Notes under the pieces: generated by a model
Database searches by the model: none
What the model was told of the DNA's origin: nothing
The model's input: the letters and a program-made list of their open reading frames with translations, nothing else
Made by a program: the position numbers and the translations under genes
In this document: positions 1 to 64,000 of the stretch, in pieces
Numbering within the stretch: the stretch's first letter is position 1
How the letters are laid out: every line of letters starts with the position of its first letter
Origin: Flavivirga sp. 57AJ16
GTDB taxonomy: Bacteria > Bacteroidota > Bacteroidia > Flavobacteriales > Flavobacteriaceae
Length of the DNA stretch: 64,000 nucleotides
NCBI RefSeq assembly: GCF_028736925.1
Contig: NZ_JAQZAT010000004.1
Span: forward strand, 124,001 to 188,000
Direction of reading: 5' to 3'

Positions 1-390
1 AGACCCCATATTTCTTGCTGCACCTTCAAAATTTCTAATACTCTCTCCTAGGCTTGCCATTAATTCGCCGTCTATTTTAGCGTCTTTTAATAACTCGTCT
101 AATTTATTTGCTAAAATGCCTTGTGGGCTTTCTTTCTCTTTATGGTTATGTTGACCTCCAGCTAATTCTGGATATACTAACGACCAATCTAATTCATCAT
201 CAACTGGTTCGAATGCGGATAATGCAAAAATAATTGCTTCTGTTACAAGACCAACAGTTAACATAACATTACCTGTTAAAGGTCCTATTTCGAAGTGAAT
301 AATTTTGAATAGTGCACCAACGATTACAATTGCTGCTCCTAATCCATAAGCCATATTCATGAACTTTTTACTTGCTTTTGACTTTGCCAT
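1..390 (-). CDS. gldL: Gliding motility protein GldL, N-terminal part (cut by window edge)
   Basis: GldL is an inner-membrane component of the type IX secretion and gliding motor; in the family it pairs with GldM to use the proton gradient. The reading frame opens MAKSKASKKFMNMAYGLGAA and shows two hydrophobic segments near residues 13-30 and 38-60, the usual GldL N-terminus, then a soluble stretch rich in charged residues. Only about 130 residues are present; the rest lies before position 1. It follows gldK by 75 bp on the same strand, which matches the conserved gldKLMN order. Identification rests on these features and the neighbour gene. Confidence 0.9.
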   Translation of the reverse strand, partial: MAKSKASKKFMNMAYGLGAAIVIVGALFKIIHFEIGPLTGNVMLTVGLVTEAIIFALSAFEPVDDELDWSLVYPELAGGQHNHKEKESPQGILANKLDELLKDAKIDGELMASLGESIRNFEGAARNMGS

Positions 391-465
391 AATTTTCGGT
401 TTTTGATTTTAAGTAAGGATACTTAAGTAGGTTAATTAATAGAATTTATTGTTTTGATTTGACTT

Positions 466-1839
466 TTATTTATTATTGGAATTTTTTGTTACTTGTGTCC
501 CCATGTAATCTTGTACTGTTCTAAATCCAATATAACTTCTTGCAGAATCTGCATATTCATAATCTCTAGAACTCACTTGTAAAAAGTACGCCACATCTTT
601 CCATGACCCCCCTCTTACGACTTTACGCTTGTTATCACTATCATTTACACTAGGATTAATTGTTGATATATATGCATAGGATGAAGGATCATAAGATGCA
701 TTTACCCACTCTGATACATTACCCGCCATATTATATAAATTATAATCATTAGGTTCATAAGATTTTGCCTCTACGGTATATAATGCTTGATCTGCGGCAT
801 AATCCCCTCTTACTGGCTTAAAGTTTGCCATAAAACAACCTCTATCGCTCTTAGTATAAGGACCTCCCCACGGGTAAGTTGCTGCTTGAAGACCTCCTCT
901 AGCCGCATACTCCCATTCTGCTTCAGATGGTAATCTGAACCTATTTACCATAGCTGCTCCGCTTTTGGATTTTTGGTAAGCATTTTTATTAATGGTTCGC
1001 CATTCACAAAATGCTTTAGCTTGTTGCCAAGTAACACCAACTACTGGATAGTCACTATATGCATCATGCCAAAAATAATCGTTATGCATAGGCTCATTAT
1101 AAGAATAAGCAAAATCCCTAATCCAAACAGTCGTATCTGGGTATACTTGAATCTCTTCCTTTATAATAGCATCTTTACGCTTAATACCTCTATTCCTTGC
1201 TGCTTCTCGAATATCCATATAACTATATTGGAACTTAAATTTCTTCACATCCCAAGTACGTTGACCATTATAAGATTCTTCTATAGGAAGATACATGGTA
1301 TCCATAACTTCGGTATAATACTCATCTGGATATTCTGCTGTATCAAAAATTAAATCAATATCATTATTGATTTTTCTTCCTTCGTATCCTGTCGGCCCTA
1401 AACCTGTATAGTTTTCGAACATATACTTTTCGTAAACAGACATATTAGCTGTATCTGCATCTTTAAACGCATACTCACCAATACCGCCGTCTTCTGGAAC
1501 TTTACCAACCTCATCGGCCAGTACGGCTAGTTTCATTCTAACTATTGAGTCTCTTACCCAATTAACAAATTGACGGTATTCGCTATTTGTTATTTCTGTT
1601 TCGTCCATATAAAAGGCTCTTACAGTAGCTGTTTTTGCAGGTGCATCATGCACCCCAGCAAGATCATCATCTGCCTTACCCATAATAAACGATCCTCCAG
1701 GAATCAGTTGCATTCCATAAGGCTTTTCTGGGTGCCATTTCTTTCCTTTTACACCCACTAGTTCGCCTCTATCTTTAGAGCCGCAACTAACTAGTACTGC
1801 TATCACTGCAATTAATAATATAAACTTCTTCATATCCAT
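466..1839 (-). CDS. gldK: Gliding motility / T9SS lipoprotein GldK
   Basis: GldK is an outer-membrane lipoprotein that forms the periplasmic ring of the type IX secretion system with GldN. The 457-residue product has a short signal peptide ending in a lipobox (VLVSC, Cys about residue 19) and a formylglycine-generating-enzyme-like (SUMF1) fold: GGSFIMG near residue 50, FRLPSEAEWEYAARGG in the middle, and NVSEWV plus VVRGGSW near the C-terminus. GldK uses this fold structurally, without known enzyme activity. ATG codons at residues 1 and 3 are both possible starts. It is the first gene of gldKL, and a set of 21-bp repeats lies just upstream. Confidence 0.95.
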   Translation of the reverse strand: MDMKKFILLIAVIAVLVSCGSKDRGELVGVKGKKWHPEKPYGMQLIPGGSFIMGKADDDLAGVHDAPAKTATVRAFYMDETEITNSEYRQFVNWVRDSIVRMKLAVLADEVGKVPEDGGIGEYAFKDADTANMSVYEKYMFENYTGLGPTGYEGRKINNDIDLIFDTAEYPDEYYTEVMDTMYLPIEESYNGQRTWDVKKFKFQYSYMDIREAARNRGIKRKDAIIKEEIQVYPDTTVWIRDFAYSYNEPMHNDYFWHDAYSDYPVVGVTWQQAKAFCEWRTINKNAYQKSKSGAAMVNRFRLPSEAEWEYAARGGLQAATYPWGGPYTKSDRGCFMANFKPVRGDYAADQALYTVEAKSYEPNDYNLYNMAGNVSEWVNASYDPSSYAYISTINPSVNDSDNKRKVVRGGSWKDVAYFLQVSSRDYEYADSARSYIGFRTVQDYMGTQVTKNSNNK

Positions 1840-1920
1840 AGAAAACTCGAGGTTAATTAGGTTAGCTTCATTTTTGAGAGGGTAAACATATTTATATATT
1901 TTTTAAAAAACAACTTTTTT

Positions 1921-1983
1921 CGTGAAAAAAATACATTTCATCGTGAAAAAATAACATTTTACCGATAAAATAAGCATTTCACT
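1921..1983. repeat. Three imperfect 21-bp direct repeats upstream of gldK
   Basis: Three head-to-tail units of 21 bp begin at 1921, 1942 and 1963. Each opens with CGTGAAAAA or CGATAAAAT and ends in a CATTT core. They fill most of the gap between the arginase-like gene and gldK, about 80 bp upstream of the gldK start, so they could be regulator-binding repeats. The function is inferred only from position and spacing. Confidence 0.5.
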
Positions 1984-1994
1984 CTTTATTATTG

Positions 1995-3161
1995 CTAAAC
2001 ACAATTCTTTTGAAATGCCTTATACCACCTGTCCGGCAACTTATTATTACAAGCATCTAAGTAATCCTGATGCATGCAAGGTAATAACGTATGTCTTTTC
2101 AATTTATTATTTACTTCAGTTAAAAAAGGAATTTCAATCCACCATCTACCTGTTTTATTGCTCTTATAAAACACTAATTCCTGAGAGTCCACCAAAGTAA
2201 TAAACTTTTGATAGTTTCTATCATCTGAAAAATCATCATCTTTTACTCTATAGTTGACCCCTTCAATAAAATACCAAATTATCTGAGCAACCAACATACA
2301 TGTAATTTCATCTTCCTTAGATGGTTTATACTCATATATTCCAAAAGAAGTGACCTTATTACTAATGCCTGCATAACGTGAAATAGCACAAATCTCTTTT
2401 CCATCCAACCCATTAGGCGAATATTTCTGGTTTAAACTAACCTCCGAGCCTTTTACCGAAGTTAAATCAACGCTAACAATATTAGCATCTCTTAATACTG
2501 GTTCTACAAGAGCAATATCATTAGACACTTGTCCGAGCCTATAAGATTCAAAATAAAGACTATCCATTAAATCGATCTCTTCTTGTGAATTGAAATAAGT
2601 CTGATAGCCTATGGTTGCATAATTAAAGAGGTTATAAGGTTGATCTAGAATAACCTTACCAACAAAACTGTTATTTTTTATAGGCTTGGTAGAATCACCT
2701 AAATCAAACTTACTATCTATATTTACAATATTGACCATAGGTGTCAAATTATCGTAAGCCCTATAATTTGCATAAGTAAGATCTTGAGTACCTCCTAATA
2801 TAATAGGTATAATATTCTTTTTTACTAAAATACTTATAGTCGTTTTTAATGCAAAATAAGTATCTTGAACACTCTCCCCTTTATTAATGTCGCCTAAATC
2901 TGCAATCGTAACATTCCAACTTCCAGGAAAAAGTCCATATAGAGATTTTCGAATGTCATCTAATTGAAATTCTTCCCCTATATAGTTAATGTCATTTCTG
3001 TTTTCTAAAACGCCTAAAATAGCAATATCGACATCATCCAAATCCGGAATGCCATTTTGCAAGGAGTGAATTTTAAATTTCCTTCCTAAGACTTGCGTTG
3101 AAAGCAACTCATTATGAGCCAAGACTAAATCTGAAACAGGAGATAAAAAATTAAAATTCAT
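1995..3161 (-). CDS. Arginase/formimidoylglutamase-fold protein with degraded metal site
   Basis: The 388-residue protein has the layout of the ureohydrolase (arginase, agmatinase, formimidoylglutamase) family, which hydrolyses guanidino or formimino groups with a di-manganese centre. The family's GGxH motif reads GGTQD at about 123-127, the DAHxD motif reads DSKFD at about 149-153, and the SxDxDxxDP motif reads SVDLTSV. At least three of the six expected metal ligands (two His, one Asp) are therefore replaced, and an unchanged enzyme is unlikely. A C-terminal extension of about 80 residues follows the core. It sits between gldK and topA, and all are on the minus strand. A structural, regulatory or altered enzymatic role is possible; I would not call it an arginase. 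Confidence 0.7.
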   Translation of the reverse strand: MNFNFLSPVSDLVLAHNELLSTQVLGRKFKIHSLQNGIPDLDDVDIAILGVLENRNDINYIGEEFQLDDIRKSLYGLFPGSWNVTIADLGDINKGESVQDTYFALKTTISILVKKNIIPIILGGTQDLTYANYRAYDNLTPMVNIVNIDSKFDLGDSTKPIKNNSFVGKVILDQPYNLFNYATIGYQTYFNSQEEIDLMDSLYFESYRLGQVSNDIALVEPVLRDANIVSVDLTSVKGSEVSLNQKYSPNGLDGKEICAISRYAGISNKVTSFGIYEYKPSKEDEITCMLVAQIIWYFIEGVNYRVKDDDFSDDRNYQKFITLVDSQELVFYKSNKTGRWWIEIPFLTEVNNKLKRHTLLPCMHQDYLDACNNKLPDRWYKAFQKNCV

Positions 3162-3273
3162 TTTATAGTTCTTCTCATTTTTATTATGAAGTGATTTAAA
3201 CTTTTTTCAATTAAACAGCATGGTTTTTATTAACTCCTTAAACACAAAACGTCAAAATGGTCTGCACCATTCT

Positions 3274-5766
3274 TTACTTCTTCTTTTTTGCTGGCGCTTT
3301 TTTCTTAGCTGCTTTTTTCTTCGGAGCATTGGTTTCTATAATAGCTTTAGCTTCATCTAAAGTCATTTCTGAAACATCAACTGTTTTAGCAAGTTCTACT
3401 TTTATTTTTCCTTTTATAACATGGTGTCTGCCCCATCGAGCCTTTTCAACCCGAATACCTTCTTCTTCCCAATTATGAACTACCTTATCTATTTCCTTTT
3501 GGATTTTAGTTTCGATCAATTCAACAATATCGTCATCAGATAAATGATCCCAATCGTATTTTTTATTTACGTTAATAAACATATTGTTCCATTTAATAAA
3601 TGGTCCAAAGCGCCCTTTTCCTTTTTGTACGGGCAACTCTTTGTACATATATATTGGAGCATCTGCTTTTTGCTTTTCTTTAATTAAAACAATAGCATCA
3701 TCAAGTTCTACACTCAAAGGGTCGGTACCTTTTGGCAACGAAACAAACGAATCACCAAATTTAACATAGGGGCCAAAACGGCCATTATTTACCACGATAT
3801 CTTCACCTTCATAAGTTCCCAAACTTTTTGGAAGCTGGAATAAATCCATGGCCTCTTCATAAGTAATGGTGGTTAATTGCTGATCTGGGCTCAAACTAGC
3901 AAATTGTGGCTTTTCTTCATCATCAACTGTACCAATTTGCACCATAGGCCCAAACCTACCTAAACGCACACTGACTTGTTTTCCCGATTTTGGGTCGGTT
4001 CCTAAAATACGTTCACCAGATTCCCTATCTGCATTTTCTTTAACGTCTTCTACTTTTGGATGGAAATTTTTATAAAACGATTTCATCATTTTAGTCCAAT
4101 CTTCATTCCCTTCAGCTATCTCATCAAAATCTGCCTCAACCTTAGCTGTAAAATTGTAATCTAGAATAGTTTCAAAATGATTTACCAAAAAATCGGTAAC
4201 AATCATACCAATATCTGTTGGTACTAATTTTCCTTTATCCGAACCTACCTTTTCTGTTAATGTTTTATCATTTACACGGCCATTTTGAAGTCTTAATTGT
4301 GTATAGTTTCTTTCAATTCCTTCTACAGTACCCTTTTCTACATAATTTCTATTCTGTATTGTTGAAATGGTTGGAGCATATGTTGACGGACGTCCAATAC
4401 CCAATTCTTCCAACTTCTTAACAAGTGACGCTTCTGTATATCTGGCTGGAGGCCGTGTATAGCGCTCTGTTGCTGTAATATAATTATTAAGAAGTGACTC
4501 GTTAGTTTTCATTGCTGGCAACATCCCTTCTTGCTCAACATCTTCATCGTCTGTTCCTTCTAAATATACTTTTAAAAAACCATCAAAAGTAATCACTTCC
4601 CCATTTGCCGTGAAGGTTTCATTATGTGTAGATGCACTAATTTTTACATTGGTACGCTCTAATTCTGCTTCGCTCATTTGCGATGCAATGGCACGTTTCC
4701 AGATTAAATCATACAAACGAGCCTGATCTCTATCAATATTAACCGAATGTGTCGAAAAACTTGTAGGACGAATAGCCTCATGCGCCTCTTGAGCACCTTT
4801 TGTCTTTCCTTTATAATTTCTTGGTTTACTATATTTTGAACCAAAAGCACTTTCAATTTCTGCCTGTGCTCCTTGTCGTGCTTCGTCCGATAAGTTAACA
4901 CTATCTGTTCTCATATAAGTAATTAAACCTGCTTCATAGAGACGTTGTGCCATCGTCATGGTTTTACTTACAGAAAAGTATAATTTACGTGATGCTTCTT
5001 GCTGTAACGTTGAAGTTGTAAATGGTGCAGCCGGCGATTTCTTTGCTGGTTTTTTTTCTAAATCTGAAACCTTAAAATTTGCAGCACTGTTCTTTTCTAA
5101 AAAACGTTGGGCCTCTTCTTTAGTCGAGAAGTTCTTTGGAAGTTTTGCTTTAAAAGTTTGCCCTTCTTCATTAGAAAATTCAGCATCAACCCTATAAGAG
5201 GCCACTGGAGCAAACCCTTGGATCTCCCTTTCTTTTTCGACAATCAATCTTACCGAAACAGATTGGACCCTTCCTGCGGACAAGCCTCCTTTTACTTTTC
5301 GCCAAAGCACAGGAGAAAGCTCGTAACCAACAATTCTATCTAATACACGACGGGCTTGTTGCGCATCAACCAAATCGTAATCAATACCTCTCGGGTTTTC
5401 AATCGCCTTTTGAATAGCTGCCTTTGTAATTTCATGAAAAACAATACGTTTGGTTTTTTCTTTATCCAACTTTAAAGTTTCTGCCAAGTGCCATGCAATA
5501 GCCTCTCCTTCTCGGTCTTCATCACTTGCCAACCAAACCCAATCTGCCTTTTTAGCTAAGTCTCTTAATTTTTTTACGACTGCTTTTTTGTCCTTGGAAA
5601 CCTCATATGTTGGTTTAAAATCACCCGCTACATCAACGCCCAATTCTTTGGAAGGTAAATCGGATATATGTCCGAAACTAGACTCTACCTTAAAGTCTTT
5701 TCCTAAAAATTTTTCAATGGTTTTGGCTTTCGCTGGTGACTCAACAATCACTAAATTCTTCGTCAT
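3274..5766 (-). CDS. topA: DNA topoisomerase I (type IA)
   Basis: This enzyme relaxes negative supercoils by transient cleavage of one DNA strand. The N-terminus (LVIVESPAKAKTIEKFLG) starts the Toprim domain, with the acidic SDEDREGE motif at about 81-88. The catalytic Tyr is in GLITYMRTDS at about residue 284. The C-terminal third carries repeated FGPxVxxG-type motifs (RFGPMVQIG, RFGPYVKFG, RFGPFIKWN), typical of Bacteroidota TopA. It ends in a basic tail of Lys-Ala repeats that probably binds DNA or RNA nonspecifically. At 830 residues the length is normal, with no frameshift. The gene is the immediate upstream neighbour of the arginase-like gene, with a 112-bp gap. Confidence 0.97.
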   Translation of the reverse strand: MTKNLVIVESPAKAKTIEKFLGKDFKVESSFGHISDLPSKELGVDVAGDFKPTYEVSKDKKAVVKKLRDLAKKADWVWLASDEDREGEAIAWHLAETLKLDKEKTKRIVFHEITKAAIQKAIENPRGIDYDLVDAQQARRVLDRIVGYELSPVLWRKVKGGLSAGRVQSVSVRLIVEKEREIQGFAPVASYRVDAEFSNEEGQTFKAKLPKNFSTKEEAQRFLEKNSAANFKVSDLEKKPAKKSPAAPFTTSTLQQEASRKLYFSVSKTMTMAQRLYEAGLITYMRTDSVNLSDEARQGAQAEIESAFGSKYSKPRNYKGKTKGAQEAHEAIRPTSFSTHSVNIDRDQARLYDLIWKRAIASQMSEAELERTNVKISASTHNETFTANGEVITFDGFLKVYLEGTDDEDVEQEGMLPAMKTNESLLNNYITATERYTRPPARYTEASLVKKLEELGIGRPSTYAPTISTIQNRNYVEKGTVEGIERNYTQLRLQNGRVNDKTLTEKVGSDKGKLVPTDIGMIVTDFLVNHFETILDYNFTAKVEADFDEIAEGNEDWTKMMKSFYKNFHPKVEDVKENADRESGERILGTDPKSGKQVSVRLGRFGPMVQIGTVDDEEKPQFASLSPDQQLTTITYEEAMDLFQLPKSLGTYEGEDIVVNNGRFGPYVKFGDSFVSLPKGTDPLSVELDDAIVLIKEKQKADAPIYMYKELPVQKGKGRFGPFIKWNNMFINVNKKYDWDHLSDDDIVELIETKIQKEIDKVVHNWEEEGIRVEKARWGRHHVIKGKIKVELAKTVDVSEMTLDEAKAIIETNAPKKKAAKKKAPAKKKK

Positions 5767-5785
5767 ACTTCAATTTTTGAAGCTA

Positions 5786-5793
5786 CAAATGTA
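5786..5793 (-). promoter_or_regulatory. Possible -7 element for topA
   Basis: On the minus strand the sequence TACATTTG matches the Bacteroidota -7 consensus TAnnTTTG and lies about 20 bp before the topA start codon. No convincing -33 TTTG was seen at the usual 19-21 bp spacing, so this is tentative. Confidence 0.35.
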
Positions 5794-5850
5794 TATCAAA
5801 AAAAGTTTATCTGCCGCATTTTATGGATTATCTGTTAATTATTTAAATAA

Positions 5851-5887
5851 AAAAACCTGCTTTTTAACATTTTAAAAGCAGGTTTTT
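5851..5887 (-). terminator. Rho-independent terminator of the membrane-protein pair
   Basis: An inverted repeat (arms AAAAACCTGCTTTT and AAAAGCAGGTTTTT, six-base loop) stands just downstream of the minus-strand gene ending at 5905. It is A/T-flanked on both sides, so it could also act on transcripts coming from the other strand. Confidence 0.8.
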
Positions 5888-5904
5888 AATATTGAAAATA
5901 AAAT

Positions 5905-6687
5905 TTATTCGGGTAGAGCTCCTATCTCTTCAATAGCATCAATCACATTAAAACCAATAACATTTTTATATATCAAATATAGTGGATGATACACAAAAGC
6001 AGCCGTAAAAAGCAAGCCTATCCCGCACAGCAAAAAGCCAACCATTTGTGATAAAATGGAAGTCACAATCATTAGACCAAAAGTGATCAGCCATTTTTTG
6101 TTCCCTAATTTAAAACTTGCCTTTACAATTTCGCCTACACTAAGCTCGGGATTAAAGGCATATATTAATGAAAAGTAAGATAATGGTATCATCACATAAA
6201 ATACAGGTAAATAACATAATAACATGGCTAAAATGGCTATTCCAAAGGAAGCCAGCATTAATACAAATATTTTACTTAAATGTTTTCCCCTTACAAAATA
6301 AAAGAAATCGGATGTTGTTACCGGCTCATTATAATCCAACTTTTGCACGATTCTGAAAAAAGCAGCATTCAAAGCCATCGAAATGGCCCCTAAAACAAAT
6401 ATCCCAACAATTATAAACAAAACGTACAATATAGACATTCCTGCAAAAAAACCACTGAACGCCTCAGGGTCTGAATATCCACTCTCTTGCTTTGCAATTA
6501 TTATACCTATTAAAGGAAGGTATAAAACAATAATTAAAGGCATCATAATTATAACCGTAAACAGCTGTAATAAAAACCCCTGAAGCCATGTCTTTTTAAA
6601 TAATTCGATGGACTCGTTAAAAATAGTTCCAAAATCTAATGCTTCTGCACTCCCTATCTTTTCCAATAAAGTACTAATTGTATTCAT
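5905..6687 (-). CDS. Integral membrane protein, paralogue of the upstream gene
   Basis: This is a 260-residue protein with about five or six hydrophobic segments after a short soluble N-terminus. The N-terminal LDFGTIFNESIELFKKTWLQGF and the central PLSYFSLIYAFNPELSVGEIVKASFKLGNKKWLITFG region are nearly repeated in the adjacent gene, so the two arose by tandem duplication. The layout resembles the broad DUF975/glycerophosphodiester-phosphodiesterase membrane-domain group; Flavobacteria annotate such genes variously, and no catalytic motif is visible. The motif GNKKW follows a long amphipathic stretch. The gap to its partner is 26 bp, so the two are probably co-transcribed and end at the terminator just downstream. 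Function unknown. Confidence 0.75.
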   Translation of the reverse strand: MNTISTLLEKIGSAEALDFGTIFNESIELFKKTWLQGFLLQLFTVIIMMPLIIVLYLPLIGIIIAKQESGYSDPEAFSGFFAGMSILYVLFIIVGIFVLGAISMALNAAFFRIVQKLDYNEPVTTSDFFYFVRGKHLSKIFVLMLASFGIAILAMLLCYLPVFYVMIPLSYFSLIYAFNPELSVGEIVKASFKLGNKKWLITFGLMIVTSILSQMVGFLLCGIGLLFTAAFVYHPLYLIYKNVIGFNVIDAIEEIGALPE

Positions 6688-6713
6688 GTATAAAGCTTAA
6701 TATAAATTCTTAA

Positions 6714-7484
6714 TTAATAGTCCGAATCATCCCTGAGCCCTATTTTACCTATCTCGTCATCCGCTTTAAAACCTATTACTTCCTTATAAATTAAAAAAAC
6801 GGGCAAATAAATAATAGATATGGTAAACAGCACTCCTATTCCGCAACCCAATATCCCCAACATTCCCAGAATGCCAGTCACAAATAAGGCCCCAAAAGTT
6901 ATAAGCCATTTTTTATTTCCCAAGGCAAAGCTTGCTTTTACAATTTCTGTTTCGCTTAAATCGGGATTGAAAGCAAAAATAATTGCAAAATACGATAAAG
7001 GCACCATAGCATATATATAAGGAATAAAAAACAATAATTGTGCAATCGTTGCAATTAAGGTATAAACAATACCTAACATAAACACCTTTGTAAAGTATTG
7101 TTTATTAAAAAAATAAAAATAATCATCAGCCCCTGTTTCTCCCGAATCCATTTGCTTACAAATCCTATAAAACGCACCTACAAGAGCAAGTGTTAAAGTA
7201 CTAACCAAAATGGTTTGGGGTATACTGTAAAATACGTTTTGATAATAAAAATCCGAAAATGACCCTAAGTCAAACCCATTATTAAAATCAAAAGCATCTG
7301 GGGCAAGTCCAATAAGCCCAAAGACAGAATTTATAATTATGGCAGCAATCATTACAAGAAAAACAACTATAAAGCCCTTGAGCCATACTTTTTTATACAA
7401 GTCTATAGAATTACTAATAATTTCGCCAAAATCCAAAGACTTTGCACGATCTATCTTTTGCAACAGGGAGGCTAACATATTCAC
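6714..7484 (-). CDS. Integral membrane protein, paralogue of the downstream gene
   Basis: The 256-residue multi-pass membrane protein is clearly homologous to its neighbour: both share an N-terminal (L)LQKI/LEKIG-xA-xSLDFG pattern, a VPLSYFAIIFAFNPDLSETEIVKAS-type segment and GNKKWLITFG. Divergence is highest in the first two membrane segments, which here include a Gly/Asp-rich loop (about 60-85). The C-terminus ends in a short charged tail (DDEIGKIGLRDDSDY). As in the paralogue, no enzymatic motif is visible. The pair may form a hetero-oligomer, but this is only inference from the tandem arrangement. Confidence 0.75.
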   Translation of the reverse strand: MNMLASLLQKIDRAKSLDFGEIISNSIDLYKKVWLKGFIVVFLVMIAAIIINSVFGLIGLAPDAFDFNNGFDLGSFSDFYYQNVFYSIPQTILVSTLTLALVGAFYRICKQMDSGETGADDYFYFFNKQYFTKVFMLGIVYTLIATIAQLLFFIPYIYAMVPLSYFAIIFAFNPDLSETEIVKASFALGNKKWLITFGALFVTGILGMLGILGCGIGVLFTISIIYLPVFLIYKEVIGFKADDEIGKIGLRDDSDY

Positions 7485-7547
7485 AGTTGGTTTGGTTAAA
7501 TTGGTTATTAATGATCAAAAAAACTATTGCAATATAATACAAACAAA

Positions 7548-7790
7548 CAAAACCTGCTTTTCTACCTACCGCGTGTACACATCTTTAAAAAAGACACAAA
7601 TGGCACAAATTCATACGATTCCAGTGCTTTACGGTATAGATTGGACTCTGCATGAATATGAACCCCTAGTCTATATAGGCTTGAAACCTGTCAATAGTCT
7701 GAATAATTTGTGAAAATTTGTGCCATTCGTGTCCAATCTTTTTTTGTGCTTTTTTTGTGTACACACGGTAGGCTTTTCTACAGGTTTTTA
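7548..7790. repeat. Large imperfect inverted repeat (~240 bp)
   Basis: The gap between two minus-strand genes is filled by a long interrupted palindrome. The left arm (about 7548-7613) and right arm (about 7706-7790) share AAAACCTG, CTACCGnGTGTACACA, GACACnAATGGCACAAATT and A/T-rich spacers, in inverted order. The 90-bp centre shows no gene. The organisation is that of a MITE or a large REP-like element able to form a cruciform or a long RNA hairpin. No flanking target duplication could be fixed by eye. Confidence 0.75.
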
Positions 7791-7818
7791 TTTTGAACTC
7801 ATTTAAATACCCATAATA

Positions 7819-9057
7819 TCATCTTAATGAATACGAACTTATTAAATCCACGCCACCTTCTACATATTTATATTGATACAGGTTATTGCCTCCAACCATA
7901 AGCAAACTATTTTCTAATGGAATGACGTCTTTAGACCGAATATCATGATATGCTTTTGTAAATTTCACATCCAAGGGGTCTTTTTTATCAAATAATTTCA
8001 ACCCAGAAGTACCATCGCAAACAAATAACATGTTTTCTTTAACACCCAACCCATAAGGGTTTTCTAATACATAACGCCCTGCTAATGTCGGTGTTGTTTT
8101 ATTACTAATATCAATCACTTCCAAAACACTTTCCAGTTGCCCACAAGCGTTCCCTCCACGTAAAGTTAAATACGCATAATCTCCATCCACCACTACGGGA
8201 TCGCAGCCTTCCCAATGTGTGAACTCTGAAACATACTCTGGTAGTGACGGGTTTGCTATACTATAAATATACATCCCATTCGTACTTCCCAAATACAAAT
8301 AGCCGCCAGCTTGAAACATCGTTTCTATATTCCAGCCTGCACTTTGGGTATTGGCAAGCACAGGAGACGACAAATTTTGAATATTAAAAATGGCCATTTG
8401 ATAATTTCCCACTGTATATAAATAATTATCTACTATTTGAAAACGCGCCAAAGAACCTCCTTGACCTGTAACCGATTCTGCCGAAGCTAAGGCCAAATCG
8501 CCATTTTGAAACGTAACATCCACAAATCGGTTATCTATTTTCTTGCGTCTTTCTGTAGTGACTGTCCAGCCCACAATAATATTGTTTTCCAAATCTACTT
8601 TCCCATAATCGACAGCTTGAGCTTCCATAGGCATGTTGTAATCGTAAATACTAAACACATCGTTTAGTCTTTCAACTAAAGTAATTGAATGAATGTCAGA
8701 AATATCGAAAACCACTAAATCCGTGGCGCTATCGGCATATAAAAAATCATCTTTTACCGATATATCTTCATTGCCCGGAATCTTAATAAATTTAATAGCT
8801 TTTGGTAATTCAGGGTTCGAATTATCAATAACATGCACGCCTTTTTTAACATCACTAATAAAAATATAGTTTTTATAAGCATATATTTTACCGGCTTCTT
8901 TAATGTTTTCAGGAGCCGTAATAGCAACCGAACTTCTAAAATCCGCTTTGGTCATCAGCTCAGGAACCGCTACCTGAACGAGCTCAAAATTAAGATCTTT
9001 TTTATCGCAAGACCATATGGTTATAAGAAGTAGAGATAAGAAAAAATTAAATTTCAT
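7819..9057 (-). CDS. LVIVD-repeat beta-propeller lipoprotein
   Basis: The 412-residue protein starts with a signal peptide and lipobox (TIWSC, Cys about residue 17), so it should be lipid-anchored in the cell envelope. The body consists of repeated blades with the pattern xVxDIS(N/D)...P: GVHVIDNSNPELP, LVVFDISDIHS, MAIFNIQNLSSP, MYIYSIANPSLP, LEVIDISNKTTP and LKLFDKKDPL. These match the LVIVD repeat, which forms a beta-propeller of unknown ligand. The two following minus-strand genes encode small lipoproteins a few bases away (12 and 9 bp gaps), which suggests one transcript. The precise role is not known. Confidence 0.8.
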   Translation of the reverse strand: MKFNFFLSLLLITIWSCDKKDLNFELVQVAVPELMTKADFRSSVAITAPENIKEAGKIYAYKNYIFISDVKKGVHVIDNSNPELPKAIKFIKIPGNEDISVKDDFLYADSATDLVVFDISDIHSITLVERLNDVFSIYDYNMPMEAQAVDYGKVDLENNIIVGWTVTTERRKKIDNRFVDVTFQNGDLALASAESVTGQGGSLARFQIVDNYLYTVGNYQMAIFNIQNLSSPVLANTQSAGWNIETMFQAGGYLYLGSTNGMYIYSIANPSLPEYVSEFTHWEGCDPVVVDGDYAYLTLRGGNACGQLESVLEVIDISNKTTPTLAGRYVLENPYGLGVKENMLFVCDGTSGLKLFDKKDPLDVKFTKAYHDIRSKDVIPLENSLLMVGGNNLYQYKYVEGGVDLISSYSLR

Positions 9058-9069
9058 AGCAACTTTAAT

Positions 9070-9513
9070 TTAATATTTATAACGCAATGAAGTTTCCAGA
9101 CCTTCAAGATGCAAAATAATTTCATGACTTCCGTTAATTTGTAGCGGTCTTAAATCAAATGAGATTGTTCTTTTAAACACCGCCAAACAAGCTTCCTTAT
9201 TTAATAATTGGAGCTTTAAAGAGCGCTGTTCTGGTGAAGACTCGGCAACAGCTCCAGAATCTACTAAATTAAATCCCCATGAATGACCATCACAACCAGA
9301 AGCACTTATTTCAAGAGTTAAGCAATCCTCTATTATTTGAGCATTAACAAAAGTAAAATGAGCTGACTCTAAATTAGTAAATAAATTTCGGTTTACGGTT
9401 ATTTTTTGATCACATATTTCACTGGAGAGATCAATTTTATCACCTTCCTCACAGGTCATATTAATAAAACATAATGCCATAGAAATAAAGAAAAAGCCCC
9501 TTTTTACCATCAT
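9070..9513 (-). CDS. Small putative lipoprotein, unknown function
   Basis: This 147-residue protein has a hydrophobic N-terminal segment (FFFISMALCFINMTC) ending in a Cys followed by acidic residues, which fits a weak Bacteroidota lipobox. The mature part is predicted mostly beta and holds further Cys residues (EICDQ, EDCLT, SGCDGH, EACLAV), possibly disulfide-bonded. I do not recognise a family. The same CF-(I/M)-NM-x-C signature ends the signal peptide of the next upstream gene, so the two may share an origin or have been produced in the same export context. It lies between two other lipoprotein genes. Confidence 0.65.
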   Translation of the reverse strand: MMVKRGFFFISMALCFINMTCEEGDKIDLSSEICDQKITVNRNLFTNLESAHFTFVNAQIIEDCLTLEISASGCDGHSWGFNLVDSGAVAESSPEQRSLKLQLLNKEACLAVFKRTISFDLRPLQINGSHEIILHLEGLETSLRYKY

Positions 9514-9522
9514 ATAGTTTAT

Positions 9523-10221
9523 TTAATATTTCAATACAGGGTACCCATTTACACATACTACTTCCTTGGGTTGCCTCGGTAAATCGCATGTTGAAACAAT
9601 TTCCCATTTTATATTATATCCTTTTTCCATATTAGTGTATTCCTCAACTTTTTGCAAAAAAGCCTCTGTATCTATTTGTTTGGAGTAAGCCATATAACCT
9701 TGGGGGCCTCCACAAGCTTTAGAACCATAAGCCGTAAAAGTCCAATTACTGGCATCTGTACAAGAAACGCTCGTTGACAATTTATAAATCTCATCGAATA
9801 CATCCATCAATTTCCGGTAGTCCTTCTCCTGTTCTGTTAATTCTCTTTTTACTATTAATTCATCTTTCGTAAGCGACACTATACGCCAAGCATAATCACT
9901 GGGGTATTGCTCTTGGGATATTGTTACAAGTGTGTTATCTAATTCCCATCGCCCTTTAGAATCGAAAAAAACTAATGGAGGTGTTCCACACCAACCAGAA
10001 GAACGCTCAACCATATCACCATTTCCCTTGAATAAAATACCGTAATCTTGTTCGGGCAAAGCATTTGCTTTCTTATAGGTAGTTTCTTCACCATTATAGG
10101 TTGGTTCTACCCAAATGCCTATTAATAAATTATCTGAATCTACATGGTTATCATCACCGTCTGAGCATCGCATATTCATAAAGCAAAATATGACAGAAAC
10201 AACAAATAAAATCTTTTTCAT
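9523..10221 (-). CDS. Putative lipoprotein with lipocalin-like N-terminal region
   Basis: I chose the start MKKILFVV because it gives a proper signal peptide with a Cys after FCFMNMR; an earlier in-frame ATG 42 bp upstream would put 14 unlikely residues before it. The 232-residue product carries a region GIWVEPTYNGEE...WELDNTLVTISQ, reminiscent of lipocalin-like or META-type beta-barrels often seen in Bacteroidota lipoproteins. A later Cys-containing stretch (SVSCTDASNW, SKACGGPQGY) resembles small extracellular inhibitor-like domains. The function is unknown. It is the first gene of a three-lipoprotein cluster. Confidence 0.65.
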   Translation of the reverse strand: MKKILFVVSVIFCFMNMRCSDGDDNHVDSDNLLIGIWVEPTYNGEETTYKKANALPEQDYGILFKGNGDMVERSSGWCGTPPLVFFDSKGRWELDNTLVTISQEQYPSDYAWRIVSLTKDELIVKRELTEQEKDYRKLMDVFDEIYKLSTSVSCTDASNWTFTAYGSKACGGPQGYMAYSKQIDTEAFLQKVEEYTNMEKGYNIKWEIVSTCDLPRQPKEVVCVNGYPVLKY

Positions 10222-10329
10222 AAATAAGAGTTTTAAAAGTTTTGTTTTTAAATAGATACCCAAAGTTCATTTTGGTTGCGTAAAACAGTATTGATAATTC
10301 CTAAAACGGAAAGAAATTCAAGCTGTCAC

Positions 10330-10362
10330 TTTGTCACAAAACACAAATTAATTGTATCTTTG
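10330..10362 (+). promoter_or_regulatory. Bacteroidota-type promoter of miaB
   Basis: A -33 TTTG (10330-10333) is followed after 21 bp by TATCTTTG (10355-10362), a full match to the TAnnTTTG -7 element of the primary Bacteroidota sigma factor. It lies 56 bp before the chosen miaB start. Confidence 0.75.
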
Positions 10363-10418
10363 CATACTTATTGACACGCTTAAAACAATTAAGATTTCTA
10401 CTTTCGTGGAAAATAAAC

Positions 10419-11867
10419 ATGGAGAAAATTATAGACGAAAATAAACAAGGTGAATCGCTCATCTTAGAACAAAAAGAAGACAACAAACGTAAGCTCTTTA
10501 TTGAAAGTTATGGCTGCGCGATGAATTTTAGTGATAGCGAAATCGTGGCTTCTATTATGGCAAATCAGGGGTTTAACACGACCCAAAAGTTAGAAGAAGC
10601 CGATTTGGTCTTGGTAAACACTTGTTCTATTCGAGACAAAGCAGAACAGACCATACGCAAACGTTTAGAAAAATACAATGCTGTAAAAAGAGCACATAAC
10701 CCAAAAATGAAAGTGGGGGTTTTGGGCTGTATGGCAGAACGACTAAAGACAAAATTTCTTGAAGAAGAAAAAATTGTCGATCTGGTTGTTGGACCAGACG
10801 CCTATAAAGACCTACCAAATCTTTTAGCAGAAGTTGATGAAGGGCGCGATGCCATTAATGTGATTCTTTCAAAAGAAGAAACCTATGGTGATATCTCGCC
10901 AGTACGCTTAAACACGAATGGGGTCACCGCTTTTGTATCTATTACCCGCGGTTGTGATAATATGTGCACTTTTTGCGTAGTGCCTTTTACCCGTGGGCGC
11001 GAGCGTAGTAGAGATCCACAAAGCATTATTGAAGAAGTAAACGATTTATGGCACAAAGGTTTTAAAGAAATTACCTTACTTGGCCAGAACGTAGACAGCT
11101 ATCTTTGGTACGGCGGAGGGTTGAAAAAAGATTTTGGGAAAGCAAGTGACATCCAAAAAGCAAGCTCGGTAAACTTTTCTAAGCTATTGGAGCTCTGCGC
11201 CAAAGCACAACCAAAAATGCGTATTCGCTTTTCTACATCAAATCCGCAGGATTTAACTTTGGATGTGATTGAAACCATGGCTAAATACAATAACATTTGT
11301 AATCATATCCATTTACCTGTTCAGAGTGGTAGTGACCGTATTTTAAAAGAAATGAACCGCCTGCATACACGTAAAGAGTATATGAACTTGATTGATAACA
11401 TTCGTCAAATCATTCCTAATTGTGCTATTAGTCAGGATATGATTGTTGGTTTCCCAACAGAAACCGAGGACGATTTCCAAGATACCGTTTCATTGATGAA
11501 CTATGTGAAATATAATTTCGGTTATATGTTTACCTATTCTGAACGTCCAGGAACTATGGCCGAACGGAAAATGGAAGACGATGTGCCCGAGGAAGTAAAA
11601 AAACGAAGACTGCAAGATATTGTTGATTTGCAACGTGAACACAGCGAAATTAAAACCAAAGAACACCTCGACACTATTGTAGAAGTATTGATCGAAAAAG
11701 AATCTAAAAAATCTAAGTTGCAATGGTCTGGACGTACACCACAAAATATTGTAGCAGTATTTCCAAAGGCCCATTATAAAATAGGTGATTTTGTAAACGT
11801 GAAGGTAACAGATTGCACAAGTGCTACGCTTATTGGAGAAGCGATTGGGTTAAGTGATAATAATTGA
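10419..11867 (+). CDS. miaB: tRNA-2-methylthio-N6-dimethylallyladenosine synthase MiaB
   Basis: MiaB is a radical-SAM enzyme that adds a methylthio group to i6A37 of tRNAs reading UNN codons. The N-terminal UPF0004 domain has its cluster-binding cysteines in ESYGCAMNFSDSE, NTCSIRDKA and LGCMAERLK; the radical-SAM cluster motif is GCDNMCTFCVVPFTRGRERS, with CxxxCxxC spacing. A C-terminal TRAM domain follows. The start was placed at the second ATG (MEKIIDENK), downstream of a small palindrome and of the promoter; an upstream in-frame start would add 16 residues not typical of the family. Length 482 is normal for Bacteroidota. It is followed by the sigma-54 activator gene. Confidence 0.97.
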   Translation: MEKIIDENKQGESLILEQKEDNKRKLFIESYGCAMNFSDSEIVASIMANQGFNTTQKLEEADLVLVNTCSIRDKAEQTIRKRLEKYNAVKRAHNPKMKVGVLGCMAERLKTKFLEEEKIVDLVVGPDAYKDLPNLLAEVDEGRDAINVILSKEETYGDISPVRLNTNGVTAFVSITRGCDNMCTFCVVPFTRGRERSRDPQSIIEEVNDLWHKGFKEITLLGQNVDSYLWYGGGLKKDFGKASDIQKASSVNFSKLLELCAKAQPKMRIRFSTSNPQDLTLDVIETMAKYNNICNHIHLPVQSGSDRILKEMNRLHTRKEYMNLIDNIRQIIPNCAISQDMIVGFPTETEDDFQDTVSLMNYVKYNFGYMFTYSERPGTMAERKMEDDVPEEVKKRRLQDIVDLQREHSEIKTKEHLDTIVEVLIEKESKKSKLQWSGRTPQNIVAVFPKAHYKIGDFVNVKVTDCTSATLIGEAIGLSDNN

Positions 11868-11873
11868 CTCGTC

Positions 11874-11943
11874 ACCCTGAACTTGTTTCAGGGTCTCATG
11901 AAGTAAATAAATAATTTAAAAAAGATTCCTGCTTTCGCAGGAA
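11874..11943. repeat. Two short palindromes between miaB and the activator gene
   Basis: The first palindrome (11874-11894) has arms ACCCTGAA/TTCAGGGT and the second (11926-11943) TTCCTGC/GCAGGAA. Both belong to palindrome families that recur throughout the window. The second ends one base before the annotated ATG, so its hairpin would occupy the ribosome-binding region. No T-run follows, so these are repeats rather than clear terminators. Confidence 0.7.
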
Positions 11944-13215
11944 ATGAATATGGAATCAATTCAAGCAATAAAACAACGTTTTGGTATTATTGGTAATGCC
12001 CCTTCGCTAAATCGAGCTATTGAAAAAGCGATTCAGGTAGCACCTACCGATATTTCGGTTTTGGTTACAGGAGAAAGTGGCGTTGGTAAAGAAAGTATTC
12101 CCAAAATAATACATCAATTATCGCACAGAAAGCACAATAAATATATTGCTGTAAACTGTGGCGCCATTCCAGAAGGCACTATTGACAGTGAGCTTTTTGG
12201 CCATGAAAAAGGCGCATTTACAGGAGCGACTCAAACCAGACAAGGCTATTTTGAAGTAGCCGACGGGGGCACTATTTTTCTTGATGAAGTAGGCGAACTA
12301 CCTCTAACAACACAAGTTCGTTTGCTGCGTATTTTAGAAAACGGTGAATTTTTAAAAGTAGGTTCCAGTAAAGTCCAAAAAACCAATGTTCGCATAGTAG
12401 CTGCTACCAATGTAAACATATTTGAAGCTATCGATAAAGAGAAGTTTCGTGAAGATTTATATTACAGATTGAGCACGGTAGATATACACATACCTCCGTT
12501 ACGTGAGCGACAAGAGGATATTCATTTATTGTTCAGGAAATTTGCTAGTGACTTTGCGCTTAAATATAAAATGCCAACCGTTAAATTAACAGATAATGCT
12601 GTTCAGGCTCTTACAAAGCACCGTTGGAGCGGTAACATTCGTCAGCTTCGTAATATAGCAGAACAACTGTCCGTTTTAGAGCAAAATAGGACGATCACTG
12701 CCGATACACTTAGTAGTTATTTACCAAAATCTGGCACGAACTTACCTGCTGTTATTAAAACATCAAAATCTGAAAGTGATTTTAGTAGTGAGCGTGAGAT
12801 TTTATATAAAGTTTTATTCGACATGAAAGCCGATTTAAATGATTTGAAAAAGCTCACCATGGAACTCATGAAGAATGGAGATACTAAAGATGTTGAAAAA
12901 GATAATAAAACCCTAATTCAAAAAATTTATGGTAAAAATAAAGAGGAAGAAACCATCTATGAAACCCCTCAAGAATCTGAAGTACTTTCTATAGCAGAGC
13001 ATGCTGTAGACCAAGACGAAATTATTGACGTACAAGACAAATATCATTTTGCCGAGGATATTGAAGAAGAAGAAACCTTATCGTTGCATGACAAGGAGTT
13101 GGAATTAATAAAAAAATCGCTTGAACGTCACAACGGAAAACGTAAATTAGCAGCTGCCGAACTTGGAATTAGTGAACGTACTTTATACAGGAAGATCAAA
13201 CAATATGATCTGTAG
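11944..13215 (+). CDS. Sigma-54 interacting AAA+ transcription activator without receiver domain
   Basis: This is an enhancer-binding protein that remodels RNA polymerase holding RpoN. The AAA+ domain begins almost at the N-terminus: Walker A GESGVGKE at about 43-50, the sigma-54 contact loop GAFTGA at 90-95, Walker B GGTIFLDE at about 108-115 and a sensor II-type GNIRQLRN near 225. A Glu/Lys-rich linker (about 280-385) leads to a Fis-type helix-turn-helix ([23 protein letters not shown]). There is no N-terminal response-regulator or GAF domain, so signal input must come from elsewhere or the protein is constitutively active. ATGs at residues 1 and 3 are both possible. It is followed by lptE, secG and groES, which may be targets; groES has a sigma-54-like promoter. 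Confidence 0.9.
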
Positions 13216-13442
13216 ATTATTAGTGGAGGAAATAGGCATTAGGGCGCAGGCATTAGGCGATGGGTATTTAGATGGTAAAGTTGCAACATTATAAAAAAGT
13301 AATCGTTTTAAGAACAAATGAATGGTTGCGCTTGGCACTTCGTTTTTAGCTTGCCTTGAACGGAGTCGAACTCAGTATAAACTAAAGTAAAAGTGCCTTT
13401 AAAGGGCAGTATCATAATAAAATTGACATCATTAAAAAACGT

Positions 13443-13547
13443 TTGTCTCCCTAAGAAGACAAGAATTCAAATGAAGCATCCATAACTAAAAGTTAGATGC
13501 CCAAGGAACATGATTATAGGGATGCTACATACCTGTGCTGATCACAG
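13443..13547 (+). promoter_or_regulatory. Three consecutive hairpins before lptE (possible structured leader or small RNA)
   Basis: Within the 371-bp gap before lptE, three stem-loops are packed in 105 bp: TTGTCT/AGACAA (13443-13462), AGCATCC/GGATGCT (13475-13526, with an inner AACT/AGTT stem) and CTGTG/CACAG (13533-13547). No known riboswitch was recognised. The upstream part of the gap (13216-13440) has only a short GGCATTAGGC repeat and scraps of the TTGAACGGAGTCGAA repeat. Confidence 0.35.
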
Positions 13548-13586
13548 TCAAAGTATAACAAGCAAAAAACAATTAGGAATAAACAC

Positions 13587-14093
13587 ATGAAATACACAAA
13601 ATATATTTTTATATTGCTAATAGCTTCAACCCTTTATGGTTGCGGTTTTTATTCATTTACAGGAGCTTCTATCCCCCCAGATGTTAAAACATTCCAAGTC
13701 AACCATTTTGAAAACACATCATTATTAATTGAACCCGGTCTGGAAAGAGATTTCAAACTAGCTCTTGAAGATTTAATACAAAACCAAACCAATTTAGGAT
13801 TGGTCCCTTCAAATGGTGATTTGGTTTATGAAGGGGAAATAACTAATTACCGTATTTCACCAACGACCGCAACGTCTCAAAATACAGCTGCTCAAAACAG
13901 ATTGACCATTGGTGTTAAAGTCCGTTTTTTCAATAGGAAAAAAGAGGAAGATGATTTAGAGACGAGTTTTTCATTTTTCTATGATTACCCAGGAAGTTCC
14001 CAACTAATTGGAAGTCAAAAAGCGACGGCTCACGAAGAGATTTTTGAACGCTTAACACAAGATATTTTTAATGCTACTTTAGCCAAATGGTAA
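13587..14093 (+). CDS. lptE: LPS assembly lipoprotein LptE
   Basis: LptE plugs the LptD barrel that inserts lipopolysaccharide into the outer membrane. The 168-residue protein has a signal peptide with lipobox LYGC (Cys at about residue 19), then the conserved Bacteroidota LptE pattern GFYSFTGASIPPDVKTFQVNHFENTS and VPSNGDLVYEGEITNYRISPT. Divergence of LptE is high, so the assignment rests on these motifs and on the position after a sigma-54 activator and before secG, an order seen in related genomes. It overlaps nothing and is followed by the next gene after 4 bp, so it is co-transcribed with the hypothetical protein and secG. Confidence 0.85.
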   Translation: MKYTKYIFILLIASTLYGCGFYSFTGASIPPDVKTFQVNHFENTSLLIEPGLERDFKLALEDLIQNQTNLGLVPSNGDLVYEGEITNYRISPTTATSQNTAAQNRLTIGVKVRFFNRKKEEDDLETSFSFFYDYPGSSQLIGSQKATAHEEIFERLTQDIFNATLAKW

Positions 14094-14097
14094 CTAA

Positions 14098-15057
14098 ATG
14101 AATTCGACAGATTTTGTAAACATATTACAGCATCCGCAAACCATAACGCATCAACAAACTGAGGCTATAAAATCTGTTATCGATGAATTCCCTTACTTCC
14201 AATCAGCTCGTGCCGTATTTCTTAAAGGCCTAAAAAACCAAAGCAGCTTTAAATATAATCAAGAACTTAAAACAACAGCTGCCTATACGACAGACCGGAG
14301 TATCTTGTTTGATTTTATTACATCAGAATCATTCATTCAAAATGAAGTATCACAATATATAAAGCAAAATATAGCGCATCTAAAAGACATAGAAGTTACA
14401 GTTGAAAATATTTCGGTTAACAAAAGTGTTAAAATAGACCATGCTTTAAAACAACAAATTAAAGACACCAAAGGCGTACTAGATCCATCACTATTTCAGC
14501 CTAAAGAAGAACGCCCTAAAAAGCTGGCTAATTTTCTTTTAGATGACACTGAAACTATCGAAAATATTACCGAAGAAACAAAAACAAAAGCCCCATCAAT
14601 TAGTGATATATTAAGTCTAGGCAAACCGCTTCAGTTTGATAAAAAAGAAACCCATTCTTTTAACGAATGGTTAAAATTAGCACGTTTCAAGCCTATTGAA
14701 AGAAACGAAGATAAAAACACAAAAAACGAAACAGCATCTGTAGAAGAAGATAAATCGCCCATAGCTTTAGATAAGGCTAAAAAGTTTGAGCTCATTGATC
14801 AATTTATCACAAAAAACCCAAAGATAAACCCTTTTAGAGCTACGATTACAAAAGGCAATCTTGCAAAAGCACAAATGATACAACCCGAAGCCTTAATGAC
14901 CGAGACTTTAGCACGTATTTATGTAGAACAAAAAAACTATAAAAAAGCAATTCAATCTTATAAAGTTTTAAGTTTGAAATATCCAGAAAAAAGTGGTTTC
15001 TTTGCAAACCAAATTAAAGCGGTAGAACAATTACAAGAACAAAATAACACAGAATAA
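14098..15057 (+). CDS. Conserved hypothetical protein with C-terminal TPR-like helices
   Basis: The 319-residue protein is charged, has no signal peptide and no membrane segment, so it is probably cytoplasmic. The N-terminus (FPYFQSARAVFLKGLKNQSSFKYNQELKTTAAYTTDRSILFDFI) is a helical block, the middle is Glu/Lys-rich and likely disordered, and the last 70 residues (ETLARIYVEQKNYKKAIQSYKVLSLKYPEKSGFFANQI) look like one to two tetratricopeptide repeats. Its last base is shared with the first base of the secG start, so the two are translationally linked. Flavobacterial genomes carry it between lptE and secG; no function is known. Confidence 0.8.
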   Translation: MNSTDFVNILQHPQTITHQQTEAIKSVIDEFPYFQSARAVFLKGLKNQSSFKYNQELKTTAAYTTDRSILFDFITSESFIQNEVSQYIKQNIAHLKDIEVTVENISVNKSVKIDHALKQQIKDTKGVLDPSLFQPKEERPKKLANFLLDDTETIENITEETKTKAPSISDILSLGKPLQFDKKETHSFNEWLKLARFKPIERNEDKNTKNETASVEEDKSPIALDKAKKFELIDQFITKNPKINPFRATITKGNLAKAQMIQPEALMTETLARIYVEQKNYKKAIQSYKVLSLKYPEKSGFFANQIKAVEQLQEQNNTE

Positions 15058-15416
15058 TGAGTACGTTTACAATATTTTTAGCATTAATTGTAGTAGTAGC
15101 ATTTTTACTAGTTGTAGTAATTATGGTTCAGAACCCTAAAGGCGGTGGATTATCATCATCTTTTGGTGGTGGCGGCACACAACAATTAGGCGGTGTAAAA
15201 AAGACCACAGATTTTTTAGATAAAAGTACGTGGACTTTAGCAACATTATTATTAGTTTTAATATTAGCTTCTAATATAGCTATTAACAAAGGCAAAGGAG
15301 ATGTAGACTCCAAGGCTTTAGATGAGGATGCAACAACGGCTCCTGCTCTGCCAGCTCCTCTGCCGGCAACTAATGATGCTGCAACTGCTACACCAGCAGA
15401 TTCTACAGGACAATAA
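15057..15416 (+). CDS. secG: Preprotein translocase subunit SecG
   Basis: SecG is a small inner-membrane subunit of the SecYEG channel that aids protein export. The 119-residue protein has the family's two hydrophobic segments (about residues 4-23 and 58-75) flanking the conserved motif QNPKGGGLSSSFGGGGTQQLGG. The C-terminal tail is Ala/Pro-rich and low-complexity, as in Bacteroidota homologues. The gene starts on the last base of the preceding gene and ends in a strong terminator. Confidence 0.95.
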   Translation: MSTFTIFLALIVVVAFLLVVVIMVQNPKGGGLSSSFGGGGTQQLGGVKKTTDFLDKSTWTLATLLLVLILASNIAINKGKGDVDSKALDEDATTAPALPAPLPATNDAATATPADSTGQ

Positions 15417-15430
15417 TTTTATTTAATAAA

Positions 15431-15475
15431 AGAAACAAAAAATGCCAACTCTACAAGTTGGCATTTTTTGTTTCT
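15431..15475 (+). terminator. Terminator after secG
   Basis: A perfect 20-bp stem (left arm ends AATGCCAACT, right arm starts AGTTGGCATT) with a 5-base loop, followed by a T-run inside the right arm. It closes the lptE-secG operon. Its symmetry allows bidirectional action. Confidence 0.9.
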
Positions 15476-15522
15476 AGCTGCCCCGCTTTAAACAGGTCTG
15501 CAAGTTTGTCAGTTATTAAGTA

Positions 15523-15540
15523 TTGGCACATTTTTAGCAT
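15523..15540 (+). promoter_or_regulatory. Sigma-54-like promoter upstream of groES
   Basis: TTGGCACATTTTTAGCAT has the -24 GG (15525-15526) and the -12 GC (15537-15538) separated by exactly 10 bp, the spacing required for RpoN promoters. It differs from the TTGGCACG-N4-TTGC consensus at the G after GGCAC and at the second T of TTGC. No TAnnTTTG element was seen in this gap. The site is about 52 bp from the groES start and follows the secG terminator. Confidence 0.45.
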
Positions 15541-15591
15541 AACCGTTAAACATTAATAAATATCATTCAATTAAATTAAAAAATATAACAA

Positions 15592-15867
15592 ATGGCATTA
15601 AACATTAAACCATTGGCAGACCGTGTTCTTATTGAACCTGCTGCAGCCGAAACTACAACGGCATCAGGCATTATTATTCCAGATAACGCAAAAGAAAAAC
15701 CACAAAAAGGAAATGTAGTTGCTGCTGGAAAAGGCACAAAAGATGAACCTATTACTGTAAAAGTTGGCGATACTGTTTTATATGGAAAATATGCTGGTAC
15801 CGAACTTAAACTTGAAGGTAAGGATTACTTAATCATGCGCGAAAGCGACATCTTAGCAATTATATAA
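15592..15867 (+). CDS. groS: Co-chaperonin GroES
   Basis: GroES caps the GroEL folding chamber. The 91-residue product begins [16 protein letters not shown], carries the mobile loop region [20 protein letters not shown] and the [25 protein letters not shown] end typical of the family. It is complete and of normal length. It precedes groEL in the same orientation with a 103-bp gap that contains two short palindromes. Confidence 0.97.
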
Positions 15868-15880
15868 AAATTGCTTTTCC

Positions 15881-17602
<1,722 letters not shown>

Positions 17603-17637
17603 GTCGGTTGGTCAAGAACCACACACCTAATTATATT

Positions 17638-17671
17638 AAAAAACGTCTCAATTTATTTTGAGACGTTTTTT
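17638..17671 (+). terminator. Terminator after groEL
   Basis: The stem AACGTCTCAA/TTGAGACGTT with a 6-base loop is followed by a T-run (TTTTTTG). It ends the groES-groEL transcript. Confidence 0.85.
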
Positions 17672-17731
17672 GTTTGATTTTTTAAACAACTTTTTGTTTC
17701 TAATGCTTTTTAGGCCTCTTGGGCTACTTAA

Positions 17732-17962
17732 ACCAATTATTATTTAAAATGAGCTATAAATAATTTGATTTATATTTTGTTCTGATATGATAGAAAATTC
17801 AATCATAGCCTTTGTTATGGTTTTATACCCTGTCAAGCTGAGCTCATGTTTTATATTGAAATATGAGCAAAATTGTAATCGAAGATTCATGAACTCCTAT
17901 TTATCAAATTAGATCTGTGAGCTAAACAAATTATAGGGGTTGTTTTGAGTCATAATTGGTAT
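17732..17962. mobile_element. MITE-like element, copy A (231 bp)
   Basis: A non-coding element bounded by inverted ends ACCAATTAT ... ATAATTGGT. A second copy with no difference visible by eye is at 46376-46606. It has no reading frame of note and carries conserved internal words such as AATCGAAGATTCA and TGAGCTAAAC, shared also with the diverged copy at 23896-24106. It fills most of the gap between groEL and the HMA protein; the rest of that gap holds the groEL terminator and nothing else visible. Confidence 0.85.
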
Positions 17963-17969
17963 AAACCAT

Positions 17970-18359
17970 TTAATGATTATGCGCGTCACCTTTTTCACCC
18001 TCCTTACCGTCGTTATGATCGTCCTTAACGGCCTCATCTCGATATCGGCAACAAGGGTGCACGGTTGCATAAGCCTCATCCGTTGCCTTTAAATTCTTGG
18101 TGTCGTGTCCCACGGCCAATATATTGCTTTGTATTGTTTTTAAATCGGTTTTACGCTCATCAAAAATGAGTTTTAATTCATGTGTTTTTACGTTCCAAAC
18201 CGCAGACTTCACCCCTTTGGTATTTAAGCATGCTTTTTCAATACGGGTCTTACACATTAAACAAACACCGTCAACTTCCATAGAAGCTCTGGCATTTTTG
18301 TTTTGGGCAAATGCTCCTGTTGTTATTAATACTGTTAATACTACTATTAGTTTTTTCAT
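17970..18359 (-). CDS. Periplasmic heavy-metal-associated (HMA) domain protein
   Basis: This is a small metallochaperone-like protein. I chose the start MKKLIVVL, which gives a clean signal peptide cleaved after AFAQ; an upstream ATG would add only MYI. The HMA ferredoxin-like fold follows, with the metal motif GVCLMCKTR (C33, C36). After it comes an unusual tail: HPCCRYRDE and a Lys/Asp/His-rich end (DDHNDGKEGEKGDAHNH) that offers further metal ligands. It lies downstream of the TonB-dependent receptor and its partners and probably handles the same metal, likely copper; the metal is inference. Confidence 0.85.
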   Translation of the reverse strand: MKKLIVVLTVLITTGAFAQNKNARASMEVDGVCLMCKTRIEKACLNTKGVKSAVWNVKTHELKLIFDERKTDLKTIQSNILAVGHDTKNLKATDEAYATVHPCCRYRDEAVKDDHNDGKEGEKGDAHNH

Positions 18360-18572
18360 GATATACATATTTTGTTTTTTACATTCCTGCGACCTGTGCT
18401 CAACTTGTTTCAGTAAGGCAGGAACCTTTTAAATTGAAACTTAATTACTATAAAGTGGATGCCACTTCCGCAAGAATGACATGTTTTTATTATTCTATTC
18501 CTTCCTAGTCAAAAACTTCTTCAAATTTTCTTGACTGCACTCAAAGTGATGTTTTTGTTCTTAATCCATAAG

Positions 18573-18592
18573 ATTCCCTCCTTCGAGGGAAT
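18573..18592. repeat. Short palindrome abutting the receptor stop codon
   Basis: ATTCCCTCCTTCGAGGGAAT ends one base before the complement of the stop codon of the TonB-dependent receptor. It is the same palindrome family as at 15881 and 21625. On the minus strand its hairpin follows the stop directly and could protect the mRNA 3' end. Confidence 0.65.
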
Positions 18593-20842
18593 TTATATTC
18601 TAAATCGCAATCCCGCGTAATACATACTTCCAAAAATAGGACCATATACAAATGTGGTATCAAAATTCGCTCCAAAAGGATCATCGGCTCCCAAAATAGG
18701 ATTAGACTGTCTTACATTCGTTATGTTTTCACCTCCTAAATATACTTCAAAATTTGGAGAAAACACCTTAGTTACTTGCGTATTTAAAGTAGCAAGTGTG
18801 GGTGTTTTATCTGGTAACTGATATGGTTCAGGATTTGTTACCGTTGAAGAAAAGCGTTGTTCTCCCAACCAATTAAACGTCGCATCAAATTTCCATTGTT
18901 GCCCATCTTCTTGTCTACGGGTTTCATAAGATGTATTTGCAAACAAACGATGGGTTGGCACTAATGGTTTTGATAATTTACCCGAGTTGTAATCTGTTTT
19001 AACGTCATAATATTTATAAGCCATTCGTAAATCGAAATACTCAAATACATTATAATTAAATTCTATCTGAAAACTATTCGCATAACTATCACCTTCCAAA
19101 TTATAGAAACTCACTTCTTGTGGGTTCTCATAATCTACCACCACCTGATTTTTAAAATCGGTTTTATAATAATCTAAAGTAATATCTGCCTTTCTTCCAA
19201 AAAGGTTAAACCCTTGTAAATAAGACATGCCATAGTTCCATGCAATCTCAGGATCTAAACCATAAGCCCCTCCCGACCTCCCCAAAGGGGAGGGATTCAT
19301 AACGTTAATACTTCTTGATGATGAGAATAGTTGCTGATTCTCAGCAAAAATATTAGCACTACGCTTTCCACGACCAAAAGATGCCCGGAATGCTGATTTC
19401 TCCCAAGGTGTGTAACGCACATGCACGCGAGGTGTTACAAACGTACCCAATAAATTATGATCATCAATACGTACACCCGCTGTTAGGTTTAACTTATCTA
19501 AATTATCATAATTGTATTCAAAAAATGCACCAACAGATCTTTCTGTTCTTTCGTAATCCGTAGTATTGACCAGCTCATCATAATGATCGTAAGTATAGCT
19601 CAAACCTGTTTTTATTTTGTGCCTGGAATCACTAATAATGGAATTATAAATAGCATTGGCATACAAACTATTATGCGTAATATCATATAGGTTCAATCCA
19701 AAATAAGAATCTTGTTTATGACTGCTAAATGCTGTTTGAACCCCCAAACTCTGGTAGGGTATCTCAGGATTTACATAACCTAATTTAGCAGATACCTCAT
19801 AACGTCTCGTATCAATTTCACTACCCCATGCATTCGTTGTTAACCTATCTGTATCTGGATTAAAATCAAGCTGCCCAGCTTGCTTTTCATCGTTTAAAAA
19901 TTTCAGATTGATAAAACTCACAAAACCTTTTTCAGTATCGGTATACTGCCAGCGGTTCATAATATTAATTTGATGGTACTTGGGCATATCCATAAAACCA
20001 TCATCATTAACATCATGCTCTTTATTATGGGTATTCCCATGTAAATACAATCCTGTATGCCACTTATCGCTCACCTGAGTATTTATATGTGTATTTAGCT
20101 CCAACCGTTCACTCGAAGCACCGTATAAATTAACAAATAGCTTATCATCAGTAGCCGGTTTTACCAATTCTGCATTTATTTGGCCTGCAATACTTTCATA
20201 TCCATTAACAACACTACCTGCCCCCTTTGTAATTTGAATACTCTCCACCCAGGTTCCTGGAATAAAACTTAAGCCATAGGCTTGTGAAGCACCACGAATG
20301 GATGGGATGTTTTCGGTGGCGATTAAAATATACGGACTATTGAGCCCCAACATTTTTATTTGCCGTGTTCCCGTAACAGCATTGGCAAAATTCACATCAA
20401 TAGACGGATTGGTCTCAAAACTCTCGGAGAGATTACAACAAGCTGCTTTTAACAGCTCATCGCTACTCACCGTAAATACATTGGTCGCTTGTAAATAAGA
20501 CCTGGCCGTGGCTTGTTTTCTAGATTTTACGGTAACAGCATCTAGGTTATCCGTGGGCTGCAACCAATGCTTTACCATTTTAGGAGCCTTGATTGTTATG
20601 GTATCCGTTTTAAACCCTACATAACTAATTAACAATTGTGTATAATCCTTTTTGTAAGGAATGGTAAAGTTTCCATCTATATCCGTTACGGCTCCTACCG
20701 AAGTATTTAGCCAATATACATTGGCTCCCGGTAAACCAATGGGGTCGTTTTTTTCATTTGCTTCCAAGATCGTCCCACTAATTTTATTCTGGGACAACAC
20801 CACCATTGGAAGTATTAATAATATATAAAGTACGTTTTTCAT
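18593..20842 (-). CDS. TonB-dependent outer-membrane receptor, metal-locus type
   Basis: The 749-residue protein imports a ligand across the outer membrane with TonB energy. It has a signal peptide (cleaved near VLSQ), an N-terminal carboxypeptidase-regulatory-like domain (about 19-105: KISGTILEANEKNDPIGLPGANVYW), a plug domain (about 130-235) containing LMxLGxNSPYILI-like and GAGSVVNGYESIAGQIN motifs, and a 22-strand type barrel ending in YYAGLRFRI. It abuts the HMA-membrane gene: its start is one base after that gene's stop. With HMA proteins on both sides the substrate is probably a metal or metal complex such as copper. A ~30-bp palindrome lies in frame around residues 516-525. Confidence 0.9.
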   Translation of the reverse strand: MKNVLYILLILPMVVLSQNKISGTILEANEKNDPIGLPGANVYWLNTSVGAVTDIDGNFTIPYKKDYTQLLISYVGFKTDTITIKAPKMVKHWLQPTDNLDAVTVKSRKQATARSYLQATNVFTVSSDELLKAACCNLSESFETNPSIDVNFANAVTGTRQIKMLGLNSPYILIATENIPSIRGASQAYGLSFIPGTWVESIQITKGAGSVVNGYESIAGQINAELVKPATDDKLFVNLYGASSERLELNTHINTQVSDKWHTGLYLHGNTHNKEHDVNDDGFMDMPKYHQINIMNRWQYTDTEKGFVSFINLKFLNDEKQAGQLDFNPDTDRLTTNAWGSEIDTRRYEVSAKLGYVNPEIPYQSLGVQTAFSSHKQDSYFGLNLYDITHNSLYANAIYNSIISDSRHKIKTGLSYTYDHYDELVNTTDYERTERSVGAFFEYNYDNLDKLNLTAGVRIDDHNLLGTFVTPRVHVRYTPWEKSAFRASFGRGKRSANIFAENQQLFSSSRSINVMNPSPLGRSGGAYGLDPEIAWNYGMSYLQGFNLFGRKADITLDYYKTDFKNQVVVDYENPQEVSFYNLEGDSYANSFQIEFNYNVFEYFDLRMAYKYYDVKTDYNSGKLSKPLVPTHRLFANTSYETRRQEDGQQWKFDATFNWLGEQRFSSTVTNPEPYQLPDKTPTLATLNTQVTKVFSPNFEVYLGGENITNVRQSNPILGADDPFGANFDTTFVYGPIFGSMYYAGLRFRI
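19267..19295. repeat. Palindromic repeat inside the receptor gene
   Basis: The element has arms around CCTCCCC and GGGGAGG with an AAA centre and a CCCGA extension. It encodes about ten in-frame residues (NPSPLGRSGGA) in the receptor's barrel region, between SSSRSINVM and YGLDPEIAWNYG. The same element, slightly changed, occurs in frame in thyA, where it is read from the other strand. Confidence 0.75.
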
Positions 20843-21589
20843 TTAATTGTAGGTTTTAAACAGCATGATAATTGCCATAACAATCATGATGCTATTTTCA
20901 ATAAACGTTGCTTTAGTCATGGGGAGTTTTAGTGCAGTTCCCAAACATGCGCATTGAATCGTTTTCTTATTTAAAAGTGTTCTGGCTACCCCTATCGTTG
21001 TTATTCCTAAAACAACCAATGTGATTATTAAGGCCATTGGGATTTGAATACGCATTAAAAACAAAATGCCCAATACCAATTCTATAAATGGATATACCCA
21101 ACTATAAACAGGTATTATTTTAGCTAGGGGGTCGTACATCTTGAAAGATTCTGGAAAGCCCTTTAAATCTAAAAGTTTAAAAAAACTAAAAACGATGTAA
21201 AAAAGTCCCATGAAATCCAGCATAAAACCGATTCCGTTCCATGGTCTATAATTTATTAGCACAGATGCGACTGTTATATACCCGAAAATTAAAAACAGAG
21301 GAAATAGCTGTCTTAACTCCGATCTTTTTTCTTCTATGGCCTTAGAAGGTTTTTGAGATGCTTTAACCACACTCGGATCAGGCCCGTTCTTTTCAGAAAT
21401 GGCATATTTATCTGGTAACGCATTTTGTAATGTACTTATAGAAATATGGTTAGACATTTCTATAACGGCTTGTGCTTTTGCCAAATCTACGGTAACATTT
21501 AATACACCATGAACGGCCTTAAGTTTTTCTTCTACCGAAGCTTTGCAACCATTACAGGTCATCCCTGTAATTGTATATGTATGTTTCAT
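20843..21589 (-). CDS. HMA domain fused to a MauE/DoxX-like membrane domain
   Basis: The 248-residue protein joins two parts. Residues 1-70 are an HMA domain with the copper-type motif GMTCNGCKAS (C12, C15). After a linker come about four membrane segments (about 95-245) resembling the MauE/DoxX family, with the pattern YDPLAKIIPVYSWVYPFIELVLG and a conserved CACLG near the end (about 210). MauE-like proteins work with redox or disulfide factors; here the HMA head suggests metal delivery at the membrane. The gene directly precedes the TonB-dependent receptor with no gap, which implies coupled translation. Confidence 0.85.
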   Translation of the reverse strand: MKHTYTITGMTCNGCKASVEEKLKAVHGVLNVTVDLAKAQAVIEMSNHISISTLQNALPDKYAISEKNGPDPSVVKASQKPSKAIEEKRSELRQLFPLFLIFGYITVASVLINYRPWNGIGFMLDFMGLFYIVFSFFKLLDLKGFPESFKMYDPLAKIIPVYSWVYPFIELVLGILFLMRIQIPMALIITLVVLGITTIGVARTLLNKKTIQCACLGTALKLPMTKATFIENSIMIVMAIIMLFKTYN

Positions 21590-21624
21590 TTTGATTAAAA
21601 ATTTGAATTAATAAATTTTAAGAG

Positions 21625-21644
21625 ATTCCCTTTTTCAAGGGAAT
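21625..21644. repeat. Short palindrome
   Basis: ATTCCCTTTTTCAAGGGAAT lies between two minus-strand genes of the metal locus. It belongs to the ATTCCC...GGGAAT family found at 15881 and 18573. Confidence 0.6.
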
Positions 21645-21661
21645 GAAAAAAAAATCTATTA

Positions 21662-22090
21662 TCAAATTATAAAGACCTGGTCCAACACTTGTATGTCTGT
21701 GACCAAATTGGGAGGAGAATAATCTTTATGAGGAATTAGTAATTTAGGCAGGGCTTCAAAAAGACCAATATAAGCGTATGTATAGGATGTAATAATTTGT
21801 TGTTGCTCAAAATCCAAATCTTCAAATGAAGAAAGCTTTAATTCATTTTGACCTTCTATGATATCGATCACATCTTTACAACAATGCTTCTTTGTGACCT
21901 TTTCTAAAACACATTGGTCTACCTCCATAGCACACTTGTCGACTTCAGAAAAAATAGAAACAGCTACTAAAACGTCACCGCAAAAATGTTTTTCAATAGT
22001 AAAAGACACTGTCGAAAACAAAACGAGTGATGCCAGAAGCATTGAAAAGCTTTTATGTAATACCTTTTTTATCACAGAACAAAAATACAA
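21662..22090 (-). CDS. HYC_CC_PP family protein
   Basis: The 142-residue protein has an N-terminal hydrophobic segment and the three motifs that name this Bacteroidota family: a His-x-Cys motif (EKHFCGDVLV), a Cys-Cys motif (KKHCCKDVID) and a Pro-Pro motif near the C-terminus (DYSPPNL). Additional cysteines sit between them (KCAMEVDQCVLE). Such proteins occur beside TonB-dependent receptors and HMA proteins and are thought to be metal-related; the function is not established. The start at MYFCSVIKK may be one of two (another Met lies at residue 17). It heads the minus-strand metal cluster. Confidence 0.8.
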   Translation of the reverse strand: MYFCSVIKKVLHKSFSMLLASLVLFSTVSFTIEKHFCGDVLVAVSIFSEVDKCAMEVDQCVLEKVTKKHCCKDVIDIIEGQNELKLSSFEDLDFEQQQIITSYTYAYIGLFEALPKLLIPHKDYSPPNLVTDIQVLDQVFII

Positions 22091-22188
22091 AAATTTGAAA
22101 TTGGAAGTGTTTTTTTATTAAATGATTAACAGTGAACGCATCTTGACTTTTTTATTATAATTCAGATTAAGCCTTAAAAAGGGCTCAC

Positions 22189-22617
22189 TTAGCCTCTAAT
22201 TCTGTGATAATAAAAAGCAGGCAATAATAAGAGTAAAATAATAGGTTGGATTAAAAAACGACGCACATTAAAAAACATATAGTAGTCTTCTTGCCTGGGG
22301 TTAACAACAAAATACAAATAGATGGCTAGCAGAATAACAAAAGCTGTGATGTAGATATAAACAGAAAATTTAATGATGCCTTTATCTTTAAAAAACACAT
22401 ATAAAATAGCCAATGAAATTAAAGTATTTAATAAATACCGTAATGTTGTGAAACTTACTAATTTTGCTAATTCGCGTCTAGGGCTATCTATATACAGGTA
22501 ATCGTTCTGAAAAAAGGTTAAATACGGGTCATAAAACAACTCACCTTCATAAAACCTGATTAAAATCAATAATCCGAAAAGGACGGACAGCCATATATAT
22601 TTAACCCATTTATCCAT
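22189..22617 (-). CDS. Exosortase F system-associated membrane protein
   Basis: A 142-residue protein with about four hydrophobic segments and the motif RFYEGELFYDPYLTFFQNDYLY after the first, characteristic of the small protein that accompanies XrtF in Flavobacteriaceae. The end is a Tyr/His-rich segment (LLLPAFYYHRIRG). It overlaps the end of xrtF by 8 bp and is surely co-transcribed with it. Its molecular role is not known. Confidence 0.85.
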   Translation of the reverse strand: MDKWVKYIWLSVLFGLLILIRFYEGELFYDPYLTFFQNDYLYIDSPRRELAKLVSFTTLRYLLNTLISLAILYVFFKDKGIIKFSVYIYITAFVILLAIYLYFVVNPRQEDYYMFFNVRRFLIQPIILLLLLPAFYYHRIRG

Positions 22618-23161
22618 CTCTCTTTTTTAATTTAGAAAACCGATTCACCCAAAAAATCCATAGTAAAAAAACCATCCCATAAATAATTGCCGGAAAAACA
22701 ACCGCATGCAAAATATGTTCTTTCTCTGGGTAGTGATACAAACCCATGGTTAGTATAACAATACGAATTAAGTTTGCCATATAAATTAAAACACTCCCTA
22801 CAAGTATATACAAAAATGTTGTTTTTAACTTGCCGGAAAATGCCATTATAAATGATATAAACAAGATGATAACACTAATGGAATTACAGCCTTCAATAAT
22901 ACGTACCAAATATTTACCGTTAACAACCAATTTCATTGATGGTTCATCTGCATGTGGCAAAGCCTTTACATCATACCCAAAAGTATTCAATAATGTTTCG
23001 GTTTGTAAGGAAATGAGATGCGTGAAATAATCTGGGAAAAACCTGGAACCGTTTGAAAAATCAAGATAAAATTTATAAAGCAACGAAAAAGATATATATA
23101 CTAACAGAAACGTACCTATAAACTTTATAACAGACTTATATTTTACAAAGAGTTCTTTCAA
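22610..23161 (-). CDS. xrtF: Exosortase family protein XrtF
   Basis: Exosortases are membrane cysteine proteases thought to process proteins carrying a C-terminal sorting tail. The 183-residue protein has about five membrane segments and the three catalytic-type residues in their expected contexts: Cys in EGCNSISV (C92), Arg in ANLIRIVIL (R133) and His in ILHAVVFP (H152). The length and the partner gene match the XrtF subfamily. No sorted substrate with a matching tail is visible in this window. Confidence 0.9.
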   Translation of the reverse strand: MKELFVKYKSVIKFIGTFLLVYISFSLLYKFYLDFSNGSRFFPDYFTHLISLQTETLLNTFGYDVKALPHADEPSMKLVVNGKYLVRIIEGCNSISVIILFISFIMAFSGKLKTTFLYILVGSVLIYMANLIRIVILTMGLYHYPEKEHILHAVVFPAIIYGMVFLLWIFWVNRFSKLKKRDG

Positions 23162-23239
23162 TTAATAACGTTAAAATTATACAAAACCGAATATCGAAAT
23201 TACATCTTTTTAAATACTTTTACCAAAACTTTTGAAGTT

Positions 23240-23695
23240 ATGATTTTTGAACAATTAAAGCCACAGGTAGAAGCCCTTGTTTTTAATACAAAAAAAACGG
23301 TTGATGAGCGTTTATTAAGTATTTGCAAATTATTGGAAACAAACATTGAATACTACAACTGGGTTGGTTTTTATTTTAGAAACGGTGACAAAGAAGAATT
23401 ACATTTAGGCCCTTACGTGGGAGCACCTACAGATCATAAAGTAATTCCTTTTGGAAAAGGTATTTGCGGACAAGTAGCCGTTAGTAATGAAAATTTTGTA
23501 GTACCGGATGTAACCGCACAAGACAATTATATAGCCTGTAGCATCACTGTTAAAGCAGAAATTGTTGTTCCAATTTTTGTAAATGGAGAAAACATAGGTC
23601 AAATAGATATTGATTCTAATACACCCGACCCTTTTACCGAAGCTGATGAACGTTTTTTAGAGTTTGTTTGTGCTCAAGTAGCTAAACTATTTTAG
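23240..23695 (+). CDS. msrC: GAF-domain free methionine-(R)-sulfoxide reductase
   Basis: This enzyme reduces the R form of free methionine sulfoxide. The 151-residue GAF domain contains GFYFRNGDKEELHLGPYVG, GKGICGQVA (C76) and NYIACS (C100), then AEIVVPIFVNGENIGQIDIDS, close to the fRMsr family pattern. Of the three cysteines seen in the E. coli enzyme, the first and last are present with the right 24-residue spacing, while the middle one is a non-Cys residue. It is monocistronic, divergent from xrtF by 78 bp. Confidence 0.85.
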   Translation: MIFEQLKPQVEALVFNTKKTVDERLLSICKLLETNIEYYNWVGFYFRNGDKEELHLGPYVGAPTDHKVIPFGKGICGQVAVSNENFVVPDVTAQDNYIACSITVKAEIVVPIFVNGENIGQIDIDSNTPDPFTEADERFLEFVCAQVAKLF

Positions 23696-23698
23696 GTT

Positions 23699-23792
23699 CA
23701 AAATTCTAAATTCCAGATTTAAAATTTGAGAAACCTGAAACTTTGAATTTCAAACTTCAAACTTCAAACTTTGAACTTTGAACTTTGAACTC
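23699..23792. repeat. Low-complexity AAACTTC/AACTTTG repeat
   Basis: Downstream of the fRMsr gene a run of near-heptamer units (CAAACTTC then GAACTTTG) is repeated several times. It has no coding content. The rest of the gap up to purH holds a short inverted repeat (ACCATT...AATGGT around 23819-23841), a MITE-like element and a promoter. Confidence 0.6.
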
Positions 23793-23895
23793 TTAGTGCT
23801 AACAACTTCCCTTTTTATACCATTACTTGTTTGAAATGGTATTAGTTAAAAAATCACTTCCTTTTTTAAAAATTCTAAGCTTGTTTTTTAAAGTA

Positions 23896-24106
23896 ATACC
23901 AAATGAATTTTAAAATGATTGGTAATAAATTTGAATTATATTTTCTTTAGATGAGATAAAAAAACATAAGCATAGCCTAGTTAAGGATATGTTTTTTATT
24001 GAAATATAAAGGAAATAGAAATCGAAGATTCAAGAACACCAATTATAAAAATAAAAGATAGTGAGCTAAACGGATTTAACCAGTTATTTTGAAGTTTATT
24101 TGGTAT
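23896..24106. mobile_element. MITE-like element, diverged copy B (211 bp)
   Basis: Bounded by inverted ends ATACCAAAT ... ATTTGGTAT. Its inside keeps the words TATTGAAATAT, AATCGAAGATTCA and TGAGCTAAAC in the same order as copies A and C, but most of the rest differs. It ends 8 bp before a TACTTTTG promoter element of purH, and it may itself supply the -33 box. Confidence 0.7.
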
Positions 24107-24121
24107 AAATAAGTACTTTTG
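24088..24121 (+). promoter_or_regulatory. Probable promoter of purH, overlapping a MITE end
   Basis: TACTTTTG (24114-24121) matches the -7 consensus TAnnTTTG. A TTTG at 24088-24091, 22 bp upstream and inside the MITE-like element, could be the -33 box; the usual spacing is 19-21 bp. The purH start is 88 bp downstream. Confidence 0.5.
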
Positions 24122-24209
24122 CAATTATTTAAATTTTTCAGCTTAAAACCCTGAAAAACAACAGCAATCTCATTCTTAACACAAGAATTAAAAACATAAC
24201 ACGACACTA

Positions 24210-25742
24210 ATGAGCAACGAAAAAACTATTAAATCTGCATTAATCTCAGTATTTAGTAAAGACGGTTTAGAACCTATTGTAAAAAAATTAAATGAACAAG
24301 GTGTTACCATATACTCTACTGGCGGGACTCAAAAATTTATAAACGATTTAGGTATAGACGTCGTTCCTGTTGAAGAGGTGACCTCTTATCCTTCTATTCT
24401 CGGTGGTCGTGTAAAAACATTACACCCTAAAGTTTTTGGGGGCATTTTAAACAGGCAGAACCATGATGGTGATGTGGCAGAATTAGCCGCATTTGAAATC
24501 CCTCAAATAGATGTGGTTATTGTTGATCTATATCCGTTTGAAAAAACAGTGGCTTCAGGTGCTAGTGAACAAGATATTATTGAAAAAATTGATATCGGTG
24601 GTATTTCGTTAATTCGTGCTGCCGCTAAAAACTATGCGGATGTTATTTGTGTATCATCCGTAGACGATTATGCCGAATTTTTAGACCTGATTTCTGAAAA
24701 CAATGGTACTATTTCAGAAGAAAACAGAAAACGTTTTGCAGGCAAAGCCTTTAACATATCCTCACATTACGACACGGCTATTTTTAACTACTTTAACAAA
24801 AATCATGATGAAGCTGCTTTAAAGATCAGCGAAACTAAAGGAAAGGTATTGCGTTATGGAGAAAACCCTCACCAAAGAGGCTTTTTCTTTGGAAACTTTG
24901 ATGAACTGTTCACAAAGCTTCACGGTAAAGAATTAAGTTATAACAATCTTTTGGATGTTGATGCTGCCGTAAATTTAATGACTGAATTTAAAAACGACCT
25001 ACCAACTTTTGCCATTTTAAAACACAACAACGCCTGTGGTTTGGCACAACGCAACACGCTACACCAAGCTTATGTAGATGCTTTAGCAGGAGATCCAGTT
25101 TCTGCTTTTGGAGGTGTTTTAATTAGCAATACTGAAATTGATGTTGCTACAGCAGGCGACATACATAAGCTATTCTGTGAAGTTGTTATTGCTCCTTCAT
25201 TTTCGGCAGAAGCCCTAACAATGCTTCAAGGTAAAAAGAATCGTATTATACTAGTGCTTCACGATATTGAATTACCGAACATGAATGTTAGAAGTTGTTT
25301 AAATGGTGTATTACTTCAAGACAGGAATAATATTACCGATACTATTGAAGGTTTAACAAATGTTACAAATTCAAACCCTAACGATAGTGAGTTGGAAGAT
25401 TTAATATTTGCTTCAAAAATTTGCAAACACACAAAATCCAACACCATAGTATTAGCAAAAAACAAGCAATTATGTGCCAGCGGCACAGGGCAAACCAGTC
25501 GCGTTGATGCTCTAGAACAAGCGATCCATAAAGCAAATTCATTTAATTTTGACTTGAAAGGAGCTGCCATGGCAAGCGATGCTTTTTTCCCTTTCCCAGA
25601 CTGTGTCGAAATTGCAAAAAATGCCGGTATAACTGCTGTTATTCAACCTGGTGGTTCTATAAAAGACCAGTTAAGCATCGATTATTGTAATGAAAACAAT
25701 TTAGCTATGGTTTTTACTGGCACACGTCATTTTAAACATTAA
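24210..25742 (+). CDS. purH: Bifunctional AICAR transformylase / IMP cyclohydrolase PurH
   Basis: PurH catalyses the last two steps of IMP synthesis. The 510-residue protein begins with the MGS-like IMP cyclohydrolase domain (SALISVFSKDGLEPIVKKL, STGGTQKFI, GRVKTLHPKVFGGIL) up to about residue 200, followed by the AICARFT domain with RYGENPHQRG, FAILKHNNACGLA and the catalytic Lys-His pair in LKHNN. The end DAFFPFPDCVEIAKNAGITAVIQPGGSIKDQ is the usual C-terminal block. Length is normal and no break is seen. The gene is monocistronic here, with a promoter within 100 bp upstream. Confidence 0.97.
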   Translation: MSNEKTIKSALISVFSKDGLEPIVKKLNEQGVTIYSTGGTQKFINDLGIDVVPVEEVTSYPSILGGRVKTLHPKVFGGILNRQNHDGDVAELAAFEIPQIDVVIVDLYPFEKTVASGASEQDIIEKIDIGGISLIRAAAKNYADVICVSSVDDYAEFLDLISENNGTISEENRKRFAGKAFNISSHYDTAIFNYFNKNHDEAALKISETKGKVLRYGENPHQRGFFFGNFDELFTKLHGKELSYNNLLDVDAAVNLMTEFKNDLPTFAILKHNNACGLAQRNTLHQAYVDALAGDPVSAFGGVLISNTEIDVATAGDIHKLFCEVVIAPSFSAEALTMLQGKKNRIILVLHDIELPNMNVRSCLNGVLLQDRNNITDTIEGLTNVTNSNPNDSELEDLIFASKICKHTKSNTIVLAKNKQLCASGTGQTSRVDALEQAIHKANSFNFDLKGAAMASDAFFPFPDCVEIAKNAGITAVIQPGGSIKDQLSIDYCNENNLAMVFTGTRHFKH

Positions 25743-26383
25743 ATTCATTTAAAGTTTTAGAATTATAGCGAAAACGAGTCATTTTTTAGTCCATTGAAAA
25801 ACTTTAAATGAGTTCAATAAAAGAATGTCTTGAAACGAACTATCCCTACCTAGTTGGCAGACAGGCTCGAGGCCGAGCCATAGAGGTATACATCGGCTTT
25901 AGTTTATCTTGAGTACTTCGGCTGCCTGCCCGTCCCGCAGGCGGGCGCTCAGCATAAACGCTAGTCGAAAGGCTCAGTACATGTTTCGCTCGTTTCTTAC
26001 CCAATCCCTGCCTCGCCGGCAGGCAGGAAGTTGAGCACATGTTTTGTCCTTAGGGTCTTAAACCGAAATTCTGTTATCTAGATTCCTGTTTTATTCATTG
26101 TTTTCTATTTTATATCAATGAAATCATGAATCCTACGATGTCATGGAAATAACAATCCTGTCTAACGGCAGGCAGGCCCAACGCTGAGCGTCGAGGAATG
26201 CTTTTCGATATAATTGCAAAAGAAATATATGGTTTTTTAGCCATCTAAAAATCAACAAAAAACGTATTATTAAACTATAGTATTTTTTAATAAAATTTGA
26301 ACAGACTTAAAACCCATATATTTATTAACTTTTATTACATTTACGGGATTCGTTTTTTAAACCACTTAAATTATTAATAGCGC
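25743..26383. repeat. Repeat-rich gap between purH and mreB (641 bp)
   Basis: No gene is visible. An A/T-rich inverted repeat (TCATTTAAAGTTTT and AAAACTTTAAATGA, 25746-25811) follows purH and may terminate it. Then GC-rich nested palindromes appear: CTGCCTGCCCGTCCCGCAGG near 25922, CCTGCCTCGCCGGCAGG near 26008 and AACGGCAGGCAGGC near 26165, with scraps of TACTTCGGCTGCC and TTGAGCACATG. The last 150 bp before mreB is plain A/T-rich DNA with no clear promoter. Confidence 0.6.
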
Positions 26384-27412
26384 ATGGGCTTTTTTGACTT
26401 CCTAACCGAAGAAATTGCAATAGATCTAGGAACTGCAAACACTCTTATTATCCATAACGACAAAGTTGTTGTCGATTCACCTTCCATTGTTGCACGAGAT
26501 CGAATTTCCGGCAAAATTATTGCCGTTGGTCAAGAAGCCAGTTTGATGCAAGGAAAAACGCACGAAAACATTAAAACCATTCGCCCTTTAAAGGATGGTG
26601 TTATTGCAGATTTTGATGCGTCCGAACAAATGATAAGTATGTTTATTAAAAACATACCCGCTTTAAAAAAGAAGTTTTTTACGCCTGCACTTCGTATGGT
26701 TATATGTATTCCATCAGGAATTACAGAAGTAGAAATGCGTGCTGTAAAGGAAAGTGCAGAACGTGTAAATGGTAAAGAGGTTTATTTAATACATGAACCC
26801 ATGGCAGCTGCTATAGGTATTGGTGTAGACATCATGCAGCCTAAAGGAAATATGGTCGTGGATATAGGTGGCGGTACTACAGAAATTGCTGTGATAGCGC
26901 TTGGAGGTATTGTCTGTGACAAATCCGTAAAAATTGCAGGTGATGTTTTTACAAATGATATTGTTTACTATATGCGTACACAACACAACTTATATGTTGG
27001 TGAACGTACTGCAGAAAAAATAAAAATACAAATAGGTGCTGCTACCGAAGATTTAGAATTACCGCCAGAAGACATGAGTGTTCAAGGACGTGATCTATTA
27101 ACTGGTAAACCTAAACAAGTATCTATTTCACATAGAGAAATTGCTAAAGCTTTAGATAAATCTATCTTAAGGATCGAGGATGCCGTTATGGAAACCTTAT
27201 CCCAAACCCCTCCTGAATTGGCTGCAGATATATACAACACCGGTATTTATTTAGCTGGTGGTGGCTCGATGTTACGAGGTTTGGACAAACGTTTATCCCA
27301 AAAAACAGACCTCCCCGTTTACATAGCCGAGGATCCATTGCGTGCTGTTGTTAGAGGTACTGGTATTACACTTAAAAATTTACCTAAATATAAAAGTGTA
27401 TTGATAAAATAG
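26384..27412 (+). CDS. mreB: Rod shape-determining protein MreB
   Basis: MreB is the bacterial actin that guides side-wall synthesis. The 342-residue protein has the ATP-binding motifs of the actin family: IAIDLGTANTLI near residue 12, MVVDIGGGTTEIAVI at about 157-171 and YLAGGGSMLRGLDKRL near 290. It lacks a membrane-binding extra N-terminus (it begins MGFFDFLTEEIA, which includes the usual short amphipathic start). It is the first gene of a five-gene shape operon, followed by mreC after 168 bp. Confidence 0.97.
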   Translation: MGFFDFLTEEIAIDLGTANTLIIHNDKVVVDSPSIVARDRISGKIIAVGQEASLMQGKTHENIKTIRPLKDGVIADFDASEQMISMFIKNIPALKKKFFTPALRMVICIPSGITEVEMRAVKESAERVNGKEVYLIHEPMAAAIGIGVDIMQPKGNMVVDIGGGTTEIAVIALGGIVCDKSVKIAGDVFTNDIVYYMRTQHNLYVGERTAEKIKIQIGAATEDLELPPEDMSVQGRDLLTGKPKQVSISHREIAKALDKSILRIEDAVMETLSQTPPELAADIYNTGIYLAGGGSMLRGLDKRLSQKTDLPVYIAEDPLRAVVRGTGITLKNLPKYKSVLIK

Positions 27413-27580
27413 CATACCTATTAAACATCAAAATAATGTATATAAATTGTTTCTTTTTTGCTTATTCTCCCTTTAAAAATATAACCATAACAAAGGCTAT
27501 GTTTAAATTTTCGGCCTTGACTCATCAAAAAATAATTCAATTTATTTATACATAATTCCGAAATTCAATAGGTAGACAAC

Positions 27581-28387
27581 ATGCAACAGATTATTAATTT
27601 TATAATAAGAAACAAAAACTTTCTGTTGTTCTTATTGCTGTTTTCTATTTCAATTTTATTTACAGTTCAATCGCATTCCTACCATAAGAGTAAGTTTATT
27701 AATTCGGCTAATTTTTTAACCGGGGGCATCTACAATTCTGCAAATAACATAAGTGCGTATTTTAGTTTAAAATCTCAAAACAAACTTTTATCTGAAGAAA
27801 ACAAGCGCTTAAAGTCACTTCTGTATAATTCGAAAAGTATTATGAAAAAAGAGCATTTGGATAGCCTTAATGCTCCTTACCATTTTTCCAATGCCCAGGT
27901 TATTAGAAACAGTTATTCCGCAACAGATAATATCATCCTGATCAATAAAGGAGAAAACGATAGTATAAAACAAGATTTTGGTGTGATAACTACCCAAGGT
28001 ATTGTAGGTATTGTTGACAAGACAAGTGGTCATTTTGCAACCGTAATATCTATTTTAAATACAACAAGTTCTATAAGTGCTCAACTAAAAAAAACAAATC
28101 ACTTCGGCACCTTAGAATGGGATGCTAAAAACCCTGCAATCGTTCAACTTACAGACATTCCAAAGATAGCTAATGTATCGGTAGGCGATACCATTATTAC
28201 TTCTGGACGTTCTTCCATATTCCCTAAAGATATAAAGATTGGCCTTATCGAAAATTATAAACTTGATGCTGCCGAAAATTATTATGAGATCAATGTGAGG
28301 CTTTTTAACGATATGACCAATTTGGAACATGTTTATATTATAGAAAATACTAAAAAGCCCGAGGTTACTAATTTACTAAATGAATAA
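27581..28387 (+). CDS. mreC: Rod shape-determining protein MreC
   Basis: MreC links MreB to the wall-building enzymes from the periplasmic side. The 268-residue protein has one N-terminal membrane segment (about 12-30), a coiled-coil stretch (KLLSEENKRLKSLLYNSKSIMKKE, about 68-92) and a beta-rich domain with the MreC motif GVVGIVDKTSGHFATVISILN-like and IPKIANVSVGDTIITSGRSSIFPKDIKIG. The gene overlaps mreD by 8 bp. Confidence 0.93.
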   Translation: MQQIINFIIRNKNFLLFLLLFSISILFTVQSHSYHKSKFINSANFLTGGIYNSANNISAYFSLKSQNKLLSEENKRLKSLLYNSKSIMKKEHLDSLNAPYHFSNAQVIRNSYSATDNIILINKGENDSIKQDFGVITTQGIVGIVDKTSGHFATVISILNTTSSISAQLKKTNHFGTLEWDAKNPAIVQLTDIPKIANVSVGDTIITSGRSSIFPKDIKIGLIENYKLDAAENYYEINVRLFNDMTNLEHVYIIENTKKPEVTNLLNE

Positions 28388-28886
28388 TTTCCTTTCTGTA
28401 AATAGCGCCCGTTTTATTGTATTAGTGTTAATACAGGCTTTATTATTTAATAACATTAATTTTTTAGGCTATATAAACCCTTATCCATACATTCTGTTTG
28501 TTGCTTTTTTCCCAGTAAAAAGCAACCGTACTATAATAATTTTAGCAAGCTTCCTAATAGGGTTAATTACTGATATGTTTTTGGATTCTGGAGGCATTCA
28601 TGCCGCTGCTTGTGTATTTATTGCTTATGTAAGACCTGTCCTATTGAAATTTTCTTTTGGGACCATGTACGAACACCATCATATAAAGTTTAGCTCTGTA
28701 GATTTTGGATCCAAACTTACTTATATTATAGTACTCGTTATTCTACACCATATTATATTGTTTTCATTAGAAATATTTAGCTTAATGAAAATAATTTTAA
28801 TACTTAAAAAAACGTTATTCTCAAGTATATTTACTATTTTATTAAGTAGTATAATAACTATTATTTTTAGTCGAAATCCCAAATGA
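28380..28886 (+). CDS. mreD: Rod shape-determining protein MreD
   Basis: MreD is a small inner-membrane protein of the elongation complex. The 168-residue protein has about five hydrophobic segments and little else; the motif PYPYILFVAFFPVKSNR and the GLITDMFLDSGGIHAAACVFIAYVRP segment are typical of Bacteroidota MreD. It overlaps mreC at its start and the PBP2 gene by 4 bp at its end, so translation is coupled. The identification rests on topology and position. Confidence 0.9.
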   Translation: MNNFLSVNSARFIVLVLIQALLFNNINFLGYINPYPYILFVAFFPVKSNRTIIILASFLIGLITDMFLDSGGIHAAACVFIAYVRPVLLKFSFGTMYEHHHIKFSSVDFGSKLTYIIVLVILHHIILFSLEIFSLMKIILILKKTLFSSIFTILLSSIITIIFSRNPK

Positions 28887-30814
28887 GGCAACTTTTACTT
28901 TTCGTTTCTATAATATTTGTTGGTCTTTTATTTATATTCAGACTCTTTTACCTTCAAATATATACTTCAAATGAACATGATTTATTTGAAGATAACGCTA
29001 TTAGAAAAGTATATGATTATCCAAAGCGAGGGTTTATTTACGATAGAAACGGCAAACTTCTAGTGGCCAACCAACCATCGTATGATGTTATGGTCATTCC
29101 ACGTGAGGTAAAACCATTGGACACTCTTGAATTTTGTTCATTATTAAAAATTGATAAAGAACGGTTTATAAACACTTATGATAAAGCAAGGCATTACTCT
29201 CCTAGATTACCATCCGTTTTTCTATCTCATTTATCAAAAGAAGATTATGCTGCCTTACAGGAAAAAATGCGAAAGTTTGAAGGGTTTTATATTCAAAAAA
29301 GATCACTCAGGCATTACCAAACCACTATTGGCGCTAATGTTTTAGGGGATATAGGAGAGGTAAATACCAACGACCTAAAAAAAGATTCTTATTATAGAAT
29401 GGGAGATTTAAAGGGAAAGCAAGGTGTTGAAGCGTCCTATGAAGAAATACTTCGGGGTGTAAAAGGCATTAAGTTTATCCAAAAAGATAGATTTAATAGA
29501 AATATTGGCCCCTATAAAGAAGGTACATTTGATACTATCCCAGAACAAGGAAAAGATATTACGATCACTATTGATGCAAAACTGCAAGAATACGGGGAGC
29601 TACTCATGCAAAATAAACGTGGCGGTGTTATTGCTATTGAACCGGCTTCTGGAGAAATATTAGCTATGGTATCAGCTCCAACCTACGACCCTAATATTTT
29701 AGTAGGCAGAGGAAGGTCCAAAAACTTTACTGAACTTTTTAAGGACTCTGTAGCAAAACCATTATTTAACAGAAGTTTACAAGGGGTCTACGAACCTGGC
29801 TCTCCCTTTAAATTAATGAATGCCCTAATTGGTTTACAAGAGGGTGTTATTACGCCAAATGAAACCGTTACCTGTTATGCAGGATATAAATATGGCAATC
29901 GTTTTATGAAATGCCACTGCTATATTGGCAAACGTAACAACTTGGTTTCTGGGATACAAGAATCGTGTAATGCTTATTTTGCAACAACCTATAGAAAAAT
30001 TTTGGATAAAAACGGTAATGCTTCTACAGGAATCGATACCTGGAGCAAGCATGCTAAAAGCTTTGGACTAGGTGATTATTTAGGCTATGATCTAAAAGTT
30101 GGCCGACCGGGTAGAATTCCAGATAGAAACTATTACAAGCGCGTTTATCCAAAAACATTTTATTCGACATATACCATATCCAATGCTATTGGACAAGGTG
30201 AAGTAGCCACAACACCGATTCAGTTAGCCAATATGGTTGCTGCTATAGCCAATAGAGGCTATTACTACACTCCCCATATTATTAAATCCATTGAAGGCGA
30301 AACGCTCCCTGAGCAATTTACAAAAGCCAAACATACTACCATAGATAAAGCCCATTTTGAACCCGTAATTGAAGGCATGCTACAAGTTTATAAAAAAGGG
30401 ACAGCCGCATCGTTACAAGTAAAAGATATAGAGATCTGTGGAAAAACTGGTACTGTAGAAAATTTTGTTACCATAGATAGTTTAAAAACACAGCTTACGG
30501 ATCATTCTATTTTTGTCGCTTTTGCACCCAAAAATGATCCTAAAATAGCCATTGCCGTTTTTGTTGAAAACGGTTATTGGGGAAGTCGATTCGCAGGTAA
30601 AATAGCTAGTTTAATGATTGAAAAACATATTAAAGATACTATTACCAGAAAAGATCTTGAAGAGTGGATCTTAAGGCATAGCTTAGAAAACGAATATGCC
30701 AAACCATATTCCGAAGAACCTTTTAGAATAAATAAACATACTAAGTTACAGCTCGTTGACGATTCTGAATATAAACGACTTAAACGGCACTTAAAAATAT
30801 CGCAAAACCAATAA
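28883..30814 (+). CDS. mrdA: Penicillin-binding protein 2, elongation transpeptidase
   Basis: PBP2 cross-links peptidoglycan in side-wall growth, working with RodA. The 643-residue protein has an N-terminal membrane anchor (about 4-24), a dimerisation domain starting at RGFIYDRNGKLLVANQPSYDV, and the transpeptidase domain with the three active-site motifs: SPFK in YEPGSPFKLMN (catalytic Ser about 311), SCN in ESCNAYF, and KTG in CGKTGTVEN. No class A glycosyltransferase domain is present. It overlaps mreD by 4 bp and is followed by rodA after 4 bp. Confidence 0.96.
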   Translation: MRQLLLFVSIIFVGLLFIFRLFYLQIYTSNEHDLFEDNAIRKVYDYPKRGFIYDRNGKLLVANQPSYDVMVIPREVKPLDTLEFCSLLKIDKERFINTYDKARHYSPRLPSVFLSHLSKEDYAALQEKMRKFEGFYIQKRSLRHYQTTIGANVLGDIGEVNTNDLKKDSYYRMGDLKGKQGVEASYEEILRGVKGIKFIQKDRFNRNIGPYKEGTFDTIPEQGKDITITIDAKLQEYGELLMQNKRGGVIAIEPASGEILAMVSAPTYDPNILVGRGRSKNFTELFKDSVAKPLFNRSLQGVYEPGSPFKLMNALIGLQEGVITPNETVTCYAGYKYGNRFMKCHCYIGKRNNLVSGIQESCNAYFATTYRKILDKNGNASTGIDTWSKHAKSFGLGDYLGYDLKVGRPGRIPDRNYYKRVYPKTFYSTYTISNAIGQGEVATTPIQLANMVAAIANRGYYYTPHIIKSIEGETLPEQFTKAKHTTIDKAHFEPVIEGMLQVYKKGTAASLQVKDIEICGKTGTVENFVTIDSLKTQLTDHSIFVAFAPKNDPKIAIAVFVENGYWGSRFAGKIASLMIEKHIKDTITRKDLEEWILRHSLENEYAKPYSEEPFRINKHTKLQLVDDSEYKRLKRHLKISQNQ

Positions 30815-30818
30815 AGGA

Positions 30819-32096
30819 ATGGTTAGGGACACTAACAAACATTATAAATTTGATTGGATTACTATTATCCTCTTTCTGTTACTGGTTGGATTTGGTTGGT
30901 TAAATATCCTATCTGCTTCTCATACGGAGGGTCATATTGATTATTTTACATTCTCAGAACCTTATGGCAAACAATCGATATTTATACTACTTACCTTTTG
31001 TATCATTATTGTTATATTAGGTATTGAAGCCAAGTTTTATGAACGCTTTTCAAGTGTTATATATATAGTATCCATATTATTCCTTGTTGGTCTTTTTATC
31101 TTCGGAAAAAATGTAAACGGTGCAACATCATGGTATGCCATAGGTTCCATGACACTTCAACCTAGCGAATTTGCTAAAACTGCCACTGCACTCGCCGTAG
31201 CAAAACATATTAGTGATTTAAACACAAATATTAATAGCTTTAAAGATCAAATTCAAACCTTTGTAATTATTATCATTCCAGCACTTTTAGTTTTGTTACA
31301 AAATGATACTGGTAGTACCATTGTTTATGGTGCTTTCTTTTTTGTACTGTATAGGGAAGGACTACCAAAGTACTACCTCTCTATAGGAGTGTCGGTTATC
31401 ATACTATCTGTTCTAGCTTTAAAATTTGGCCCTTTAGCAAGCTCTATAATAGCTTCTATTTTTATTTTAAGTTATTATTATATAAACAGAAAAAAGATGA
31501 CGTTATTTCAATCTTTATTTGTTTTATTGCTTTCTATAGGTCTGTCTTACGGTATAAAATTGTTTTACGACAGCATCTTAAAACCCCACCAACAAGACAG
31601 AATAAGCCTATGGTTACGCTTAGAGGACGACCCTGTTAAGCTTGAAGAAATGAAAAGGACATTTGCCTATAACTTAAACGAATCTGAAAAAGCAATTAGC
31701 TCAGGTGGTTTTAAGGGAAAAGGGTTTCTGGAAGGCACCAGAACGACTGGAAAGTTTGTACCCGAACAACATACCGATTATATTTTTAGCACTGTTGGTG
31801 AAGAATGGGGGTTTTTAGGCAGTTCTTTTGTGGTTATCTTATTTATTTTGCTCTTATTACGTATTCTTCATTTAGCAGAATTACAAAAATCGCAATTTAG
31901 TAGGGTGTATGGTTATGGAGTCGCCTCTATTATATTTATTCATTTTCTAATCAATATTGGCATGGTCATGGGACTCATTCCAACCATAGGTATTCCCCTG
32001 CCACTATTCAGTTATGGTGGATCTGGTCTTTGGGCGTTTACTATTCTAATTTTTATCTTTATTAAATTAGATTCTAATAAAATTAATGAGTGGTAG
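30819..32096 (+). CDS. rodA: Peptidoglycan glycosyltransferase RodA
   Basis: RodA is a SEDS polymerase that makes the glycan strands which PBP2 cross-links. The 425-residue polytopic protein has about ten membrane segments and the SEDS motifs NGATSWYAIGSMTLQPSEFAK (about 100-120), QNDTGSTIVYG, EQHTDYIFSTVGEEWGFLGS (about 312-331) and GLIPTIGIPLPLFSYGGSG near the C-terminus. Family catalytic Asp lies in the periplasmic loop region. It is the last gene of the mreB-rodA operon and stands tail to tail with gldC. Confidence 0.95.
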   Translation: MVRDTNKHYKFDWITIILFLLLVGFGWLNILSASHTEGHIDYFTFSEPYGKQSIFILLTFCIIIVILGIEAKFYERFSSVIYIVSILFLVGLFIFGKNVNGATSWYAIGSMTLQPSEFAKTATALAVAKHISDLNTNINSFKDQIQTFVIIIIPALLVLLQNDTGSTIVYGAFFFVLYREGLPKYYLSIGVSVIILSVLALKFGPLASSIIASIFILSYYYINRKKMTLFQSLFVLLLSIGLSYGIKLFYDSILKPHQQDRISLWLRLEDDPVKLEEMKRTFAYNLNESEKAISSGGFKGKGFLEGTRTTGKFVPEQHTDYIFSTVGEEWGFLGSSFVVILFILLLLRILHLAELQKSQFSRVYGYGVASIIFIHFLINIGMVMGLIPTIGIPLPLFSYGGSGLWAFTILIFIFIKLDSNKINEW

Positions 32097-32108
32097 TCGA
32101 TAAATATT

Positions 32109-32150
32109 GGTTGTTGGTTGCTGGTTGCTGGTTGTTGGTTGTTGGTTACT
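32109..32150. repeat. Six tandem heptamers reaching the gldC stop codon
   Basis: Units GGTTGTT, GGTTGCT, GGTTGCT, GGTTGTT, GGTTGTT and GGTTACT occur head to tail. The last contains the complement of the gldC stop codon. The array sits between the convergent rodA and gldC genes. Repeats of this kind may change length by slippage, which here could affect the gldC 3' end. Confidence 0.7.
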
Positions 32151-32478
32151 TAATTTCCAGTTTTTCGGCAAAATAATCGCAAAAATCTTTCATAGTAGCG
32201 GTCATTTTTTCATCTTGGGTCGCTCTATTAAAAGTATCGCTCATAGCCACTAATGTTTGGTGAAAAAACACTTTCATTTCATCAACTGGCATATCTTTCG
32301 TCCATAGATCAATACGGAGTGTTTCTTGTGCTTTAGAATCCCAAACAGCAAGCATCATAGCTTTTGCCTCTTCATTTGTTATACCCCCATCCTGCGCAGT
32401 CCAATGTAGTTTTTCAGGGACCCTATTCGCATCCAGTTCAACATTCAATTCTATTTTAGACGTTATTTTATCTGACAT
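32146..32478 (-). CDS. gldC: Gliding motility protein GldC
   Basis: GldC is a small soluble protein encoded next to gldB and contributes to gliding in Flavobacteria; the mechanism is not defined. The 110-residue product has no signal peptide or membrane segment. Conserved-looking segments are KIELNVELDANRVPEKLHWTAQDGGI and KDMPVDEMKVFFHQTLVAMSDTFNRAT. Its start shares the last base with the gldB stop region, which shows tight coupling. Confidence 0.92.
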   Translation of the reverse strand: MSDKITSKIELNVELDANRVPEKLHWTAQDGGITNEEAKAMMLAVWDSKAQETLRIDLWTKDMPVDEMKVFFHQTLVAMSDTFNRATQDEKMTATMKDFCDYFAEKLEIK

Positions 32479-33440
32479 TATTTACGTGGTTTAAACTTTG
32501 AATTATTAAAAATATCTTCGGTACTTGTTATTAACATATCCTTTAAAGTCACATCGTTTTGTTCCATATAGGCTTTTACAATTTGCCAACCTATGTATTG
32601 ACCTAAACGACCTGGAGAATCGGTATCGATCTCTTCCAAATAAAACTTAGAAAACGGTGCAGGATTTATAAACCTACCAAGTAATTTAGAATCTGTACTA
32701 AACAACAGCTCTCTTTCTACAAAATAACGCCAAATATAACTTTCGTTTGCAATAGCCCAATCCAATTGTCCTTTTGTATACCCAATACGCTCTGCCTCTG
32801 TTTTAAAAGGGATAACTACATCCTTAAAATAGAGCTGTTTTCCAAAATATATCATTTCGTCCAACAAGGTTTTATGTTGACCTTGGAATATATATTTTTT
32901 AGCATAGGCCTCTGCTAAATCAACTGTTATTTGTTCTTTCTTTAAATTTTTGCTTATATATTTTGGAATACCTCCATAAAACTCATGTTCGCTTCCTAAA
33001 TATGCGTCCAGGGCTAATATGGCGATGGTATCTGTAATTATGACTCTATTTCTGTAATCTACATCACTGGTTGTAGTAATAACTCTTGGAGGATCGAATT
33101 CAGGAAAATAATATTTTAAATGATTAAATAAAGATTTTATCTCTAACGCCGTTTCATCAAAATCCTTAAATTCGTTTTTAACAGCTTCAAATAATTGTAC
33201 TTGTAATGTATCTGCAATTTTAGCGATCCAAAACGAGTCTTTGTATTTTTCAGAAAACATAAAAGGATAAGCTTTCTTTAGTTTTGGCAAGTTTTCTGGA
33301 ATGGTTTTAGCAAATAATAAATCAAAACGCTCTATCTTAATGTCTATATTTATATTAGCTATCTCTGTTTCTAAGGTGTTCTCATCTTTACAAGAAATAG
33401 TAATCATTAAAATTATTAAGCACAACAATAAATTCTTCAT
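32478..33440 (-). CDS. gldB: Gliding motility lipoprotein GldB
   Basis: GldB is an essential gliding lipoprotein and part of the gliding machinery. The 320-residue protein has a signal peptide with lipobox ITISC (Cys about 17), then the family segments NIDIKIERFDLLFAK, FPEFDPPRVITTTSDVDYRNRV and DAYLGSEHEFYGGIPKYI, and FINPAPFSKFYLEEIDTDSPGRLGQYIGWQIVKAYM. It precedes gldC on the same strand. A -7-like promoter element lies 58 bp upstream. Confidence 0.95.
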   Translation of the reverse strand: MKNLLLCLIILMITISCKDENTLETEIANINIDIKIERFDLLFAKTIPENLPKLKKAYPFMFSEKYKDSFWIAKIADTLQVQLFEAVKNEFKDFDETALEIKSLFNHLKYYFPEFDPPRVITTTSDVDYRNRVIITDTIAILALDAYLGSEHEFYGGIPKYISKNLKKEQITVDLAEAYAKKYIFQGQHKTLLDEMIYFGKQLYFKDVVIPFKTEAERIGYTKGQLDWAIANESYIWRYFVERELLFSTDSKLLGRFINPAPFSKFYLEEIDTDSPGRLGQYIGWQIVKAYMEQNDVTLKDMLITSTEDIFNNSKFKPRK

Positions 33441-33497
33441 ATAAAACTTAAACAGTATAAACTTTTATTAATTAGGTGATTCTTTTATTTTTGTCTG

Positions 33498-33505
33498 CAA
33501 AGGTA
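33498..33505 (-). promoter_or_regulatory. Possible -7 element for gldB
   Basis: On the minus strand TACCTTTG matches TAnnTTTG and lies 58 bp before the gldB start. No clear -33 TTTG at the usual spacing was found. Confidence 0.45.
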
Positions 33506-33556
33506 CTATTCTTATATCAATTTGATTATGAAATAACACATAAGAAACGACGTTGC

Positions 33557-33634
33557 TTTTTCATTTTATAATGCTACGGTTAATTTTCATAGCATTAGTT
33601 ATACAAATCTATAAGTAAAAAATAAAATGAAAAA
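33557..33634. repeat. Long A/T-rich hairpin before nadE
   Basis: Perfect 12-bp arms TTTTTCATTTTA (33557-33568) and TAAAATGAAAAA (33623-33634) enclose a second stem AATGCT/AGCATT (33570-33595). The structure is between the divergent gldB and nadE genes. It may be a remnant of a small element or a bidirectional structure near the promoters. Confidence 0.5.
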
Positions 33635-33695
33635 TGACCAAGTTTGTTTAAGCTATTTTATAATTTAATGGATATTAAATTTAAATTCATTCAAT

Positions 33696-34484
33696 ATGCA
33701 AACAGAAAAAGTTGTAGATTATATAGTTAACTGGTTAAAGGATTATGCAACAAATGCTGGTGTTAATGGTTTTGTAATTGGTATTTCTGGCGGTATTGAT
33801 TCTGCCGTTACTTCTACTTTATGTGCTAAAACAGGCTTAAATGTACTATGTATAGAAATGCCTATTCACCAGGCCGAAAGCCATGTAACCAGAGCGCAAG
33901 AACACATTTCACTTTTAAAGAAACGATTTGATAATGTAAGTGATACACGCACCAACTTAACACCTGTTTTTGAAGAATTTAAAACCGAAGTATTCTTTGA
34001 TGGCGACCAAGCCACTGTAGATATGGCTTTAGCCAATACGCGAGCGCGATTGCGTATGACCACACTTTACTATTATGCAGGACTTTACAAATTATTAGTA
34101 GCTGGAACAGGTAATAAAGTAGAAGATTTTGGTGTTGGTTTTTACACAAAATATGGTGATGGAGGGGTCGATTTAAGCCCAATTGCCGATTTATTAAAGT
34201 CTGAAGTATACAAATTAGGAACCTATTTACAAGTTCCCGATTCTATCATACAAGCCACTCCAAGTGATGGTTTATTTGGTGATACCAGAAGTGACGAAGA
34301 CCAAATAGGAGCCTCCTACCCAGAGCTCGAATGGGCAATGAAAATGCATGATGCGGGCAAAAGCATCCACGATTTTTCTGATAGAGAATTAGAAGTTTTT
34401 AAAATTTATAAACGCTTTAATAATGCTAACAAACATAAGATGATTCCCATACCAATCTGCAATATTCCCAACATTTTGTTGTAG
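33696..34484 (+). CDS. nadE: NAD+ synthetase, ammonia-dependent (NadE)
   Basis: NadE converts deamido-NAD to NAD. The 262-residue protein lacks the glutaminase domain, so it uses ammonia. The PP-loop motif GISGGIDSAV is near residue 28, and GTGNKVEDFGVGFYTKYGDGGVDLSPIADLLKSEVY (about 134-170) carries the substrate-binding core. It is complete and has the usual short-form length. It stands next to gldB, as in other Flavobacteriaceae, and is followed by a response-regulator gene. Confidence 0.95.
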   Translation: MQTEKVVDYIVNWLKDYATNAGVNGFVIGISGGIDSAVTSTLCAKTGLNVLCIEMPIHQAESHVTRAQEHISLLKKRFDNVSDTRTNLTPVFEEFKTEVFFDGDQATVDMALANTRARLRMTTLYYYAGLYKLLVAGTGNKVEDFGVGFYTKYGDGGVDLSPIADLLKSEVYKLGTYLQVPDSIIQATPSDGLFGDTRSDEDQIGASYPELEWAMKMHDAGKSIHDFSDRELEVFKIYKRFNNANKHKMIPIPICNIPNILL

Positions 34485-34487
34485 GAA

Positions 34488-34518
34488 TTGTAGATTACTC
34501 AAAAATTCATTACATTTG
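34488..34518 (+). promoter_or_regulatory. Probable promoter of the response-regulator gene
   Basis: TTG (34488-34490) and TACATTTG (34511-34518) are separated by 20 bp, which fits the Bacteroidota -33/-7 layout. The gene starts 63 bp further on. Confidence 0.55.
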
Positions 34519-34580
34519 CTGCAAGCTTACTCTCTCAATTATAATACCATTCTAACTAAATATTATAAAAGCTTTACATT

Positions 34581-35210
34581 ATGATTAAATTATTAATAGC
34601 GGACAACCACCCAATTACAAGAAAAGGGTTAGAAGTCCTTTTTTCTGCCTCTCCAAACATAAAAATTGTAGGAAGCGTAAACGATGGCGAAGCCATCTTA
34701 GAATTCATTAAAAAGAATCCCGTAGACATTATTTTAACCGAAACCGATTTCCCTAAATTAAATGGGCTAACTGTTTTGCGTTATTTAAAAAATGACTATC
34801 CGGATATTAAAACCATTATTTTTAGTGGCCAACCAGAAGAAGTTTATGCCATAAACGCCATTAAAGCTGGCGCATCTGGGTATTTAAACAAATCTGTTAA
34901 TGTTATAAGCATTAATGAGGCTATACTAAAAGTGCATGATGGAGGGATTCATTTAAGCAATGAGTTAACTCAGCAGCTAGCATTTGGCAATAGAGTCAAT
35001 AAAAGTGGTACTTTTTACAAAAAACTATCAACTAGAGAAGCAGAAGTTTTAAAACTTTTAACTGTTGGTAGAAAGAATAAAGAGATATCTAAGGAACTTG
35101 ATATTAACGAGAAAACAGTTAGTACTTACAAAGCAAGATTAATGCGAAAGTTGAAAGTTACTAATTTAGTTGACTTAGTGAATCAAGCTAAGCTTAGCCA
35201 ACAACTATAA
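34581..35210 (+). CDS. NarL/LuxR-type response regulator with Asp-to-Glu change at the phosphorylation site
   Basis: The 209-residue protein joins a receiver domain (about 1-120) to a LuxR-type DNA-binding HTH (about 145-200: STREAEVLKLLTVGRKNKEISKELDINEKTVSTYKARLMRKL). The conserved acidic pocket (LLIADNHP), the Ser/Thr (TIIFSGQ) and the Lys (SGYLNKS) are present. At the position of the phospho-acceptor Asp, the segment DIILTETDFPKLNG aligns so that Glu54 stands in its place. Normal phosphorylation is then unlikely; Glu could mimic the active state. No sensor kinase is adjacent. It overlaps the end of dnaG on the opposite strand by 6 bp. Confidence 0.85.
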   Translation: MIKLLIADNHPITRKGLEVLFSASPNIKIVGSVNDGEAILEFIKKNPVDIILTETDFPKLNGLTVLRYLKNDYPDIKTIIFSGQPEEVYAINAIKAGASGYLNKSVNVISINEAILKVHDGGIHLSNELTQQLAFGNRVNKSGTFYKKLSTREAEVLKLLTVGRKNKEISKELDINEKTVSTYKARLMRKLKVTNLVDLVNQAKLSQQL

Positions 35211-37175
35211 TACCCGGTTTAATTTCCTAGAGAGTAGCATTTTTAAGCCTGAATAGTCTTTGACTTCTTCCAGAATATTTCTATTTACATCGTTTTTGCT
35301 TTGTAATGTTTCTTGTTGAAATTCCTTTACTTTTTGGTCTATTAAAAAACATCTTAAACTTAAAATAGTTTCACTAACTAATTGTGCGACACTTTGTATT
35401 TTTTCTTTTGGAAAAATATTCATGCGTTTCCAGTCATCTAATGTGTAACGCTCATCTTCCATTAAAATGGTTGTGATTTCATTAGATGTTTGGTTATCGA
35501 CAGTGTTTATATAGGATTTTAGTTCAAAATCCGGATTTTGGTTTAGTGCATCTATGATACTATAATACAGAGTTTTAAACTGTGTATTAGAAAATTCCAT
35601 TTCATCATCCTGAAGGTCTAGAAATATTTTTTCGAAGACCTTCGATTGATGAATTACAGGCTCTAAAACCAATTCACCTTTATCATTCTCTTTTAAAACT
35701 AGATCTTCAAAGTCTTCTACTTTGTTTCCATAAAGCAATAGAACTTCAATGATTTTTCGTTCCAAAACATACTGCACATCAACCTTTTCCACAGGTTGCT
35801 CGTGTTTGATAACCTCAAACGCTTTCTGATTTTTTTTAAACTGCCTATTATCTTCCTGAAATTCCTTTTTATTAATTTGGGCCAGGGTGCTAAACAAAAC
35901 TTCTTCGCTAATATCCATTATTCTGGCACATTCCTGAATATAGATTTCTTTTTTAATACGATCCGGAATTTTAGAAATACTATTTACAATATCTCTAACG
36001 GTGTCTGCTTTCTTAATAGGATCATTCTTCGATTCTTCAAATAAAACCGACGCTTTAAATTGAATAAAATCTTTTGCATTTTCGTTCAAATACAGTGTAA
36101 GCTCTTCCCGTGTGTTTTGTTTTGCAAAACTATCGGGGTCTTCCCCTTCTGGGAAGGTACAAACTTTCACATTCATTCCCTGCTCCAAAATAAGATCAAT
36201 ACCTCGTAACGAAGCGCGCATGCCAGCAGCATCACCATCAAAAAGTACCGTGATATTCTTTGTTAGCCTATTTACAAGCCTAATTTGCTCTGATGTTAAA
36301 GCCGTTCCAGATGAAGATACGACATTTTCCACGCCCGCTTGGTAAAATTGAATAACATCTGTATACCCTTCAACTAAATAACAATTGTCCTCTTTAGCAA
36401 TACTCTGCTTTGCATGATATATACCATATAGCACATTACTTTTATGGTAAATATCACTTTCTGGAGAATTTACGTATTTAGCTGCCTTTTTATCATTCGT
36501 TAAGATACGCCCTCCAAAGCCCAACACACGACCGCTCATACTTTTAATAGGAAACATAACACGGCCTTTAAACCTGTCAAAACGCTTGTCTTCTTTTACA
36601 ATGGTAAGCCCTGTTTTTTGTAAATAATCAATATTGTAGCCCTGTTTTAAAGCTTCATCCGTAAAGGCTTGCCATTCGTCAAGCGAGTAGCCCAAATCAA
36701 ATTTTTCTATGGTTTCCTGAGTAAATCCACGTTCTTTAAAATAGCTCAATCCAATCGATTTCCCCTGATCGGTTTTTTGGAGTATTTTTTGAAAATACGT
36801 ATTTGCAAACTCACTCACTAAATATAAACTTTCGCGTTCGTTTGCTTGTTCTTTCTGTTCGTTGGACTGTTCGGTTTCCTCTACTTCTATATTATATTTT
36901 TTAGCGAGGTATTTAATGGCCTCAGGATAGGTAAAATGCTCATGTTCCATTAAAAATGATACCGCAGTACCGCCCTTGCCCGTAGAAAAATCTTTCCAGA
37001 TTTGTTTTACGGGCGACACCATAAAACTAGGGGAACGCTCATCACTAAAAGGGCTTAAACCTTTAAAATTACTTCCCGCTTTTTTAAGGTTTACAAAATC
37101 GCCAATAACCTCCTCTACACGAGTCGCATCAAATACCTGATCTATGGTTGTTGCTGATATCAAAGTGTCTGTCAT
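35205..37175 (-). CDS. dnaG: DNA primase DnaG with degraded zinc-binding domain
   Basis: DnaG makes the RNA primers for replication. The 656-residue protein has the usual three parts: an N-terminal zinc-binding-type domain (about 1-105), the catalytic Toprim core (about 130-370, with FGGRIL, YLVEGYTDVIQFYQAG and LFDGDAAGMRAS), and a helical C-terminal DnaB-interacting region. The zinc domain reads SPFSDERSPSFMVSPVKQIW and KDFSTGKGG, so the positions normally Cys, His, Cys, Cys are Ser41, Ser44, Asp62 and Thr65; zinc cannot be bound in the usual way. The fold otherwise looks retained. A short palindrome overlaps the start codon. Its 3' end overlaps the response-regulator gene. Confidence 0.93.
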   Translation of the reverse strand: MTDTLISATTIDQVFDATRVEEVIGDFVNLKKAGSNFKGLSPFSDERSPSFMVSPVKQIWKDFSTGKGGTAVSFLMEHEHFTYPEAIKYLAKKYNIEVEETEQSNEQKEQANERESLYLVSEFANTYFQKILQKTDQGKSIGLSYFKERGFTQETIEKFDLGYSLDEWQAFTDEALKQGYNIDYLQKTGLTIVKEDKRFDRFKGRVMFPIKSMSGRVLGFGGRILTNDKKAAKYVNSPESDIYHKSNVLYGIYHAKQSIAKEDNCYLVEGYTDVIQFYQAGVENVVSSSGTALTSEQIRLVNRLTKNITVLFDGDAAGMRASLRGIDLILEQGMNVKVCTFPEGEDPDSFAKQNTREELTLYLNENAKDFIQFKASVLFEESKNDPIKKADTVRDIVNSISKIPDRIKKEIYIQECARIMDISEEVLFSTLAQINKKEFQEDNRQFKKNQKAFEVIKHEQPVEKVDVQYVLERKIIEVLLLYGNKVEDFEDLVLKENDKGELVLEPVIHQSKVFEKIFLDLQDDEMEFSNTQFKTLYYSIIDALNQNPDFELKSYINTVDNQTSNEITTILMEDERYTLDDWKRMNIFPKEKIQSVAQLVSETILSLRCFLIDQKVKEFQQETLQSKNDVNRNILEEVKDYSGLKMLLSRKLNRVL

Positions 37176-37193
37176 ACCTGTGAAAACAGGTAT
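37174..37193. repeat. Short palindrome overlapping the dnaG start
   Basis: ATACCTGTGAAAACAGGTAT includes two bases of the dnaG start codon (on the minus strand). It is of the ATTCCTG-type palindrome family seen near many genes here, with the arms ATACCTG/CAGGTAT. A hairpin would bury the ribosome-binding region of dnaG. Confidence 0.6.
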
Positions 37194-37383
37194 CTTTTTA
37201 AATTAAACTAAAATGGATTTCTGCCCCCTAACGGAACGACAGTGTAAAAGTAATATAAACTATTGATATTAGAAACCCAATATTTTTTTGAGTTTACAAG
37301 AAAATCAAACTAATTTTGTTATGTGATACCAGTTCTGGTTTAAATTTAACAAACACGTCATAGCACATTGATCACTAACATTT

Positions 37384-37746
37384 ATGGAAACCAAATTATT
37401 AGAGATTTCACCAGTAATGCCAAGTCAAAATATTGATCGAGATATTGAATGGTACGAAAAGTATGTTGGATTTCAAGTTACACATAAAGACAAAATGTAT
37501 GCTGTATTAAGGAGAAAAAATCTTTTCATTCACTTACAATGGCATGCAGACACAAAAGAAGACCCATTGCTTGGTGGTTCAGTTATAAAAATATTTGTAA
37601 AGAATTTAGAGCCGATCTTTAAAGAATTTGTGGAAAGAGGCACTATAAAACCTGAAAAACTGCGGCTAAATACTGATTGGAAAACAAATGAATTTGGCTT
37701 TTATGATTTAAACAATAATTCGATTTTTATAGTCGAAGATATATAA
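37384..37746 (+). CDS. Glyoxalase/bleomycin-resistance-fold protein
   Basis: The 120-residue protein fits one VOC (glyoxalase/bleomycin-resistance) domain: VMPSQNIDRDIEWYEKYVGFQVTHKDKMYAVLRRKNLFIHLQWH, VKNLEPIFKEFVERG and EFGFYDLNNNSIFIVED, the family's paired beta-alpha modules. The final EFGFYDLNNNSIFIVE places a metal-binding Glu near the C-terminus, as in bleomycin-resistance proteins. The substrate is unknown. No co-transcribed neighbour is apparent: it is flanked by genes on the other strand. Confidence 0.8.
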   Translation: METKLLEISPVMPSQNIDRDIEWYEKYVGFQVTHKDKMYAVLRRKNLFIHLQWHADTKEDPLLGGSVIKIFVKNLEPIFKEFVERGTIKPEKLRLNTDWKTNEFGFYDLNNNSIFIVEDI

Positions 37747-37831
37747 AACAGGATCGACAGTAGCATTGAATTTTAACAGACGAACATTTAAGTTTTACCA
37801 AGATCACAGCCGAAGCCTTTAAACAAGCTCT

Positions 37832-40336
37832 TTAAAAGTAAAACCCAAAAGTGCCTGTAACACCAAATTTTCTAGCATCTGGATTTTTAATTTCGTCTAA
37901 ATAATTGCCTCTAAAGTTAAAGTCTATTCTAAATACCTTAAAGATATTGCCAACGCCCAAACTGTATTCGTAATACATTTTATCCGACGGTGCCACCAAA
38001 GGAATTGAGTTAGGATTACTTGTAGTATTTAATAAAATATTTTCATCCGAAATCTCTCCCCAAACACCGCGTATACTCACAATTTCACGAAGATTAAACT
38101 TTCTTAAAAAAGGAATTCTTGAAAATAAACGTCCGTTAAAATTATGCTCTAAATGCAATGAGGTATAAGTATCGGACACAAACTCATAAAAGTCCAATTG
38201 GGAAAAGGTATTATAAATAGAAAAATAAGATTGATTCCCCGGTATAACACTTAACAGCCCAAGTGGTACTTCTCCAAAAGTTTTCCCGGCTTCTACAGTT
38301 GCGGTTAATCTACCAAAACCACCAACTTGCCATGGTTGGATATACGACAACTGCACTTTTGTATAGTCGAAATCACTATCAAACAATCCTTTTTCACCAC
38401 GACTTACCTGTGCAAATATGCGTGCAAAACCATCATTGGCAACACGACGTTCCACACCAAAACCGGTCATTTTTCGTTTTGGAAAGATAGACATGGATAA
38501 TGAGGTCTCAAACTGCTTAATTTCGGAGGCTACGCCTGTTGGTGTATTATAATCTAAACTAAAGGTGGGCGATGCAGATTCTAAGGTCCTGTAATTTGCG
38601 CCCACTCTAAAAATAACATTGCGCCACGGTTCTGCTTCAATAGCCAAACTGGTTAAGTTTATAGCCGTTAATTTATCATTGGTACTTGTCCCAACCACCG
38701 ATGAAGAGGCCAGGCTCCTTCCCAACACATCTGTAGATGTTGTTAAGCTCGCTCCTATTTGCTCCACATCTCGGCGATTACCCCCAGAAATAATAAGCCT
38801 GCTTTTTTTATCCAACAACCATTTCCCGGAAATACCGTATTTAAATTTATCATCCCTAAAACCATAAGCCATAAACCCTTCTAACCGCCAAAGGTCATTT
38901 CTTCCAAAATAAGTACGTCCGCCCACCCTTAAGCGCAATCCCTCCACTTCATTGAATCCAAAGGTTGAAAAAATAGGACCATAATCTAAAGGCCAGGTAT
39001 TAAACTCAATATAGCCAGATGCTAAAATACTTCCTAAATTATAAAGTTGCTTAAATTTCTTAACGGTTTTTAAAGTATCGAGCATTTTATAAACACCTTG
39101 TTCATCTTTATTTAATGCTTCTAAACGATTCTCAGCCCAAAAGGCATCTCCCCTATCATAAACATCTTTATCGTAGTTATAAACTTCCTGGTCATAGAAC
39201 TTTTTGTCCAGTTCTTTATCGAACTCATAATTATCATATAATGTGGTACGCTTACCGTATACGCCCCTCGATTTTTCTTTTTTGTTCAAAGCAAAATCAG
39301 ACATCATATAATCACGTTTCACAAGAAACAAAGAATCATTTAGTACTTCAAACTCTTGCTCTATATAAATCTCTTTTACCCAGTTTATATTAGCACTTTT
39401 TGAGGCTTGTAAATTAATCTCTTTAATAGCATACGTCGTATCTGCTACCCAAAAATCACCTTTAAAAGTGAGTTCATTTTTTCGTCTTGGGTAATAAATA
39501 ACATTGTAACACCATTTGTTATCTATAAAAGCACTGTCCGACAACACATAATTATAAGTACTGATTCCTGTTTTAGACAAAGGGCTTACAAAACTTTTGT
39601 CGAAAAACTTTAGGTAATTATCATATACATTGTAATCGGAATACAAATCATTGACAAAATCGATCACAATTTGATTATCACTAAACCCAGAATTTTTATT
39701 TCCTTTTAAAACTTCCTTCTTTTTATTAATAACGTTATCTCCGTAAACTCTTGAAGCCGCTTCGTTTATAAACATGGGTAAATATGTTTTACCCGTTACG
39801 CGAGAGGTATCAACTTCTTCAAAAACAAACTCCATACCCCTAAAAAGTCGACTTTTTATGAGTGCACTATCTATGGTATTAATATCGAATTCTACCTTTT
39901 CGTATTTATCGTATTCGTACTGTTTATAAAGGTTTAAGCCATTTTTACGTTTATGTGCCCATATTTTTCTAAGCAGGTCAATAGCTGGATTATTCTTTTT
40001 TGATTGTTTTCCAGTCGTGATAACAATTTGATCTAATTGTGCATTCTCTTCTTTAAGTGTAAACTTTAAATTATAATTCACCTTTTTATCTAAAGGGATA
40101 GTTAACAGTTCATAACCGATAAAGGATACGGTTAGCGCCCCCCAGGTTTCATCAGATTCTAAATAGAACTTTCCATTTTCGTCTGTTATGGTTCCAATGG
40201 TAGAACCTTTAAATATAACATTTGCAAAGGATACAGGCTGATCAAACTCGTCGAATACATAACCACTAGCTTTAGTTTGAGCTATTATAGAGGTTATTCC
40301 GAAGAAAAAAAAGGCAATAAGTAGTCTTATATTCAT
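37832..40336 (-). CDS. DUF5686 family outer-membrane protein with regulatory-like N-terminal domain
   Basis: The start MNIRLLIAFFFFG gives a good signal peptide (cleaved near IIAQ); an earlier ATG lies within a terminator of the upstream gene and was rejected. The 834-residue protein starts with a carboxypeptidase-D regulatory-like domain (about 22-100: KASGYVFDEFDQPVSFANVIFKG...) as in SusC-like proteins, and continues with the DUF5686 region that ends in a beta-barrel-type C-terminus (FGVTGTFGFYF, terminal Phe). It is likely an outer-membrane protein of unknown ligand. The pdhB terminator lies just upstream of its start. Confidence 0.85.
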   Translation of the reverse strand: MNIRLLIAFFFFGITSIIAQTKASGYVFDEFDQPVSFANVIFKGSTIGTITDENGKFYLESDETWGALTVSFIGYELLTIPLDKKVNYNLKFTLKEENAQLDQIVITTGKQSKKNNPAIDLLRKIWAHKRKNGLNLYKQYEYDKYEKVEFDINTIDSALIKSRLFRGMEFVFEEVDTSRVTGKTYLPMFINEAASRVYGDNVINKKKEVLKGNKNSGFSDNQIVIDFVNDLYSDYNVYDNYLKFFDKSFVSPLSKTGISTYNYVLSDSAFIDNKWCYNVIYYPRRKNELTFKGDFWVADTTYAIKEINLQASKSANINWVKEIYIEQEFEVLNDSLFLVKRDYMMSDFALNKKEKSRGVYGKRTTLYDNYEFDKELDKKFYDQEVYNYDKDVYDRGDAFWAENRLEALNKDEQGVYKMLDTLKTVKKFKQLYNLGSILASGYIEFNTWPLDYGPIFSTFGFNEVEGLRLRVGGRTYFGRNDLWRLEGFMAYGFRDDKFKYGISGKWLLDKKSRLIISGGNRRDVEQIGASLTTSTDVLGRSLASSSVVGTSTNDKLTAINLTSLAIEAEPWRNVIFRVGANYRTLESASPTFSLDYNTPTGVASEIKQFETSLSMSIFPKRKMTGFGVERRVANDGFARIFAQVSRGEKGLFDSDFDYTKVQLSYIQPWQVGGFGRLTATVEAGKTFGEVPLGLLSVIPGNQSYFSIYNTFSQLDFYEFVSDTYTSLHLEHNFNGRLFSRIPFLRKFNLREIVSIRGVWGEISDENILLNTTSNPNSIPLVAPSDKMYYEYSLGVGNIFKVFRIDFNFRGNYLDEIKNPDARKFGVTGTFGFYF

Positions 40337-40341
40337 AGTAC

Positions 40342-40378
40342 AAAAAAACTTCATCAACTATCGTGCTAATGAAGTTTC
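40342..40378 (-). terminator. Terminator after pdhB
   Basis: Arms AAACTTCAT/ATGAAGTTT with a 13-base loop, followed on the minus strand by a T-run. It lies 22 bp beyond the pdhB stop and ends immediately before the DUF5686 gene. Confidence 0.75.
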
Positions 40379-40399
40379 TATAACGTAAAAAGTTTTAAT

Positions 40400-41377
40400 T
40401 TATTTGTATAATACTTTTTTTACCGCTTTAATAACATCGTCACTATTTGGCAACCATTCTGCTAATAAAACAGGTGAATATGGTGCCGGTGTATCTGCAG
40501 TATTAATTTTTACAATAGGAGCATCTAAATAGTCAAACGCTTCACTTTGTACCAAATATGTAATTTCGGTAGCCACATTACCAAAAGGCCATGCTTCTTC
40601 TAATACCACAAGTCTGTTGGTTTTCTTTACAGATTCTACGATAGCTTTTCTATCCATAGGACGTACCGTACGTAAATCGATAATTTCACAAGAAATGCCT
40701 TCCTTTTCCAATTCATCAGCGGCTTTAAAAGCTTCTTTTATTATCTTTCCGAAAGACACAATCGTAACATCCGTTCCTTCGCGTTTAATATCTGCAACGC
40801 CTAAAGGCAATATATATTCGCCTTCTGGTACTTCACCCTTGTCACCATACATCTGCTCACTTTCCATAAAAATAACCGGATCATCGTCACGAATCGCTGC
40901 TTTTAACAACCCTTTTGCATCATAGGGGTTAGATGGCACGACTACTTTTAATCCAGGTGTGTTAGCAAACCAATTTTCAAATGCCTGCGAGTGCGTTGCT
41001 CCTAACTGACCTGCAGAAGCTGTAGGCCCACGAAACACAATTGGGCATTTAAATTGACCTCCAGACATCTGCCTAATTTTTGCAGCATTATTTATAATTT
41101 GATCAATTCCAACTAAAGAGAAATTAAACGTCATATACTCAACAATCGGTCGGTTCCCTGTCATGGTAGAACCAATAGCAACCCCTGCAAAACCAAGTTC
41201 TGCAATGGGCGTATCAATAACACGCTTAGCTCCAAATTCATCCAACATGCCTTTTGACGCTTTATAAGCACCATTATATTCTGCTACTTCTTCACCCATT
41301 AAATAAATGCTTTCATCTCTGCGCATTTCTTCGCTCATGGCTTCACATATAGCCTCTCTAAATTGAATTGTCTTCAT
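40400..41377 (-). CDS. pdhB: Pyruvate dehydrogenase E1 component subunit beta
   Basis: E1-beta pairs with E1-alpha to decarboxylate pyruvate with thiamine pyrophosphate and feed acetyl groups to the E2 core. The 325-residue protein has the transketolase-type central region: MGEEVAEYNGAYKASKGMLDEFG, RVIDTPIAELGFAGVAIGSTMTG, HSQAFENWFANTPGLKVVVPSNPYDAKGLLKAAIRDDDPVIFMESEQMYG, and the C-terminal LRTVRPMDRKAIVESVKKTNRLVVLEEAWPFG. No E1-alpha or E2 gene is adjacent; they are elsewhere. A minus-strand TATTTTTG -7-like box lies at 41401-41408, about 24 bp upstream of the start. Confidence 0.95.
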   Translation of the reverse strand: MKTIQFREAICEAMSEEMRRDESIYLMGEEVAEYNGAYKASKGMLDEFGAKRVIDTPIAELGFAGVAIGSTMTGNRPIVEYMTFNFSLVGIDQIINNAAKIRQMSGGQFKCPIVFRGPTASAGQLGATHSQAFENWFANTPGLKVVVPSNPYDAKGLLKAAIRDDDPVIFMESEQMYGDKGEVPEGEYILPLGVADIKREGTDVTIVSFGKIIKEAFKAADELEKEGISCEIIDLRTVRPMDRKAIVESVKKTNRLVVLEEAWPFGNVATEITYLVQSEAFDYLDAPIVKINTADTPAPYSPVLLAEWLPNSDDVIKAVKKVLYK

Positions 41378-41400
41378 TAATCTAATTTTAATTCGAGTTG

Positions 41401-41408
41401 CAAAAATA
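41401..41408 (-). promoter_or_regulatory. Possible -7 element for pdhB
   Basis: On the minus strand TATTTTTG matches TAnnTTTG and is 24 bp before the pdhB start. A matching -33 box was not seen. Confidence 0.4.
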
Positions 41409-41612
41409 GGAATTATTGATTATAATTTTACATAAAAACCAATAGTAAAATGATCCACTAAAAAAAATTATCCTTTTTAAGGAAATTATACACAGCCAAT
41501 GAAGATTTGTTTCCTTAAATTAATTCTATTTTTTTTATTTATTCCTCAGCAAACCAGTCATAGATTTATTAATATTTTAAAGAAACATTCATAATCATGG
41601 GCTTTTTGATAA

Positions 41613-41658
41613 TTATTTCGATTATTTACTATGCATGCATAGTAAATAATCGAAATAA
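41613..41658. promoter_or_regulatory. Perfect 46-bp palindrome between pdhB and etfB
   Basis: Two 23-base arms (left arm starts TTATTTCGATTATTTACT, centre ATGCATGCAT) match base for base with no loop. It is in the 410-bp divergent gap between pdhB and etfB, 130 bp before etfB. It could extrude a cruciform, serve as an operator for a dimeric regulator, or be the hairpin of a terminator-like element. The rest of the gap is A/T-rich with no gene visible. Confidence 0.8.
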
Positions 41659-41787
41659 AATAATTACCTTCGTAATCTCAAAATTTTGTTAAAAACCGCA
41701 ATATTTAAATGGTTGTTTTTCAACTAATAATTGCAAAAATTAACGAACTAAGTTAAATAAAAAACGAAACGATTAAATTGTTATAAT

Positions 41788-42534
41788 ATGAAAATATTAG
41801 TGTGCATTAGTCATGTTCCTGATACAACTTCTAAAATTAATTTCAGTGAAGGTGACACCAAATTTGATACCAATGGTGTACAATTTGTAATAAACCCAAA
41901 CGATGAATTTGGTTTAACCCGCGCTATGTGGTTTAAAGAAAAACAAGGCGCTCATGTGACCGTTGTAAATGTCGGGGGACCAGAAACAGAACCTACCCTT
42001 CGTAAAGCTTTGGCCATTGGTGCCGATGCTGCCATTAGAGTGAATACGGCTGCTTCTGATGGTTTTTCAGTAGCAAAACAATTAGCGAATGTTGTTAAAG
42101 ATGGCGCCTATGATCTAGTTATTGCCGGTCGTGAGTCTATCGATTATAATGGCGGTATGGTTCCTGGTATGATTGCAGGGTTAACCAACGCAAATTTTGT
42201 AAATAATTGCATTGGCTTAGAGGTAGATGGCACTTCTGCAAAAGCTGTAAGAGAGATAGATGGCGGAAAAGAAACAGTCTCTACGGCCCTTCCATTAGTT
42301 ATTGGCGGACAAAAAGGATTGGTTGAAGAAAGCGATCTAAGAATCCCAAATATGAGAGGGATTATGATGGCGCGTCAAAAACCTTTAACCGTTGTGGATC
42401 CCATTGATGCCAGTGCCGAAACGACTTCTGTTAAATTTGAAAAACCGGCTCCTAAAGGTGCCGTGAAATTGGTTTCGGCAGATCATTTGGACGAATTGGT
42501 AAATTTACTTCATAACGAAGCTAAAGTTATTTAA
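41788..42534 (+). CDS. etfB: Electron transfer flavoprotein subunit beta
   Basis: EtfB carries AMP and helps pass electrons from acyl-CoA dehydrogenases to the membrane quinone reductase. The 248-residue protein begins MKILVCISHVPDTTSKINF, with the ETF motif YDLVIAGRESIDYNGGMVPGMIAGL (about 112-136) and PLVIGGQKGLVEESDLRIPNMRGIM near residue 170. It is complete and precedes etfA. Confidence 0.96.
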   Translation: MKILVCISHVPDTTSKINFSEGDTKFDTNGVQFVINPNDEFGLTRAMWFKEKQGAHVTVVNVGGPETEPTLRKALAIGADAAIRVNTAASDGFSVAKQLANVVKDGAYDLVIAGRESIDYNGGMVPGMIAGLTNANFVNNCIGLEVDGTSAKAVREIDGGKETVSTALPLVIGGQKGLVEESDLRIPNMRGIMMARQKPLTVVDPIDASAETTSVKFEKPAPKGAVKLVSADHLDELVNLLHNEAKVI

Positions 42535-42548
42535 TCGCAGATTAAATA

Positions 42549-42618
42549 ATTCCGAATTTATTTCGGAATCTTAACAACACAAGCGTAAAATTAATAAGGC
42601 CCTGAACCAAGTCCAGGG
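42549..42618. repeat. Two palindromes between etfB and etfA
   Basis: ATTCCGAA...TTCGGAAT (42549-42569) and CCCTGAA...TCCAGGG (42600-42618) are two hairpins of the short palindrome families. The second lies 21 bp before the etfA start, where it creates an upstream in-frame start codon that is unlikely to be used. Confidence 0.65.
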
Positions 42619-42638
42619 TGAGGAAAAATAAATTTTTT

Positions 42639-43598
42639 ATGTCAGTTTTAGTATATACAGAATCAGAGCAAGGCACCTTTAAAAAAGCAGCTTTAGAAGT
42701 AGCTTCTTATGCCAAGGCAGTAGCCAATCAATTAGGAACAACCGTTACGGCCATTACTATAAATGTAGATAATGCTTCAGAATTAGGGAACTATGGTGTC
42801 GATAAAGTTTTAAATGTATCCAATGCACAACTACAAACCTTTAACGCTAATGGTTATGCAGAAGCTATTAAACAAGCAGCAGAAAAAGAAGCAGCAAAAG
42901 TCGTGGTGGTGAGCTCTAGTGCCAATAGTAAATATTTAGCACCCCTTTTAGCCGTGGGTTTAAATGCAGGGTATGCCTCTAATGTTATTGAAGCACCAGC
43001 AAGCACATCTCCTTTTACGGTTAAGCGTACCGCATTTACCAATAAAGCTTTCGAAATGACCCAAATCAATACCGATGTAAAGGTTATAGGTGTTTCTAAT
43101 AACTCATTTGGATTGGTAGAAAATAACAGTAACGCTTCCACGGAAGACTTCTCGCCTTCAATTTCAGAATCAGGAATAAAAGTAGAATCTGTAGACAAAG
43201 CAACGGATAAAGTTACTATTGCAGATGCCGACATCGTTGTATCTGCTGGTCGCGGATTAAAAGGTCCTGAAAATTGGGGTATGATAGAAGAATTAGCAGA
43301 TGTTTTAGGAGCAGCAACCGCATGCTCAAAACCTGTTTCAGATTTAGGATGGCGACCTCACAGCGAACACGTTGGGCAAACAGGGAAACCAGTAGCATCA
43401 AATTTATATATAGCCATAGGTATTTCCGGGGCCATTCAACATTTAGCTGGAATTAATGCCTCAAAAGTAAAAGTAGTCATCAACACAGATCCCGAAGCAC
43501 CTTTCTTTAAAGCTGCAGATTACGGGGTTGTTGGAGATGCTTTCGAAGTCGTTCCACAACTCATAGAAAAATTAAAGGCTTTTAAGGCACAACAATAA
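42639..43598 (+). CDS. etfA: Electron transfer flavoprotein subunit alpha
   Basis: EtfA binds FAD and forms the ETF dimer with EtfB. I place the start at MSVLVYTESEQG; an upstream in-frame codon lies in a palindrome. The N-terminal domain (about 1-190) is followed by the FAD-binding domain with DADIVVSAGRGLKGPENWGMIEELADVLGAA (about 205-240), GWRPHSEHVGQTGKPVASNLYIAIGISGAIQHLAGI (about 250-285) and KVVINTDPEAPFFKAADYGVVGD. The 319-residue length is normal. Confidence 0.96.
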   Translation: MSVLVYTESEQGTFKKAALEVASYAKAVANQLGTTVTAITINVDNASELGNYGVDKVLNVSNAQLQTFNANGYAEAIKQAAEKEAAKVVVVSSSANSKYLAPLLAVGLNAGYASNVIEAPASTSPFTVKRTAFTNKAFEMTQINTDVKVIGVSNNSFGLVENNSNASTEDFSPSISESGIKVESVDKATDKVTIADADIVVSAGRGLKGPENWGMIEELADVLGAATACSKPVSDLGWRPHSEHVGQTGKPVASNLYIAIGISGAIQHLAGINASKVKVVINTDPEAPFFKAADYGVVGDAFEVVPQLIEKLKAFKAQQ

Positions 43599-43721
43599 AT
43601 TATTTTTTATAAATTGTATAGTCGTATAGAACTGCTTAAATTAGCACTAAATACTTAAATCTGCCTTGGTCAGTTGGTAAAGTCCTAATTTAAACGGTTC
43701 TTTGCGTTTTTGTATAAAATT

Positions 43722-44336
43722 ATGAGTTTAGTAAGATTAAACATAAAGGGAATATCCTATAGTCAAACCCAAAACGGTGCGTATGCCTTAATTTTAAATG
43801 AAATAGATGGCGACCGTAAACTCCCGATCGTCATTGGCGCTTTTGAAGCACAATCTATTGCCATTGCTTTGGAAAAAGAAATTAGACCTCCCAGACCATT
43901 GACACACGATTTATTTAAAAATTTCTCGGATCGTTTTGATATTGTTGTCAAACAAGTGATCATCCATAAACTAGTTGATGGGGTTTTTTATTCCAGTTTA
44001 ATTTGCGAACGTGATAAAATTGAAGAAATTATAGATGCCAGAACCAGTGATGCTATTGCCTTGGCGCTTCGTTTCGACGCACCAATCTTTACTTACAAAA
44101 ACATTCTTGATAAGGCCGGGATCTATTTAAAAGTGAACCCAAAGGACGAAAGCGAAAACCAAGATAGTATTCTGGTAGATGATGTCATTTCCTCCGAGTT
44201 GGAACCAGATGCACCACGTGAAAATCTTAAGGGAAAAACACTTGAAGAGCTGCATAACTTATTAGACGAAGCTGTTGCTAACGAAAACTATGAAAAAGCA
44301 GCTCATATTCGCGATGAAATCTCAAAACGGGAATAA
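43722..44336 (+). CDS. Bifunctional-nuclease family (BFN/DUF151) protein with UVR motif
   Basis: The N-terminal domain (about 1-135) matches the DUF151/bifunctional nuclease family: SLVRLNIKGISYSQTQNGAYALILNE and RKLPIVIGAFEAQSIAIALEK, then RTSDAIALALRFDAPIFTYKNILDKAGI. The C-terminal 35 residues (LEELHNLLDEAVANENYEKAAHIRDEISKR) form a UvrB/UvrC-interaction (UVR) helix pair. Its true enzymatic role in bacteria is uncertain. I chose MSLVRLNIKG as the start; the frame is open a little further upstream. It precedes nupC by 40 bp and may be co-transcribed. Confidence 0.9.
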   Translation: MSLVRLNIKGISYSQTQNGAYALILNEIDGDRKLPIVIGAFEAQSIAIALEKEIRPPRPLTHDLFKNFSDRFDIVVKQVIIHKLVDGVFYSSLICERDKIEEIIDARTSDAIALALRFDAPIFTYKNILDKAGIYLKVNPKDESENQDSILVDDVISSELEPDAPRENLKGKTLEELHNLLDEAVANENYEKAAHIRDEISKRE

Positions 44337-44376
44337 TGCCGGTTAACCCTTAAAATGGTATAAACTTACTCTTTAT

Positions 44377-45903
44377 ATGAAATCCTTTTCTTTGTTCATT
44401 GTCGCTATTTTTTTCTTATTTACAACATCAACTATAGCACAAGAGGCAAACGAAAACAAACTGTTGGATTCAGTTCAACAAACTGTGCCCGTAAATGATT
44501 CTGCAGATACTTTAGGCATAAACAGTGAAGGTTCCAAAACTGAAAATACATCAAAACAAAGCACGACCAATACCTCTGCAAATATTATTATTCCAAGTCA
44601 AGGTTTTTCAATGAATAGTTTATGGCGAGGTGTTTTAGGCATGGTTTCTTTAATCCTTCTGGCATTTCTTTTTAGCAGTAATAGAAAAGCCATTAATTGG
44701 AAAATTGTCGGTATTGGTTTGGCATTTCAGCTATTAATTGCCGTAGGCGTTTTAAAAGTTGAATTCATCAAGGGCATTTTTGAATTTATTGGCGGGCTTT
44801 TTGTTGAAGTTTTAGAGTTCACAAGAGCAGGTAGTAAGTTTTTGTTTGAAGGATTGGTTGTAGACATGGATACATTTGGGTTTATATTCGCTTTTCAAGT
44901 ATTACCGACCATTATATTCTTTTCTGCCTTAACCTCGGTTTTATTTTATTTGGGCATTATTCAAAAAGTAGTGAAAGCTATGGCCTGGCTACTTTCCAAA
45001 GCTTTAAAAATTTCTGGAGCAGAAAGCTTGAGCGTTGCCGGTAACATCTTTTTAGGTCAAACGGAAGCACCTCTTTTAATAAAGGCTTATTTAGAAAAAA
45101 TGAATAAGTCCGAAATGCTGTTGGTCATGATTGGTGGTATGGCAACCGTTGCAGGAGCTGTATTAGCGGCATATATAGGCTTTTTAGGAGGCAATGACCC
45201 AGAACTCAGGTTATTTTATGCAAAACATCTTTTAGCTGCTTCGGTCATGGCAGCCCCAGGTGCCATCGTGATTTCAAAAATATTATATCCCCAAACCGAA
45301 GACGTTAATACCGATGTTAAAGTCTCCCAGGAAAAAATTGGTGCTAATTTTTTAGACGCCATCTCTAACGGAACCACAGAAGGCCTAAAACTAGCCGTTA
45401 ATGTAGGTGCTATGCTTTTAGTGTTTGTTGCTTTTATAGCCATGTTTAATGGTATACTAGGCTGGATTGGTGATATATCTTCAATAAATACGTGGGTAAC
45501 TGGTAATACGCCCTACGAAAGTTTATCACTTGAATTAATTTTAGGGTATGTTTTTGCGCCACTTATGTGGCTTATTGGCGTTGCAAAAGAAGATATGGCC
45601 CTCATGGGGCAATTATTGGGTATTAAATTAGCTGCCAGCGAATTTATAGGTTATATTCAGTTAGCAGATTTAAAAAACGTAACAAGCGCTGTACACCTTA
45701 ATTATGAAAAATCTATAATTATGGCTACCTATATGCTATGTGGTTTTGCTAATTTCGCGTCTATTGGTATTCAAATTGGCGGTATTGGTTCTTTGGCTCC
45801 TGGGCAACGAAAATTACTATCCCAATTTGGCATGAAAGCACTTATTGGTGGTACTATCGCCTCTTTGGTTTCTGCTACTATTGCCGGGATGATTATTGGG
45901 TAA
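44377..45903 (+). CDS. nupC: Concentrative nucleoside transporter (NupC/CNT family)
   Basis: CNT proteins import nucleosides with protons or sodium. The 508-residue protein has a signal-peptide-like start (MKSFSLFIVAIFFLFTTSTIAQ) and then a Ser/Thr/Asn-rich stretch (about 23-75) before the first core segment; standard CNTs lack this. The core holds the N-terminal, gate and nucleoside-recognition motifs (GNIFLGQTEAPLLIKAYL near 225, GGMATVAGAVLAAYIG near 252, GVAKEDMALMGQLLGIKLAASEFIGYIQL, and CGFANFASIGIQIGGIGSLAPGQR). It stands upstream of thyA, linking nucleoside import to thymidylate synthesis. Confidence 0.92.
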   Translation: MKSFSLFIVAIFFLFTTSTIAQEANENKLLDSVQQTVPVNDSADTLGINSEGSKTENTSKQSTTNTSANIIIPSQGFSMNSLWRGVLGMVSLILLAFLFSSNRKAINWKIVGIGLAFQLLIAVGVLKVEFIKGIFEFIGGLFVEVLEFTRAGSKFLFEGLVVDMDTFGFIFAFQVLPTIIFFSALTSVLFYLGIIQKVVKAMAWLLSKALKISGAESLSVAGNIFLGQTEAPLLIKAYLEKMNKSEMLLVMIGGMATVAGAVLAAYIGFLGGNDPELRLFYAKHLLAASVMAAPGAIVISKILYPQTEDVNTDVKVSQEKIGANFLDAISNGTTEGLKLAVNVGAMLLVFVAFIAMFNGILGWIGDISSINTWVTGNTPYESLSLELILGYVFAPLMWLIGVAKEDMALMGQLLGIKLAASEFIGYIQLADLKNVTSAVHLNYEKSIIMATYMLCGFANFASIGIQIGGIGSLAPGQRKLLSQFGMKALIGGTIASLVSATIAGMIIG

Positions 45904-45907
45904 CCCC

Positions 45908-46656
45908 CATTCCTGTGAAAGCAGGAACCTTATTTTTCGTAGTTAATAACTTTATAATATATTATTGAAGTATCTCCTATCAAAACTTGATGCTTTTTTT
46001 TATTTTTATGGCCAGTATTTTGTCATACCGAATGCTCTGTTAATGAGTGCAGTCGAAATAGCCCGAAGTATCTTTAATAAAGATTTTTCACTATGAAGTG
46101 ATTTAAACTTTTTGTTTTAAGCCACTTCTATATTCTAAATTTATTTTTAATTTAACGTCCGTTCGATGTAATTTTAAATAAAATAATAGTAGTGATTGCT
46201 TTGACAACAAGTGGTCTGTCATGTCGACAGAGCGAAGCATGAGACTTTCGACGGAGCTCAAGATGAACTTGAGATATCTCATAAGGGTGAGATTCCTTGC
46301 CTTTGCCAGTCTGGTAGGGTTCCTCGTTCGGAATGACATAGAAAAAATTTAATATGTTTGTTATAAACGTGTTATACCAATTATTATTTAAAATGAGCTA
46401 TAAATAATTTGATTTATATTTTGTTCTGATATGATAGAAAATTCAATCATAGCCTTTGTTATGGTTTTATACCCTGTCAAGCTGAGCTCATGTTTTATAT
46501 TGAAATATGAGCAAAATTGTAATCGAAGATTCATGAACTCCTATTTATCAAATTAGATCTGTGAGCTAAACAAATTATAGGGGTTGTTTTGAGTCATAAT
46601 TGGTATTATAATTAGAACTCACGTTAATTTAAAAGAGATCCCCACTTTCGTGGGGA
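45908..46656. repeat. Repeat-rich gap between nupC and thyA
   Basis: No gene is visible in this 750-bp gap. It holds a TTCCTGTGAAAGCAGGAA palindrome after nupC, scraps of the TGTCAT...CGAA repeat (46019-46070), a 22-bp word TATGAAGTGATTTAAAC... shared with 3185-3206, a complex TGTCATGTCGACAGAGCGAA / CCTCGTTCGGAATGACA palindromic repeat (46215-46339), a MITE-like element, and a palindrome TCCCCACTTTCGTGGGGA (46639-46656) ending 5 bp before thyA. Confidence 0.6.
46376..46606. mobile_element. MITE-like element, copy C (231 bp)
   Basis: By eye this copy matches copy A (17732-17962) along its full length, with the same ACCAATTAT ... ATAATTGGT ends and the same length. The flanks differ, so the shared block ends at the element's limits. 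It is oriented the same way as copy A. The near-perfect identity over 28.6 kb points to recent copying or gene conversion. Confidence 0.85.
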
Positions 46657-46661
46657 ATGTT

Positions 46662-47513
46662 ATGAAACAATATCACGACTTAGTAAAGCACGTTTTAGAA
46701 AACGGAAATGAAAAAGGAGACCGTACCGGTACTGGTACTAAAAGTGTTTTCGGATATCAAATGCGATTTGATTTAAGTGAAGGGTTTCCTATGGTTACGA
46801 CTAAAAAACTACACTTAAAATCAATCATTCACGAATTACTTTGGTTTTTAAAAGGTGACACTAACACCAAGTACCTTACAGAAAATGGGGTGCGTATTTG
46901 GAACGAGTGGGCAGACGCCCATGGTAATTTAGGCCCTGTTTATGGACACCAATGGCGCAACTGGAACAGCGATGAGATCGATCAGATTAAAGAAGTTATC
47001 CATACTTTAAAAAACAATCCAAATAGCCGAAGAATGTTGGTGTCTGCGTGGAATCCATCTGTGCTGCCGGACACTTCAAAATCATTTGATGAAAATGTGG
47101 CTAACGGCAAAGCTGCTTTGCCTCCCTGCCATGCGTTTTTTCAATTTTATGTATCCTCTCCCGACCTCTCCAAAGGCGAGGAGAAAAGTAAATTGTCATG
47201 TCAGTTATATCAACGAAGTGCGGACATTTTTTTAGGAGTCCCTTTCAATATTGCGTCTTATGCTTTGTTCACCATGATGATGGCACAGGTTTGCGGTTAT
47301 GAGGCTGGTGAATTTATCCATACGTTTGGTGATGCGCATATCTATAGCAATCACTATGAACAGTTGGAACTACAATTATCCAGGGAATTAAGGCCATTAC
47401 CAAAAATGATCCTAAATCCAGAGGTCAAAGATATTTTCGATTTTACTTTCGATGATTTTACTTTGATAGATTACGATCCGCATCCACATATAAAAGGTGC
47501 AGTGGCCATATAA
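46662..47513 (+). CDS. thyA: Thymidylate synthase
   Basis: ThyA methylates dUMP to dTMP using methylene-tetrahydrofolate, producing dihydrofolate for the DHFR encoded 1.5 kb downstream. The 283-residue protein has [36 protein letters not shown] and the catalytic Cys in [12 protein letters not shown] (C156), then [19 protein letters not shown] and [11 protein letters not shown]. The start [11 protein letters not shown] was chosen; an in-frame GTG upstream sits in a palindrome. Between QFYV and KLSCQL there are 12 residues ([12 protein letters not shown]) where E. coli has three; they match an inserted palindrome. The enzyme's other motifs are intact. Confidence 0.95.
47155..47184. repeat. Palindromic repeat inserted in thyA
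   Basis: The element reads CCTCTCCCGACCTCTCCAAA then GGCGAGGAGA and codes for residues about 165-175 of ThyA. It matches the element in the TonB-dependent receptor gene at about 24 of 29 positions by eye, including the CCCGACCT core, but there it is read on the opposite strand. Confidence 0.75.
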
Positions 47514-47533
47514 ATTCCTGCGAAGGCAGGAAT
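47514..47533. repeat. Palindrome directly after thyA stop
   Basis: ATTCCTGCGAAGGCAGGAAT begins on the base after the thyA stop codon. It is of the ATTCCTG...CAGGAAT family. A hairpin here could shape the 3' end of the mRNA. Confidence 0.7.
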
Positions 47534-47599
47534 CTCATGAATTAAGTACGAAATAATAATGTTTTGTTGGATTACTCGATCAGACAAAAAACACAAACT

Positions 47600-48264
47600 T
47601 TGAAACAATTATTTCCATTAATATTACTCTTTTTAAGCGTATCTATCTACTCTCAATAAAAAACTGATGAAGCTATTGAAGAATCTCATGAAATTCCTTT
47701 TGTCATAATAGAAAAACCTCCTATCTATAGCTAAATCAATATAAAATAACATGAACTTTCAGAGTAAAAAACCGAATTTCTTCGTTATTAATACTCGCCG
47801 TAACTAGGCTATGCCTACGCTTTTTGCCTTGAACTTCTTTTTTTTTATTTCTAAATATTCTATGCCATTTTATATCGACTTAGCTATATAATGAAATTTA
47901 TTGTCTCGAAAAACTTAGCAATTCTGAGTTAAAAAAGTGTTTTACTCGAAGTATAGCAAATCATCTCAGTCATCATTTTAACACTAATGTAGTTAAACGG
48001 TCTGAACTACTTGTTGGACAAGTTAGAATAAGAGCTTATTTTACAATAGATAAAGAAGAAAATATTAAGGACATTAAGGCAGAAGCACCCCATCCCAAAT
48101 ATGAAGAAGAAACTTTTCGTGTATTAAAACTAATTCCAAAAATGAAAAAACCCAGTTATCACAAGGGAAGACCTGTCTCTATTTCTTATATGATACCCAT
48201 TGTTTTTAACATGGATAATTCAGAAAATAACAAGCGAACTTATTTAGACTTTTCAATTTGCTAA
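47600..48264 (+). pseudogene. Pseudogene of a TonB C-terminal-domain protein, broken by a MITE
   Basis: The 5' part codes for a signal-peptide-like start (LKQLFPLILLFLSVSIYSQ) with an in-frame stop right after it, then KTDEAIEESHEIPFVIIEKPPIY. The 3' part continues (LEKLSNSELKKCFTRSIANH...) into the TonB carboxy-terminal pattern: VGQVRIRAYFTIDKEENIKDIKAEAPHPKYEEETFRVLKLIPKM and ISYMIPIVFN. The parts are separated by a 163-bp insertion with terminal inverted repeats, and the initiation codon is now TTG. The gene is thus inactive by nonsense mutation and by insertion. It lies just after thyA. Confidence 0.75.
47726..47888. mobile_element. MITE-like insertion with 22-bp terminal inverted repeats
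   Basis: The ends (TATAGCTAA...TATAAAAT and its inverse ATTTTATA...TTAGCTATA) match at 20 of 22 positions. The inside has a hairpin-like CGCCGTAACTAGGC...GCCTACG run and no gene. It splits the TonB-domain pseudogene between PPIY and CLEK. It is unrelated to the ACCAATTAT family elements. Confidence 0.75.
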
Positions 48265-48266
48265 AA

Positions 48267-48478
48267 CCTGCCTCGCCGGCAGGCAGGAATTGCTGTTTTC
48301 AGCTCTTTTTTTGTCTTTTTTTTTCCTTCCGTAGCTCTGCTATGCAACTCAAAAAAGACTTCAACTGAGACAAAAACTTCTAATTTTTGCTTAAATCCAA
48401 AAAGTCTAAATGAGTTCAGTATTAAAAAAGTACTTTCTATAATAGAAAATACTTGTTTAAATTTAATATTGTATACAA
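48267..48478. repeat. Palindrome and repeat remnants between pseudogene and CBM48 gene
   Basis: A GC-rich palindrome (CCTGCCTCGCCGGCAGGCAGG) stands right after the pseudogene, then A/T-rich text with a CCGTAGCTCTGCTATGC word that resembles the inside of the 47726 element, and a TCTAAATGAGTTC word shared with the gap after purH. No gene is visible. Confidence 0.5.
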
Positions 48479-48775
48479 CTAAACATTCAATACACCATTT
48501 TCAGCTGATGCATAATCGCTCCAAGCATAGGCATCTGCTTGCTCATCATTAACGTAAGTACCATCAACAACATATCTAAACTCATAAGAATGGTCTTTCT
48601 CCAAGTCCACTGTCCCCTTAAAAGTACCATTTTTAAGTTTTTTTAATGTCGTCGATTTTGCATCCCACTCATTGAAAGTTCCAACTACAGTTACCTCGTT
48701 CGCCTCTTTAGCTGGTACAGAAAAAGTAACTTTACAAATTGGTTTGCTTTTTAAATATTGTTTTGTAATTGCCAT
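48479..48775 (-). CDS. Small isoamylase-N/CBM48 (glycogen-binding) domain protein
   Basis: The 98-residue protein is a single early-set domain: CKVTFSVPAKEANEVTVVGTFNEWDAKSTTLKKLKNGTFKGTVDLEKDHSYEFRYVVDGTYVNDEQADAY, typical of the AMPK beta/CBM48 carbohydrate-binding family. The aromatic ligand pair in FNEW and the FRYVVDG segment are kept. It has no signal peptide, so it is probably cytoplasmic and binds glycogen-like glucans. It is on the opposite strand to thyA and the DHFR gene that flank it. Confidence 0.88.
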   Translation of the reverse strand: MAITKQYLKSKPICKVTFSVPAKEANEVTVVGTFNEWDAKSTTLKKLKNGTFKGTVDLEKDHSYEFRYVVDGTYVNDEQADAYAWSDYASAENGVLNV

Positions 48776-49055
48776 AATTTTAATTTTTTGTGTGTTGTTT
48801 CTCTAACAAATTTATAAAACAATGTTCGACCCGTTTATATATAATCTGACAAACCAAAAAGAATTATCAATTTGATAAATATGACTTTACATTTATTTAA
48901 ACTACATAAAATACCTACACTGTATTTATCAGATTAACAAACCGTTATTTTTGTTTTTACCTGATTTCCAGAGGTTTTATAACAAAAACGATTTCGCTTT
49001 AAAACATAAAAAATTCAACAAAATATTATAACTTTACGTCTATTATTAGATACTT

Positions 49056-49970
49056 ATGTTTGGAAAAAAGAAAGCACGCCCTCAAATAGATCAAGAGCAA
49101 TTAGAACTGATTCAAAATGCTCAAAAACGTATTAAACAGAAGAAACGTTTATACTTTCACTTTGTGCTTTTTCTAATTGGTTCTATATTTATAATCCTCG
49201 CTAATACCGTTCTGGATATCGGTAAAGATTTCACCCCTTTTGGAAAGGAATGGTTTTTATCCGCCATTTTTGTCTGGCTCTTTTTCCTTCTTTACCATGT
49301 GTTTAATGTGTTTATTACACATAAATTTATGGGAAAAGCCTGGGAGCAAAAACAATTGGACAAACTAGTTGTTCAACAAAAACTAAGAATAGAACAACTT
49401 AAAAATGAACTTGAAAAAGAAGCACCTCATATTGCTGAAAGTGAACACTATAACAAATCTTTAAAGAAAAAAGAAAAAACATCTGAACTGACTATTGTTG
49501 TTGCTGCTGCAGAAAATAATGCCATTGGTAAAGACAATAAGCTCATCTGGCATTTAAGTGACGATTTAAAGCGCTTTAAAAACCTGACCAATGGCCACCA
49601 TATTATCATGGGGAGAAAAACATTTGAAAGTTTTCCGAAGCCCTTACCTAACAGAACGCACATTGTTATTACAAGACAAAATAATTATCAAGTACCCGAA
49701 GGCGTTATTGTGGTCAATAGTCTAGAAGACGCCATTAGTGCCGTAAAAAACGACTCGCAACCATATATAATTGGTGGTGGCGACATATACAAACAAGCCC
49801 TATTATTAGCTGATAAAATTGAATTGACACGGGTTCATGAAGATTTTGAAGCAGACGCTTTCTTTCCCGATATTGATCCATCTATTTGGAAAGAAACGGC
49901 TAATACCTTCCATACTAAAGACGACAAACATGACTATGAGTTTTCGTTTTTGACTTATGAGAGGAAGTAG
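49056..49970 (+). CDS. folA: Membrane-anchored dihydrofolate reductase (2TM-DHFR fusion)
   Basis: The 304-residue protein has two parts. The N-terminal 145 residues form a 2TM domain: an amphipathic Lys-rich start, membrane segments at about 34-51 and 66-86 with the family words FHFVLFL and HVFNVFITHKFMGKAWE, and a coiled-coil linker (about 95-125). The C-terminal part (about 146-304) is DHFR: TIVVAAAENNAIGKDNKLIWHLSDDLKRF (with the catalytic acid at Asp170), HHIIMGRKTFESF, NRTHIVITRQNNY and YIIGGGDIYKQAL. DHFR regenerates tetrahydrofolate used by ThyA. Flavobacterial genomes usually encode the 2TM and DHFR parts near each other; a fusion of this kind anchors the enzyme to the membrane. Both domains appear intact. 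Confidence 0.85.
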   Translation: MFGKKKARPQIDQEQLELIQNAQKRIKQKKRLYFHFVLFLIGSIFIILANTVLDIGKDFTPFGKEWFLSAIFVWLFFLLYHVFNVFITHKFMGKAWEQKQLDKLVVQQKLRIEQLKNELEKEAPHIAESEHYNKSLKKKEKTSELTIVVAAAENNAIGKDNKLIWHLSDDLKRFKNLTNGHHIIMGRKTFESFPKPLPNRTHIVITRQNNYQVPEGVIVVNSLEDAISAVKNDSQPYIIGGGDIYKQALLLADKIELTRVHEDFEADAFFPDIDPSIWKETANTFHTKDDKHDYEFSFLTYERK

Positions 49971-50103
49971 ATCAGGACTTGATTTTGTAAAAATTTTCAA
50001 CTAACTTCGTTTGGCATAAAATATGAAACGACATGTGCTGAACTTGTTTCAGTATTATGATGGTTTCATATTAAGTCATTGGGGCACATTTAAAAAAAAC
50101 ATA

Positions 50104-52629
50104 ATGGTAGATTTTAGAAAAAGACTTAATAAGCCTGAAATAGAGAAAAAAATTAATCCAATTGAAATTTATAGCTCATTGGATAGGAGAAGTGTGGCTG
50201 GACCATTAAGACCTGCACAACATAAGATTCTAACTGAATGGTTTGATTCCAGATTAAATGAAAAAGATTTAATTATTAAGCTACATACAGGAGAAGGCAA
50301 AACTCTAATTGGCTTATTAATTTTACAATCAAAAATAAATTCAGGAAATGGACCTTGCCTTTTCGTATGTCCAAATAAATATTTAGTAGCTCAAGTAAAA
50401 AGAGATGCTAGAAAATTTGGAATTAATTTTTGTTCAATCGAGGATGATGGTTCTTTACCAAATGAATTCATCGATGGAGAAAAACTTTTAATAACACACG
50501 TTCAAAAAGTTTTTAATGGAAAAACAATTTTCGGTTTAGGTAACGACTATATTCCTGTTTCAAATATCATTCTCGATGATTCACACGCTTGTATAGATTC
50601 TATTAAAAATACATTTACCATAAATATTACCCGAGAACACGATTTATATTCAGAATTGTTTGAGTTGTTTAAGGATGCTTTGCCAGAACAAGGAGAGGGA
50701 ACTTTTTTAGAAATTTCGAATGGAGATTATAATTCTTTCTTACCAATTCCATATTGGAATTGGATAGATAAATCTGAAGAAGCGTTGGAAATTTTATCAA
50801 AATATAGGACTGAAAATGAAATCGCATTTTCTTGGCCTTTCATTAAAGATAGCATAAAAAACTGTCAAGCATTTGTTTCTGGTAATAACATTGAGATTGC
50901 ACCAATTCACATACCGATTGAGAAGTTTTCTTCATTCAATAATGCAAATCAAAGAATCTTGATGTCAGCAACAACTCAAGATGATTCTTTTTTTATTAAA
51001 GGTCTTGGGTTTAATGCTAATGCTATTCAAAATCCATTACATAATCCCGAACAACTATGGTCTGGAGAAAAAATGCTTATTATTCCTTCACTAATAGATG
51101 ACACTTTAGATAGAGATAAAATTGTAAATATAATGGCTAAACCAAGTGAAAAGAAATTTGGTATTGTTTCACTTGTATCCTCTTTCAAAAAAACAGAAAC
51201 CTATAAAAAACTTGATTCTATTGTTCCAAAATCGGGAGAAATTGGAGCTGCAGTTGACCACCTAAAAAAGAGAAATTTTAGACAAACAGTTGTTTTTGCA
51301 AATAGATATGATGGGATAGATTTACCTGATGAAACCTGTAGAATTCTTATTATAGATGGACGACCTTATTTTTATTCTCTTGCAGATAGATATGAAGAGT
51401 CAAATCGTTTAGGAAGTGATTCTTTGAACATTAAAATTGCTCAAAAAATTGAACAAGGATTAGGCAGAAGTGTCAGAGGAGAAAAAGATTATTGTTTAAT
51501 CTTTCTAATTGGTGCTGATTTAATTAAGTTCATCAAAAGTTCAAGAACAAATAAATACTTTTCTTCTCAAACAAAAAAGCAAATCGAAATAGGAATGGAA
51601 ATTGCAAAAATGGCTTCAGAGGACATAAGTGATAAAACTGAACCTTATGAAGTAATTAGGTCGTTAATGCTTCAATCAATTCAAAGGGATGAAGGTTGGA
51701 AAGAGTTTTATAAAGAAGAAATGAATAAAATTCAAGCTAATAATTCTTCTAGTAAAATTTATGACGTTTTAACTCTTGAAAGGAAAGCTGCAGTTTTAAA
51801 TTATACTGGCGAATACGAAAAAGCAAGAAATTTAATTCAAGCGATTGTTGACAAACATTGTATAGATGAAAGTGAAAAAGGTTGGTATATGCAGATTATG
51901 GCTAGATATGCCTATCTTTTAAGTAAAACCGATTCCAACACACTACAAAAAAGTGCTTTTCTTAAAAATCACGAGCTTTTAAAACCTAAAGAGGGTATTA
52001 CATACAAGCGTTTAGAATTCATAAACGAAAATCGCACTAAACGTATTTTGGAATGGGTAAAACAACATCAAGATTTTGAAGATTTAATGTTATCAGTTGA
52101 GGATGTACTTGCTGATTTACAATTTGGAACATCTGCTGAAAAATTTGAAACTGCATTTAAAGAATTAGGGCATATGTTAGGTTTTTTAAGTGAAAGACCT
52201 GATAAAGAATTTAAAAAAGGTCCAGACAATTTATGGTGTGGTGTTGGGAATCAGTATTTCATTTTTGAATGCAAAAGTGAGGTCAAAATTGAAAGAACAG
52301 AAATCAATAAACACGAAGCTGGTCAAATGAATACACATTGTGCTTGGTTTGAAGGTCAATATTCTGATGCGCCAGTTCATAGAATTTTAGTTATACCAAC
52401 TAAAAACCTTTCTTATCACGCAGATTTGACTCATAAAGTGCAAATTATGAGACGAGGTAAGTTAAAATCTTTGAGACATAATGTTAAGTCATTTCTTAAA
52501 GAGTTCAACAAGTATGAAATTGAATCTCTAACGGACGAGAAAATTCAAGAATTCCTTAATATGAACAAATTAGATATTGATTCTTTAAAGACAGAATATT
52601 CAGAAAATTACCGAAAAAAAACTAGTTAA
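50104..52629 (+). CDS. XPD/DinG-like helicase fused to a PD-(D/E)XK nuclease (putative defence protein)
   Basis: The start MVDFRKRL was chosen because the in-frame ATG 81 bp upstream is followed by a repeat palindrome. Of 841 residues the first ~480 are a superfamily-2 helicase: Walker A HTGEGKT at 61-67, motif II DDSH (159-161 region, LDDSHA), motif III MSATTQD near 287, and the XPD/DinG-type block VVFANRYDGIDLPDETCR...IDGRPY (396-421) with QGLGRSVRGEKD at 451-462. An alpha-helical, TPR-like stretch spans about 550-650. The C-terminal ~170 residues carry a restriction-endonuclease-like site: Asp708 in GPDNLW, and Glu722 and Lys724 in FECKSE. I see no four-cysteine FeS set between motifs I and II, unlike DinG/XPD. 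The gene stands alone in AT-rich accessory DNA and is followed by a folded element. A phage-defence role is inference. Confidence 0.7.
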   Translation: MVDFRKRLNKPEIEKKINPIEIYSSLDRRSVAGPLRPAQHKILTEWFDSRLNEKDLIIKLHTGEGKTLIGLLILQSKINSGNGPCLFVCPNKYLVAQVKRDARKFGINFCSIEDDGSLPNEFIDGEKLLITHVQKVFNGKTIFGLGNDYIPVSNIILDDSHACIDSIKNTFTINITREHDLYSELFELFKDALPEQGEGTFLEISNGDYNSFLPIPYWNWIDKSEEALEILSKYRTENEIAFSWPFIKDSIKNCQAFVSGNNIEIAPIHIPIEKFSSFNNANQRILMSATTQDDSFFIKGLGFNANAIQNPLHNPEQLWSGEKMLIIPSLIDDTLDRDKIVNIMAKPSEKKFGIVSLVSSFKKTETYKKLDSIVPKSGEIGAAVDHLKKRNFRQTVVFANRYDGIDLPDETCRILIIDGRPYFYSLADRYEESNRLGSDSLNIKIAQKIEQGLGRSVRGEKDYCLIFLIGADLIKFIKSSRTNKYFSSQTKKQIEIGMEIAKMASEDISDKTEPYEVIRSLMLQSIQRDEGWKEFYKEEMNKIQANNSSSKIYDVLTLERKAAVLNYTGEYEKARNLIQAIVDKHCIDESEKGWYMQIMARYAYLLSKTDSNTLQKSAFLKNHELLKPKEGITYKRLEFINENRTKRILEWVKQHQDFEDLMLSVEDVLADLQFGTSAEKFETAFKELGHMLGFLSERPDKEFKKGPDNLWCGVGNQYFIFECKSEVKIERTEINKHEAGQMNTHCAWFEGQYSDAPVHRILVIPTKNLSYHADLTHKVQIMRRGKLKSLRHNVKSFLKEFNKYEIESLTDEKIQEFLNMNKLDIDSLKTEYSENYRKKTS

Positions 52630-52631
52630 AA

Positions 52632-52790
52632 AAACTGTGTGCAACAGGCACAATGGCTATAAGTAATTGCTTGTTCTCGCATACTTCTGAAAATCCTCGC
52701 GGATTCAGTTTGGTGTGCACTTGCAAAATTAAGTACCAAACCACGCAACAAGCCATACAAACACATTAAAAAAACATCTCCATAAATTCC
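52632..52790. other. Folded non-coding element downstream of the helicase-nuclease gene
   Basis: The 160-bp region has nested complementary segments: ATGGCT against AGCCAT, GCTTGTT against AACAAGC, and an inner hairpin CTGAA...TTCAG around TCGCGG (near 52690-52703). The outer ends TGTGTGC... and ...CAAACAC are also near-complementary. It looks like the long hairpins that follow accessory gene modules in Bacteroidota, possibly recombination or attC-like sites; no integrase is visible here. Confidence 0.4.
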
Positions 52791-52797
52791 CAAACCC

Positions 52798-54294
52798 CTA
52801 ACCAAAAGATTCCATCACATCAATATCCTGCATCGCTCTTTTAAATCGCTTAACAAATTCCCTAGCCTCCGTTTCGTTATAACAGGAAAACCCCATTCTT
52901 ATGGCATTATGCTTAAGGTCCATGGCATCATAACGTTGCCATTCTGAAATAATTAATTTTTGTTGTTTTGCCGCTTTTGTAACCACATCCCACGAATAGT
53001 TTTTATTTAAGGTGACCCATAGCGCCATGCCTCCTTTGGGAATATCGAAAGACAAATAGTCACTTAATGCTTCCTTAAGAAGCTTACAGAACAGGTCGCG
53101 TCGCGCTTTATATATTTTAACAACCTTTTTAATATGCCTGTCCAGGCTCCCCTCTTTAATAAAATTAGAAAATGTTAATTCCAGAATAGCATCGCCTTGT
53201 CTGTCTACAAAACGTCGCAATCGCGCACATTCATCCACAAAAGTTTTTGGTGCGATTAAATATCCCACCCTAAAAACGGGCGCTACTGTTTTACAAACAG
53301 AACCCACATAAATAACGTTCCCATGCGTATCATGACTCGCTAAAGGTAAAATAGGCGCATGGTTATAATGAAAATCGTAATCATAATCATCCTCAAGAAT
53401 GGCAAAATGATGGGTCTTGGCCAAATTTAAAAGATGCATTCTCCGTTGTGCAGACAGCGTAACCGTTGTTGGATGGTGATGATGTGGCGTGGTATAAACC
53501 GCTTTAACAGCATACTTATTACAGAGTTTTTCTATGGCGTTTGTATCCAATCCGTTTTTATCCACTTTGACTCTTAACAATTTAGCCTTGGCAAATTCAA
53601 ACGTTGTATCCGCCGAACTATAATTGGTCTCTCCTACTATAATATACTCTTGCTTTTCAATTAATAATTGAGATGCCAAAAACATCCCCATTTGGCTGCC
53701 TCTCGTTATAAGGATATTATCTTTAGTAATATTTAATCCCCTGGTTTCATTCAAATAACTTACCAAAGTGGCTCTTAATTCCGGATTGCCATGGGTCGTT
53801 CCATAATTCATATATTTAAGCGTATTCTTTTTATTCGCAATCTTTCTATAAATAATGGACAGTTCTTTAATGGGAGCTAGCCTTTCGTCTGAAACACCAT
53901 CGTTGACATACATATAATCATCTGTATAATCTTGTGGAAACTTTCGATCCAATACAGGGCTTCGCTTAAAGGCAAATCCTGTATCATCACTCTTTTTACC
54001 AGCAGTCTTTTCAACCCACTTTTGCTGCTGCAATATGGGAATATCCTTATGAACAAAGGTGCCTTTTTTCGGGATGCTCTCTATCCACCCCTGTAATGTT
54101 AGCTCTTCGTAACAAGCTATCACCGTTTTTCTATGCACTCCTATTAAACCTGACAAGGTCCTACTGCCAGGTAATTTAGCCTGTGGCGGAAGGGTGCGTT
54201 CTTTGATTAAATCTATAAATTGATTGGTGAGTTGAATATAAACAGGTTGTTTACTCGCTCGGTCTATTTTTATAATGGTTTTATAAGGAATCAT
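52798..54294 (-). CDS. MocR/PdxR-type transcription regulator (GntR HTH + aminotransferase fold)
   Basis: The 498-residue protein has an N-terminal GntR-family winged helix (YIQLTNQFIDLIKERTLPPQAKLPGSRTLSGLIGVHRKTVIACYEEL) and a C-terminal type-I aminotransferase domain, the MocR architecture that senses pyridoxal phosphate. The PLP-binding Lys lies in GSVCKTVAPVFRVGYLIAP. PdxR members activate pyridoxine synthesis or salvage genes in other bacteria. Here it is divergent from a flavin-binding oxidase gene, so a target other than vitamin B6 synthesis is plausible. It reads as a functional regulator. Confidence 0.9.
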   Translation of the reverse strand: MIPYKTIIKIDRASKQPVYIQLTNQFIDLIKERTLPPQAKLPGSRTLSGLIGVHRKTVIACYEELTLQGWIESIPKKGTFVHKDIPILQQQKWVEKTAGKKSDDTGFAFKRSPVLDRKFPQDYTDDYMYVNDGVSDERLAPIKELSIIYRKIANKKNTLKYMNYGTTHGNPELRATLVSYLNETRGLNITKDNILITRGSQMGMFLASQLLIEKQEYIIVGETNYSSADTTFEFAKAKLLRVKVDKNGLDTNAIEKLCNKYAVKAVYTTPHHHHPTTVTLSAQRRMHLLNLAKTHHFAILEDDYDYDFHYNHAPILPLASHDTHGNVIYVGSVCKTVAPVFRVGYLIAPKTFVDECARLRRFVDRQGDAILELTFSNFIKEGSLDRHIKKVVKIYKARRDLFCKLLKEALSDYLSFDIPKGGMALWVTLNKNYSWDVVTKAAKQQKLIISEWQRYDAMDLKHNAIRMGFSCYNETEAREFVKRFKRAMQDIDVMESFG

Positions 54295-54393
54295 ATCTGG
54301 ACTATTTGAAAAATGATTTCTGGATGAATGTGATAATCCATAAATCTACTAAATTTGTTTCTGAATGTCCGTAATTATGCATAATAATATTTT

Positions 54394-54466
54394 TGTCATT
54401 CAGAACGAAGTGAAGAATCTGTTGATAATTAATGTGATCCCTCGTTGCCTCGGGATGACAAAATCA
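54394..54466. repeat. Palindromic TGTCATTCAGAACGAA-type repeat
   Basis: A repeat of the TGTCAT...GAACGAAGTGAAGAATCT kind with an inverted GATCCCTCGTTGCCTCGGGATGACA end. The same family appears at 46215-46339 and 55843-55915. Confidence 0.6.
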
Positions 54467-54515
54467 ATATATTTTTAGGTTTATAACATATTACGGTCAA
54501 TCAAAATTTGTTTTA

Positions 54516-54568
54516 ATACCAAATGAATTTTAAAATGATTGATGATAAATTTGAAGTTTAATAGGTAT
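54516..54568. mobile_element. Deletion derivative of the MITE-like family (53 bp)
   Basis: It keeps the left end ATACCAAATGAATTTTAAAA of the family shared with copy B and a short right end ending GGTAT, with almost all of the inside lost. It lies 32 bp before the flavin-oxidase start codon. Confidence 0.5.
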
Positions 54569-54599
54569 AAATAACAAGCATCAATTAAATCGAACAGTT

Positions 54600-55262
54600 A
54601 TGTCTACGTATGCAACATCAGAACTAAACAAGGTAAAACGAGGGGCTAAAAGAGCCGTCTATGATGTAGAACAAATAAATGATATTCTGGACGCAGGGTT
54701 TGTGGGATATATAAGCTACCATTACAATGGAAAAGCGATTTGCTTGCCCATGGCTTATGGTAGAATTGAGAATAAAATATATCTGCACGGTTCCCTTAAA
54801 AACCGCATGTTATTAGCCCTTTTAGAAGCTAAAGAAGCGAGCATGACCATCATGCATTTAGACGCGCTTATATTAGCACGTTCCGGGTTTCACCATTCTG
54901 TAAATTACAGGTCTGCAACGCTATTTACCAACGTCACTAAAGTTGAAAACCCAGAAGAAAAAGAAGCTGCTTTAAAATGTGTTGTAGATCACATGATTCC
55001 TGGCCGCTGGGAAAAACTAAGGCCCATGAACGGTAAAGAGTTTAACAGTACTCTCGTTCTTGAAATGGAAATACAAACCGCATCGGCTAAAATTAGGGAC
55101 GTTGGTGTTGTAGACGAAAAAAGTGATTTGGATCTTCCTATTTGGGCAGGGATTATACCCTTAAAACAAGTAGCGGCACTTCCTGTAAAAGATCCTTTAT
55201 TACCAAGACAAATAAGAACCCCCAAACATGTAGTGGCCTATTATAAAAAGAATAAAGCTTAA
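54600..55262 (+). CDS. Pyridoxamine 5'-phosphate oxidase-related FMN-binding protein
   Basis: The 220-residue protein shows a split-barrel flavin-binding fold: GFVGYISYHYNGKAICLPMAYGRIENKIYLHGSLKNRMLLAL, and RSGFHHSVNYRSATLFTN, as in the Pyridox_ox_2 group of putative FMN-dependent oxidases and nitroreductase-like proteins. The substrate is not known. Residues that would bind the flavin phosphate (HGSLKNRM, MHLDALILARSGFHHS) are in place. It is divergent from the MocR-type regulator and probably controlled by it. It is followed by a DinB protein after 4 bp. Confidence 0.85.
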   Translation: MSTYATSELNKVKRGAKRAVYDVEQINDILDAGFVGYISYHYNGKAICLPMAYGRIENKIYLHGSLKNRMLLALLEAKEASMTIMHLDALILARSGFHHSVNYRSATLFTNVTKVENPEEKEAALKCVVDHMIPGRWEKLRPMNGKEFNSTLVLEMEIQTASAKIRDVGVVDEKSDLDLPIWAGIIPLKQVAALPVKDPLLPRQIRTPKHVVAYYKKNKA

Positions 55263-55266
55263 AACA

Positions 55267-55797
55267 ATGAAAAAATCCGACTTAAAATTTATTCCAAACT
55301 TCTTTGATAAGTATATCGCATTGGTGGACGATGAGACTCATTTAATTGATGGCTTAAAGCAAAGTGAAACTATTTTAGAAACCATTTCTGAAAAGCTGGT
55401 CCAATATCAAGAATATAGATATCAGCCAAATAAATGGACCCCTAAGGAATTGCTTCAGCATATTATCGATACCGAAAGAATCCTTGCATATAGGGCGTTG
55501 TGCATATCCAGATTAGAAACACAAGCCTTATTGGGGTTTGATGAAAATGTATATGCTGAAAATTCATATGCCAATAATAGAAGTATTGAAGGTCTACTAA
55601 AAGAATTTAGGCTGGTAAGACAATCAACAATCCCTTTATTCGAAAGTTTTAATGAAGATATGCTCCATCGGGCTGGTATTAGTTCTGAAATAAAGATAAC
55701 TGCTCTAGCTTTTGGTTTTACTATTATCGGGCATGCACAACATCATTTGAATATTTTGAACGACCGCTACTTTACTAAGAACCTGAGCTCAACGTAA
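55267..55797 (+). CDS. DinB-family (DUF664-type) protein
   Basis: The 176-residue protein fits the DinB four-helix bundle with a metal-binding His set: LLQHIIDTERILAYR, and the end IIGHAQHHLNILNDRYF containing the GHAQHH pattern. DinB proteins are thiol-dependent transferases or stress proteins of varied substrate; some are induced by DNA damage. Its closeness to the flavin oxidase (4 bp) indicates co-transcription. The substrate is not predictable from the sequence. Confidence 0.85.
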   Translation: MKKSDLKFIPNFFDKYIALVDDETHLIDGLKQSETILETISEKLVQYQEYRYQPNKWTPKELLQHIIDTERILAYRALCISRLETQALLGFDENVYAENSYANNRSIEGLLKEFRLVRQSTIPLFESFNEDMLHRAGISSEIKITALAFGFTIIGHAQHHLNILNDRYFTKNLSST

Positions 55798-55842
55798 GTT
55801 TATTGAAAATAATCAAATTAATCTCTTGAAAAACAGCTATTT

Positions 55843-55915
55843 GTCATGTCGACAGAGCGAAGGATGAGCGACGAGACATCTCTATAGGATGAGATTCCTC
55901 CTCGTTCGGTATGTT
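55843..55915. repeat. Complex palindromic repeat
   Basis: TGTCATGTCGACAGAGCGAA ... GAGATTCCTCCTCGTTCGG matches the repeat at 46215-46339, with a shorter inside. No gene is visible in this gap (55798-56064). Confidence 0.65.
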
Positions 55916-56064
55916 AAAGTTTCTTCTTTTAATTATTTTTTATACCTGTTTACCTATTTGTTATATATCGAATTAACGCTAAGACGTAAACTTTAATAAT
56001 ATCGCCCTCTTGGTTATCCTGTTCTTTTTCAAAATCTTCTCTTAAATTTGAGTAATTTTGTGGC

Positions 56065-57621
56065 ATGATAAAAGAGATTCAGCTTCGTATTTCACTTAAA
56101 GACGAAGCGCGTAGCGATATATTGATAATAAAATCGGCTTATGCACTAGATATAGATAAAGAAGCTATTACAGGCATCAAAGTACTTCGTAAATCCATTG
56201 ATGCCCGAAAACCAAAAATCATTTTCAACTATAAAGTGGCCGTTTATATTAGAGAGGCCTTGCCAAAAACCTCCGAATACAAATTTGATTATAAAGATGT
56301 TTCAAAAGCCAAACCCATTCATATTATCGGGTTTGGCCCAGCTGGCATGTATGCAGCTTTACGATGTATCGAATTAGGCTATAAACCAATCGTATTAGAA
56401 CGTGGCAAAAATGTACAGGACAGGCGACGCGATCTAAAAGCAATAAATCAAGATCATTTTGTTAATGAAGATTCCAACTATTGCTTTGGTGAAGGTGGCG
56501 CAGGTACTTATAGCGACGGCAAATTATATACCCGAAGTTTAAAACGAGGGGATGTGAGGCGGATTTTTGAAAACTTGGTATTTCATGGGGCTACAGATCA
56601 AATTCTGGTGGATGCCCACCCACATATAGGAACCAATAAATTACCCAAAGTGGTACAAAATATCCGGGAGACTATTTTGAATTACGGTGGTGAAATTCAT
56701 TTTGAAACCAGAGTCACCGACTTTGTTATCAAAACTAACAAAATACAAGCGATACAATTTCAAAATGGTGAAGAAATGGTCGTAGACAGGGTTATTTTGG
56801 CTACGGGACATTCAGCCCGAGATATCTTTTATTTATTATATAAAAAGAAAATGGCATTAGAAGCAAAATCGTTCGCTATGGGAGTTCGGGTAGAGCACCC
56901 GCAGCACATCATAGACGCGATACAATACCATTGCAGTGACGAACGTAACGAATTACTCCCGGCCGCTTCTTATAGTTTGGTAAACCAGGTAAATAATAGA
57001 GGGGTCTATTCCTTTTGCATGTGCCCAGGCGGGTTTATAGTCCCAGCGGCTACAGCGAATGGCGAAGTTGTAGTAAACGGGATGTCGCCTTCTAAGCGAA
57101 ATAACCTATATGCAAATTCTGGTATTGTTGTTGAAATTAATGCAGATACCGACTTATACAAATATGAAAATTTTGGTCCCTTAAAAGGTTTGGAGTATCA
57201 AAAAAACTTGGAAAAACTGGCCTTTACCGCTGGAGGAAGAAGTCAGGTGGCCCCTGCACAAAAACTCACCGATTTTGTAGAAGGTAAACTATCGAGTGGT
57301 TTAAACCCTACCTCCTATCAACCAGGCTTAAAGTCTGCACCATTACATTCACTATTACCAAAATTAATAGGTAGTAGACTTAGAAAAGGATTTCTAGCCT
57401 TCGGACAAAAAATGAAAGGCTATTATACCGCAGAAGCTAATATTGTTGGTGTAGAGTCCAGAACCTCATCTCCTGTTTGTATCCCTAGGAATGAACGATT
57501 AGAGCATCCCGAAGTTTCTAACCTATTTCCATGTGGTGAAGGGGGTGGTTATGCAGGTGGTATTATATCTGCTGCTATGGACGGGGAACGCTGTGCAGAA
57601 GCTGCGGTCGTGAACTTATAG
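56065..57621 (+). CDS. FAD-dependent dehydrogenase (COG2509-like)
   Basis: The 518-residue protein has a leading domain (about 1-85) and then the FAD-binding motif HIIGFGPAGMYAALRCIELGYKPIVLERG (about 90-118), the segment FGEGGAGTYSDGKLYTRSLKRG, RVILATGHSARDIFYLL and the ending PVCIPRNERLEHPEVSNLFPCGEGGGYAGGIISAAMDGERCAEAA. This pattern belongs to an uncharacterised FAD-dependent dehydrogenase family; the substrate is not known. A TAATTTTG -7-like box ends 4 bp before the ATG, suggesting a leaderless or very short leader transcript, but it lacks a clear -33 box. Confidence 0.88.
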   Translation: MIKEIQLRISLKDEARSDILIIKSAYALDIDKEAITGIKVLRKSIDARKPKIIFNYKVAVYIREALPKTSEYKFDYKDVSKAKPIHIIGFGPAGMYAALRCIELGYKPIVLERGKNVQDRRRDLKAINQDHFVNEDSNYCFGEGGAGTYSDGKLYTRSLKRGDVRRIFENLVFHGATDQILVDAHPHIGTNKLPKVVQNIRETILNYGGEIHFETRVTDFVIKTNKIQAIQFQNGEEMVVDRVILATGHSARDIFYLLYKKKMALEAKSFAMGVRVEHPQHIIDAIQYHCSDERNELLPAASYSLVNQVNNRGVYSFCMCPGGFIVPAATANGEVVVNGMSPSKRNNLYANSGIVVEINADTDLYKYENFGPLKGLEYQKNLEKLAFTAGGRSQVAPAQKLTDFVEGKLSSGLNPTSYQPGLKSAPLHSLLPKLIGSRLRKGFLAFGQKMKGYYTAEANIVGVESRTSSPVCIPRNERLEHPEVSNLFPCGEGGGYAGGIISAAMDGERCAEAAVVNL

Positions 57622-57668
57622 GGAGGTATAGGGGTAAAAAAGACGGGAAAGTTTGAAGCTAGAAACAA

Positions 57669-57822
57669 GGGATTAGGGATTAGGGATTAGGAAGCTATTA
57701 ATCATCTTACTAATAAAATAACTCTATAACTTATATAACCACATAACTTTATAACCACATAACTTTATAACCAAACAACTTTATAACCAAACAACTCTAT
57801 AACCACATAACTTTATAACCAC
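57669..57822. repeat. Heptamer and 16-bp tandem repeats before fabD
   Basis: Three units of GGGATTA (57669-57690) are followed after a gap by five units of the 16-mer ATAACCACATAACTTT (some with ATAACCAAACAACTTT) at 57735-57814, plus a partial unit. The rest of the 293-bp gap between the FAD gene and fabD holds only the fabD promoter. Confidence 0.8.
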
Positions 57823-57878
57823 ACCCATTACTCCTCAAGTCATAAACAAAGCAGTCCTAATCCTAAAAAAATTATTTA

Positions 57879-57886
57879 TACTTTTG
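57879..57886 (+). promoter_or_regulatory. Probable -7 element of fabD
   Basis: TACTTTTG matches TAnnTTTG and lies 28 bp before the fabD start. A TTTG -33 box at the usual spacing is not present. Confidence 0.5.
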
Positions 57887-57914
57887 CAGCACTAAAAAAG
57901 ATAATTACAAACAC

Positions 57915-58805
57915 ATGAAAGCATATATATTCCCAGGGCAAGGCGCTCAATTTTCTGGAATGGGACTAGACCTATACGAAAACGCCCCTTTGGCCCAAGA
58001 ATTATTTGAACAGGCAAATGGTATTCTTGGCTTCAACATTACAGATATCATGTTTGAAGGCTCTGCCGAAGACCTTAAAGAAACTAAAGTAACCCAACCT
58101 GCTATATTTTTACACTCGGTTATTTTAGCAAAAACCTTAGGGGATTCTTTTAAACCAGAAATGGTTGCTGGACATTCCCTTGGAGAATTTTCCGCTTTGG
58201 TAGCAAATGGCACTTTAAATTTTGAAGATGGATTAAAGTTAGTGTCCCAACGTGCCTTAGCTATGCAAAAAGCTTGCGAATTACAACCAAGTACCATGGC
58301 TGCCGTTTTAGGTCTGGATGATGATATTGTTGAAAAAATATGTGCCACGACCGATGGGGTCGTAGTCGCAGCAAATTATAATTGCCCAGGACAATTAGTG
58401 ATCTCGGGAGAGGTTGATGCTATAAACAAAGCATGCGAATCTTTAAAGGATGCTGGTGCACGCCGTGCATTGGTATTGCCCGTAGGTGGTGCTTTCCATT
58501 CGCCACTAATGGAACCTGCTCGCGAAGAATTAGCAGCAGCTATAGAAAATACAACATTTAGCAAACCAAACTGCCCTATTTATCAAAATGTAACGGCTAA
58601 CGCTGTTATTGATGAAGCCGCTATAAAAACCAATTTAATTTCGCAATTAACGGCCCCTGTGCGTTGGACACAATCTGTACAACAAATGATTGCTGATGGT
58701 GCCACTTTATTTACCGAAGTTGGTCCAGGTAAGGTTTTGCAAGGTCTGGTAAAGAAAATTAATAGAGAGGCTCAAACTGCTTCAGCCATTTTTGAAAACA
58801 ACTAA
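57915..58805 (+). CDS. fabD: Malonyl-CoA:ACP transacylase FabD
   Basis: FabD loads malonate on ACP for fatty acid synthesis. The 296-residue protein has FPGQGAQFSGMGLDLY at the start, the catalytic Ser in VAGHSLGEFSALVANG, VSQRALAMQKA, a catalytic His in VGGAFHSPLMEPA and the ending TEVGPGKVLQGLVKKI. It is complete. It abuts lspA, whose start is the next base after the fabD stop codon. Confidence 0.96.
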   Translation: MKAYIFPGQGAQFSGMGLDLYENAPLAQELFEQANGILGFNITDIMFEGSAEDLKETKVTQPAIFLHSVILAKTLGDSFKPEMVAGHSLGEFSALVANGTLNFEDGLKLVSQRALAMQKACELQPSTMAAVLGLDDDIVEKICATTDGVVVAANYNCPGQLVISGEVDAINKACESLKDAGARRALVLPVGGAFHSPLMEPAREELAAAIENTTFSKPNCPIYQNVTANAVIDEAAIKTNLISQLTAPVRWTQSVQQMIADGATLFTEVGPGKVLQGLVKKINREAQTASAIFENN

Positions 58806-59330
58806 ATGAAATTATCAAAACGTTCCATTTACATCATTTTAGTTATTATTTTAACTATTGCCGTTGATCAAATTTCTAAAGTACTCGTTAGAACCCATAT
58901 TGAGGCTAGAACAGAAATAAATCCCGGGGAACGCATTTCCTTAATAGGCAATGCATTTTTAATGATGAACGTGGAGAACACAGGTGCTTTTTTAGGGATG
59001 GGCAGTGATTTAAATCCTACACTTAGAATAATCTTATTACTTATTTTACCTATTGTGGTACTTGGTTTTGTATTACGCTATATTTTTAAGGACAAAAGCC
59101 TGGATAATGCATCGCTCTTTGCTTTTGCAAGTATTGTCGGCGGCGGTTTTGCTAATGTTTATGATCGGATCGTATATGGCTCTGTTACCGATTTCTTATT
59201 TATTGACTTAGGCGGTATTTTTAGAACCGGTATTTTTAATATGGCCGATCTATCGGTAACTACAGGCATGATTATTTTAGTTATTGTGAGTTTTAAGAAG
59301 AAAAAAAACTCTGAAGCATTAAAAAACTAA
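58806..59330 (+). CDS. lspA: Lipoprotein signal peptidase (signal peptidase II)
   Basis: LspA cleaves the signal peptide of prolipoproteins after lipid attachment. The 174-residue protein has four membrane segments and the family motifs VDQISKVLVRT, NVENTGAFLGMG, GGGFANVYDRI (with an Asp of the catalytic pair) and FNMADLSVTTGMIIL (second Asp). The many lipoprotein genes in this window are its substrates. It directly follows fabD and ends 20 bp before a likely A/T-rich tail; a terminator stands 100 bp on. Confidence 0.95.
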   Translation: MKLSKRSIYIILVIILTIAVDQISKVLVRTHIEARTEINPGERISLIGNAFLMMNVENTGAFLGMGSDLNPTLRIILLLILPIVVLGFVLRYIFKDKSLDNASLFAFASIVGGGFANVYDRIVYGSVTDFLFIDLGGIFRTGIFNMADLSVTTGMIILVIVSFKKKKNSEALKN

Positions 59331-59430
59331 TTTTCAAGACCTGTATCCATAAATACCGCATTTTCTTAAATATTCCGCATTTGAAATGATATAAATATGC
59401 GGGTTCTTGTTAAGAAAAAGGTTATTGAAT

Positions 59431-59466
59431 AATTTAAACCGAGAAACTAATTTCTCGGCTTAAATT
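59431..59466. terminator. Bidirectional terminator between lspA and the lipoprotein gene
   Basis: The stem AATTTAA-A-CCGAGAAA / TTTCTCGG-C-TTAAATT with a CTAA loop is flanked by A/T runs. It stands between convergent genes and may end both. Confidence 0.75.
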
Positions 59467-59484
59467 AAAAAATAGCTAGTTTAG

Positions 59485-60195
59485 TTAGTTATTTATTTGA
59501 AATGTTATTTCTTCACTGAAACCATGATCCCCATCACCAGTAACTAATACATTACCGTTGTTAGTAATTGTATAGGGGCCGCCACCGTCTCCAAAGGTAT
59601 CTCCCATTAAAATTTTATAGGTTCCATTGGCCAAACAGAACACGCGACTAAATGCTGTTTCATCTGGATAGGGACCGCCCTCGAACAATAAAACATCATT
59701 AGAATCATACAGCTCCCAATATTGCTCTTCTGGATAGTCATCAAATGTAATATCCAGTTGGGTTTCAGGGTAAGGACAAACCTGCTTAATATTAAATGTT
59801 ATGGGGTCACCAACAAACAACCCTGCCTCATTAGTAAAAGAAAGCACCAATGTTTCGCCCTCAACACCAATGTTTAAGTCTGATATATTTATTGTAAAAA
59901 CACCCTCATTAGAATTAGCGGGTACAGAAACAGATGTGGGAACCGTATAAGATGCAGGGTCGGCGGTAGACAGATCTGTTTCAATATTAATACCAAATAT
60001 CCTTTCTGTATTTGAAATATGCGTTGTGTAAACCTTAATATCGTTCGAATTACTACTTTGTATATCCACTCCAAAATCATAAGATGTAGCTTCAAAAGAC
60101 ACATAATTAATCGTGGTTTGGTTTTGATCGTCACTATCACAGCTATAAAAAACCGCTAGTGGCATGGCTAATAATAAAAAGATTGTTTTTTTCAT
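59485..60195 (-). CDS. Putative lipoprotein of the SusCD cluster
   Basis: The 236-residue protein has a signal peptide with lipobox VFYSC (Cys about 19). The middle (about 35-140) is beta-rich and resembles the Calx-beta-like domains of surface proteins (VSFEATSYDFGVDIQSSNSNDIKV, GEGETLVLSFTNEAG-like). The C-terminal part has GDTFGDGGGPYTITNNGNVL, a Gly/Asp-rich pattern that may bind calcium. It follows SusD by 15 bp and so belongs to the same operon; it may be the surface glycan- or ligand-binding partner (SusE/F-like), but the family is not recognised. Confidence 0.75.
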   Translation of the reverse strand: MKKTIFLLLAMPLAVFYSCDSDDQNQTTINYVSFEATSYDFGVDIQSSNSNDIKVYTTHISNTERIFGINIETDLSTADPASYTVPTSVSVPANSNEGVFTINISDLNIGVEGETLVLSFTNEAGLFVGDPITFNIKQVCPYPETQLDITFDDYPEEQYWELYDSNDVLLFEGGPYPDETAFSRVFCLANGTYKILMGDTFGDGGGPYTITNNGNVLVTGDGDHGFSEEITFQINN

Positions 60196-60210
60196 AATTG
60201 ATCTTGTATA

Positions 60211-61674
60211 TTATTGATTTAAACTTTCATCCATATTAGGATTGGCATCTATTTCTGATTGCGGAATATTTAAATAAAATAATTCACTATCAGCAGGCAC
60301 ATTAACAGCCACTCTGTGTACAGCGTCTCTATTAATAGGCATCCTTAACCTTTTGGCATCAAACCACTCTACTCCTATTTCTCCGTAAAGTTCTTTACGT
60401 CTTTCTAATAAAATCTCATTCATTAAGTCATTTCCAGAATTAACGGATAATGTAGCGTTAGGATCTCTAGCACTTTGCAATGCAAAAAGTAAATTTCTAG
60501 CCTCGGGTTCATTACCCAAGTTATATTGAGCTTCTGCATCGATCAATACCATTTCCGATTTTCTCATTAAAGGAACATCCGATTCAAATGCAAATGCAAA
60601 CTTAGTGGTTATAAATTCTCTATAAGGTGTTGCAGAATTATAGAGATCCTGAAATAATTTTCTAACATCAGTATCAGAAAACGTATCTCTAAAATTTGTA
60701 TTTATATAGGTGTTTTGAAGCGATACTGTTAAATGATCCATAAATACATGAGGAGCCATCCAATAATAGTTGCTTTCATTCGTCCCGTTTTGAAAATGTC
60801 CCCACAGCCAATCTTGGTCTGTTAAATCATCAAACCCATTCCCCCAACTTGAAGATATTACTGCAGTTGCTGCAGTACCTCCATAAGCAGCTTTTGCTGC
60901 TGATGAAGCTAAGCTCCAATCATCTTGGGTCACTAATAAAACTCTAGCTAATATACCATTAGCAACAGCTTTATTGATATAACTTTTCCCAAGCCTTTCT
61001 TCAGGTAAATCCTGAATGGCAGATGTAAGATCAGACAATATTAAACTATAAACATCGGTTAATGGGCTTGGAGGGTTTCCTACCGAAGCTCCTGTAGCGG
61101 GCTCTGTATAAATAGGGATTCTAGTACTTGTTCGATCTGTATTATAATTTGGCGCAAACTCTAAGGCTATTTGAAAATAATGAAATGCCCTTATGGTTTT
61201 CCCCACAGCGGTAAATTCTTTTTTTGTAACGTCATCAAGGCTGCTGTTTGCTAATCCATTAATTAATAGATTGGCATAATTAATTATTTCGTAGTTAAAA
61301 GTCCATGTAAAGCTCGTTCTCCTATAAGTTGGCTGTCTATTGTCATGAGCATAATCGAATCTATAAAAGGTAGGTGCCAGAATTAAATCGTTTCCTTTAG
61401 CTGTTCTCGCAAAATACATAGCATAAAGGCCGCCTGTATCTGGATCAGATTCATTTACATCATCTGCTAAATCGTCGTCCCATTGCCCTTTATACCTATC
61501 ATAGATCCCTGTTATAAAGGATTGTACAATTTCTCTATCTGAAAAAACTATAGGTTCTGGAAGCCCTGCCGTATTTTGGGGCTCATCTAGGAATTCCTTT
61601 GAGCAACTAGACAAAAAATGAACTAGTAGAACAGCAAATAACAGCTTTATATTTAATTTATTATATGTTTTCAT
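60211..61674 (-). CDS. SusD/RagB-family nutrient-binding outer-membrane lipoprotein
   Basis: SusD-type lipoproteins form a lid on the SusC transporter and bind the ligand on the cell surface. The 487-residue protein has a lipobox (FLSSC, Cys about residue 24), SKEFLDEPQNTAGLPEPIVF, tetratricopeptide-type helices (FHYFQIALEFAPNY, AVANGILARVLLV) and the C-terminal block LLDAEAQYNLGNEPEARNLL-like and LLERRKELYGEIGVEWFDAKRLRM. It is downstream of SusC on the minus strand by 19 bp. No glycoside hydrolase is present in the window, so the substrate is not indicated. Confidence 0.92.
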   Translation of the reverse strand: MKTYNKLNIKLLFAVLLVHFLSSCSKEFLDEPQNTAGLPEPIVFSDREIVQSFITGIYDRYKGQWDDDLADDVNESDPDTGGLYAMYFARTAKGNDLILAPTFYRFDYAHDNRQPTYRRTSFTWTFNYEIINYANLLINGLANSSLDDVTKKEFTAVGKTIRAFHYFQIALEFAPNYNTDRTSTRIPIYTEPATGASVGNPPSPLTDVYSLILSDLTSAIQDLPEERLGKSYINKAVANGILARVLLVTQDDWSLASSAAKAAYGGTAATAVISSSWGNGFDDLTDQDWLWGHFQNGTNESNYYWMAPHVFMDHLTVSLQNTYINTNFRDTFSDTDVRKLFQDLYNSATPYREFITTKFAFAFESDVPLMRKSEMVLIDAEAQYNLGNEPEARNLLFALQSARDPNATLSVNSGNDLMNEILLERRKELYGEIGVEWFDAKRLRMPINRDAVHRVAVNVPADSELFYLNIPQSEIDANPNMDESLNQ

Positions 61675-61693
61675 TTTCGTTGATTTTTTGGTT

Positions 61694-64000
61694 TTAAAAT
61701 TCTAAAACGATTCCTGAGGTAATCGTTTTTGATAATGGCGATCTATTAGCAGTAATACCATTAAATGCTTGTTCTGGATCAATTCCTTTATGAGATTGCC
61801 AAGTAAAAATATTATCCGCTTGCAAAAACAATCTTAACTTGCTCAACCCTAATCTTTCAATTACTGGTTGTGGAAGGTTATAACCACATGTTAAACTTTT
61901 CAACCTTATATAATCATTTTTAAACAGGAAACGTGTTGAACGAGAGGCATGATCATTGTTACTAGCTAACAATAATGGGAAACTGCTAATCTCTCCAGGG
62001 TTTTTCCATGCATTAAAATTATCGGGGTGTGCACTTATTCCAGGGTTTTCGAAAGGATTTATAAGGGAAGCATAATCTGTATCCAACAAATAGGCTCCAA
62101 AACTAAAATTGAACAGCACATTTAAATCAAACTGTTTATATCTAATAAAAGAAGTAAAACCACCTTCTATATCCGGCAACGATGCTTTTCCTTGCTCGTA
62201 CCTTGTGGCGTCTTCATAACTCTTCGTTGTCACTTTATCAATAACGTCGCCATTAGTATCCAGTACATCCATAAACCACATGCCACGTCCATCTGCTGGA
62301 TCTACGCCGGCCCATTCCCTAATAAAGAAATCGAAAATAGAGCTACCAACCCTGTAACGTTTGGAGCCGCTTATAATCTCATCTTGAGGCAGCTTGGTCC
62401 ATTCGTTCTTATTCAATGCAAAATTAATACCCGTAGTCCAGGTAAAATCATCAGAATTAAAATTAATGGATCTCAAGGATGCTTCCCATCCAAAATTCTT
62501 GATAGAACCAATATTTGTAACAATTTTATTGACGCCCAAAGACCTTGGCAACGGTTTATCCAAAATTAAATCTACCGATTCTTTGTTATAGTATTCTAAA
62601 GTACCGGATATGACCCCATTGAACAATTCGAAGTCTGCCCCAATATTTAGGGATTCTATTTTTTCCCATCTTAAATTTACATCAGATACGCCTTCTGGTA
62701 AAATACCGGGGTTACCTTCATTAACAAAACCTGTTTGAAAAACAGATTGGTAAGGAAAAAGGTTTACGGTTCTATTATTTCCTAATTCACCATAAGAACC
62801 TCTAAGTTTTAAATATGTAAGTGTATGGCTTTCACTTAAAAAATCCTCTTTGGATACGACCCAACTCGCACCTCCAGCCAAGAAGTTACCCCATCTTGTA
62901 TTTTCATGAAAGCGGGTAGACCCATCTCTCCTTATTGAAAATTCTCCATAATATTTTTCATTAAAATTATAGGTAAGCCGGCCTAAATAACTATTAATTC
63001 TTTCTGTGATAATATTTCCCCCAACACCTTCTGGTGTCGTACTGCCATCTAAGTTATCTACACCAGGCAAAAAACCAGTACCCTGGGACAATAGATCATC
63101 TTGGGTATTTGTATAGGCTTCTGTAATGGCATCAATAGAAATATTGTGGTTTCCAAAACTGTTTTTATAATTTAAAGATTGAATCGCATTTAGGGTCGTT
63201 GTTAAGTCCCTGTTTTGTGATACACGCCCTTGTACACTAGTCGCAGCACCAGTCTTATCATCATCAAAACTAAAAGAATCGAACAGATAATTTTCGTAAC
63301 TCAATCGCGTTTTAAATGTTAAGCCCTTAAAAAGATTTATCTCAGCAAAAGCATTGGCCAAATAATTAGATCTTACCCTTTTTTCTTTTCCTAAAGTTAA
63401 AGTTGCCAAAATATTATCATCGTTATAAACGGGCCTTGTACTATTTATTACCTGACCGGTAACAACGCCATTTCCTAAATCGAAAATTCGATCTCCAGCA
63501 TTATCCCTAATTAAATTTCCGTTGGCATCGCGTAAGTATATAGGATAAATATCGGATATCCCATAAATCCATGAAATAACCTGAGTTGTGCTTCCACTGG
63601 TTTGGTCCGGATTATTAGAACTAGAACGTGAAAAACTAGAATTTAAACCTACCTTAAACCAATCATTTACCTGGGTTTCTAAATTTAATCTTGAAGCTAC
63701 TCTCTCAAAATTTGATAACCTTACAGGGCCATCTTCATTTAAATAATCGAAAGACATAAAGTACGTTGTTTTATCACTACCTCCCGACACGCTAAGATTA
63801 TGATTTACTCTAAGGTAATCCTCCCTAATTATTTCTTTTTCCCAATTAGTATGCCATAATAGGTTAGCACCAGCTACCAAATTACCATTAACATCTATTG
63901 GGTTTGTAGCACTATATGGATTATAGCCTAAATAGTCAATGAGTCCACTTGTTGCATTTTGAGCTGCATCAGCAGCCGTTTGGCCATTTTCATATTGATT
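61694..64000 (-). CDS. SusC/RagA-family TonB-linked outer-membrane protein (cut by window edge)
   Basis: This is the transporter partner of the SusD-type lipoprotein. The reading frame is open to the window end (its start lies beyond 64000) and 768 residues are visible. Features include the barrel segments KTTYFMSFDYLNEDGPVRLSNFERVASRLN and NYNEKYYGEFSIRRDGSTRF-like, LRGSYGELGNNR, FLFKNDYIRLKSLTCGYNLPQ and the C-terminal LSKTITSGIVLEF ending in a Phe. These are the family's conserved barrel words. The plug and N-terminal domains lie outside the window. It is transcribed with SusD and the following lipoprotein. Confidence 0.92.
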   Translation of the reverse strand, partial: NQYENGQTAADAAQNATSGLIDYLGYNPYSATNPIDVNGNLVAGANLLWHTNWEKEIIREDYLRVNHNLSVSGGSDKTTYFMSFDYLNEDGPVRLSNFERVASRLNLETQVNDWFKVGLNSSFSRSSSNNPDQTSGSTTQVISWIYGISDIYPIYLRDANGNLIRDNAGDRIFDLGNGVVTGQVINSTRPVYNDDNILATLTLGKEKRVRSNYLANAFAEINLFKGLTFKTRLSYENYLFDSFSFDDDKTGAATSVQGRVSQNRDLTTTLNAIQSLNYKNSFGNHNISIDAITEAYTNTQDDLLSQGTGFLPGVDNLDGSTTPEGVGGNIITERINSYLGRLTYNFNEKYYGEFSIRRDGSTRFHENTRWGNFLAGGASWVVSKEDFLSESHTLTYLKLRGSYGELGNNRTVNLFPYQSVFQTGFVNEGNPGILPEGVSDVNLRWEKIESLNIGADFELFNGVISGTLEYYNKESVDLILDKPLPRSLGVNKIVTNIGSIKNFGWEASLRSINFNSDDFTWTTGINFALNKNEWTKLPQDEIISGSKRYRVGSSIFDFFIREWAGVDPADGRGMWFMDVLDTNGDVIDKVTTKSYEDATRYEQGKASLPDIEGGFTSFIRYKQFDLNVLFNFSFGAYLLDTDYASLINPFENPGISAHPDNFNAWKNPGEISSFPLLLASNNDHASRSTRFLFKNDYIRLKSLTCGYNLPQPVIERLGLSKLRLFLQADNIFTWQSHKGIDPEQAFNGITANRSPLSKTITSGIVLEF

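Follow-up and report, generated by a model that had tools for sequence, protein, structure and literature searches.

What does the long open reading frame between a dihydrofolate reductase gene and a regulator gene in Flavivirga sp. 57AJ16 encode, and how did it come to stand there? Read from sequence alone, the gene had been taken for an accessory, probably antiphage fusion in which an XPD/DinG-type helicase carries a PD-(D/E)XK nuclease at its C-terminus, one that matched no named defence system and was perhaps undescribed. The fusion, its accessory nature and its probable antiphage role have stood up to analysis, whereas the novelty of the system has not. By its full-length homology and predicted fold, the gene is hna, a new copy of an already described single-protein phage defence (Table 1). 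Positions refer to the window, the whole 64-kb stretch of DNA that was analysed.

Table 1. Coordinates of the hna gene, its motifs, the putative cassette and the neighbouring genes in the window
Feature	Position	Strand	Evidence and remarks
2TM-dihydrofolate reductase (left neighbour)	49056..49970	+	Pfam DHFR_1, 2TM; 12/12 genus genomes
Putative hna cassette unit	50079..52765	+	A↓TT breakpoints 50078/50079 (left) and 52765/52766 (right)
hna, 841-aa SF2 helicase/PD-(D/E)XK nuclease	50104..52629	+	PADLOC PDC-S28, phmmer
Residues 30-39, equivalent of Hna dimer loop, with ATP-coordinating R36 and Q39	50191..50220	+	Pairwise mapping; R36 and Q39 invariant in 19/19 A2 rows
Helicase motif I (Walker A), HTGEGKT	50284..50304	+	T62, G63, G65, K66, T67 invariant 19/19
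Helicase motif II, DDSH (D158, D159, H161)	50575..50586	+	DD[SA]H in 19/19; D158, D159, H161 invariant in 19/19 A2 rows
Helicase motif VI, QGLGRSVRG	51454..51480	+	Q451, G452, G454, R455, V457, R458 invariant 19/19
Nuclease active site, PD...ECK (P707, D708, E722, K724)	52222..52275	+	Invariant 19/19
R''-like box, TGTGTGCAAC, presumed degenerate	52636..52645	+	Directly follows the stop codon
attC-like imperfect palindrome closing the putative cassette	52644..52775	+	Covariance model R1, 130.5 bits (this copy was itself among the 13 from which R1 was made)
MocR-type GntR/aminotransferase regulator (right neighbour)	52798..54294	-	Pfam Aminotran_1_2, GntR; 12/12 genus genomes

Identity and distribution of hna

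The reading frame (50023-52629, +) encodes 868 aa from ATG 50023 and 841 aa from the in-frame ATG 50104. The latter is the better start on alignment evidence, since the Sinorhizobium meliloti Hna chain starts at the equivalent residue and an MVDF start is found in 15 of the 19 rows of alignment A2, on which all counts of invariant motif residues rest; the remaining four A2 matches start 3 or 5 residues further in. In a profile search, the 841-aa protein matches PADLOC model PDC-S28 over its full length (1082 bits, model positions 1-829 of 831), far beyond chance, and the same model scores the characterized S. meliloti Hna at 1017 bits. It is likewise paired by phmmer with PDB entries 10uj, 9yhn and 9ykj (762 bits), and its predicted structure matches Hna 9yhn at full length (TM 0.88 by query, 0.90 by target; 42% identity), which bears out the proposed nuclease core. 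Pfam detects ResIII (3.2e-11), DEAD (6.2e-9) and Helicase_C_2 (2.8e-8), consistent with the helicase half of the fusion as first described. At E up to 1, PADLOC returns only PDC-S28 (two models), typeIV_DinG and DpdF; its models of Nhi and Hachiman, which like the hna product join a helicase to a nuclease, are unmatched at this threshold. Both of those systems are stimulated by single-strand-DNA-binding protein (PMC13381803), and Hachiman is reported to sense DNA damage (PMC12278908).

DinG, CasDinG, XPD and ExoDinG share the SF2 helicase core, which raises the alternative that the protein is a housekeeping DNA-repair helicase-exonuclease of the ExoDinG kind. ExoDinG carries its nuclease at the N-terminus, in contrast to the C-terminal nuclease of Hna. 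The published work compares Hna with ExoDinG, which is also a 3'-5' single-strand DNA exonuclease, and finds S. meliloti Hna to be without an iron-sulfur cluster and reduced in its Arch domain (PMC13381803). For the protein from the window, the sequence-only reading saw no FeS cysteine set. Despite the DinG/XPD-like fold, a housekeeping role is very improbable: the predicted structure reaches a query TM of only ~0.3-0.4 against DinG and XPD chains, and the gene is sporadic, being present in 1/12 genus genomes, 8/397 family genomes and 214 of 72,556 plasmid records. Fifteen hna loci lie in named genomes, of which 14 belong to Bacteroidota and one to an Omnitrophica MAG. The comparison of close genomes thus agrees with the accessory status originally assigned to the gene, which is absent from 11/12 genus genomes; hna is accessory and mobile, and was acquired horizontally. 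A new helicase-nuclease family forming an undescribed defence system is scarcely credible and was discarded, for although no NCBIfam model is reached at its cut-off and Pfam shows generic helicase domains only, PDC-S28 matches this protein over its full length and also scores the characterized S. meliloti Hna, and the fold agrees with that of Hna.

Active sites and predicted mechanism

Hna, for helicase-nuclease abortive infection, was reportedly first described by Sather in 2023. The motifs HTGEGKT, DDSH, SATTQD, QGLGRSVRG, GPDNLW and FECKSE are present in the protein as the sequence-only reading gave them, and its nuclease residues Asp708, Glu722 and Lys724 are correctly placed in the 841-aa numbering; by pairwise mapping, P707, D708, E722 and K724 correspond to S. 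meliloti P712, D713, E727 and K729. The DDSH form of motif II, in place of DEAH, was also rightly observed, but is the rule of the family rather than a peculiarity of this copy. As for the putative TPR-like linker of the sequence-only reading, the predicted model is entirely helical from ~488 to 691.

The biochemistry and cryo-EM structure of S. meliloti Hna have been published (PMC13381803). ATP binding acts through the N-terminal helicase domain to stabilize a homodimer that is inactive, and a phage single-strand-DNA-binding protein disrupts this dimer, freeing the C-terminal PD-(D/E)XK domain, a 3'-5' single-strand DNA exonuclease (PMC13381803). The nuclease activity is toxic, and abortion of infection has been proposed by the same authors; R36 and Q39 coordinate ATP, and T30, D31 and P34 belong to the dimer loop (PMC13381803). 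The protein from the window shares with this enzyme (PDC-S28; PDB 9YHN/10UJ/9YKJ) its full length, domain order, DD[SA]H motif, R36/Q39, PD/E/K residues and fold. By analogy, given the full-length homology, the shared fold and the completeness of both active sites, ATP would restrain the present Hna as an inactive dimer and a phage single-strand-binding protein would release its 3'-5' single-strand DNA exonuclease, and the protein is probably antiphage. It differs from S. meliloti Hna in belonging to another phylum, in its setting in a putative cassette and in the dimer loop, which reads S30/V31/P34 (the change from T to S is conservative). The published autoinhibition contact may differ in this protein, since D31 occurs in 0/19 A2 rows and T30 is replaced by S or E; P34 is kept in 15/19.

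Genomic site and flanking repeat

The breakpoints of the putative cassette are defined by comparison with related genomes. Both flanks at these breakpoints are common to 5/12 genus genomes, with different genes between them: four sister genomes carry other genes where this one carries hna. The left flank motif is absent from 7/12 genus genomes, and no empty site was found among the 12. Because complementarity between the two ends of the unit itself reaches just 7/11 positions (P 0.57, not significant), it was placed by flank comparison and by the repeat instead of by its termini. In the other four flank-sharing genomes, the repeat scores 97.7 bits at the site in G011 and 27, 20 and 19 bits in G007, G001 and G003, respectively. 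Of five further genes scanned at the site, the two neighbours and three sister-cassette ORFs (from L051 and L053), none has a PADLOC match. A tRNA-borne island was rejected as the window contains no tRNA, and a known structured RNA near hna was likewise set aside, there being no Rfam match at gathering score between 48 and 55 kb.

Palindromes and a folded element had been noted beside the gene. An imperfect palindrome does lie behind it, but this single copy folds no better than shuffled sequences (z -1.56, 16/200 shuffles as good). Covariance model R1 finds no second copy of the repeat in the window, and hna stands outside any array; a presumed right-end pattern of the repeat has no match in the window. 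Elsewhere the repeat is abundant. BLAST within the same genome gives 16 matches among 25 at E below 1e-5, itself included, and the ~130-nt repeat was found in 12/12 genus genomes (150 candidates scored per genome) and 79 of 100 family genomes sampled (just 33 scored per genome).

Evidence for a conserved fold is mixed. Thirteen of 20 copies were taken up in the repeat alignment, for which RNAalifold gives a weak consensus (-4.97 kcal/mol) with an unfavourable covariation term (+0.83); because of this weakness the outer arms were drawn by hand. In the 13 aligned copies these arms pair in 81.9% of cells, against 27-44% when slid, a share biased upward because the structure was written from the same sequences. 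Against 500 shuffles, the observed value was reached by 17 for cells paired, 6 for cells changed on both sides and 13 for the covariation score; the count of doubly changed pairs was reached by 264 and that of additional pair types by 248.

The pairing of cassette ends was also followed in relatives of hna. It is significant in 4/18 correctly read hna loci (L011, L013, L014 and L021; P below 0.05 each, with ~1 expected by chance) and not in the other 14, so that it was rejected as a general rule. At the position of the R''-like box, TGTGCCCAAC or TGTGCCTAAC is found in L011, L013 and L014. Of the 22 loci L003-L024, two of which (L004 and L014) denote the same position, L013 alone gives a match to the repeat, a weak one (28 bits).

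Repeat arrays and neighbouring recombinases

Away from hna, the repeats form same-strand arrays, in this genus as well as in others of the family. Array cassettes start with G↓TTNNNNNN and end with its reverse complement. In the genus arrays, 29 of 63 pairs of ends are complementary at 9/11 positions or better, as compared with a mean of 2.3 and a maximum of 10 in 2000 re-pairings; in other genera the figure is 35 of 50 pairs (re-pairings mean 2.4, maximum 9). The genus count draws on 104 of 122 matches, with seven overlapping opposite-strand matches (palindrome mirror images) and 11 with E above 0.03 dropped, and on the 63 of 84 successive pairs that lie less than 4 kb apart and have a GTT; two of the 20 genus stretches hold a single repeat copy. 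All 66 matches were used in the other genera. The array strand carries 95% of ORF bases. PADLOC and Pfam scans of 110 of the 133 array ORFs (the 23 left out being mostly short or on the opposite strand) point to accessory functions, including defence, among the best 25 of 89 PADLOC and best 25 of 70 Pfam families, and a Nhi/AbiO-type gene lies in an array.

Tyrosine recombinases adjoin some of these arrays. Five array-side enzymes are XerC/XerD/XerA-like and score 180-209 bits against the 265-bit IntI cut-off (TIGR02249), which no protein exceeds in any of the 12 genus genomes; an IntI integron in the genus was rejected on this ground. Weak matches to the IntI profile are uninformative alone, because 14/14 control genomes give them at E 0.001, and 0/14 do so at 1e-30. 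Wherever a genus genome has a recombinase at E 1e-30 (5/5), a same-strand repeat follows 0.3-2.9 kb downstream of it, and one stands beside the repeat in 7/12 further stretches, though these counts describe a non-random sample, the stretches having been chosen for repeats, recombinases or array ends. In 15 genus stretches not selected for a recombinase, tblastn found no full-length relative, and short pieces in L113 only. With regard to the extra domain specific to IntI, the profile match is interrupted between positions ~179 and 244 in the recombinase of genus genome G000 and comes in two stretches for the remaining four. An alignment of 12 recombinases, made up without any IntI, shows no inserted segment among them.

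Proposed integron-like cassettes and alternative explanations

The most probable vehicle for the horizontal arrival of hna is a solitary gene cassette belonging to an integron-like system: an attC-like palindrome lies behind the gene, and between the same breakpoints four sister genomes carry different genes. The cassettes of this system may be moved by an XerC/D-like tyrosine recombinase scoring below the IntI cut-off. The arrays share with integrons and CALINs the one-strand cassettes, ~130-nt imperfect palindromes, G↓TT with complementary R'/R'', a tyrosine recombinase near some arrays and accessory genes that include defence genes. They differ from integrons in the type of recombinase and in R', which is GTT plus variable bases instead of the strict integron consensus GTTRRRY. 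Complementary R'/R'' with G↓TT and tandem cassettes of one orientation are features of the arrays; the ends of the hna unit lack the former, and hna itself lies outside an array.

The strongest competitor is that the arrays are remnants of ordinary IntI integrons (CALINs) whose integrase has been lost. Their R'/R'' architecture is that of attC, and CALINs are generally common according to an integron survey (PMC9024848), yet a recombinase of a different type adjoins arrays in several genera and the genus, to which the search was confined within the family, contains no IntI above cut-off, so this explanation is considered unlikely. Still less probable is that Hna is flanked by a MITE, REP element or terminator and that the site differs by ordinary homologous recombination. 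Such a reading accommodates the non-complementary ends of the hna unit, the unremarkable folding of its repeat copy and the unfavourable covariation term. Transposon and MITE termini are constant, however, whereas in the arrays the complementary ends differ from one cassette to the next, and the arrays run on one strand with their genes and in some cases adjoin a recombinase.

The preferred reading, that the gene is hna with the mechanism predicted above and that it arrived horizontally, most likely as an integron-like cassette, is held as a whole with high confidence. The vehicle is apparently an undescribed integron variant; searches of the open-access literature, preprints aside, found no earlier description of the cassette system. 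A broader proposal is slightly favoured over its negation: that a widespread, unnamed class of integrons in the family, with ~130-nt attC-like arrays and compact XerC/D-like recombinases without the IntI domain, stocks accessory and antiphage genes, the Nhi/AbiO-type gene within an array and hna as a solitary cassette amid housekeeping genes, and that Hna spreads between Bacteroidota partly as a cassette.

Significance for the family

The gene alone changes little, adding one more Hna. Nevertheless, coming from another phylum and being without two published dimer-loop residues, this Hna offers a test of the generality of the ATP-dimer switch. If the arrays are recombination-active, they represent a superintegron-type cassette system across a bacterial family. 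For Bacteroidetes, a passage of the integron survey mentions nothing but integrase-only elements from earlier work and one complete integron, in Salinibacter, and gives no number for integrase-free clusters in the phylum (PMC9024848). Were such a system to run without IntI, the question of how the IntI-specific domain and cassette recombination arose could be put to the test, and defence genes would be seen to have another path of spread.

Identity and predicted activity of the window protein

The gene under study, hna, adds one more member to a defence family already known. The sequence-only reading had found no named defence system for its product and supposed that it might be undescribed; every motif that it named is found in the protein. 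Pfam assigns generic helicase domains only, and NCBIfam yields nothing above cut-off. The protein is a full-length match to the PADLOC candidate system model PDC-S28 (1082 bits), and a PDB sequence search recovers a single strong sequence (10UJ/9YHN/9YKJ, 762 bits; next 16.5 bits), with 10UJ and 9YKJ being Hna of Sinorhizobium meliloti (PMC13381803). An AlphaFold2 model built from 19 rows (mean pLDDT 82.9, pTM 0.74) has 9YHN, 'Hna Monomer', as its top Foldseek match (TM-score 0.88/0.90, 42% identity), with DinG, CasDinG and XPD ranked under the Hna entries at a query TM of ~0.3-0.4. Given that the S. meliloti chain scores 1017 bits with its model, PDC-S28 is Hna. Starting from an alternative in-frame ATG, at 50023, would lengthen the window protein by 27 residues; the S. 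meliloti chain begins at the residue encoded from 50104.

Features of the hna locus in the window
Feature	Position	Strand	Description
hna	50104-52629	+	841-residue protein
attC-like repeat	52644-52775	+	imperfect palindrome of ~130 nt

S. meliloti residues R36 and Q39 map to R36 and Q39 of the window protein, and the nuclease residues P712/D713/E727/K729 to P707/D708/E722/K724; none of these six residues varies over 19 aligned members (window counted), all of which have DD[SA]H as motif II. In the dimer loop, T30/D31/P34 become S30/V31/P34. This loop has been described as highly conserved (PMC13381803), but of its three mutated residues P34 alone is common among the aligned rows: it is retained in 15/19 and missing from a divergent set of four (31-32% identity), while D at position 31 occurs in 0/19, including the window.

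S. meliloti Hna is a Mg- or Mn-dependent 3'-5' ssDNA exonuclease for which no unwinding was seen; its inactive dimer is driven by ATP binding and is split by phage SSB, which switches the nuclease on, and mutants with higher nuclease activity are more toxic (PMC13381803). With its fold and its two active sites complete, the window protein would follow the same scheme, in which an ATP-held inactive dimer is released by phage SSB to act as a 3'-5' ssDNA exonuclease. Its predicted activity is most likely like that of S. meliloti Hna, with a putative dimer through the altered loop S30/V31/P34.

Distribution of hna

Comparison of close genomes bears out the proposal that hna is an accessory gene: it is present in one of 12 genus genomes (the window's own) and in 8 of the 397 family genomes sampled. 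Scanning of named genomes located it at 15 places, 14 of them in Bacteroidota and one in an Omnitrophica MAG, and tblastn found relatives in 214/72,556 plasmid records (108 of those predicted conjugative) and 1/50,697 phage records. Relatives at 54% identity occur on Salmonella plasmids of ~37.6-37.7 kb and in a single Salmonella entry among the phage records (hits H2-H10, H11). By eye, the divergent genes at L006-L008 (31-32% identity) end next to tRNA-like sequence, and the gene at L018 comes after such sequence. The 2-kb bin with most of the window hna has a GC of 0.302, second lowest of the window's 32 bins.

An attC-like repeat and its arrays

BLAST of the stretch behind hna against its own genome gives 25 matches at E<=1 (self counted), 16 of them at E<1e-5. 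A covariance model (R1) built on 13 copies finds the repeat in 12/12 genus genomes (17-58 copies each, E<=0.01) and 79/100 family genomes (E<=1e-6), equal to 78/99 genera. Pairing across its outer arms and central hairpin reaches 81.9% of cells, versus 27-44% when slid 1-3 columns, a share biased upward by arms hand-written from the same sequences. In 20 stretches from ten genus genomes (18 with at least two copies), the copies used are all on the same strand within each stretch. In 73 array intervals, this array strand carries 95% of the ORF bases.

In integrons, each cassette has its own pair of ends, which are complementary to one another (the attC R' and R'' boxes); transposons, MITEs and terminators are not expected to show this pattern. 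For each successive pair of copies, the 11 cassette-opening bases (G|TT...) were compared with the bases ahead of the next copy. In genus arrays 29/63 pairs matched at >=9/11, whereas 2000 re-pairings gave 2.3 on average and 10 at most. A second set, 12 stretches of 11 other genera that played no part in setting up the test, had 35/50 matching pairs (2000 re-pairings: mean 2.4, maximum 9), including 31/35 of those spaced <1.2 kb. Dense arrays occur in two other genera, with 25 copies in 40 kb in G078 (L128-L129) and 15 in 20 kb in G081 (L132; E<=0.01); among the matches listed in the family scan, the G078 repeats spread over ~60 kb on one strand.

Among the matches listed for 110 array ORFs, PADLOC gave single members with Nhi (3.3e-173) and AbiO (8.4e-171), possibly the same protein, and single members with PDC-S13 (2.9e-118) and reverse transcriptases; these matches indicate that other putative defence-type genes travel in the arrays. 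Pfam matches listed included a beta-lactamase family (5), ParE toxin (2), SUKH (2), NADAR and others.

The array-side recombinase

No integrase scored above the IntI cut-off in the 12 genus genomes. In all five of them that have an IntI-profile match at E<=1e-30, the recombinase gene lies on the same strand 0.3-2.9 kb upstream of a repeat, a weak one (25 bits) in the window's genome. Against the XerA/integron-integrase model NF040815 (cut-off 220) these five proteins reach 212-241 bits. The IntI model (cut-off 265) gives them 180-209 bits, in a match split into two pieces around a gap that we take to be the IntI-specific domain.

Searched by tblastn, 15 genus stretches not chosen for recombinase held no full-length relative and pieces only in L113 (G006), where five of 46-88 residues lie along one array, near 2702, 4055, 5545, 8158 and 12706. 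The 12 stretches from other genera held full-length relatives in seven and a remnant in L139. The gene is on the array strand, upstream of the repeats, in L128, L130, L131 (by 8 kb), L135, L136 and L138. L134 has it on the opposite strand, and no relative was found in L129 (which lies within an array), L132, L133 or L137.

The chromosomal site and other hna loci

Dihydrofolate reductase and MocR-type regulator genes converge on one contig in 12/12 genus genomes, 1.4-6.9 kb apart. The interval varies in content: G000 (the window's genome) has hna, G011 a gene that matches glycosyl-hydrolase-53, G001 and G007 a two-gene unit, and the remaining genomes yet other content, with an empty site in 0/12. 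In G004 (L059) the reductase 3' end recurs after a HipB/HipA-like pair (by eye), as though an inserted element had duplicated its target. The left flank motif ATTAAGT[CT][GA] and, near the regulator, the right flank CAC[AG]|TTAA are both present in G000, G001, G003, G007 and G011; the left motif is absent from the other seven. At the site, G000 and G011 have a strong copy of the repeat, and G007 (27 bits), G001 (20) and G003 (19) a weak one; the G005 interval holds one copy (38.6 bits). Of the cassettes between the breakpoints, those of G007 (10/11, P 0.003) and G001 (9/11, P 0.044) have complementary ends, and those of G011 (9/11, P 0.061) and G003 (8/11, P 0.143) weakly complementary ones.

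Among 18 correctly read hna loci elsewhere, ends are complementary at P<0.05 (uncorrected; ~1 expected) in four (L011, L013, L014 and L021). The integron core consensus is GTTRRRY/RYYYAAC, and the pairs at L011 and L014, GTTGGGC/GCCCAAC and GTTAGGC/GCCTAAC, agree with it. By eye, the sequence after hna varies from genus to genus, and R1 detects weak copies at L013 only (28 and 21 bits). TGTGCCYAAC just past the stop is common to the genera in L011, L013 and L014 and the sequence beyond differs, as if attC interiors had been exchanged behind a conserved gene.

Significance

Overall, hna probably represents a lone cassette from an integron-like system, although, as a weak point for the window, its own ends fail to pair (7/11, P 0.57). 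This system is common in the family, and the 12 genus genomes are without an IntI over the cut-off. No description of it appeared among the matches listed by searches of an open-access library. Bacteroidota are counted among integron-bearing phyla in two papers (PMC8618304; PMC9668308), and a third gives one complete integron in Salinibacter, with integrase-only elements alone in earlier reports (PMC9024848). Given these published integrons, the cassette system may already be known under a different name. The novelty would lie in the probable integron-like cassette setting, not in the hna gene.
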